From NCBI GenBank assembly GCA_030445695.1, contig JASUTF010000010.1, positions 1 to 29,673 of the forward strand: 29,673 nucleotides of DNA, read 5' to 3'. Position 1 is the stretch's first letter; the number at the start of each line of letters is the position of its first letter. The translations under genes and the position numbers were made by a program. This document shows, piece after piece, positions 1-29,673 of the stretch. Source of the DNA: Candidatus Iainarchaeum sp. (lineage in GTDB: Archaea; Iainarchaeota; Iainarchaeia; JAADDC01). The notes under the pieces were generated by a model. It did not search any database, was not told where the DNA came from, and saw only the letters and a list, made by a program, of their open reading frames with translations.

Positions 1-461
1 GGCACGTCGTAGGGGATTTCTGCGCCCGGCACGTTGACGCTCTTGTTGTTCTTTATCGTTCCACCCTCTATGACCGTGCACTCAACGTTTTTGCCGTTAA
101 CTGCCTCCACTTCGAGCTTCACCGCTCCGTCGTCTATTAGCACTACATCTCCGGGCACCACGGTGCTTGAAATATCCCTGTTTGTCTCAAAGTCCTTCCC
201 TATGACTACAACGTCGCCCTTCTTAACGGTTATGACTTCTTCCACCTTGGTACGGATAGATGGGCCCGTAAGGTCGAGAACTACGGGCTTGTTCGGGGCG
301 ATCTCCCTCCATATGTCTATTTTTGGCTGGTGCTCTTCGTAGTCCCCGTGGCTCATGTTGATCCGCATGGCGTCCATTCCCGCCTCGAGCATTCTCCTCA
401 TGATCTCCTCGTTGGCTGATGCCGGTCCGATGGTTGCTATTATTTTTACTCTGCGGGGCAT
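1..461 (-). CDS. pyk: Pyruvate kinase, N-terminal part (runs off the left edge)
   Basis: The frame is open from an ATG at 461 to the window edge, giving about 153 residues of a protein that is usually about 470 long. Pyruvate kinase makes pyruvate and ATP from phosphoenolpyruvate and ADP in the cytoplasm. Visible family motifs are IATIGPAS (residues 8-15), MRINMSHG (32-39), LDLTGPSIRT (62-71) and a B-domain stretch with LIDDG and NNKSVNVPG. The usual forms are RLNFSHG and LDTKGPEIRT, so the substrate-side loop is somewhat divergent. A TATA-like element at 484-491 is centred 26.5 nt before the ATG, suggesting a leaderless mRNA. The product fits the neighbouring glycogen and lower-glycolysis genes. 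Confidence 0.93.
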   Translation of the reverse strand, partial: MPRRVKIIATIGPASANEEIMRRMLEAGMDAMRINMSHGDYEEHQPKIDIWREIAPNKPVVLDLTGPSIRTKVEEVITVKKGDVVVIGKDFETNRDISSTVVPGDVVLIDDGAVKLEVEAVNGKNVECTVIEGGTIKNNKSVNVPGAEIPYDV

Positions 462-483
462 GTTTTCAGAATCGCCAGAAGAA

Positions 484-491
484 GTTAAAAG
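484..491 (-). promoter_or_regulatory. TATA box of pyruvate kinase
   Basis: CTTTTAAC on the minus strand, centred 26.5 nt upstream of the pyk ATG. This is the spacing expected if transcription starts at or next to the start codon. It sits in the 55-bp gap between the pyk start and the stop of the preceding glycosyltransferase gene. Confidence 0.55.
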
Positions 492-516
492 GGGCGTGTG
501 GAAGCGTTTTTAACGT

Positions 517-1635
517 TTACACAATCCAGTTATCCACTCTCTCTATCTTTCCCCTTCTGTAGAGCGTGTAGAGCACAGCACCGACGACTATGAGGAAAGA
601 AATCGGCACGTATACCGTGTAGTATATCGTCACGTCTCTGAGCAGCTTTATTTCCGTAAAATTAAAGCGCTCCCTCCAGTATGCGACCCAGAGGAGCAGG
701 GCCACGTATCCTGCCAGGTATAGCGCCAAGTATTTTGCCGCAAGGTATACAAGACCCGCGTAGAACAGGTAGAGCGTTGCCGGGAAGAACACGGTCAGCG
801 TGGATAGGAAAACGGCTACGAGCTTTTCCATATACCTGTTCGGGAGCAGCAGGAGGGCGGTGTATATCGGGCCAGCCGGTGCGTAGGCAAGTGCCTGCAC
901 GCCCACCGGGATTATGTTCCTTATCAGCGTCTTCAGATGCACCAGTACTGCCTGCGCCCCGCCTATATACCACCTCTTCCGCTGCTTGTACCATTTGTAC
1001 CACGTTTCCGGGGCATCGGTTGTTATGCAGTGCTTGGGAATGAACACGGGCCGAAAACCGGCTGCAGATGCTCTTATGCCGAAATCCACGTCCTCCACAA
1101 TGAGCCGGGCAAAGCCGTTGAGCTTCCTCACGACTTCACGCTTCGCGAATATGAACGCGCCGTTAAGACCGGAGGAGAAACGGAACTTCTGCTGCAGGTG
1201 CAGGGTCACGTTTGTGTTTAGGTAGTCGATCCGTGCGCACCTCTGCGTTATGGAGTTTCCCCTTATTTTTATTATCCCGGAGCCGAAATCTCCCCTTTCG
1301 AGCGCCTTCTCTATGTCCTGCAGGAGCGTTTCGTTCTCCACGGTCGCGTCTGAGTCAAGGAACACGAAAATGTCTCCAGAAGCGAGGCCGATGAGCTCGT
1401 TCAGCTTTTTTACCTTACCCATTTTCTCTCTGTGAGCACGGAGCTTTATAGGGTATTTTCTAGCCATCTCTTCGAGTACCTTTAGTTCATCGTCAGGAAC
1501 CGCCTCCGGGCCTATCAGAAACTCCACGTCCCTGCTCTGGGCATACAGTTTCTTTATGTTCTCCGGGATCGTGCCTAGCTCCTTGTAGGTGGGAATGATG
1601 ATGCTGAACCGTGGCACGTAGAACTCTGGTAGCAT
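517..1635 (-). CDS. Membrane-bound family 2 glycosyltransferase
   Basis: The protein has 372 residues. An N-terminal GT-A domain of the GT2 family spans about residues 9-225 and is followed by hydrophobic segments near 235-262, 270-300, 303-320 and 342-362. Motifs seen are SIIIPTY (11-17), the nucleotide-sugar/metal site DSD (94-96), a catalytic-base ED (181-182) and QRKRW (218-222), which matches the QxxRW signature of processive, cellulose/hyaluronan synthase-like enzymes. It probably builds or exports a polysaccharide or glycolipid at the cytoplasmic membrane; donor and acceptor cannot be told from sequence. The ATG at 1635 has a TATA-like element 24.5 nt upstream (1656-1663), so the message is probably leaderless. 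It is transcribed towards pyk. Confidence 0.88.
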   Translation of the reverse strand: MLPEFYVPRFSIIIPTYKELGTIPENIKKLYAQSRDVEFLIGPEAVPDDELKVLEEMARKYPIKLRAHREKMGKVKKLNELIGLASGDIFVFLDSDATVENETLLQDIEKALERGDFGSGIIKIRGNSITQRCARIDYLNTNVTLHLQQKFRFSSGLNGAFIFAKREVVRKLNGFARLIVEDVDFGIRASAAGFRPVFIPKHCITTDAPETWYKWYKQRKRWYIGGAQAVLVHLKTLIRNIIPVGVQALAYAPAGPIYTALLLLPNRYMEKLVAVFLSTLTVFFPATLYLFYAGLVYLAAKYLALYLAGYVALLLWVAYWRERFNFTEIKLLRDVTIYYTVYVPISFLIVVGAVLYTLYRRGKIERVDNWIV

Positions 1636-1663
1636 CTGTTTAAAACAGTCCGTTCAATATGAA
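1636..1663. promoter_or_regulatory. Divergent promoter region: GT2 gene and tRNA-Ser
   Basis: Two TATA-like elements interleave here. TTCATATT on the minus strand (1656-1663) is 24.5 nt from the glycosyltransferase ATG. TTTAAAAC on the plus strand (1640-1647) would start transcription near 1670, about 18 nt before tRNA-Ser. The plus-strand box lies inside a perfect dyad, CTGTTT-A-AAACAG, at 1636-1648. The two promoters face away from each other and cannot easily be bound at once. Confidence 0.45.
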
Positions 1664-1687
1664 TCTGCTGCGCAGGGTTTCGCTGTT

Positions 1688-1770
1688 GCCGGGGTGGCCG
1701 AGTGGTTAAGGCGTCGGACTCGAGATCCGATGGGGGCAACCCCGCCTGGGTTCGAATCCCAGCCCCGGCG
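1688..1770 (+). tRNA. tRNA-Ser (anticodon CGA)
   Basis: An 83-nt type II tRNA. The acceptor stem is GCCGGGG/CCCCGGC (1688-1694 with 1763-1769) and the discriminator is G1770. The anticodon stem is TCGGA/TCCGA around loop CTCGAGA, with anticodon CGA at 1721-1723. A long variable arm (GGGGGCAACCCC region) and a canonical T-arm with TTCGAAT are present. Serine identity follows from the anticodon together with the long variable arm and G discriminator. No 3' CCA is encoded and no intron is seen. Confidence 0.97.
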
Positions 1771-1820
1771 TTCCCTCCTCTTCTCTTCACTTTTACCACT
1801 GTTCTGTTGTCCTACCCGCC

Positions 1821-1828
1821 TTTTTAAC
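1821..1828 (+). promoter_or_regulatory. TATA box of glycogen synthase
   Basis: TTTTTAAC is centred 24.5 nt before the GTG start at 1849. No Shine-Dalgarno sequence is visible between them, so this looks like a leaderless promoter. Confidence 0.5.
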
Positions 1829-1848
1829 ATCCGCAACGTTCTATTATC

Positions 1849-3618
1849 GTGCGGCTCGTAGAAGTGTCCTTTGAAGTGGGAAACAAGGTAGGTGGCATAC
1901 ACACCGTTCTCGCATCGAAGTCACGGCTCATGGTCTCTCTTTTCAAGCCATACCTCGCGGTGGGCTATTACGATCCCCGAAAGTCCCCGCGGGAGTTTGT
2001 GGAGGAGACGCCCCCCGACACCATGATGCCCGCCATCGAAGCGGCAGAGGCGGCCGGTGCGGAGGTTCATTACGGCTCCTGGCTCGTCCCAGGGAAGCCA
2101 AAGGCAGTTCTCATAAACCCTGGGAAGGTTCTGGAGCGCCTCAACGATATAAAGTATCATTACTGGGAGTGGTATGGCGTTGATTCTCTACGTGCGGATG
2201 ATTGGTTCAACGTTCCCGTGGCGTGGGGTTACGCTGCGGGCATCTTCCTCGAAAAGCTGCTCAGGGGCGATCCCGGTTCCGTGGCGATCTTCCACGAGTG
2301 GCTAAGCGGAGCAGCCCTACTCTACCTTAGAAAGCACGCCCCCGAGATACCGACGATCTTCCACACCCATGCCACGATGCTCGGTCGCGTTCTGGCGAAC
2401 AGCGGGTACGACCTTTACTCCATGATCGACTCTGGGAGCGGAAATCCCGACGAACTGGCATACAAGCACAGCATTGAGGCGAAGCACCTCATGGAAAAGG
2501 CCTCTGCACAGAACGTCCACGTCTTTACAACTGTTTCCGAGGTTACTGCCCGTGAGGCCGAGTTCATACTGGGCAGAAAGCCGGACCTTGTCCTGCCGAA
2601 CGGGCTGGACATGCAGATCATTCCGCCCATGGAGGAACTCTCATACCTCCACGTACAGAACGAGAAGAAGATCAACGAATTTGTTCTGGGTTATTTCTCC
2701 CCATACTACAACATCGACGTGGACAAAACGCTTTACTTTTTCTTCTCTGGCCGCTACGACGTCCGAGTGAAGGGGATTGACGTTCTCATAGACGCCCTTG
2801 CCTTGCTGAACGAGCGTCTGAAGAAGGAAGGCAGTCCGAAGAATCTGGTGTTCTTCTTCTTCGTGGCACGCGAGGGCTACCGCGTGAACCCCGAAGTTCT
2901 GGAGAACCTTTCTGCGTTCCGTGCCATCGAGGACTACTTGGACAGCTACCTCCCGAACTTCCGCGAGCGTCTGCTGCGCGCCATAGCGACGGGGGAGACG
3001 CCTGACCACCACGTTTTTGACGAACACTTTACGTATGATGTTCGCCGGCTCATACTCACCCTGAAGCAGCGTAAGGGTGGTTTTGCACCGATATCCACGC
3101 ATATGACGTCCCCTGATGATTTCCTGGTTCGTCGTCTCCGCGAGGTTGGTTTGAACAACGCTGCGGACGACCCCGTTAAAGTTATCTACTACCCGGCGTA
3201 CCTCTCCCCGGGAGACGGGCTTCTTGGGCTGTCCTACTACGATATGGTTGTTGGAACGCACCTCGGCGTGTTCCCGTCATACTACGAGCCGTGGGGATAT
3301 ACACCGCTTGAAACCGCCGCCTGGGGCGTCCCTGCCATTACGACGGATGTTGCAGGGTTTGGCCAGTTCATCCTCCGCGAGTACGGTGAGTTTGCAAGGA
3401 GATCCGCCATCTCCGTCCTGCCCCGTCGTGGCGTCCCCGACCCCGAGTTTGTCCGCCAGCTTGCGGACGTGATGCACTGGTTCTTGACGATGCCACGTCG
3501 CGAACGCCTTGAGAGGAAGATAGAGGCAAAGCACATGGCGAAGAAGGCGGACTGGGAAGAGCTGATACATGCTTACGTCACTGCTGCTGAGCGGGCGCTC
3601 CACCTCGCTCGCTCTTGA
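1849..3618 (+). CDS. Glycogen synthase, GT3 (eukaryotic-like) type
   Basis: This 589-residue protein resembles the GT3 glycogen [starch] synthases, which add glucose from a nucleotide sugar to the non-reducing end of an alpha-1,4-glucan. Motifs are GNKVGGIHTVL near the N terminus (donor loop), FHEWLSG and THATMLGR in the N-terminal Rossmann half, TTVSEVT and LPNGLDM at the domain junction, and YYEPWGYTPLE (about residues 477-487) with the two glutamates of the C-terminal EX7E motif. The start is GTG at 1849, placed by the TATA spacing. It lies beside a GT4 transferase, GH57 amylase and debranching enzyme, so it probably belongs to glycogen turnover. Its last 41 nt overlap the convergent GH57 gene. 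Confidence 0.9.
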   Translation: MRLVEVSFEVGNKVGGIHTVLASKSRLMVSLFKPYLAVGYYDPRKSPREFVEETPPDTMMPAIEAAEAAGAEVHYGSWLVPGKPKAVLINPGKVLERLNDIKYHYWEWYGVDSLRADDWFNVPVAWGYAAGIFLEKLLRGDPGSVAIFHEWLSGAALLYLRKHAPEIPTIFHTHATMLGRVLANSGYDLYSMIDSGSGNPDELAYKHSIEAKHLMEKASAQNVHVFTTVSEVTAREAEFILGRKPDLVLPNGLDMQIIPPMEELSYLHVQNEKKINEFVLGYFSPYYNIDVDKTLYFFFSGRYDVRVKGIDVLIDALALLNERLKKEGSPKNLVFFFFVAREGYRVNPEVLENLSAFRAIEDYLDSYLPNFRERLLRAIATGETPDHHVFDEHFTYDVRRLILTLKQRKGGFAPISTHMTSPDDFLVRRLREVGLNNAADDPVKVIYYPAYLSPGDGLLGLSYYDMVVGTHLGVFPSYYEPWGYTPLETAAWGVPAITTDVAGFGQFILREYGEFARRSAISVLPRRGVPDPEFVRQLADVMHWFLTMPRRERLERKIEAKHMAKKADWEELIHAYVTAAERALHLARS

Positions 3619-4801
3619 TCCTTTCGACGAGGAGATCCTCGAAGTGCTGCAGCGTGTTCATGTACGAGATGAACGCATCGTAGGGCGTCTCAAAGGCCTC
3701 GTTGCGGAAGTATGCGTGTATGTCCCCGTCTTGATTGTATTTGAGGGACATGTAGTAGAAGTGGTCGGAGGTCTGCAGCAGACGCCAGATGTGCGTCATT
3801 TTCGGGTCGTTCACCTGCTGGACGAACTGCTTCAGCTCTTTTATCTTGTTGAACGCGGCCCACTGGAGTTCGTTGGAGAGCCATGCGCTCAGATCCCTGT
3901 CCAGGTCAGCCCACGTCACGGGCGGGTCGTAGTTCAGCTCGTCCCTGACGGGGTATCGCTCAAACGCCTCTGAGAGCGTTACGAAGTCCATGCCATTCTC
4001 AAACACCTTGTATGGGAGTGCCTTCAGGAACTCGAAGATGCCCGTTACCGGCCACATATGCTCTCCGAACGTTTCGTAGTCCATGAACAGGCCGATCACG
4101 TCGCCCCCGGACGCCTTCAACCACGCAGCATACTTGTCCGCGGTGAGGGGATACTCTTCCCAGTTCGGGTTTGCAAAGCGGAAGCCCACGTCGTCCGAGA
4201 GGCGGTAGTTCCTCGGCAGGAGCTTTATGTTCGAGCCAACCGGCTTGTATATGTAGTTAGGGCTTCTCCACCCCAGAACGCGGTCCGCACCCTCTGCGAC
4301 AACGCCTATGTACCCCATATCTTCGAGGATCTTGCCCAACTCGTTGTAGAAGAGGCCCTCCGTGTTCCTGAACACCTTTGGGCGGACGCGGAAATGCTCC
4401 CAGATCTTCTTTCTGTGGAGCTCTACCTGCTCCTTGAATTCGTCCACGTCCCAGAGCGATGCGAAGGAGTGGTAATACGTTTCATCCATTATTTCCACTG
4501 CTCCTGTCTTCACGAGCTCCCTGAACGACTCTATGATCTCCGGTTCGTACATCTCCGCCTGCTCAAGGAACGTCCCTGTCAGCGAGAACGAGACGCGGAA
4601 CTTCCCGTCTGTGTCCTCTATGAGGTGAAGGATAATCTCGTTCGTGGGGAAGTAGCACTTGGACGCCACACGCCGGAAGATCTTCTCATCCTTCTCGTGG
4701 TTGAAGTAACGCTTCCACGGGTCGTCCTCCTTGTCGAAGAACGAGAACTTCTTCAGCCGGAACGGCTGGTGGACCTGGAAGTAAAACGCTATGGACGTCA
4801 T
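3578..4801 (-). CDS. GH57 family alpha-amylase / glucanotransferase-like enzyme
   Basis: A 407-residue protein with the five GH57 regions in order: HQPFR (11-15), GTFLEQ (76-81), FRNTEGLFYNE with the catalytic nucleophile Glu148, MDYETFGEHM with the acid/base Asp241, and TSDHFYYM near residue 345. Retaining GH57 enzymes act on alpha-1,4-glucans as amylases, glucanotransferases or branching enzymes; at about 400 residues it matches the short amylase-like subgroup. The ATG overlaps the stop of the upstream GT4 gene by 4 nt, so translation is probably coupled and the two work on the same glucan. The C terminus ends in a glutamine-rich tail. Exact specificity is not decided. Confidence 0.92.
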   Translation of the reverse strand: MTSIAFYFQVHQPFRLKKFSFFDKEDDPWKRYFNHEKDEKIFRRVASKCYFPTNEIILHLIEDTDGKFRVSFSLTGTFLEQAEMYEPEIIESFRELVKTGAVEIMDETYYHSFASLWDVDEFKEQVELHRKKIWEHFRVRPKVFRNTEGLFYNELGKILEDMGYIGVVAEGADRVLGWRSPNYIYKPVGSNIKLLPRNYRLSDDVGFRFANPNWEEYPLTADKYAAWLKASGGDVIGLFMDYETFGEHMWPVTGIFEFLKALPYKVFENGMDFVTLSEAFERYPVRDELNYDPPVTWADLDRDLSAWLSNELQWAAFNKIKELKQFVQQVNDPKMTHIWRLLQTSDHFYYMSLKYNQDGDIHAYFRNEAFETPYDAFISYMNTLQHFEDLLVERIKSERGGAPAQQQ

Positions 4802-5982
4802 TTAAGCACCCTCTTATACGTTCTGAGCGTCAGTTCCGCGGCAGAGTCCCACGTGTATCTCTTTATCTCCATGTATCCGTTCTTTGCGAGTACTTTCCGC
4901 AGGGGGCGGTGACGGAGGACAGAGATGATCTTGTTCGCCAGTTCGTGCGTGTCCCAGAAGTCCACTGTGAGCACATGTTTTACGAGGTCTGTTACACCCG
5001 CGTTTTTGGAAACGATGACGGGCGTCCCCGCAGCCATCGCTTCCAGCGCGGTTATGCCGAACGGTTCGTAAACAGAGGGCATCACATAGACATCCGCGTA
5101 TCTGTAGAGCAGTGCCTTCTTCTCCTCCGGCACGTAGCCCAGGAAGATTACCTTATCCGCAATACCCATCTGTGCCGCCTGCTGTATGAGTGACGGGAGG
5201 AGGAACCCCTTTCCCGCAACTATGAAGCGTACTTCCGGCATTACCTCTGAGACAAGCTTGGCTGCCTGCAGGAAGAACTCGGGACCCTTCTGGAAAGTCA
5301 AACGGCCGAAGAATAGGACGATGGGGTGGTTCTTCTTTATGTCCGAGAGCTTCACCCTTTCGAACGGTTCCGTATCTATGGCGTTGAACACCACGTCTAT
5401 CTTTTCCGGATCCGCTCCCAGGCGTTCCACAAGCTCTTGTTTAAACTTGTTGGACACGGCTATAATCCTGTCTGCTGCATTTATGGCGGCCTTCTCGATT
5501 TCCAGTATTTTATCATACGGTCGGTCTGCGGTTCTCGAATACTCAGTGGAGTGGAACGTGACCACGAGGGGGATTCCGAGCACTTCCTTGAGTTGTATGC
5601 CGGCCAGGAACGTGATCCAGTCGTGCGCGTGGATAAGATCGAACTTCTTCCCCGTTATCTTGATGTATTCGAGCACAGCACGCACGACGTTCTTCGCATA
5701 CTTCTTTGCACCTTCCACGGGATCCGCGGGGTATTTGTCCTCCCCGAAGGCGGTCTTGAATGAGCCGTCACCCAGGACCTGCAGGTAGGGGCCGATGTCC
5801 CCCTCCACGGGGACCTGCAGAATTTCCAGCCAGGGGGCAGAAACCTTCACGCCCTTGTAGGGCATGACGTAGAGGAGTTCCACGCCTTTCGGGGCGAGGT
5901 GTTTCGTCAGATAGTATGCGTGGACTCCCAGTCCACCACTGAAAAACGGTGGAAACTCCCAGCCAATCATCAGTACTCTCAT
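4798..5982 (-). CDS. GT4 family glycosyltransferase, glycogen synthase-like
   Basis: A 394-residue GT-B fold protein. The N terminus has EFPPFFSGGLGVHAYYL with the glycine loop that binds the nucleotide diphosphate; IHAHDW is at about 117-122; FFGRLTFQKG opens the C-terminal domain; and YEPFGITALEAMAAG carries the EX7E motif. Archaeal proteins of this type next to GH57 amylases are usually annotated as glycogen synthase, but GT4 is broad and the donor could be ADP-, UDP- or GDP-linked. It is the first gene of a two-gene operon with the amylase (4-nt overlap). A TATA-like element at 6023-6030 predicts a leader of about 20 nt. Together with the GT3 enzyme, the locus holds two candidate synthases. 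Confidence 0.87.
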   Translation of the reverse strand: MRVLMIGWEFPPFFSGGLGVHAYYLTKHLAPKGVELLYVMPYKGVKVSAPWLEILQVPVEGDIGPYLQVLGDGSFKTAFGEDKYPADPVEGAKKYAKNVVRAVLEYIKITGKKFDLIHAHDWITFLAGIQLKEVLGIPLVVTFHSTEYSRTADRPYDKILEIEKAAINAADRIIAVSNKFKQELVERLGADPEKIDVVFNAIDTEPFERVKLSDIKKNHPIVLFFGRLTFQKGPEFFLQAAKLVSEVMPEVRFIVAGKGFLLPSLIQQAAQMGIADKVIFLGYVPEEKKALLYRYADVYVMPSVYEPFGITALEAMAAGTPVIVSKNAGVTDLVKHVLTVDFWDTHELANKIISVLRHRPLRKVLAKNGYMEIKRYTWDSAAELTLRTYKRVLK

Positions 5983-6022
5983 GTCTATCCTCGCCCCCTA
6001 CCGCAATATTGAAACTTCTCCC

Positions 6023-6030
6023 CTTTTATT
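6023..6030 (-). promoter_or_regulatory. TATA box of the GT4-amylase operon
   Basis: AATAAAAG on the minus strand predicts a transcription start near 6000, 18-20 nt before the GT4 ATG at 5982. Unlike most first genes here, this mRNA would have a short leader. The element lies in the 85-bp gap after the debranching enzyme stop, so the operon need not depend on read-through. Confidence 0.4.
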
Positions 6031-6067
6031 TCCGATCTTCGGACTGTTACCCCCCTCCAGTGGTGAT

Positions 6068-7717
6068 TTAACCGATGGCTATGTGCTTCATACCCCCTTT
6101 TTCCCACCTTATTCTTCTGATCTTGCTCACGTCTGGCGGGATCATCCTTTTGTTGACCATGACCTCATCTATTGCCCTTATGATGAGGGACGCCGACCAG
6201 AGCTGCACATCGGCTCCCAGTGGTTCTCCTGTCCTTGCATCCCATACCTCGTCCAGGAAGTGGGTCCATTTTGCCCGTTTCAGCAGAGCGTCGCGAAGTT
6301 TCAAAGCGATATCCCAGTCGCCTGCCTCCATTGCCACATACATGCCTGCCGCCGTCGTCAGGCCCCATATTGCCCCCGTGTGGTACCCCTTTGGATCGTA
6401 TTCCGCCTCCAGCGGCGACCATGTCTTTACTCCCTGCTCGTCGATTAGTTTCCACTCCCTTGCGAGCTCCAGCGCCTCTTCCGGTGGAATGAGCCCGTAA
6501 ACAGAGGCGAGCAGTATGTTGGCGCTCCTTTCCATCAGGTATTTTCTCTTTTCTCTCTCCCAGAGATCCTTGATCTCCGTGTACATCTCGGATGGGATCG
6601 CACCGAGCCCTGCGAGGCCCCTTACGGCGTTTACGATGTAGGCCATGACCTCAACAGGATACCTCCTTATCTCGAGCGTGTCCATCCACGTATCCTTTCC
6701 TCTGCTCTTTGGCGGGATGTTCTCCGTGTCATAGAGCCAGAGCAGGGCCTCCACAATGTCCGTCAGGTTCTCCGATACGAAACGGTAGTCCCCGGAGAGG
6801 TTGACGTATGGGATCACTGCGTTGAGGAAGAGCGGGTTTGTATCGATGCTCCCGAATTCGGGCACGCCGTTTTCCCTTATGAGACGCGGAATTTCGCCAT
6901 CTACCTTGCTGTAGAGGAAGTCGAGGAGCGTTCTCTTCACGAGGGGTGCGTATCCCTCTCTGACAAGGGCAGGCACGGATATAAACGTGTCCCTCCCCCA
7001 GTACTGGACGAACCAAGGGAGACCCGCGTACCAGCCCCTTCGCTTTGTCAGAATTCGTATGGTGGCCTTTGCCCTCCTGTAGAGTTCGTTCCACTGGTCG
7101 GAGTCGGAGTGGAATGATGCATTCGCAGTTGATACCGTCCTGACCAGCCGTGTGGGGCTTCTGCGGACGTCAATCTTTGCCCCTTCCCTGAACGGAACGC
7201 GTATCACGCGTATTAAATATTCTTTCTCCCCCTGTTTGTGCACTCTTTGACCGAGATCGTTCGCACTCGGTTCTCCGTTGTCCGGGGTTATGAGTATGCT
7301 ATTCCTTCCTGCCTTCACGTATTTCCACTCATCCCCGATTATCTCTACGTCTCCACATTGATCATCGTAGGCGTGTCTGCCACACACCCCGAGCTCCAGC
7401 TCGTTCTCATCGGATCCGTCCACCCGAATCTCTATCCATTCCAGTTCTGATCCTCTGTGCGGATGTTTTCTTATCGTGAGCTCTACACGCACGGGGTGCC
7501 CGTTCACGTCGTGGTGGAACGTAATACCCCCCGTTCCGTACACCGTTTTCTCTGGAATTGCGTTCTCCGGCGCTGCCCACCCCCACTTCGTTTTCACAGC
7601 AATGTAGTCCATTACTTTTTCGTCCAGATCGTATAGTCCGGACCACTCGTCGCGGAATGAGAAGTCGGGGTACGTGATGAGCGTGAGCCGTCTTCCACCT
7701 ACGTATACTCGTTGCAT
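6068..7717 (-). CDS. Glycogen debranching enzyme, amylo-alpha-1,6-glucosidase type (GDE_C)
   Basis: A 549-residue protein. The N-terminal ~200 residues look like a beta-rich accessory domain; the rest is an (alpha/alpha)6 barrel of the amylo-1,6-glucosidase family (GH133-like). Motifs include AGLPWFVQYWGRDTFIS, FGSIDTNPLF, DTWMDT and YHTGAIWGLTTA, which line the active site in this family. The enzyme removes alpha-1,6 branch stubs, making glycogen available to the neighbouring GH57 enzyme. The ATG at 7717 is preceded by two tandem GCTTAAA elements. The gene runs in the same direction as the GT4-amylase operon but is separated from it by 85 bp with its own TATA-like element. Confidence 0.92.
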   Translation of the reverse strand: MQRVYVGGRRLTLITYPDFSFRDEWSGLYDLDEKVMDYIAVKTKWGWAAPENAIPEKTVYGTGGITFHHDVNGHPVRVELTIRKHPHRGSELEWIEIRVDGSDENELELGVCGRHAYDDQCGDVEIIGDEWKYVKAGRNSILITPDNGEPSANDLGQRVHKQGEKEYLIRVIRVPFREGAKIDVRRSPTRLVRTVSTANASFHSDSDQWNELYRRAKATIRILTKRRGWYAGLPWFVQYWGRDTFISVPALVREGYAPLVKRTLLDFLYSKVDGEIPRLIRENGVPEFGSIDTNPLFLNAVIPYVNLSGDYRFVSENLTDIVEALLWLYDTENIPPKSRGKDTWMDTLEIRRYPVEVMAYIVNAVRGLAGLGAIPSEMYTEIKDLWEREKRKYLMERSANILLASVYGLIPPEEALELAREWKLIDEQGVKTWSPLEAEYDPKGYHTGAIWGLTTAAGMYVAMEAGDWDIALKLRDALLKRAKWTHFLDEVWDARTGEPLGADVQLWSASLIIRAIDEVMVNKRMIPPDVSKIRRIRWEKGGMKHIAIG

Positions 7718-7731
7718 ACGTAAAAATTGGC

Positions 7732-7749
7732 GTTTAAGCCCATTTAAGC
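7732..7749 (-). promoter_or_regulatory. Tandem TATA-like elements of the debranching enzyme gene
   Basis: On the minus strand GCTTAAAT (7742-7749) and GCTTAAAC (7732-7739) lie 10 bp apart. The first is centred 28.5 nt from the ATG, which fits a near-leaderless start. The second is too close (about 18 nt) to serve the annotated ATG and could be an upstream-element copy or chance. Confidence 0.35.
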
Positions 7750-7802
7750 AGGGTAGGACAACGCCGCGGTGGTAATTGTTTTACGGGAAATTCACAAGGG
7801 AG

Positions 7803-7886
7803 TGCGGGGGCGGGGATTCGAACCCCGGAAGGCACTCAGCCAGCGGATCTTGAGTCCGCCCCCTTTGGCCGCTCGGGCACCCCCGC
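7803..7886 (-). tRNA. tRNA-Leu (anticodon CAA)
   Basis: An 84-nt type II tRNA. On the minus strand the acceptor stem is GCGGGGG (7886-7880) with CCCCCGC (7810-7804) and discriminator A at 7803. The anticodon stem is GCGGA/TCCGC around loop CTCAAGA, giving anticodon CAA at 7852-7850. A long variable arm (TGGCTGAGTGCCT region) and a T-arm with GGTTCGAATCC are present. The A discriminator and long arm support leucine. No CCA is encoded and no intron is visible. Confidence 0.97.
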
Positions 7887-7940
7887 ACCATTTCATGGTG
7901 GCCGACGGTGTATGCGGCACTCGCCTTCGCTCGGCCGCAT
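7886..7940. other. Two hairpins immediately 5' of tRNA-Leu
   Basis: CACCAT-TTC-ATGGTG (7886-7900) abuts the tRNA 5' end and reuses its first base. A second inverted repeat pairs ATGCGGC (7912-7918) with GCCGCAT (7934-7940) around a 15-nt loop. If the tRNA promoter lies near 7983-7993 (an AAAATATT-like element on the minus strand), both hairpins fall in the precursor leader. They could influence RNase P processing, or simply be GC-rich spacer. Confidence 0.4.
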
Positions 7941-8027
7941 TCCCCATTGTACTTTCCAACCCTTGAATACCTGCGCAGCGAATATTTTACTGTGAAGTGA
8001 CGGTTAAAAACGGGTCGTTCTGCACGC

Positions 8028-8035
8028 TTTATATT
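8028..8035 (+). promoter_or_regulatory. TATA box of the antiporter gene
   Basis: TTTATATT is centred 27.5 nt before the ATG at 8059. This spacing decides the start: a TTG in the same frame at 8038 would lie too close to the box to be transcribed. Confidence 0.55.
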
Positions 8036-8058
8036 TTTTGTTTGCGCATATATATCTG

Positions 8059-9855
8059 ATGGAAAACGGCCCTGTGAACGCTGCGTTTTTCCGGTTCGGA
8101 TTCCTCGCATTCATTTCACTACTTGTCGGTAGTATTGTTTCCAGTATCGGCCTCCCCAGGGTCATCGGCTACTTGATCACGGGAATCGCCATGGGGCCCA
8201 GCGGTCTGGGCATAGTAACGGACCAGACCCTCATAGATTATTTATCAGAGCTCGGCGTGCTTCTTCTGCTCTTCTACATGGGTCTTGAGATAAGTTTCAA
8301 GAAGTTCAGCCGTGCCGGTGCATATGCCCTTTTCCTCTCGCCCGTTAAGAGCGGTATCGGGTTTGCCCTCGGCTTCCTGGCTGCCCGGCTGATGGGGCTT
8401 CCAACACTTCTGGGAATTGTTTTCGGAGCGTCCCTGGCCGTTTCGTCTACGGCCATCATTTCTCAGATTATATTGGAGAAGCACTGGCAGAGCGCCCTTG
8501 AGGCGCAGATCGCCATGGCCATGCTTATTCTGGAGGACATCTTTTCCGTGTTCGTGATCGGATACCTGCTCGGCGGGGAGGGCGGAATATCTGTGGGCAA
8601 GATCCTGCTCAACTCCTTCGTCGTTCTCTTTATTCTGTTTGTAATCGGGAGCCGCCTTTCCAAGAAGTTACTCCACTTCGTTATGGTGTATGGAAAGCCG
8701 GAACACTTCTCCCTCTACGCCTTTGCCCTTCTGCTCCTCTTTGCCTATGGCGTGAGCTATGTGGGTATGTCCCCGCTCCTCGGCGCGTTCTTTGTGGGGA
8801 TGCTTCTATCGGAAACGGTTCACGCCAAGCGTATCGAGGAGGAACTGGCCGGTTTCCGGAAACTCTTTGTTGTCATATTCTTCACTGCCCTTGGCCTTAA
8901 GTATTCCATCACCTTTGGCCCCCTGGCCGTTAAGCTGTTCCTGGCAGGTCTTGGAATAATTCTGCTCCAGCGTATTGCCCTCTTCCTCTTCGGTCCCCTC
9001 TTTGGTCTGGAGCCGCGCCGTTCTGCGAAGCTGGCCATCATCATGTTTCCCCTCGGTGAGTTCTCCCTGTTTACCGCCGCTGCAGTTCAGGCCATCAACT
9101 TTTCAGATCCGCACATACTCAACTACTTCGGACTGACATCAACGCAGGCGGCCGCCATTCCTGCCGCCGCTTCCGAATTGATGGGCGCCACGTTTGCGCT
9201 TATCGTTCTGAGCACGGCGATTAGCGGACTCATATTCCGCAGAGAAGAGGACATCGAAAGCATTCTACTCCGTATTGTTCCCGACTCCGTTTTCAGGTTC
9301 GCCGAGCGGCTCTCCCCCTATTTCCGTTTGTTCCCGTCCGTTCAGGGGAGGGCAACATCCCCCGCGTTCACACTGCTCGTGGAGAAGAAGACGCAGAGGA
9401 TCGTGGAATACGCCATGGCCATCGTTGCCGTCACGTATCTCATGGGCTACGCAGCTTCTGAGTACCCGCACCTCGCCCTGCCCATATATGTCATCGGATA
9501 CCTGCTTGCCGCCAGCCCTCTTGCGGGGATTGTTATGGCGATTTACGCCGTTATGACGAAATATGCAGAGGAGTTTACAGCGTTCTCCGGCTTCCCCCGC
9601 GATTTCAACAGGAAGATTGCCCGGGGGATGGCATCCGTGTTCGTGGGTGTGGTGCTGTTCGTATTCGCAATCATCTCGCTTGCGGTGGCGGAGGGGCAGG
9701 ATGTCCTTACGTTCCACCTGCTCTCCATTCTCCTCGTGGCCGCATCGGTGGGGCTGGCCGCATACGGCGTCTATGAACTCCTTTTCATGTTCCTCCAGCC
9801 CCTGCCCCCGCCTTCTAGCCGAACCACGCGTCGAGGGATGTCTGGGCGCCGCTAG
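8059..9855 (+). CDS. Kef/NapA-type cation:proton antiporter (CPA2 family)
   Basis: A 598-residue integral membrane protein with about 12 or more hydrophobic segments. The Na+/H+ exchanger core covers roughly residues 15-395: [36 protein letters not shown] and [16 protein letters not shown] are typical of CPA2 transporters (K+ or Na+ against H+). Three or four extra hydrophobic segments follow in the C-terminal 200 residues, and there is no TrkA-N/RCK domain such as Kef proteins often carry. It should control ion or pH balance at the cytoplasmic membrane. The ATG at 8059 is chosen over an in-frame TTG at 8038 because of the TATA spacing. The last 41 nt overlap the convergent FEN1 gene. Confidence 0.9.
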
Positions 9856-10843
9856 CGGGTGTTGCCTCCTCTAAACGCTGCACGGCCCTTTCCACACGCT
9901 CGGGCGAGAAATCGTGCTCCTCCACGAGGATTTCAAAGATCTTTTCTCGGTCTGGCCTCCTGAATGCTATCCTGTAGTCGTCCGTGACGTCCGGCTCAAG
10001 GAATATGCGTTCCACCGCTATCCAGTCGAAGTTAGGCCGGTAGCCGATGGCCTTGAAGATCTCTTCCAGCGAGTCGTACTCTTTCACGAGGGCCAGCGCC
10101 CTTTTCGGCCCTATTCCCGGCACCTTTTCGTTGAAGTCCGTGCCAATGAGTATGCCGATCCACACGAGCTTTCTCCTGTCGATGCCCAGCGTTCTCAGGA
10201 CCTCTTCGAGTTCCACCTTCTCCGGCGGGACGTCCACGTAAACATCCTTTCCGGGCAGTTTTCTTTTCCCCACGATCGTCAGGTTCCTTATGAGGCGTGG
10301 TGTCCCGAAGAGGAGCGAGTCGTAGTCCTGTGAACCGGAGGCCCATACATCTCCCTTTGCAGCCATGTATGCCGCCTGTGCCTCACCTTCGGAAGGTGCC
10401 TGCACGTAGGGGACTCCCATGGCATCCAGGAGCCGCTTTGCATCTTCCACCATTTCTTTAGTCAGGCGGTGGGCTGCCTGTGCGTATTTTCTCGCCTCCT
10501 CTATGTCCCCCTTCTCCAGCGCCTCCTCCCATTTCCTTTCTGCCTCCTCCCGGGCGGCTTTCCTCTGTTCTATCGTTCGCATCTTGAGTTCGGGAGGCGT
10601 TCCGTCGAACACGTATACCGGCTGCACCCCCAGCTCCATAAGCTTTATTGTACGGTAGAAAAGTCCTGAAAGGTGGGATGTGATCCTCCCCTTCCTGTCC
10701 ATGAGGGGCGTACCGTCCGGCTGTCGGATGGCCGATAGAAACTGATAGAGCGCATTGTAAGCGTCCAGTGCGATCTTCTTTGCCCGCAGCTCATCGAGCG
10801 GAATATCGTGTCTGGGGATGATGTCCCCCAATGCGACGCCCAT
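9815..10843 (-). CDS. fen: Flap endonuclease 1
   Basis: A 342-residue structure-specific 5' nuclease that removes flaps during Okazaki-fragment maturation and repair. The N-terminal MGVALGDII gives the near-invariant Met-Gly start of the family, so the ATG at 10843 is preferred to an upstream in-frame TTG at 10846. Metal-binding motifs are visible: [43 protein letters not shown] and [18 protein letters not shown], the last being the helix-two-turn-helix. The C terminus QTSLDAWFG matches the PCNA-interacting box QxxLxxWF. The ATG shares one base with the PAN stop (TGATG), so it is very likely translated as the second gene of a PAN-fen operon. Confidence 0.97.
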
Positions 10844-12021
10844 CAAAGATATATGTGCTCAGGCCCTTTTTCTACCTTCGTTCTTTTGATCTTCTCCATG
10901 GCGTCCCTGATGTCCTTCTCCGTGATGCTGCGGTGTCCCCTTCTTATTGCCAGCATTCCCGCCTCTGTAACTATCGCCTTGAGGTCTGCACCGGACGCAC
11001 CCGCCGTGATCTTGGCTATCTTCCGCAGATCGACGCTCTTGGAGAGTTTCACGTTTCTTGTCAGGACCTTGAGGATTTCGTAGCGTGCCTTCTCGTCCGG
11101 CAGGGGCACCTCTATAACCCTGTCGAAGCGGCCGGGGCGCAGCAGTGCCGGGTCGAGAATGTCTATGCGGTTCGTGGCTGCAATAACTGCAACGCCCTCA
11201 AGCGGCCGGAAACCATCCATCTCCGCAAGCAGCTGCACGAGCGTCCTCTGAACTTCCCTGTCTCCCCCCGTGAGGGCCTCCGTTCTTACAGCACCTATGG
11301 CATCGATCTCGTCTATGAATATGATGGACGGTGCCTTCTCCCTTGCCAGCTTGAAGAGGTCCCTGACCAGTTTTGCCCCCTCTCCTATGAACTTGCGGAC
11401 GAGCTCAGATCCGACCACGTGGATAAACGTCGCGTTTGTCTCGTGGGCCACTGCCTTTGCCAGGAGCGTCTTACCCGTCCCGGGCGGACCGTAGAGGAGG
11501 ACTCCTTTCGGCGGCTGGATACCCATTTGCTTGAAGACCTCGGGCTTCTTCAGAGGCAGTTCCACAACTTCTCTGAGTTCCTGTATCACGTCTTCGAGGC
11601 CACCGATGTCCTTGTATGTGACGTTTGGCCTCTCTATGATCTCGAATGCACGTACACGCTCGTCCTTCTGTTCTGGGAGGATCCCAACGACGGCGAGCGT
11701 CTGCTGGGACAGGGCCACCTGCTGGCCCGGCCTCAGCGAGTCGTAGACGGAGGAGAGGACGTTGACCAGGAATGTAACCCCGTTGGAGTTCTTTACAACC
11801 GCCTGGTAGTTGGGAAGGACGTCTACTACTGTGCCCACCATTAGCGGCGGCTGCACGAGCCGATCATACTCCCTTTTCAGTTCAACGTACTTCTTCTGCA
11901 GGAGGAAAGTGTGGCTCTCCAGCTTTGCCCTCTCTGATCGCAACGCCTTCAGCTCTTCCTGCAGTTTGAACAGATACGACTCGAGGGAGTCCCTTTCATC
12001 CCTGCTCTCGCTCTCAACCAT
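10843..12021 (-). CDS. pan: Proteasome-activating nucleotidase (PAN)
   Basis: A 392-residue AAA+ ATPase that unfolds proteins and feeds them to the 20S proteasome. Residues 10-56 form a coiled coil, followed by an OB-like domain to about 130 and the AAA domain. Walker A is GPPGTGKT (178-185), Walker B is IIFIDEID, and the arginine-finger region has LRPGRFDR. The final residues I-Y-L form the HbYX motif that docks into and opens the proteasome gate, so it should be a functional partner. The ATG at 12021 is chosen over a TTG at 12024; a TATA-like element is 28.5 nt upstream. It heads an operon with fen and shares a 35-bp divergent promoter region with mbf1. Confidence 0.96.
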
Positions 12022-12056
12022 CAATGCTATATAACCTTGGTCTTTCTTTTAAGGAT
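12022..12056. promoter_or_regulatory. Interlocked divergent promoters of pan and mbf1
   Basis: Only 35 bp separate the two start codons. CTATATAA (12027-12034, plus) is centred 26.5 nt before the mbf1 ATG. CTTAAAAG (12046-12053 on the minus strand) is centred 28.5 nt before the pan ATG. Each TATA box sits within a few bases of the other gene's expected transcription start, so the two initiation complexes should exclude one another. Confidence 0.6.
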
Positions 12057-12521
12057 ATGCACTGCGAGATCTGCGGGCGCGAGATTTCTTGGGGATACCT
12101 TGTTGAGATCGAGGGGGCCCGTCTCGTGGCCTGTGCCGAGTGCGCGGAGCGGGGAGTGATTATCCGTAAGGTCCGTGAGCATAGCGAGACGAGAAAAAGG
12201 GTTCCGCGCCAGGAAGGTGAGGAAAAAGAGGTGGTTCTCGTAGACGACTACGGCCGCAGGATACGGGAGGGCCGCGAGCGTCTCGGAATGTCCATAGAGG
12301 ATCTGGCAAAGCGGCTGCGCGTGCGGGAGGGATATTTGCACAAGATCGAGGAAGGAGAACTCACCCCCACCGATGGCCTTGCCCGGAAGCTCGAGAAACT
12401 GCTGGGCATCCAGCTCTTCGAGGAGATCTCCGAGGACGAGGTCGAGCTCCCCCTCGATGAGGAGGGCGCCACCATCACGCTGGGCGACGTCGTGAAGCTG
12501 AGCTGGAGGAGAAAGGAGTGA
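12057..12521 (+). CDS. mbf1: Archaeal multiprotein bridging factor-like protein (MBF1)
   Basis: A 154-residue protein with an N-terminal zinc ribbon (C3, C6, C26, C29 in MHCEICG and ACAECAERG) and a Cro/CI-type helix-turn-helix at about residues 66-121 (IREGRERLGMSIEDLAKRL). Archaeal MBF1 proteins combine these two domains; they are linked to transcription or to the ribosome, with the exact role unsettled. An in-frame ATG at 12024 would add [11 protein letters not shown], but it lies before the TATA box and the family begins at the zinc ribbon, so 12057 is preferred. The last four bases overlap the site-2 protease start (GTGA). Confidence 0.93.
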   Translation: MHCEICGREISWGYLVEIEGARLVACAECAERGVIIRKVREHSETRKRVPRQEGEEKEVVLVDDYGRRIREGRERLGMSIEDLAKRLRVREGYLHKIEEGELTPTDGLARKLEKLLGIQLFEEISEDEVELPLDEEGATITLGDVVKLSWRRKE

Positions 12522-13825
12522 GCGCGCTTCTATGGGTTTTGCTTTTCGTTGTCCTGTCCATTCCAGTAGCTGCCAGAATAAGGAAGACGCGACCGAACGT
12601 TTTCTACATGTGGCCCTGGGACGGACTTGTGCGCATGATCACCCGCCTCTCCACGGTTTTTGACTGGTCTCTTTACGGTGACGTTGCCCTTACCCTCGTC
12701 GTGGGGCCCTTACTCGCGTATAAGTTCATCAGGCACCGAAAGGAGTCCTTAGCATTTTTCTTCATTTACGTCTCCTTTCTCTTCCTCCTCCTTCCTGCAA
12801 TTGGTGGCGGCACTTCTCTTATCGGTCCTTCCCTAGCCAACCTACTTGTCGTAACGCTCCTGGGCTTCGGCGGTTACGCACTTCTCCTTGTGGGGAGTTC
12901 CGCACTGGCTATCGTTCATGGGTATCTCTCTGGTGTCCGCCCTTCCCCCGGCATTGCTCCCGCTCTCCCTGGTGTTAGTGTGGGTGGCTTCCAGATTCCC
13001 CTGGTCGAGGGGATCGTCGCCCTGATCGTGGCTCTCTTCGTTCACGAGGGCGCCCATGGCGTGGTATCCTTGCGTGAGCGCATCCCCGTGGAGAGCGGAG
13101 GGGTCATAACCGTGGGTCTTCTTCCCATAGGCGCATACGTGGAGCCCAAGGAGTCCGTCTTTCGCAGGGCCCCCGTTCTTTCCCGGGTCCGTGTCCTCTC
13201 TGCGGGACCCGTGGCAAACCTTCTCGTTTTCGCCCTCTTTGCACTTCTCCTCGTGGCATCGCTGCCCCTTGCTGATTATCTAACCCGTTACGACTGCTCA
13301 CACTCCATGGGTGTTCGCATCCTCGACGTTCCGGAGACGCTGGAGGTGGGGGGCAAATACATCAAGTCCTCCGCCCACGGCGTGCTCCAGCCGGGCGACG
13401 TCATAGTGGAGATAAACGGTGTTGAGGTAAATTGCGTAAACCAGTTTATGGATATGCTTCTTCCCTTGCAGGAGGAAGAGGCAAACGTATCTTTGCCCCT
13501 TCTTGTCCTCCGGGGCGGCGAGGAACTGAACGTAACCGTCACGACGAATTCGGGCTATCTGGGCATCAAAGGTGTTGAGAACGCGTACGAAACGCCCCTC
13601 CCGTTCTGGTATCATGCCCTCTCGTTCCTCCTGTCCCTTCTGACATGGGTGGCGTTCTTGAACTTCATGATCGGCCTGGTGAACATGCTGCCCCTCCCGC
13701 CGCTGGACGGCGGTTTCATATACAGGGACGTTCTTGGCTCCCTGGGGGCAGAACGGCTCTATCGCGCGGTTCTCTGGCTCACCGTAACAATACTTGTGAT
13801 AAACATCCTGCCTTGGTTCGTGTGA
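12518..13825 (+). CDS. Site-2 protease-like membrane metalloprotease with PDZ domain (M50)
   Basis: A 435-residue polytopic protein. The zinc motif HEGAH (176-180) lies in a membrane helix, and the third-ligand region NMLPLPPLDGG (389-399) has the LDG aspartate at 397, as in M50 intramembrane proteases. A PDZ-like domain at about 265-350 (GVLQPGDVIVEINGVEV) sits between them. Hydrophobic segments are near 2-19, 54-70, 78-95, 105-138, 164-183, 225-253, 366-390 and 415-433. Such enzymes cut membrane-bound substrates, often regulators. GTG at 12518 overlaps the mbf1 stop by 4 nt and GGAGG at 12505-12509 is a Shine-Dalgarno site. Coupling to a DNA-binding protein suggests, but does not prove, a signalling role. 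Confidence 0.92.
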   Translation: MSALLWVLLFVVLSIPVAARIRKTRPNVFYMWPWDGLVRMITRLSTVFDWSLYGDVALTLVVGPLLAYKFIRHRKESLAFFFIYVSFLFLLLPAIGGGTSLIGPSLANLLVVTLLGFGGYALLLVGSSALAIVHGYLSGVRPSPGIAPALPGVSVGGFQIPLVEGIVALIVALFVHEGAHGVVSLRERIPVESGGVITVGLLPIGAYVEPKESVFRRAPVLSRVRVLSAGPVANLLVFALFALLLVASLPLADYLTRYDCSHSMGVRILDVPETLEVGGKYIKSSAHGVLQPGDVIVEINGVEVNCVNQFMDMLLPLQEEEANVSLPLLVLRGGEELNVTVTTNSGYLGIKGVENAYETPLPFWYHALSFLLSLLTWVAFLNFMIGLVNMLPLPPLDGGFIYRDVLGSLGAERLYRAVLWLTVTILVINILPWFV

Positions 13826-13839
13826 TCAGAAATAGAAAA

Positions 13840-13857
13840 AGGGCCGGGAGTGGCCCT
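13840..13857 (-). terminator. Hairpin and T-run at the 3' end of ftsZ
   Basis: AGGGCC and GGCCCT pair perfectly around a 6-nt loop. On the minus strand the hairpin is followed at once by TTTTTCTATTTC. The stem touches the ftsZ stop codon (13857-13859). The convergent site-2 protease gene ends 14 bp away, so a shared termination zone is plausible. Confidence 0.55.
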
Positions 13858-14942
13858 CAGCGCATGTACTCAAGCCCCGGAATTTCCTCTTCTATGCCAT
13901 AGATGCCGGACCGCGCTGTGGACGATTCCCCGACCGGACTGCGGATGAACGGGGACGTCACGCCCGTGAAGATGGCGATCACGCGGATGCGGTCCTGGAA
14001 GCTCGGGTCAATTCTTGCACCCCAGACCACCGTTGCCCTCGGGTCTACCTGCTCCGTCAGCAGTTCACCGACCGCCGCTGCCTCACCCAGCGTGAGGTCC
14101 GGTCCACCTGTGATGTGGATCAGCACACCTGTCGCGCCGGTGACGTCCACGTCAAGCAGCGCGTTCTTTAGAGTATCGTCCACGACGTCGTGGATCTTGT
14201 TCACGCCGCGACCCTCGCCGACGGATATCACCGAGAGTCCTCCTGAGCCCATGACCGCGCGGACGTCGGCGAAGTCAATGTTCTTGAACACAGATGGCTG
14301 GGTAATGGTCTCGGTGAGGCCCTGAATGGTCTTCGCAATGACCTCGTCTGCCACCTTTAGGGCATCGTTGAGCGGCAGGTTGGGGACGAGCTCCACGAGG
14401 CGGTTGTTGTCTATGACGATGATCGTGTCGGAGTGCTTTGCCAGCTCGTTCAGACCCTCATCTGCGTTCTGCATCCTTGCCCTCTCGAGGCGGAACGGGT
14501 ATGTGACCATGGACACGACAATGGCTCCCTGCTCCTTGGCTATCTGTGCAACAACGGGAGCAGAGCCGGTACCTGTACCGCCACCGAGGCCTGCCAGTAT
14601 GAAGACAAGGTCAGCTCCTTCTATTACCTGCTCCAGTGCCTGGCGGGAGACCTCTGCTGCCTTGCGACCTATCTCGGGGTTTCCACCTGCGCCGAGACCC
14701 CTTGTGACGCTGCTCCCGATAAGTATCTTCGTGATATCATCAGATATCATGGCGAGGTGCTGCTTGTCCGTGTTTATAGCGATCAGCTCGGCGCCTTTAA
14801 CGCCCATCTGGGCAATCCTGTTAACAATATTGTTCCCTGCGCCCCCAGCACCAATAACAACAATTCTGGGCTGTCCAAATTCCTCCGTTTTTGCGGGTGC
14901 AGGTGCATTCTTTCTCAGCGCATCTTCAACAAGTGACTTCAC
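13857..14942 (-). CDS. ftsZ: Cell division protein FtsZ
   Basis: A 361-residue tubulin-like GTPase that forms the division ring. GAGGAGNN (31-38) and the tubulin signature GGGTGTG (120-126) bind GTP, and [11 protein letters not shown] is the T7 loop with the catalytic aspartates. A short N-terminal extension (about 22 residues) and a C-terminal tail ending GLEYMR flank the core. The start is GTG at 14942 with AGGTGAG a few bases upstream as Shine-Dalgarno. A palindromic TATTTAAATA at 15004-15013 predicts a leader of about 40 nt, so this gene differs from the leaderless majority. Which archaeal FtsZ subgroup it belongs to is not decided. Confidence 0.97.
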
Positions 14943-15003
14943 CTTTACTCACCTCTCGAGGCTCTTTCATCGGGCCAACTCCCGTGTAAATTTGTGCTTT
15001 CCT

Positions 15004-15013
15004 TATTTAAATA
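15004..15013. promoter_or_regulatory. Palindromic TATA box upstream of ftsZ
   Basis: TATTTAAATA is a perfect 10-bp palindrome. Read towards ftsZ it predicts initiation near 14982 and a 40-nt leader that includes the Shine-Dalgarno site. Read the other way it points into the spacer before the SRP RNA, where no gene starts. Confidence 0.5.
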
Positions 15014-15043
15014 GGTTTCCCTGCGGGCATTGGACGATTGCCG

Positions 15044-15107
15044 GTTATGTATAACTGCTTTCCGTTCATATTTCGGGAAATGTTTCAAAAATATCGTTAT
15101 GTATAAT
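15044..15107. repeat. Two copies of a GTTATGTATAA dyad between ftsZ and SRP RNA
   Basis: GTTATGTATAA occurs at 15044-15054 and again at 15096-15106, 52 bp apart. The first copy extends to GTTAT-GT-ATAAC, an inverted repeat with 5-bp arms; the second reads GTTAT-GT-ATAAT. They lie between the ftsZ TATA box and the SRP RNA TATA box, as operators for either gene might. Confidence 0.45.
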
Positions 15108-15124
15108 TAACGTGTGAGCCCACG

Positions 15125-15132
15125 TTTTTAAC
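15125..15132 (+). promoter_or_regulatory. TATA box of the SRP RNA gene
   Basis: TTTTTAAC is centred 25.5 nt before G15154, the first base of the terminal helix of the SRP RNA, so the box and the RNA structure independently give the same 5' end. Confidence 0.55.
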
Positions 15133-15153
15133 GACGAAGGTGCATAATCTACT

Positions 15154-15426
15154 GGGCGGGCAGGCCGGGGGGTTAGCGGTCCCCTGTAACCGGAAATCCG
15201 CTTATGCCGGGGCCGATGCCTGCGGGGCGGCGGATTTCCGCGCTCCGTTGCCCTGCCGGTGACCGACGAAGGCCTGTCCTGCCGGGTGGTCGGGCCGGGT
15301 GAATCGGCCAGGCCCGGAAGGGAGCAACCGTGGCCCGGTCCGGTCATGCTGGCAGGGTTGCAGGCCGGAGGGTAGCCGGTAGGGTGGCGGGGCTGTCGGT
15401 GTCCGTCCACCCGCAGGTGCCCGCCC
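15154..15426 (+). ncRNA. ffs: Signal recognition particle RNA (7S RNA)
   Basis: About 273 nt of GC-rich sequence with the archaeal SRP RNA architecture. GGGCGGGCA (15154-15162) pairs with TGCCCGCCC (15418-15426) to close the molecule (helix 1). The Alu domain has the CTGTAACC turn motif near 15182-15190. Helix 8 is unmistakable: GTGAA at 15299-15303, CAGGCCC before a GGAA tetraloop (15316-15319) and GGGAGCA after it, the SRP54-binding asymmetric loop. The RNA scaffolds SRP19 and SRP54 for co-translational targeting to the membrane. Exact ends may differ by a few bases. This fills most of the 500-bp stretch between ftsZ and the next gene. Confidence 0.95.
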
Positions 15427-15441
15427 ATTCATGGTGATTGC

Positions 15442-16002
15442 ATGCGCCTGTGGTGGTATGTGCTCCTCGGAGCGTCCTTTCTCGTTCTTCTTGCCAGTTT
15501 TCCGAGCGGTCAGGAGGACTGCGTGACGGTCAATGCCCTTGGCTACGACGGCGTGTCCGGCGTGCTCGTCCCCCTGCGATTCTGTGCTGTTCCCGGCGAT
15601 GGCAGCGTTTATATCGATGCCGGACACGTTTACGGCGATTCCTTCCAGAGGGCTGTCCAGACGGCAATCTCTGTATTCAAACAGAGGTATAGATCCCCTG
15701 ACGTATCCGTTCTTATCCGTGTTCACGGTGCCCCGGAATACCTTGACGGGCGGTCCGTGGCCCTCGCCACGTATGCAGGTATGTTCTCCGTGGTTTTTGG
15801 TTATGATCCATCGATGTATGCGTTCACGGGCGACCTTTCTCCAGACGGCTCCATTCTCCCCGTCTCCTACGTCCGGGAGAAGGCATCCGCGTTCGAAGGC
15901 CCCGTTGTCGTGCCGCAGGGCAACTGCGGAGACGGGCTGATCTGCGTGTCCGACGTTTCAGATGTCGAGGAGCTCATCGCTCAAAAAGGGTTTAAAGGAT
16001 AA
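15442..16002 (+). CDS. Small membrane-anchored stand-alone Lon-type (S16) protease domain
   Basis: A 186-residue protein. Residues 4-20 are a hydrophobic anchor or signal peptide; the rest fits only the proteolytic domain of Lon. The stretch ending YLDGRSVALATYAG aligns with Lon's PKDGPSAG, placing the catalytic Ser at 105. MYAFTGDLSPDGSILPV aligns with Lon's AMTGEITLRGQVLPI, and REK places the catalytic Lys at 147, 42 residues after Ser (43 in E. coli Lon). No AAA+ domain is present. Cysteines 27, 48, 162 and 168 would suit disulfides outside the membrane. Archaeal stand-alone Lon-like serine proteases are known but usually larger. GGTGA at 15433-15437 is a ribosome site. The gene starts 15 bp after the SRP RNA with no TATA box visible. 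Confidence 0.72.
   Translation: MRLWWYVLLGASFLVLLASFPSGQEDCVTVNALGYDGVSGVLVPLRFCAVPGDGSVYIDAGHVYGDSFQRAVQTAISVFKQRYRSPDVSVLIRVHGAPEYLDGRSVALATYAGMFSVVFGYDPSMYAFTGDLSPDGSILPVSYVREKASAFEGPVVVPQGNCGDGLICVSDVSDVEELIAQKGFKG
15990..15997 (+). promoter_or_regulatory. Likely TATA box for the tRNA-Asn transcript
   Basis: GTTTAAAG overlaps the last codons of the Lon-like gene and predicts initiation near 16020. No AT-rich box occurs between there and tRNA-Asn at 16125, so the precursor should carry a leader of about 100 nt that contains the tRNA-like element. Confidence 0.45.
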
Positions 16003-16033
16003 CTCCACGTATTTGCTATGCCTTCTCGTTGGT

Positions 16034-16109
16034 GCCCGGGTAGCTCAGGGCCAGGTTCTCTGGCCGCGCGAGCGCGGGTGGGATCTTCGATCCCACGCAC
16101 GTCCGGGCT
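16034..16109 (+). ncRNA. Unclassified tRNA-like structured element upstream of tRNA-Asn
   Basis: The element starts with the same acceptor and D-stem strand as tRNA-Asn: 21 bases at 16028-16048 repeat exactly at 16119-16139. GCCCGGG (16034-16040) can pair with TCCGGGC (16102-16108). GCTC (16043-16046) pairs with GAGC (16070-16073) and encloses a perfect hairpin GGCCAG-GTTCT-CTGGCC (16049-16065). A second hairpin, GTGGGATC-TTC-GATCCCAC (16078-16096), holds a T-loop-like TTCGATC. There is no anticodon arm and no canonical T-stem next to the acceptor, so it is not a normal tRNA. It could be a degenerate tRNA copy, a regulatory leader or a small RNA. Confidence 0.45.
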
Positions 16110-16124
16110 GTTGGGGGTGTTGGT

Positions 16125-16197
16125 GCCCGGGTAGCTCAGTTGGTAGAGCGGCCGGCTGTTAACCGGCAGGTCCCAGGTTCGAGTCCTGGCCCGGGCG
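16125..16197 (+). tRNA. tRNA-Asn (anticodon GTT)
   Basis: A 73-nt canonical tRNA with acceptor stem GCCCGGG/CCCGGGC (16125-16131 with 16190-16196) and discriminator G16197. The D-arm is GCTCAGTTGGTAGAGC, the anticodon loop CTGTTAA with anticodon GTT at 16158-16160, and the T-arm CCAGG-TTCGAGT-CCTGG. No intron and no encoded CCA. It follows the tRNA-like element by 16 bp. Confidence 0.97.
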
Positions 16198-16218
16198 CTC
16201 ATTCTCTCAACACACTTG

Positions 16219-16226
16219 CTTTAAAT
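16219..16226 (+). promoter_or_regulatory. TATA box of trpS
   Basis: CTTTAAAT predicts initiation near 16248, giving a leader of about 18 nt. GAGGAAGGTGG at 16252-16262 supplies a Shine-Dalgarno site before the GTG start. Confidence 0.45.
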
Positions 16227-16265
16227 CCACTTTCCCTGTTTTTGTTGCGGTGAGGAAGGTGGCAG

Positions 16266-17420
16266 GTGAACGTCTTTGGCAATGATTTCGTTGTGACGCC
16301 CTGGGAAGTTGAGGGTGAGATCGACTATGAGAAACTGTTGGAATACTTCGGCGTGGATAGAATTACCGAGGAGATGGTGGAAGAAGTCCGAAAACTTGTG
16401 GGGGATGTGCACCCGTTCCTGCGCCGCCAAATCTTCTACGCACACCGCGATTTTGATAAAGCGTTGAAGGAGTATGCCTCCGGGCAGAAGTTCTTCCTCT
16501 ACACGGGCATCGCCCCGTCCAAGGGCCCCATGCACTTCGGACATCTCGTCCCATTCCTCTTCACGCGCTGGATGCAGAGGGCCTTCGACGTGAACCTCTA
16601 CATCATGATTCCCGACGAGGAGAAGTATCTGGCAAAGAAAGTGGACTCCCTGAGGGAAGTGGATGAACGCGTCGCCGCCGTTGAGCGTATCATCGCGTCC
16701 CTGGGCTTTGACCCTGACAAGACATTCCTCTTCCGCGACAGGGAGTACATATACCACCTCTACGACGCAGCTGTGGTCGTTGCCCGGAGGATCAACTACT
16801 CCGTCGCTCGTGCGGTCTTTGGCTTCGGGGGCGACACGAGCATCGGCCTTGTTTTTTACCCTGCATTGCAAATCGTCCCCACGCTCTTTGAGAAGAACCG
16901 TCCTGTCATCCCCTGCGCCATCGACCAGGACCCTTACTGGAGGATACAGAGGGACATAGCTGAGAAGATCGGCTACAAGAAGACGTCCACTGTTCTCTCA
17001 AAGTTCATGCCCGGTCTGGACGGGCCCACGGGTAAGATGAGCGCCAGCAAGCCGGAATCCACGATCTTCGTCACGGACGACGAGAAAACGGTCAAGAGGA
17101 AGATCATGAACGCTTTCACTGGCGGACAACCCACCATCAAGGAGCAGAGGGAGAAGGGAGGCAACCCCGAGATCTGCTCCGTCTACAAGTGGCACACGCT
17201 GTTCACGGAGGATGACAAGGAGTTACAGCAGATATACCACGACTGCAGGAGCGGTGCTCTGCTTTGTGGCGAGTGTAAACTACGTCTCCTCAACAAGGTC
17301 CAGGGTGTTCTGGACGAGATTCACGAGAACGAGAAGCACGCGGAGAAGGCACTGGAGAAGATCAAGTACGACGGCGCCTTGGCCTCAAGGATGTGGGAGT
17401 GGAAGTTCGACTACGATTAA
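16266..17420 (+). CDS. trpS: Tryptophanyl-tRNA synthetase
   Basis: A 384-residue class I aminoacyl-tRNA synthetase of the archaeal/eukaryotic TrpRS type. The HIGH-equivalent is PMHFGH in the Rossmann fold and the second signature is KMSAS (GKMSASKPES). IDQDPYWRIQRDIAE and QPTIKEQREKGG are typical of archaeal and eukaryotic TrpRS. The N-terminal FVVTPWEVEG matches the conserved beginning of this group, supporting the GTG at 16266. It charges tRNA-Trp in the cytoplasm. It is preceded by a Shine-Dalgarno site, and its stop codon lies inside the TATA box of the next gene. Confidence 0.96.
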   Translation: MNVFGNDFVVTPWEVEGEIDYEKLLEYFGVDRITEEMVEEVRKLVGDVHPFLRRQIFYAHRDFDKALKEYASGQKFFLYTGIAPSKGPMHFGHLVPFLFTRWMQRAFDVNLYIMIPDEEKYLAKKVDSLREVDERVAAVERIIASLGFDPDKTFLFRDREYIYHLYDAAVVVARRINYSVARAVFGFGGDTSIGLVFYPALQIVPTLFEKNRPVIPCAIDQDPYWRIQRDIAEKIGYKKTSTVLSKFMPGLDGPTGKMSASKPESTIFVTDDEKTVKRKIMNAFTGGQPTIKEQREKGGNPEICSVYKWHTLFTEDDKELQQIYHDCRSGALLCGECKLRLLNKVQGVLDEIHENEKHAEKALEKIKYDGALASRMWEWKFDYD

Positions 17421-17423
17421 ATA
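17416..17423 (+). promoter_or_regulatory. TATA box of the HExxH protein gene
   Basis: ATTAAATA overlaps the trpS stop codon (17418-17420) and is centred 26.5 nt before the GTG at 17446. It supports a leaderless start for the next gene and rules out the long in-frame extension back into trpS. Confidence 0.5.
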
Positions 17424-17445
17424 CCACCCTTGCCCTTCTTTTCAC

Positions 17446-18177
17446 GTGGTCCGGCGCGAAGTGCTTCGCAGCTACGAGCGTAATCTGAAGACGTTTTCCA
17501 GGGTATACCGCCAGGCGTTCAGGCGGGCCAGAAAGGACGAAGCCCTTGCAAAACTGCTATACTTCTCCGATTTCAAGGTGCGTGAGGTGGAGCGGAACCT
17601 CCAGAGCGAATCCTTCGCGAACAGAAGCAAGCAGATACTCGCAGCACGTTTGGGCATGGACCCTGGCCGCGTGCGCTACGTTCGTGACCCGGACTCCAGA
17701 GCCGTGGGCAAGATGGATTACGATCCCTGGACCGCCATTCTAACGGTTCACGGGCCGGAAGCCCTTTCAAGGGCAATTGTGACGAGGCGTTACGTCGAGC
17801 ACGAGCGGCACCACATATACCGCTTTGTGCCGGACGAGGCCGTGGACGAAGTTCTGGCGAGCCACAGAGAGTTGAAAGAGTATTTTGATGTGTTAAGGCG
17901 GTATGCACGCGGCGAGGATGCCGATCCAAAGATGGTAGCCAATGCGTTGTTGAACGTGCCCGATTACTTTAGGATTTCTCGCTACGGAGAGCACCTCGTA
18001 TACCATATCCTCCCCGTCGCGCACCTGCACGAGGAATCCCCCGATGCCGGGCGTGTTCGAAAGGAGATAGACACAATGAAGCGAATGCCCGTCCTGACCA
18101 TCTCGAAGACCCTGCCCCGCGTGCTTTCGGTCGCTCTTGCAATTCCTGCATGGAAATATTTGTTGAGAAAGCGGTAA
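17446..18177 (+). CDS. Uncharacterised protein with an HExxH zinc-protease-like motif
   Basis: I do not recognise the family of this 243-residue protein. The first ~60 residues are helical, basic and probably coiled (LRSYERNLKTFSRVYRQAFRRARK). The middle contains a beta-hairpin (MDYDPWTAILTVHG) leading into a helix with H119-E120-R121-H122-H123, an HExxH motif as in zincin metalloproteases. Later acidic and histidine residues (DEAVDEVLASHRE, about 130-143) could supply a third ligand. No signal peptide is seen; the final ~20 residues are mildly hydrophobic (VALAIPAWKYLLRKR). The open frame extends upstream inside trpS, but TATA spacing favours GTG at 17446. Metalloprotease activity is inference; HExxH also occurs by chance. 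Confidence 0.7.
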   Translation: MVRREVLRSYERNLKTFSRVYRQAFRRARKDEALAKLLYFSDFKVREVERNLQSESFANRSKQILAARLGMDPGRVRYVRDPDSRAVGKMDYDPWTAILTVHGPEALSRAIVTRRYVEHERHHIYRFVPDEAVDEVLASHRELKEYFDVLRRYARGEDADPKMVANALLNVPDYFRISRYGEHLVYHILPVAHLHEESPDAGRVRKEIDTMKRMPVLTISKTLPRVLSVALAIPAWKYLLRKR

Positions 18178-18247
18178 TATGCAAAAATTTAACTGCTGTC
18201 GGATTGGAGAAAATTTGATGAGCGAGGTGCTGGTGATGCCGTCCCAA

Positions 18248-18255
18248 TTTTAAAC
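18248..18255 (+). promoter_or_regulatory. TATA box of the pheST operon
   Basis: TTTTAAAC is centred 25.5 nt before the pheS ATG, with no Shine-Dalgarno between, so the pheS-pheT-plsY message is probably leaderless at its first gene. Confidence 0.55.
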
Positions 18256-18276
18256 ACTGGTAACCAAAAGAAACTC

Positions 18277-19725
18277 ATGGACGTTGAACGTCTGGCGCTT
18301 TCTCTCTCCGGACTTGAGCGGAAGGTTATACGCCATGTCGATTCCAGGCGCAGCGTTGCAGAGATTGCCAAGTCCGCGGGCCTGTCCGAAGTAGAGGCCA
18401 TGCGCGGGCTCCAGTACCTGTCCAACAAGGGCATTGTCCGTCTTGTCCGCGAGGAACGGAAACGCTACGTTCATACAGAAAAGGGGAAACAGTATGTGGG
18501 CAGGAAACTTCCCGAACGCGCTATTCTCGATGCCCTGAAAGACGGGCCAAAAAGTATCAGCGAGCTTCCCGTCACGGAGGAAGAGTTCTCCGGTGTTGTT
18601 GGCCTTCTCAAAAAGGAGGGGCTTGTGGAGTTCAAGAAAGGGAAACTCACGCTCACCGAGAGGGGAAAGACGTTTATGTTCCCCTGGGAAGAATGTTATG
18701 ACACGCTGGACTGCCTGGACGAGGAATCCTATAAAGTGCTCAACCGCAGGGGCTTGGTGACTACAGAAGAGAGCGTCGTCTGGTATGCCGAGCCCACGAA
18801 ACTCTTGAAAGATGTGCTTCCCCACGTCCGCGACGACGTTATTGATGCCATCACGCCGGAGGTACTTCGTTCCGGTGCGTGGAGGGAGAAAGAGTTCCGT
18901 GTCTACGACGTCACGTCTCCCGTCCCCAAGGCGTATTACGGTAAAAGGCAGCCATACTACGAGTTCCTCCGCCGCGTGAAGGATAGGTTATACGCTCTGG
19001 GCTTCCAGGAGGAGGAACCAGGTGAGATAGTCCTCCCCATGTTCTGGAATTCCAACGCGCTCTTCATGCCGCAGGATCATCCCGCTGCGGATATACACGA
19101 TATATACTTCGTCAAATCGCCCAAGAAGTATGCCCCTATCCCAAAGGAGCTCGTGAAGAGAGTGCGCGAGCAGCACGAGCGTTCCTGGGGCTACAAGTGG
19201 GACGACGAGAAGGCAAAACGCTTGGTCCTCCGCTCCCACGCTACTGCCCTCTCTGCCTTCCTCCTGGCAAGCAAACCGAAGATCCCTGGCAAGTACTTCA
19301 CCATCTCCCGCGTGTTCCGCCCCGACGAGTTCGACTACAAGCACTTGCTAGAATTCAACCAGCTGGACGGCGTGGTCCTATCCGACGACATCACGTTTAG
19401 GGACCTCTTGGGTCTCCTGAAGGACTTCGCCCGCGAGTTTGCAGGAACAGATAAAGTAAAATTCAAGGCGGGATACTTCCCGTTCACCGAGCCGTCCGTG
19501 GAGCTCTTCGTCAAGCACCCCGAGAAGGGGTGGATGGAGATAGGTGGGGCGGGCATGTTCCGCGAAGAATTGCTGGAACCATTTGACATCCACGTGCCAG
19601 TCATCGCGTGGGGTCTGGGAATAGGGCGATTCGCCATGATGGAGCTGGGCATCCAGGATATTCGTGAGTTCTACTCGAAGCGGCTGTCATACTTGCGTAG
19701 TGCCAGGAAGGTCTGGAGGGTGTAG
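18277..19725 (+). CDS. pheS: Phenylalanyl-tRNA synthetase alpha subunit
   Basis: A 482-residue archaeal-type class II synthetase subunit. Residues 1-150 form winged-helix-like DNA/tRNA-binding repeats (two HTH-like units visible), and the catalytic core follows. Motif 2 is FTISRVFRPDEFDYKHL and motif 3 is AWGLGIGRFAMM, with the phenylalanine-binding FNQLDG between them. It acts as an alpha2-beta2 enzyme with PheT. The ATG at 18277 fits TATA spacing and family length. One base separates its stop from the pheT ATG. Confidence 0.97.
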   Translation: MDVERLALSLSGLERKVIRHVDSRRSVAEIAKSAGLSEVEAMRGLQYLSNKGIVRLVREERKRYVHTEKGKQYVGRKLPERAILDALKDGPKSISELPVTEEEFSGVVGLLKKEGLVEFKKGKLTLTERGKTFMFPWEECYDTLDCLDEESYKVLNRRGLVTTEESVVWYAEPTKLLKDVLPHVRDDVIDAITPEVLRSGAWREKEFRVYDVTSPVPKAYYGKRQPYYEFLRRVKDRLYALGFQEEEPGEIVLPMFWNSNALFMPQDHPAADIHDIYFVKSPKKYAPIPKELVKRVREQHERSWGYKWDDEKAKRLVLRSHATALSAFLLASKPKIPGKYFTISRVFRPDEFDYKHLLEFNQLDGVVLSDDITFRDLLGLLKDFAREFAGTDKVKFKAGYFPFTEPSVELFVKHPEKGWMEIGGAGMFREELLEPFDIHVPVIAWGLGIGRFAMMELGIQDIREFYSKRLSYLRSARKVWRV

Positions 19726-19726
19726 C

Positions 19727-21388
19727 ATGCCGAAGTACGAAGTGCGTCATGATGATCTTGAACGCCTCGTGGGGAAGAAGCTCACGGTTGAGGAGATAGA
19801 GGACATACTTTTCGACCTGAAGGCGGAGCTGGACGACTACGAGGATGGTATAATAACCGTGGACTACTCCGATACGAACAGGCCGGATATGTGGTCCGCC
19901 GAGGGCCTTGCACGCGAGATGAGGGGATATCTGGGCATTGAAAGGGGCTGCCCGAAGTACGAGGTGACCCCGCCGAAGCAGGAGGTGCGTGTTGACCCCT
20001 CCGTTCAGAAGATTCGTCCCTACATCGCCTCTGCCGTCGTTCATGACGTGAACCTTGGCGAGGCGGGATATGAGCAGTTGATACAACTTCAGGACAAGGT
20101 GATGCTCACATACGGCAGGAAAAGGAGGAAGGTGGCAATAGGAACGCACAACGCCGACCTCATCACGTTCCCCGCCATTTACACGTCTGCACGGCCCGAG
20201 GATGTTTCTTTCGTTCCCCTCTGGGAGAACAGGGAGATGACACTCGCAGAGATTCTCGAGCACCACGAAAAAGGCAGGGAGTACGCATACATACTGGAAG
20301 GACTTGATAGGTATCCCATCCTCCTTGACAGCAGGGGTAAAGTGATCTCTTTTCCACCCATCATAAACTCCAACGACATCGGCAACATAGGGCCGGACAC
20401 GAGGAACATCTTTATTGACGTGACGGGTCCTGACGAGAAGGCGGTTATGATTGCCCTGAACGTTATCGTTGCTGCCCTCGTGGAGCGTGGCGGCAGAATC
20501 GAGGCGGTCAGGGTCGTTTATCCAGATAGGACCGTGGTGACGCCCGATCTGTCCCCGAAGACGTTCAAGGTAAACAAGTCATATGCAGAGAAGATATCTG
20601 GCCTGCGGTTCAGCGACTCCGAGTTTAGGGACTTGCTGGAGCGTGCCAGATACGACGTGGTTCGCGTTTCCGGCGACGAGTGGACCGTCCGGTACCCCAC
20701 ATACAGGGCAGACATTATGCACCAGCGCGACGTAATAGAGGACATCCTCATCGCACACAGTTACAACCGCGTGGAGCCGAAACTGCCGAACTTCATGACC
20801 AAAGGTGGCGCCTCCGAGTACGCGAAGCTGGAGGACGCGGTAAAGGAGCTGCTCATCGGAACAGGGGCACAAGAGATTGCCACATTCATCCTCACCTCCC
20901 GTTCTGTCATAGAGAGGGCGAAACACAGTCCTGTTGTGGAGCTTGAGAACCCGGTAACTGAAACGTTCTCCTTTGTCCGCCCGGCGATTCTCCCAACGGT
21001 CATGGACTTCCTTTCAGCCAATACCACGGAGCCGTATCCGCAGAAGGTATTTGAAGTGGGTGACGTTGTCGTCGCAGACGAGAAAAGGGATACCGGCGTC
21101 AGAACGGAGCAGCACGTGGCTTATGCACTTGCCGACTCGTCAGTGACGTATACGGATGTCCGCCAGGTTCTCGAGTTCCTGCTGGACAACCTCGGCGTGG
21201 CATATGAGTTGCGTGCCAACGACTATCCGTGGTACATTCAGGGGCGTTCTGCGGAGGTCGTTTCAAAGAACAAAGTCCTCGGCCATATTGGAGAAGTTCA
21301 TCCTGAAGTCCTGGAGTCGTTCGGGATAGAAATGCCCGTCGTGGCGTTCGAACTCTCATTAACGAAGATCCTGGAGGTGCTGAGATGA
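19727..21388 (+). CDS. pheT: Phenylalanyl-tRNA synthetase beta subunit
   Basis: A 553-residue archaeal-type beta subunit, about the usual length in archaea and shorter than bacterial PheT. It starts PKYEVRHDDLERLVGKKL and contains the B3/B4 domain with the tRNA-editing region (NDIGNIGPDTRNIFIDVTG, about residues 210-235), a B5 domain, and a catalytic-core-like C-terminal domain (ENPVTETFSFVRPAILP). The ATG at 19727 follows the pheS stop by one base, with GGAGGGTG as Shine-Dalgarno; the open frame upstream is only a shadow in pheS. Its stop overlaps the next ATG by 4 nt. Confidence 0.96.
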   Translation: MPKYEVRHDDLERLVGKKLTVEEIEDILFDLKAELDDYEDGIITVDYSDTNRPDMWSAEGLAREMRGYLGIERGCPKYEVTPPKQEVRVDPSVQKIRPYIASAVVHDVNLGEAGYEQLIQLQDKVMLTYGRKRRKVAIGTHNADLITFPAIYTSARPEDVSFVPLWENREMTLAEILEHHEKGREYAYILEGLDRYPILLDSRGKVISFPPIINSNDIGNIGPDTRNIFIDVTGPDEKAVMIALNVIVAALVERGGRIEAVRVVYPDRTVVTPDLSPKTFKVNKSYAEKISGLRFSDSEFRDLLERARYDVVRVSGDEWTVRYPTYRADIMHQRDVIEDILIAHSYNRVEPKLPNFMTKGGASEYAKLEDAVKELLIGTGAQEIATFILTSRSVIERAKHSPVVELENPVTETFSFVRPAILPTVMDFLSANTTEPYPQKVFEVGDVVVADEKRDTGVRTEQHVAYALADSSVTYTDVRQVLEFLLDNLGVAYELRANDYPWYIQGRSAEVVSKNKVLGHIGEVHPEVLESFGIEMPVVAFELSLTKILEVLR

Positions 21389-21997
21389 TTGACCCCGTGC
21401 TTGCTGTGGTTTCATACATTTTGGGATCAATTCCCTTTGCATATGTCCTTGCCCGGCTGCACGGTAAGGACATTGCGAACTTTGGCGACAGGAATATAGG
21501 CGCGACGAACGCGTACTATGCCACTGGCCGCCTCTGGGTATGGGTCGCTGCCGCCGCACTCGACGCACTAAAGGCATTTATTCCAGCATACTTCTGGGGG
21601 CCATGGTACGGTGTGATTGCCGTATTCGGCCACATATTCTCTGTGTTCGTCTGGATAATCCTGAGACGCTTCGTGGCAGGTGCGGGAACAGCGTCGTCCA
21701 TCGGTTTTTGCCCTTGCGGTTAACCCATGGCTGATCCCGCTGGCCTTTGGCATATTCCTGATTTATTATCTGGTGATGCGGCCCGGCGGAGGGCTCATGG
21801 ACTTCTTCGCGTCAGAGAGGGGGTATACTCCGGGCATGGTGATGCTCTGGGCCACGTACACCATTGCTGTCCAGTACGGCATGATTTCAGGTGATGCAGT
21901 GGATGCCATGTTTGTCCTGGTGGTCTTCGTCTCGCTGACATACGCGTACAAGTTAAGATATCTGTATCAGAAGTGGAGGATACTGGAGTACAAGTGA
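21385..21997 (+). pseudogene. plsY: PlsY-like membrane acyltransferase gene with a one-base frameshift
   Basis: The first frame (21385-21723) gives an N-terminal half with SYILGSIPFAYVLAR, NIGATNAYYATG, ALDALKAFIPAY and FGHIFSVF, the order of motifs in PlsY, which transfers acyl phosphate to glycerol-3-phosphate. It then reads CPCG and stops. The matching C-terminal half (FALAVNPWLIPLAF to the stop at 21997) is in the next frame. Dropping one T from the T5 run at 21705-21709 restores one 203-residue protein, the normal PlsY length. The motif-2 glycine loop is AGAGTAS rather than GGKGVAT, so even the intact form is divergent. It is translationally coupled to pheT (ATGA). It could be a sequencing error, a real mutation or a slippage site. 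Confidence 0.8.
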
Positions 21998-22687
21998 TCA
22001 CTCCAGCGCGTATTTCTCTTTTATTTTCATGTTCTCGTCGAACTCGTAGACGATGGGCAGACCAACCGGGACCTCCAACTGACGTACCTCGTCGGGTGCG
22101 AGCCCATCGAGTTCCATGATTATTCCGCGGAGCGTGTTTCCGTGCGCCGCCACGAGCACCGTCTTCCCTGCCTTTAACTCCGGTATGATCCTCTCTTTCC
22201 AGTAGGGTAGGACGCGTTCTATTGTATCCTTCAGCGATTCTGTCGCCGGCAGGAGGTGTTCTGGCACGTTCTTATACCTCTCGTCGAATCTTGGGTGCCT
22301 TGGATCGTTCCAGTCCAGGGGTGGTGGCGGAGTATCGTAACCGCGTCTCCAAGCCCAGAACTGCTCTTCACCCACCTCTTTTCTCACTTCGTCCTTGTTT
22401 CTCCCCTGCAGTGCCCCGTAGTGTCTTTCGTTCAGCCGCCAGTGCTTCTCACAGGGTATCCAGAGGCGTCCCATCTCCTTCAGCGCAAGAATACCTGTCA
22501 TGATTGCCCTTTCTAAATACGACGTGAACCAGATGTCCGGCTTTAGCCCCGCTTCTTTCATTTTCTCTCCTGCTTGCCTTGCCTCTTCCTCCCCTTCAGG
22601 GGCCAGTGGGACGTCTGTCCAGCCGGTGAATATGTTCTCTTTGTTCCAGATGCTCAGCCCGTGGCGAAGAAGGATGAGGGTGGGCAT
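21998..22687 (-). CDS. gpmA: 2,3-bisphosphoglycerate-dependent phosphoglycerate mutase
   Basis: A 229-residue histidine-phosphatase-fold enzyme interconverting 3- and 2-phosphoglycerate. LILLRHGLSIWN holds the phosphorylated His9; NIFTGWTDVPL, LNERHYGALQG and AAHGNTLRG complete the active site and match the dPGM subgroup, not the general phosphatases. Most archaea use the unrelated cofactor-independent enzyme; the dependent form is known from Thermoplasma. RHGLS replaces the more common RHGES. The ATG directly follows the oxidoreductase beta stop (TAAATG), so it is the third gene of that operon. Its stop abuts the plsY-like stop (TGATCA) with no intergenic base. Confidence 0.95.
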   Translation of the reverse strand: MPTLILLRHGLSIWNKENIFTGWTDVPLAPEGEEEARQAGEKMKEAGLKPDIWFTSYLERAIMTGILALKEMGRLWIPCEKHWRLNERHYGALQGRNKDEVRKEVGEEQFWAWRRGYDTPPPPLDWNDPRHPRFDERYKNVPEHLLPATESLKDTIERVLPYWKERIIPELKAGKTVLVAAHGNTLRGIIMELDGLAPDEVRQLEVPVGLPIVYEFDENMKIKEKYALE

Positions 22688-23581
22688 TTATTCCACCCTG
22701 TACATGGAAACGATTTCTCTCCAGTCCCTGTTTCTTTCTCTCTTCCAGAACGGGCCCTTGCGGACGGAGGGCCAGCCATCCTCGTAGGGCATCTTGCTGT
22801 CATCTACGTAGAAGATACCTACTGGAACCCTGGCGTTGGGGTCAAGGTCGTAGTTCCACTCCAGTGCCCTCTTCACCGCCGCGTCAAAGTTATGCACGTC
22901 GTGGCCCTCGTCCTCCAGGCGGTATGTGTGCTCGCGGAAGTACTGGGTAGTGTCGTGGAAGGATACACAGGGCTGGAGCACCTCGACAAGGGAGAACCCC
23001 CTGTGCTTTATGGCTGCCTTGAGCGTTTCCTTGAGGTGTGCCACGTCGTAGGCAAACTCCCTTGCAACGAAGGTTGCACCGGCCATGAGTGTTAGCACTA
23101 TCGGGTTCAGCGGCTGCTCAAAGGTCCCTAGGGGTGTGCTCTTACCCTTGAAGCCACGCTCCGTGGTCCCCGTTGCCTGCCCTGTCGTCAGGGCGAAGAC
23201 CTGGTTGTTGTGGAGGACTACAGTGATGTCGGAATTGTACCTCGCGGCGTGGAGCAGATGCGATATCCCCTCGTTGACAAGACCGCCGTCTCCACCATAG
23301 GCGATGACCTTTAACTCCGGGTTCGCCAGTTTTATGCCCACCGCTGGAGGTATTGTTCGTCCGTGCAGGCCGTAGAAGCCGTTTACATTAATGTAGTCGT
23401 ATATCTTTGCGCCACAGCCGATGTCCGCCGTTATGACAAAGTCCTTGTGCTCTGCAAATCCTTCGTTGACCAGTTCGGCAATGGCCATCTTGGAAGCGGT
23501 CAGTATGCCAAAGTTACCACATCCTGGGCACCAGGTGATGGGTGCGGGCGTGTTCAGATCGTTTGGAGTCATGGCGCACAT
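22688..23581 (-). CDS. 2-oxoacid:ferredoxin oxidoreductase, beta subunit
   Basis: About 297 residues carrying the thiamine-diphosphate domain: WCPGCGNFGI with cysteines for the 4Fe-4S cluster, DIGCG, YGGDGG (TPP-Mg motif) and ELNVTV-type core strands. It works with the gamma/alpha protein encoded just upstream to oxidise a 2-oxoacid with CoA and ferredoxin. Two starts are possible: GTG at 23587, which overlaps the upstream stop by 4 nt, or ATG at 23581. AGGAGG at 23590-23595 is 8 nt from the ATG but only 2 nt from the GTG, so the ATG is chosen. No separate ferredoxin-like delta subunit is present, as in two-subunit archaeal enzymes. Confidence 0.95.
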   Translation of the reverse strand: MCAMTPNDLNTPAPITWCPGCGNFGILTASKMAIAELVNEGFAEHKDFVITADIGCGAKIYDYINVNGFYGLHGRTIPPAVGIKLANPELKVIAYGGDGGLVNEGISHLLHAARYNSDITVVLHNNQVFALTTGQATGTTERGFKGKSTPLGTFEQPLNPIVLTLMAGATFVAREFAYDVAHLKETLKAAIKHRGFSLVEVLQPCVSFHDTTQYFREHTYRLEDEGHDVHNFDAAVKRALEWNYDLDPNARVPVGIFYVDDSKMPYEDGWPSVRKGPFWKRERNRDWREIVSMYRVE

Positions 23582-23583
23582 TT

Positions 23584-25218
23584 TCACAACCTCCTTATGA
23601 TGTATTCGGGGGTGAGAGGCCTCGCGTCGTAGCGAAGGACCTTTTCATCAATCATTATCCCGGTCTTCTCGGCGATTATCTGTCCCAGCAGTCCAGTAAC
23701 GTCGTTCTCCACGAGAACAATCCTGTCAGCACCCTTTATGGCTTCCTTGAACTGCTCCACTGGGAACGGCTCGATGTATGATACCTGCACGAACTTCCAG
23801 CCGTTCAGGCGACGGATTGCGTCGAGTATTGCCCCCTTGGTGCTTCCCCATGAAACGATAACGTTGTTCCCTTCGCCGTAGACGCTGACCGGCTCGAGCT
23901 TCGCAATCTCTTCCGCGATATACTTCACCTTCCTGAAGCGTTTGTCGTTCATCTTTATGGCCCACTCGCCCTCCTCCCTCGTATATCCGTATTCATCGTG
24001 CTCGTAGGACGTTGCACGCACCGGCACGTCTGCCTGGCCAGGAACTGCACGCGGGGAGACGCCCGTTTCCGTGATTTCATAACTCTTGTAGTCGGGCGGG
24101 ACGGTTTCAACAATGTTCCTACTGGGTTTCACGCGGGGTGAGAAATCCTCGATGGTGTATGTGGATTCTGCCAGGTGCTTGTCTGAAACGATGATGGAAA
24201 GCACGCGGTACTTGTAGGCAAGGTAAAACGCTTCTATCGTCCTCTCAAAGGCCTCCCTTGGGTCTCCCGGGGCGACCACGACCTTCGGGTACTCTCCGTG
24301 ACCGATGTTGACGGCCATCTTCAGGTCGCCCTGGCCCGTGTATGTGGGAATGCCCGTTGACGGTGCGTTGCGCATGGCCAGATACGCCACGAGCGGGATC
24401 TCACTCATGCCCTGCATGCTCATGGCCTCGCCCATGAGGGCAAACCCGCCGCCAGACGTTCCCACCATGGTCATGGCGCCGGCATAGGATGCACCCAGAG
24501 CGGCGTTTGCCACCGCAATCTCGTTTTCCAGTTGTATGACCTGATAGTCGTACTTCGTCTGCAGCGCGGCAAGGTAGTGGAGCACGGGCGTTGCGGGCGT
24601 CATGGGGTACGCAATGTAAAGGTCGATGCCTGCTGCTATTGCACCAAGAGCGACGGCCTGGCTGCCTGAAATGAAGTATCTGGGCTTCTTCTCCGGCCGC
24701 TCGCCAATGGGCTGAGATGAGTCCACAGCATTATATCCCCGCCTTGCCGCTTCGACCGCTGCCTCGTTACCCTTCAATTCTTCTCTTATGGTCTTCTCCA
24801 GCGACTCGAAGGGCATGCCAAAGTGCTTCCACGCCGCCGCAATGAGTATTGTGTTCTCCATGATGCGGGGTACGTTCAACTCACGGATTATGGCCTCCGT
24901 ATCCACCGTTATTTTGTTCTCTGCGTTCACGCGATTTGGAGCGAGGATAACTGTGTCGTCCTTCATCTCCGCGGCGTGTTTAACAATGGTGTCGTCGTTC
25001 AGGGCGATTACAACGTCGTGCCCCTCAAACTCGTGGGACATGATGGGCTCGTCGGAGATTGCCAGGACATTGAAGTTGTGCCCGCCGCGTATGAGGGACG
25101 GGTAGTCCCTGTAGTTGAAAACGTAGAATCCTTCGCGTACGAACGCTTTTCCGAGAATTTCAGCGGCCTTGGCGATGCCCTGGCCTGCCTCTCCTCCAAT
25201 CAGTATCTGCCGATGCAT
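23584..25218 (-). CDS. 2-oxoacid:ferredoxin oxidoreductase, fused gamma-alpha subunit
   Basis: A 544-residue fusion. Residues 1 to about 170 are the gamma domain (IGGEAGQGIAKAAEILGKA, SLIRGGHN). The alpha part from about 180 on has the pyrimidine-binding domain with YPMTPAT (YPITP in most relatives), GTSGGGFALMGEA, and the C-terminal domain with VSWGSTKGAI. Gamma-alpha fusions with a separate beta subunit are typical of aerobic-archaeal and 2-oxoglutarate/pyruvate-type two-subunit enzymes; the substrate (pyruvate, 2-oxoglutarate or broad) cannot be read off. The Ile-to-Met change in YPITP sits at the substrate side. The ATG at 25218 is 24.5 nt from a palindromic TATA box, so it is probably leaderless. 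First gene of an operon with beta and gpmA. Confidence 0.94.
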   Translation of the reverse strand: MHRQILIGGEAGQGIAKAAEILGKAFVREGFYVFNYRDYPSLIRGGHNFNVLAISDEPIMSHEFEGHDVVIALNDDTIVKHAAEMKDDTVILAPNRVNAENKITVDTEAIIRELNVPRIMENTILIAAAWKHFGMPFESLEKTIREELKGNEAAVEAARRGYNAVDSSQPIGERPEKKPRYFISGSQAVALGAIAAGIDLYIAYPMTPATPVLHYLAALQTKYDYQVIQLENEIAVANAALGASYAGAMTMVGTSGGGFALMGEAMSMQGMSEIPLVAYLAMRNAPSTGIPTYTGQGDLKMAVNIGHGEYPKVVVAPGDPREAFERTIEAFYLAYKYRVLSIIVSDKHLAESTYTIEDFSPRVKPSRNIVETVPPDYKSYEITETGVSPRAVPGQADVPVRATSYEHDEYGYTREEGEWAIKMNDKRFRKVKYIAEEIAKLEPVSVYGEGNNVIVSWGSTKGAILDAIRRLNGWKFVQVSYIEPFPVEQFKEAIKGADRIVLVENDVTGLLGQIIAEKTGIMIDEKVLRYDARPLTPEYIIRRL

Positions 25219-25238
25219 GGAAGTAAAATAGTACCAGC

Positions 25239-25246
25239 ATTTAAAT
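25239..25246. promoter_or_regulatory. Symmetric bidirectional TATA box
   Basis: ATTTAAAT is a perfect palindrome whose centre (25242.5) is exactly 24.5 nt from the oxidoreductase ATG on the minus strand (25218) and 24.5 nt from the ATG of the next gene on the plus strand (25267). One TBP site would serve both genes and both mRNAs would be leaderless. No other TATA-like site with better spacing is seen in the 48-bp gap. Confidence 0.6.
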
Positions 25247-25266
25247 GTCTGATTGTATTTTGCTAC

Positions 25267-26442
25267 ATGGCTGAGGAGAAGAAGGGGCTGGATCGCGGCA
25301 TACTTTACGTCCTTATTGCCCTGATATATGTCTCTGCCGGCATTTTCCTGTTAAATAAGCTCGACTGGAACCCGAAGATGCCCAACTACAGCCAGTACCT
25401 CGTCAATGTTTCCGGCACCTACACGGACGGTGGGGTGCTCGGTAAGAGCTACGTGTTCCTCGTGGATGTGGATGACAACAGGGGCATGCTCGTAAAGACG
25501 TCCGAAAATGGTGAGGTGCTCGACGCATACGTTTTTGAGCCAGCGCCGGCCTCTGCCATGCTGCTGGAGGATGTTATATATCTTATTTTCGTTGAAGGGA
25601 ACCGTGTGGAACTCGTGCGTTATGATGGCAGGAGTATGAGTGCGGTGTTTGCGGGGGAATCGAGCTGGAGGTTCAGACCGCTCCACCCCGCCAGGTTTGT
25701 CGAGGGGCCGTATGCACTGGCGTATACAGAACGGTCGGACGGGCTGAGGGGTGTTGCTTGGATATCCATAGAGAAGAACGTGTTTGACCCCGTTGTCAAG
25801 GCATACTTCTGCCGCTCCTGTGAGGTCTCGCCCATGTATGTTCTGCGTGACGGATCTGTTTTTGCTCTCGTTTCTAGGAACCCCGTGCTCATCACGCCGT
25901 CTGCAAAGGGCGTTTCCGCGGTGGAATACCGTTCCACGCCGGCAGTTGTTGTCACGGATGTTTGTGATCGCCAGTTTGTCGGCTTGAATGCGAAGGGGCG
26001 GCTCGTCTTTGGCAGGAGCGGTTCTAACGTGCTCTATGAGGTGAATCTTCCCGCGGCTTCTTTCCCCCTCTGTGAGAACAACAGAATGTTCCTTGTGAGC
26101 GGGGGCTACCTGACGGTGGTCTCTATGGATACGAACTCACCCACTGTGCTCTCCAGCGCGTCGGAGTTCCAGCCCGCTTCGCTGTTTGAGGACGTTCCCT
26201 ACATCGTGTTTGCGGGCAAGGACTCGGGCAACCCTGAGTTTTTAAGAACGATAATCTCCGAGTTCCGCTGTCCTGACTCGGTGTTCCCCCTTGAGGAGAA
26301 CGTGTCTGTGGAGAAGTTCCCCATCACCATACGGCCTTACGGTGGACTGAAGTGGACTACACTCGTTCTGGAGGAGACGAACGCCTTTGTTACGGCAAAG
26401 CGAGTGTCCATCGACGAGGACTTCCGCTGCTACAGGCCGTAG
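25267..26442 (+). CDS. Uncharacterised membrane-anchored protein, beta-rich exterior domain
   Basis: I do not recognise this 391-residue protein. Residues 10-30 form one membrane helix after a short lysine-rich tail (AEEKKGLDR), which predicts an N-in, C-out orientation. The rest is about 350 residues of short strands with repeated hydrophobic-polar alternation (VYFLVDVDDNRG-like, DGRSMSAVFAGE, YVLRDGSVFALVS), as in beta-propellers, but no exact repeat was found. Six cysteines, including FCRSC and the C-terminal FRCYRP, would suit disulfides outside the cell. ATG at 25267 is set by the TATA box 24.5 nt upstream; the longer open frame upstream overlaps the oxidoreductase gene. The last 13 nt overlap the convergent tmk. 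Confidence 0.75.
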   Translation: MAEEKKGLDRGILYVLIALIYVSAGIFLLNKLDWNPKMPNYSQYLVNVSGTYTDGGVLGKSYVFLVDVDDNRGMLVKTSENGEVLDAYVFEPAPASAMLLEDVIYLIFVEGNRVELVRYDGRSMSAVFAGESSWRFRPLHPARFVEGPYALAYTERSDGLRGVAWISIEKNVFDPVVKAYFCRSCEVSPMYVLRDGSVFALVSRNPVLITPSAKGVSAVEYRSTPAVVVTDVCDRQFVGLNAKGRLVFGRSGSNVLYEVNLPAASFPLCENNRMFLVSGGYLTVVSMDTNSPTVLSSASEFQPASLFEDVPYIVFAGKDSGNPEFLRTIISEFRCPDSVFPLEENVSVEKFPITIRPYGGLKWTTLVLEETNAFVTAKRVSIDEDFRCYRP

Positions 26443-27029
26443 TCCCTTATTTTTTCCAGCACCTTCCTGTGAACCTCTTCCGGGTCGCCCCTGCCGTCGA
26501 TGATAATGAATCCCTCCTTTTCTGCAAGTTCCAGATACTTCTCTCTCACCTGCCGCAGGAATTCAAGCCGCTCGAACTGCTGGATAAGCCCGTCGTTGCC
26601 GTGCGCCCTTGCCGTTACGCGTTCCAGTGCAACCTCGGCGGGAACGTCCACGAGGATAGTTATGTCCGGTCTGGGGAAATCCCTGTTGATGTAGTGGACG
26701 AACCCTTCCTCCACGCCCTGCAGCACCTGGTAGACGAAGGAGGACCAGAAGTATCGCTCAGAAATTACGATCTCCCCCGCCCTAAGCGCCGGCTCTATGA
26801 CCTTTTTCACGTGTTCGTTCCTGTCTGCTGCCATCATCAGTGCAACGGTCTTTGGATCCGGGGTATCCTTTGAGCGAAGAAGTATGCGTGTAAAGTAGCC
26901 GGTGAAGAGTTCCTTGGTCGGTTCCTCGGTCAGAACGACTCTCCTGCCCTTTTTTATGAGATGGTCCGCCAGCAGACGTGCCTGCGTCCCCTTTCCGGAC
27001 CCGTCGATACCTTCGAACACGAAGAACAT
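26430..27029 (-). CDS. tmk: Thymidylate kinase
   Basis: A 199-residue P-loop kinase converting dTMP to dTDP. FEGIDGSGKGTQ (5-16) is the P-loop, TEEPT carries the DR(Y/E)-equivalent nucleobase region, ISERYFWSS is the dTMP-binding DRY-like motif (ERY here), and a lid region with RAHGNDGLIQQF follows. The ATG at 27029 has AATAAAAG-type TATA 25.5 nt upstream, so it has its own leaderless promoter after the serS hairpin. Its 3' end overlaps the preceding plus-strand gene by 13 nt. Confidence 0.95.
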   Translation of the reverse strand: MFFVFEGIDGSGKGTQARLLADHLIKKGRRVVLTEEPTKELFTGYFTRILLRSKDTPDPKTVALMMAADRNEHVKKVIEPALRAGEIVISERYFWSSFVYQVLQGVEEGFVHYINRDFPRPDITILVDVPAEVALERVTARAHGNDGLIQQFERLEFLRQVREKYLELAEKEGFIIIDGRGDPEEVHRKVLEKIRDYGL

Positions 27030-27050
27030 GGTGGTAGAAGGGCATGGAAG

Positions 27051-27058
27051 AATAAAAG
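27051..27058 (-). promoter_or_regulatory. TATA box of tmk
   Basis: CTTTTATT on the minus strand, centred 25.5 nt before the tmk ATG. Its T-rich run also follows the serS hairpin, so promoter and terminator share bases. Confidence 0.5.
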
Positions 27059-27068
27059 GGACAGGGTT

Positions 27069-27085
27069 AGCGGGTCAAACCCGCT
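27069..27085 (-). terminator. Hairpin at the serS stop codon
   Basis: AGCGGGT and ACCCGCT pair perfectly (7 bp) around a 3-nt loop. The stem includes part of the serS TAG (27084-27086). On the minus strand CCCTTTTATT follows 10 nt later. A weak intrinsic terminator is plausible; it also marks the boundary between serS and the independent tmk promoter. Confidence 0.4.
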
Positions 27086-28451
27086 ACTTCTTTTTCCTAA
27101 CCACGGGGATTTCGTGGAACTCCTTGGGCATGTATGGGTGCAGGACCTTGGGGATCCTCACGACTTCGTTCTCCGGGTCGTAGTGGTTCTCAAGTATGGC
27201 CAGCATCACGCGCTGTGCCGCCAGTGCCGTGCTGTTTAGCGTGTGGACGTAATCCGTGGTCCCGTCCTTCTTGCGGTAGCGGATGTTGGCCCTCCTCGCC
27301 TGCCAGGCAAGGCAGTTCGAGCAGGAGACCACTTCTCTGTATCGTCCCTGGCCCGGATACCACGCCTCTATGTCGTGTTTTCGTGCCGCCACCATGCCCA
27401 GATCTCCCGAAGATATTTCAACGACCCTGTAGGGTATCTCCAGTTTCTGGAGGAGTTCCTCGGCGTTGCTCTGCAGGAAATCGAACTCCTTCCACGAGTC
27501 CTCCGGGTATACGTAGGAGAACTGTTCAACCTTGTGGAACTGGTGGACGCGGAAGATGCCCTTGGTGTCCTTGCCGTGTGCCCCTGCCTCCTTCCTGAAG
27601 CAGGGTGACCAGCCCGCGTATCTCTTGGGGAGCTCTCCGACCTCGAAGATCTCGTCCATGTGGTATCCCAGTATGGCGTGCTCTGCCGTGGGGATGAGGT
27701 AGAGATCCTCCCCCTCTATCTTGTATATGACGTCCTCGAAGTCCGTGAAGTATGTGGCCGCCTCCTCGACGCGGCGCCGCATCATGTACGGCGGTATCAG
27801 CGGTTCGAAGCCCTTCTTCATGAGCTCCTCCAACGCCCATCTTGCCAGTGCAAGGTCCAAAAATACGAGGGCTTTCTTCTCGTAGTAGAAGCGGCTTCCC
27901 GACGTCTTCCCTGCCCGTTCGGTGTCTGCAACGTCCAGCATCTCGATTAGATCGTAGTGGTGGGGCGGCTCCCATTCAATGATCTCGTGTTCCACTTCGT
28001 ATCCGTCCGTCTCCTCCCTGAACTGGTCCTTGTAGTTTATCCATACCTTCGGCCTGCCCCAGAACTTGATGGGCTTGTTATAGGAGTCGTCCGGACCGAT
28101 GATAACCTCAGGGTGCAGGAAGTTCGGCAGGTATCTGAGGTTCTCGTCAATCAGCCGCTTCAGTTCTGCCTCCTTCTTCTCCATTGCCTCGATCTCGCTG
28201 TCAAGTTCCTTCGCCCTTTCTTTCAGCTTCTCCGCCTCTTCCCTTTTCCCTTCGCGGTAAAGCCGGCCGATCTCTCTGGATATTTTATTCCTCTCCGCTC
28301 TGAGTGCGTTGAGCTCCTTGAGAAGGGACCTCCACTCCACGTCCAGACGCCCGATCTCCTCCACCGTGGGGATAAGCTCTTCCAGATACCTTTTCTTCAG
28401 GACCTCTATGACCTCCTCTTTCCTCTGCCGTATGTCTTCAATGCTTAACAC
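27084..28451 (-). CDS. serS: Seryl-tRNA synthetase
   Basis: A 455-residue class II synthetase of the common (bacterial/eukaryotic-like) type, not the rare methanogen type. Residues 1-110 form the long tRNA-binding coiled-coil arm. The core has motif 2 (SPCFRKEAGAHGKDTKG, FHKVEQF) and SCSNCLAWQARRANIRY followed by motif 3 with LNSTALAAQR. It charges tRNA-Ser, one of which is encoded at 1688. The start is GTG at 28451 with GGAGGTG a few bases upstream as Shine-Dalgarno. Unlike most neighbours it has a leader of about 80 nt, which contains a short ORF; a hairpin overlaps its stop. Confidence 0.96.
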   Translation of the reverse strand: MLSIEDIRQRKEEVIEVLKKRYLEELIPTVEEIGRLDVEWRSLLKELNALRAERNKISREIGRLYREGKREEAEKLKERAKELDSEIEAMEKKEAELKRLIDENLRYLPNFLHPEVIIGPDDSYNKPIKFWGRPKVWINYKDQFREETDGYEVEHEIIEWEPPHHYDLIEMLDVADTERAGKTSGSRFYYEKKALVFLDLALARWALEELMKKGFEPLIPPYMMRRRVEEAATYFTDFEDVIYKIEGEDLYLIPTAEHAILGYHMDEIFEVGELPKRYAGWSPCFRKEAGAHGKDTKGIFRVHQFHKVEQFSYVYPEDSWKEFDFLQSNAEELLQKLEIPYRVVEISSGDLGMVAARKHDIEAWYPGQGRYREVVSCSNCLAWQARRANIRYRKKDGTTDYVHTLNSTALAAQRVMLAILENHYDPENEVVRIPKVLHPYMPKEFHEIPVVRKKK

Positions 28452-28530
28452 GTTTTACACCTCCAACAACTGGGGCGATGAGAGAATAAGCCCGGAGCGT
28501 TATGCGGATTGGTACGGCATCGCCCTCCAT
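28438..28530 (-). CDS. Possible 30-codon leader ORF before serS
   Basis: An ATG at 28530 opens a 30-codon frame, beginning MEGDAVPIRITLRAYSLIAP and ending at TGA 28438, overlapping the serS GTG by 14 nt in another frame. The TATA-like GATATAAA at 28552-28559 is centred 25.5 nt before this ATG, the spacing shown by the leaderless genes here. The serS Shine-Dalgarno lies inside it, so its translation would carry ribosomes onto serS. It has a single Ser codon, so it is not an obvious attenuation peptide. It may be chance. Confidence 0.35.
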   Translation of the reverse strand: MEGDAVPIRITLRAYSLIAPVVGGVKRVKH

Positions 28531-28551
28531 AGAAGAAGGGGAAAGGTGGTT

Positions 28552-28559
28552 TTTATATC
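28552..28559 (-). promoter_or_regulatory. TATA box of serS, within the end of the molybdoenzyme gene
   Basis: GATATAAA on the minus strand overlaps the stop codon of the upstream gene (28553-28555). It predicts initiation near 28530, about 80 nt before the serS GTG. Confidence 0.5.
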
Positions 28560-29673
28560 TTGACTATACGCACGGGCACCGTCTTATAGGACGGAATCTT
28601 CGTGTCCGGGTCCAGGTCCAGAGGCGTTAGCACGTTGATGGGGACGTCGTGGAAGTGGAACGTCGTGGCGACGGAGCCCTCCGGCAGGGTCTCTGACTTC
28701 TGAACGGTCATCTCCAGTGATCCGACGGGTGACTCGACGCGGACTGCATCGCCGTCCTTGATTCCCTCGCGCTCCATGTCCCTCGGGTTCATCCACAGCA
28801 CGTTCTGCGGGAACATGTTCCTCAGCGTCTCTGACGTTGTTGTGAGATCGCCCGTGTTGAAGTGCGGCATCCTCCTGGCGGTGAAGAGTGTGTAGGGGTA
28901 GCCGGGGTGCTCTATGATCCTTGGGTTCAGCGGGTAGAACCGCCTCTTGCGAATGCCCTTCTCGGCAAAGACGTCCTCGCCCGAATACACGGTCTCCGGG
29001 TCTATGTGCAGGAACCCGTCAACCCTTGTTGTAATCTCATAGAACACATCCTTTGCACTTCTGTATCCCCAGTCCTCGCCCATCATGCTGGCCAACTCTG
29101 TGAAAAACTCCCACTCTTGCCTGGCGTTCCTCGGCGGGGGCACGACTCGCCTGACGTAACGGACACGGCGCTCTCCTATCGTCACCGTTCCTTCCCTTTC
29201 GTAGAGCAGGGGTGTTGGAAGGACGACGTCTGCGAACTCCGTGGTGTCGTTGAAGAACGGCGTTGCGTGGACCACAAACGCTCTTCGTAGGTTCTTCCAG
29301 ACCAGCGTCAGGTGTGGCATAGAACGTGCGGGGTTGAATATGCTGTTGAAGAAGAATTCCACGGGCTCTGTCGTTAGGAACTCTGTGAGCGTTAGCCCGT
29401 ATCTCGGGGCGATGCCCATGTCTCCCGCTCCCTGTATGTTGATCTTCCCCCTCCCTGTCACGATCTTCCCGTTCTTCAGCAGTGCTATGGCGGTCAACGC
29501 CTTTACGGCGTCCGTGCCGTGATACGTTTGCGTGTATTTCATGCCGTGCATCACACCTATTCTTTCGGCGGAGTAAACGGCCTCACCCATCTCTTCAATC
29601 TTCTCCGCCGGTACACCTGTGATTTCTGCCACGGTCTCCGGGTCAAAGGGCTTCACGCTGTGTGCCAGTTCGT
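28553..29673 (-). CDS. Formate dehydrogenase-like molybdopterin oxidoreductase, C-terminal part
   Basis: The frame is open from the right edge to TAA at 28553, giving about 372 residues of a protein usually about 700 or more long; the N terminus with its Fe-S cluster and Cys/SeCys ligand lies outside. Visible are the end of the molybdopterin domain (GKINIQGAGDMGIAPRYGL, as in formate dehydrogenase alpha NVQGACDMG), FADVVLPTPLLYEREGT, and the C-terminal molydop-binding domain (HFNTGDLTTTSETL, MNPRDMEREGIKDGDAVRVESP, DTKIPSYKTVPVRI). Formate dehydrogenase is most likely; other members of the family such as nitrate reductase-like enzymes cannot be excluded. Its last bases hold the serS TATA box. 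Confidence 0.88.
   Translation of the reverse strand, partial: ELAHSVKPFDPETVAEITGVPAEKIEEMGEAVYSAERIGVMHGMKYTQTYHGTDAVKALTAIALLKNGKIVTGRGKINIQGAGDMGIAPRYGLTLTEFLTTEPVEFFFNSIFNPARSMPHLTLVWKNLRRAFVVHATPFFNDTTEFADVVLPTPLLYEREGTVTIGERRVRYVRRVVPPPRNARQEWEFFTELASMMGEDWGYRSAKDVFYEITTRVDGFLHIDPETVYSGEDVFAEKGIRKRRFYPLNPRIIEHPGYPYTLFTARRMPHFNTGDLTTTSETLRNMFPQNVLWMNPRDMEREGIKDGDAVRVESPVGSLEMTVQKSETLPEGSVATTFHFHDVPINVLTPLDLDPDTKIPSYKTVPVRIVKI

Follow-up and report, generated by a model that had tools for sequence, protein, structure and literature searches.

Casposons, the Cas1-encoding transposons of archaea and bacteria, generate target duplications with a median length of 15 bp, and several of them lie at the ends of tRNA genes that stay intact; they encode Cas1 and PolB, have terminal inverted repeats of 25-602 nt, some of which hold palindromes, and overlap only the 3' end of the tRNA, by 4-7 bp (PMC4046053). 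MITEs are short, non-coding, dispersed multicopy elements that form hairpins, possess matching terminal inverted repeats, duplicate their target and depend on an enzyme supplied in trans (PMC10969869). In the long-duplication subgroup of IS1202, the target duplications span 16-28 bp and relatives target defined sites (dif); these elements are 1.5 kb long, carry an rve-type transposase and end in inverted repeats of 24-26 bp (PMC10132070). Dada elements, which are eukaryotic DNA transposons, target tRNA genes, including the TAGCTC sequence of the A-box, insert within the gene, duplicate 6-7 bp and encode a DDE transposase (PMC3706591). Viruses and genomic islands of 9-23 kb bring their own att copy via a tyrosine integrase, and the insert is then flanked by an intact tRNA and a partial copy (PMC9897764).

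The element described here resembles each of these systems and misses some defining features of each. It shares with casposons a duplication of ~15 bp (+1 to +15 on the 5' side of the tRNA, from -15 to about +4 on the 3' side) next to an intact tRNA, but it contains no genes, no Cas1 was found in its genome, both tRNA ends are used, and the 15 bp lie inside the tRNA. It is short, non-coding, dispersed and hairpin-forming like a MITE, duplicates its target and would likewise need an enzyme in trans, but the 5' elements lack matching terminal inverted repeats and tRNA ends are strictly targeted. The long duplication at a defined site recalls the IS1202 subgroup, whereas the element is far shorter and no rve match was found in its genome, G000. 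Like Dada, it targets tRNA genes, but at their ends, with a longer duplication and no encoded transposase. The partial tRNA copies are reminiscent of those left by viruses and islands; here, however, a single family of ~100 bp is accompanied by a copy of each different tRNA's own end. We found no published description of such a family in the open-access literature. We assign a probability of roughly 0.8 to the reading that, judging from sequence comparisons, this is a non-coding mobile insertion element built of hairpins, belonging to a family that inserts at tRNA gene termini.

The window, that is, the whole stretch of 29,673 nucleotides analyzed, is contig C13 of G000, a Micrarchaeota MAG of 664 kb in 29 contigs that is 88.6% complete. 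The 21-bp sequence GTTGGTGCCCGGGTAGCTCAG occurs at 16028-16048 and, without a single difference, again at 16119-16139, where it forms the 5' end of tRNA-Asn, in agreement with the original prediction. In a direct-repeat scan of tRNA ends, this repeat scored 21, compared with a median of 6 and a 95th percentile of 10 for non-cognate comparisons. The tRNA-Asn(GTT) gene itself is sound according to ARAGORN, and Rfam RF00005 matches it with 74.1 bits over 16125-16197. The locus has the following parts:

15991-15996, + strand: TATA-like box TTTAAA of the tRNA-Asn gene, supported by the promoter survey and by conservation of AAAAAGGGTTTAAAGG in the G004 empty site
16028-16048, + strand: copy 1 of the duplicated target, corresponding to tRNA-Asn -6 to +15 (repeat, duplication profile and G004 empty site); 16034-16048 is +1 to +15, the part common to all 5' copies
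16049-16124, + strand: predicted inserted hairpin element, 76 bp up to the tRNA start, 70 bp without the 21-bp duplication
16049-16065, + strand: terminal hairpin 1, GGCCA-GGTTCTC-TGGCC, alpha type (covariation at 4/5 pairs)
16067-16076, + strand: short GC hairpin 2, weakly supported (76.9% of cells paired)
16078-16096, + strand: hairpin 3, GTGGGATC-TTC-GATCCCAC, then the conserved GCAC (covariation at 7/7 pairs)
16097-16109, + strand: element tail GCACGTCCGGGCT, family consensus CRTCCGGYC, the source of a chance "acceptor" pairing
16119-16139, + strand: copy 2 of the target, forming the 5' end of the intact tRNA-Asn
16125-16198, + strand: intact tRNA-Asn(GTT) (ARAGORN, Rfam; cloverleaf in the joint fold)

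An archaeal SRP RNA is located at 15153-15427 (141.5 bits), just 5' of this locus, and the gene order SRP RNA, exported protein of no assigned function, tRNA-Asn is conserved among congeners.

The same arrangement extends beyond the single locus originally predicted, to about 20 tRNA genes of the genome, 3' ends included. A DNA search of G000 detected further copies of the element, with a common layout in which the 5' end of a tRNA is followed by the end hairpin, a short GC hairpin, hairpin 3, GCAC and then the same tRNA in its complete form. The host tRNAs of the 5' inserts vary (Asn, Gly, Ile, Ala, Arg, Pro, Thr and Leu), and every insert is paired with the end of the tRNA beside it. From five copies we built a covariance model, R1, which retrieved 14 copies in G000 at E <= 0.001, 12 of these beside an intact tRNA gene and two at contig ends with tRNA 5' sequence, as well as further copies elsewhere in the archaeal family. 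Carriers number 8 among the 87 genomes of the class, all within this one family and including a sister genus with the same arrangement; at E <= 0.001, R1 had no match in 77 other genomes of the class. When all 38 tRNA genes of G000 were scanned for direct repeats of their ends, 20 had an insert with a duplicated end, with a 5'-end copy upstream of 12 genes and a 3'-end copy downstream of 10, after one extra 3' match above the threshold was left out as similarity to a neighbouring tRNA. Two genes, tRNA-Pro(CGG) and tRNA-Pro(GGG), have inserts at both ends. Fewer inserts with duplicated ends are present in G003, G001 and G004. By number of elements, G000 and G003 are rich and G005 is poor. The elements are ~70-170 bp long and non-coding, consist of hairpin modules combined as mosaics with variable tails, and are sometimes found in reverse orientation (C27). 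Rfam contains no family that matches the element, and phage and plasmid records yielded no match either; a scan of the genome collection gave Micrarchaeota MAGs, among them congeners with the same element, and otherwise scattered bacterial matches that we took as chance. A viral origin was considered and rejected, the two pattern matches in viral contigs being without tRNAs and apparently fortuitous.

The limits of the duplication are sharp. In the 5' set (n=12), the copy and the tRNA are identical in 11-12 of 12 loci at every position from +1 to +15, and identity drops to 5/12, the background level, at both -1 and +16. In the 3' set, identity is high from -15 to about +4 (limit +1 to +4), in a profile that includes one wrongly placed locus of ten, C14:26519. 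Compared with their own tRNAs, the 5' copies contain 3 mismatches in 180 positions, whereas permuted pairings had at least 20 (20,000 permutations); for the 3' copies, there are 11 mismatches, a value reached in 1 of 20,000 permutations. The limits match the mature tRNA ends very closely, and selection on the copies may have played a part. Several inserts in G001 adjoin the tRNA without a visible duplicate, which counts against insertion. An alternative is copying between tRNA loci: when replication stalls or a break is repaired at a tRNA gene, the template would be switched to an element that flanks another tRNA and then back again, so that filler DNA and a direct repeat remain and no dedicated integrase is needed. 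The mosaic structure with variable tails, the confinement of all copies to tRNA genes and the failure to find an integrase would fit such copying. Nevertheless, we consider it unlikely, given that switching by tRNA homology predicts chimeric acceptor arms and ragged limits, whereas the duplicated 15 bp are always cognate, even where the acceptor stems differ (Ile, Thr, Gly, Asn), and the limits are sharp at +1 and +15.

Congeners retain empty sites. At tRNA-Asn of G004, alignment of the upstream flank continues as far as +15 and that of the tRNA side begins at -5; the resulting 20-bp overlap is what one expects if the site is empty and the target was duplicated on insertion. Empty sites are also present in G003, at tRNA-Asn and at tRNA-Thr; tRNA-Pro(GGG) of G004 has neither a 5' nor a 3' insert; and insert-sized differences in length between congeners occur at the Ala, Arg and Leu loci and at another Pro locus. 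Judged from these alignments, the locus arose by insertion with target duplication, not by decay, and the common 5' arm, which had been taken for a part of the element, is the duplicated target. Partial tandem duplication of the tRNA gene, or the decay that was among the original suggestions, accounts for a truncated tRNA 5' end preceding the gene, but it is extremely improbable given that the intervening sequence is an element that occurs at unrelated tRNAs, not a tRNA remnant, and that the copies end near +15 in 12 of 12 cases.

The hairpins between the two copies, which include GTGGGATC/GATCCCAC and GGCCA/TGGCC, were correctly predicted: their folding z is ~ -2, and they show compensatory changes. 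In an alignment of 39 distinct copies, 93% of the cells pair, both-sided changes occur at 4 of the 5 pairs in helix 1 and at all 7 pairs in helix 3, and the covariation score is 0.536, compared with 0.169 after shuffling and <= 0.09 with slid partners, although these figures lean upward because the alignment was fitted to this very structure and in some of its rows the same element is read from the opposite strand. The covariation indicates that the hairpins are maintained, whether they function as DNA or as RNA, between which it does not discriminate. Classic terminal inverted repeats, suggested by comparison across copies, were discarded when a within-element test gave no support: in the twelve 5' elements, inverted similarity between one end and the other was not significant. 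By inspection, CATTTCATT-like sequences are seen at the ends of some 3' elements.

The tRNA-like character attributed to the element fared differently. The original proposal was a small RNA resembling a tRNA, or else a switch in processing that depends on competition between two GCCCGGG strands. The 7-bp GCCCGGG/TCCGGGC stem on which this idea draws does pair in the tRNA-Asn copy, but it does not recur in other copies: the elements pair with positions +1 to +7 of their own tRNAs no better than with those of swapped tRNAs (permutation p 0.81). Here, the stem results from a chance complementarity between the Asn acceptor and the family tail CRTCCGGYC. The D-stem-like pairing is likewise not a family trait, its partner being absent from 5 of 12 copies. 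Furthermore, the joint minimum-energy fold of the element and tRNA-Asn keeps the tRNA cloverleaf, RF00005 matches 16125-16197 only, and the element corresponds to neither the tRNA family nor any other family in Rfam. Conservation of the fold in relatives had been named as decisive, and G003 and G004 carry the orthologous tRNA-Asn without the element. Such an RNA is therefore very improbable.

The TTTAAA box is present as claimed, and it now lies at the usual distance from copy 1, not from the intact tRNA-Asn. Among the 12 loci with 5' inserts, a TTTAWA-like box precedes copy 1 in eight and the intact tRNA in one; such a box is also found upstream of 19 of the 24 tRNAs without a 5' insert. Because the tRNA promoter stands upstream of the duplicate, the 5' inserts probably lie inside the transcribed pre-tRNA leader, as originally suggested for tRNA-Asn. 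The element could instead be a structured RNA with a function in the leader or trailer, regulating how the tRNA is transcribed, folded or processed, and perhaps domesticated from a mobile element. The promoter position, the strong covariation of hairpins 1 and 3 and the fact that G000 and G003 both have an insert at the same tRNA-Gly all point in this direction. However, presence at orthologous tRNAs varies among congeners, both tRNA ends are used, at times in reverse orientation, and the tRNA-Gly element of G003 is closer to the tRNA-Asn copy than to the tRNA-Gly copy of G000; moreover, palindromes can show paired changes without any RNA role. We regard such a functional leader or trailer RNA as quite unlikely.

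Under the preferred reading, a mobile element inserting at tRNA termini, an integrase acting in trans would make a staggered cut of ~15-24 bp, nicking the DNA close to the mature tRNA end and again in the D- or T-arm. The element would be joined between the nicks, and fill-in repair would duplicate the target, so that the tRNA remains whole and the host can tolerate the insertion. An element inserted on the 5' side would become part of the transcribed pre-tRNA leader, from which RNase P could still release a normal tRNA. The hairpins most likely are recognition structures for mobility, as DNA or as RNA. An integrase that measures ~15 bp from a point close to the mature tRNA end would explain why the duplications are cognate and sharply limited, why the tRNAs are intact and why empty sites exist. 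More tentatively, and at somewhat less than even odds, we propose an archaeal mobile system that consists of a minimal hairpin element (RNA or DNA) and an integrase that measures ~15 bp into any tRNA gene from its mature 5' or 3' end, and that has thus colonized half of the host tRNA genes without breaking them.

The search for this enzyme covered four families in MAGs that are 87-92% complete. Cas1 and Phage_integrase (tyrosine recombinase) had no match in G000, G001, G003 or G004, and rve and Y1 transposase had none in G000, G001 or G003; no autonomous longer copy or parent insertion sequence was seen. Another congener, G002, encodes a Cas1 protein (318 aa; L295, on G002:C80), which is preceded by a CRISPR-associated protein of 485 aa and followed by a Cas2-like protein. 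A casposon was considered and rejected: the Cas1 search found none in the carriers, and the Cas1 gene of G002 sits with Cas2 and the CRISPR-associated protein.

If the preferred reading holds, insertion that is strictly targeted to tRNA ends and preserves the genes has occurred in very small archaeal genomes, at about half of the tRNA genes, and has placed extra hairpins in many pre-tRNA leaders. It points to an enzyme that measures a fixed length from tRNA termini; such an enzyme would be relevant to the evolution of Cas1 and casposases and attractive for integration at safe sites. Caution in annotation is also called for: in such MAGs, partial tRNA copies should not be mistaken for split tRNAs, tRNA-like RNAs or pseudogenes.

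Several other loci show related arrangements. On the 3' sides of Val, Pro, Glu and Ser tRNAs of G000 (L097, L098, L099, L094 and L039), there is a second subfamily, which has CATTTCATT/AATGAAATG close to its two ends and in which CTTCGNG is conserved ahead of the duplicated tRNA 3' end. Five tRNA genes of G001 (L159, L160, L161, L162 and L126) have in common a hairpin mosaic of ~123-175 bp in reverse orientation, which adjoins the tRNA 5' end, with differing tails and no clear target copy. At G000:C4:1-122 (L041) and G000:C11:30938-31092 (L040), the contigs end inside an element or tRNA 5' end, and the two loci have the same promoter flank over ~50 bp ahead of copy 1; it seems that either a larger unit including the promoter was duplicated or the assembly broke on the repeat. 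Finally, in the window itself, the leader of tRNA-Leu CAA (7887-8010, - strand) contains the hairpins ATGCGGC/GCCGCAT and ACCATGAAATGGT, which directly adjoin the tRNA start, and the nearest TTTTTAA box is ~120 bp upstream; this leader is probably an older or different insert with a decayed target copy.
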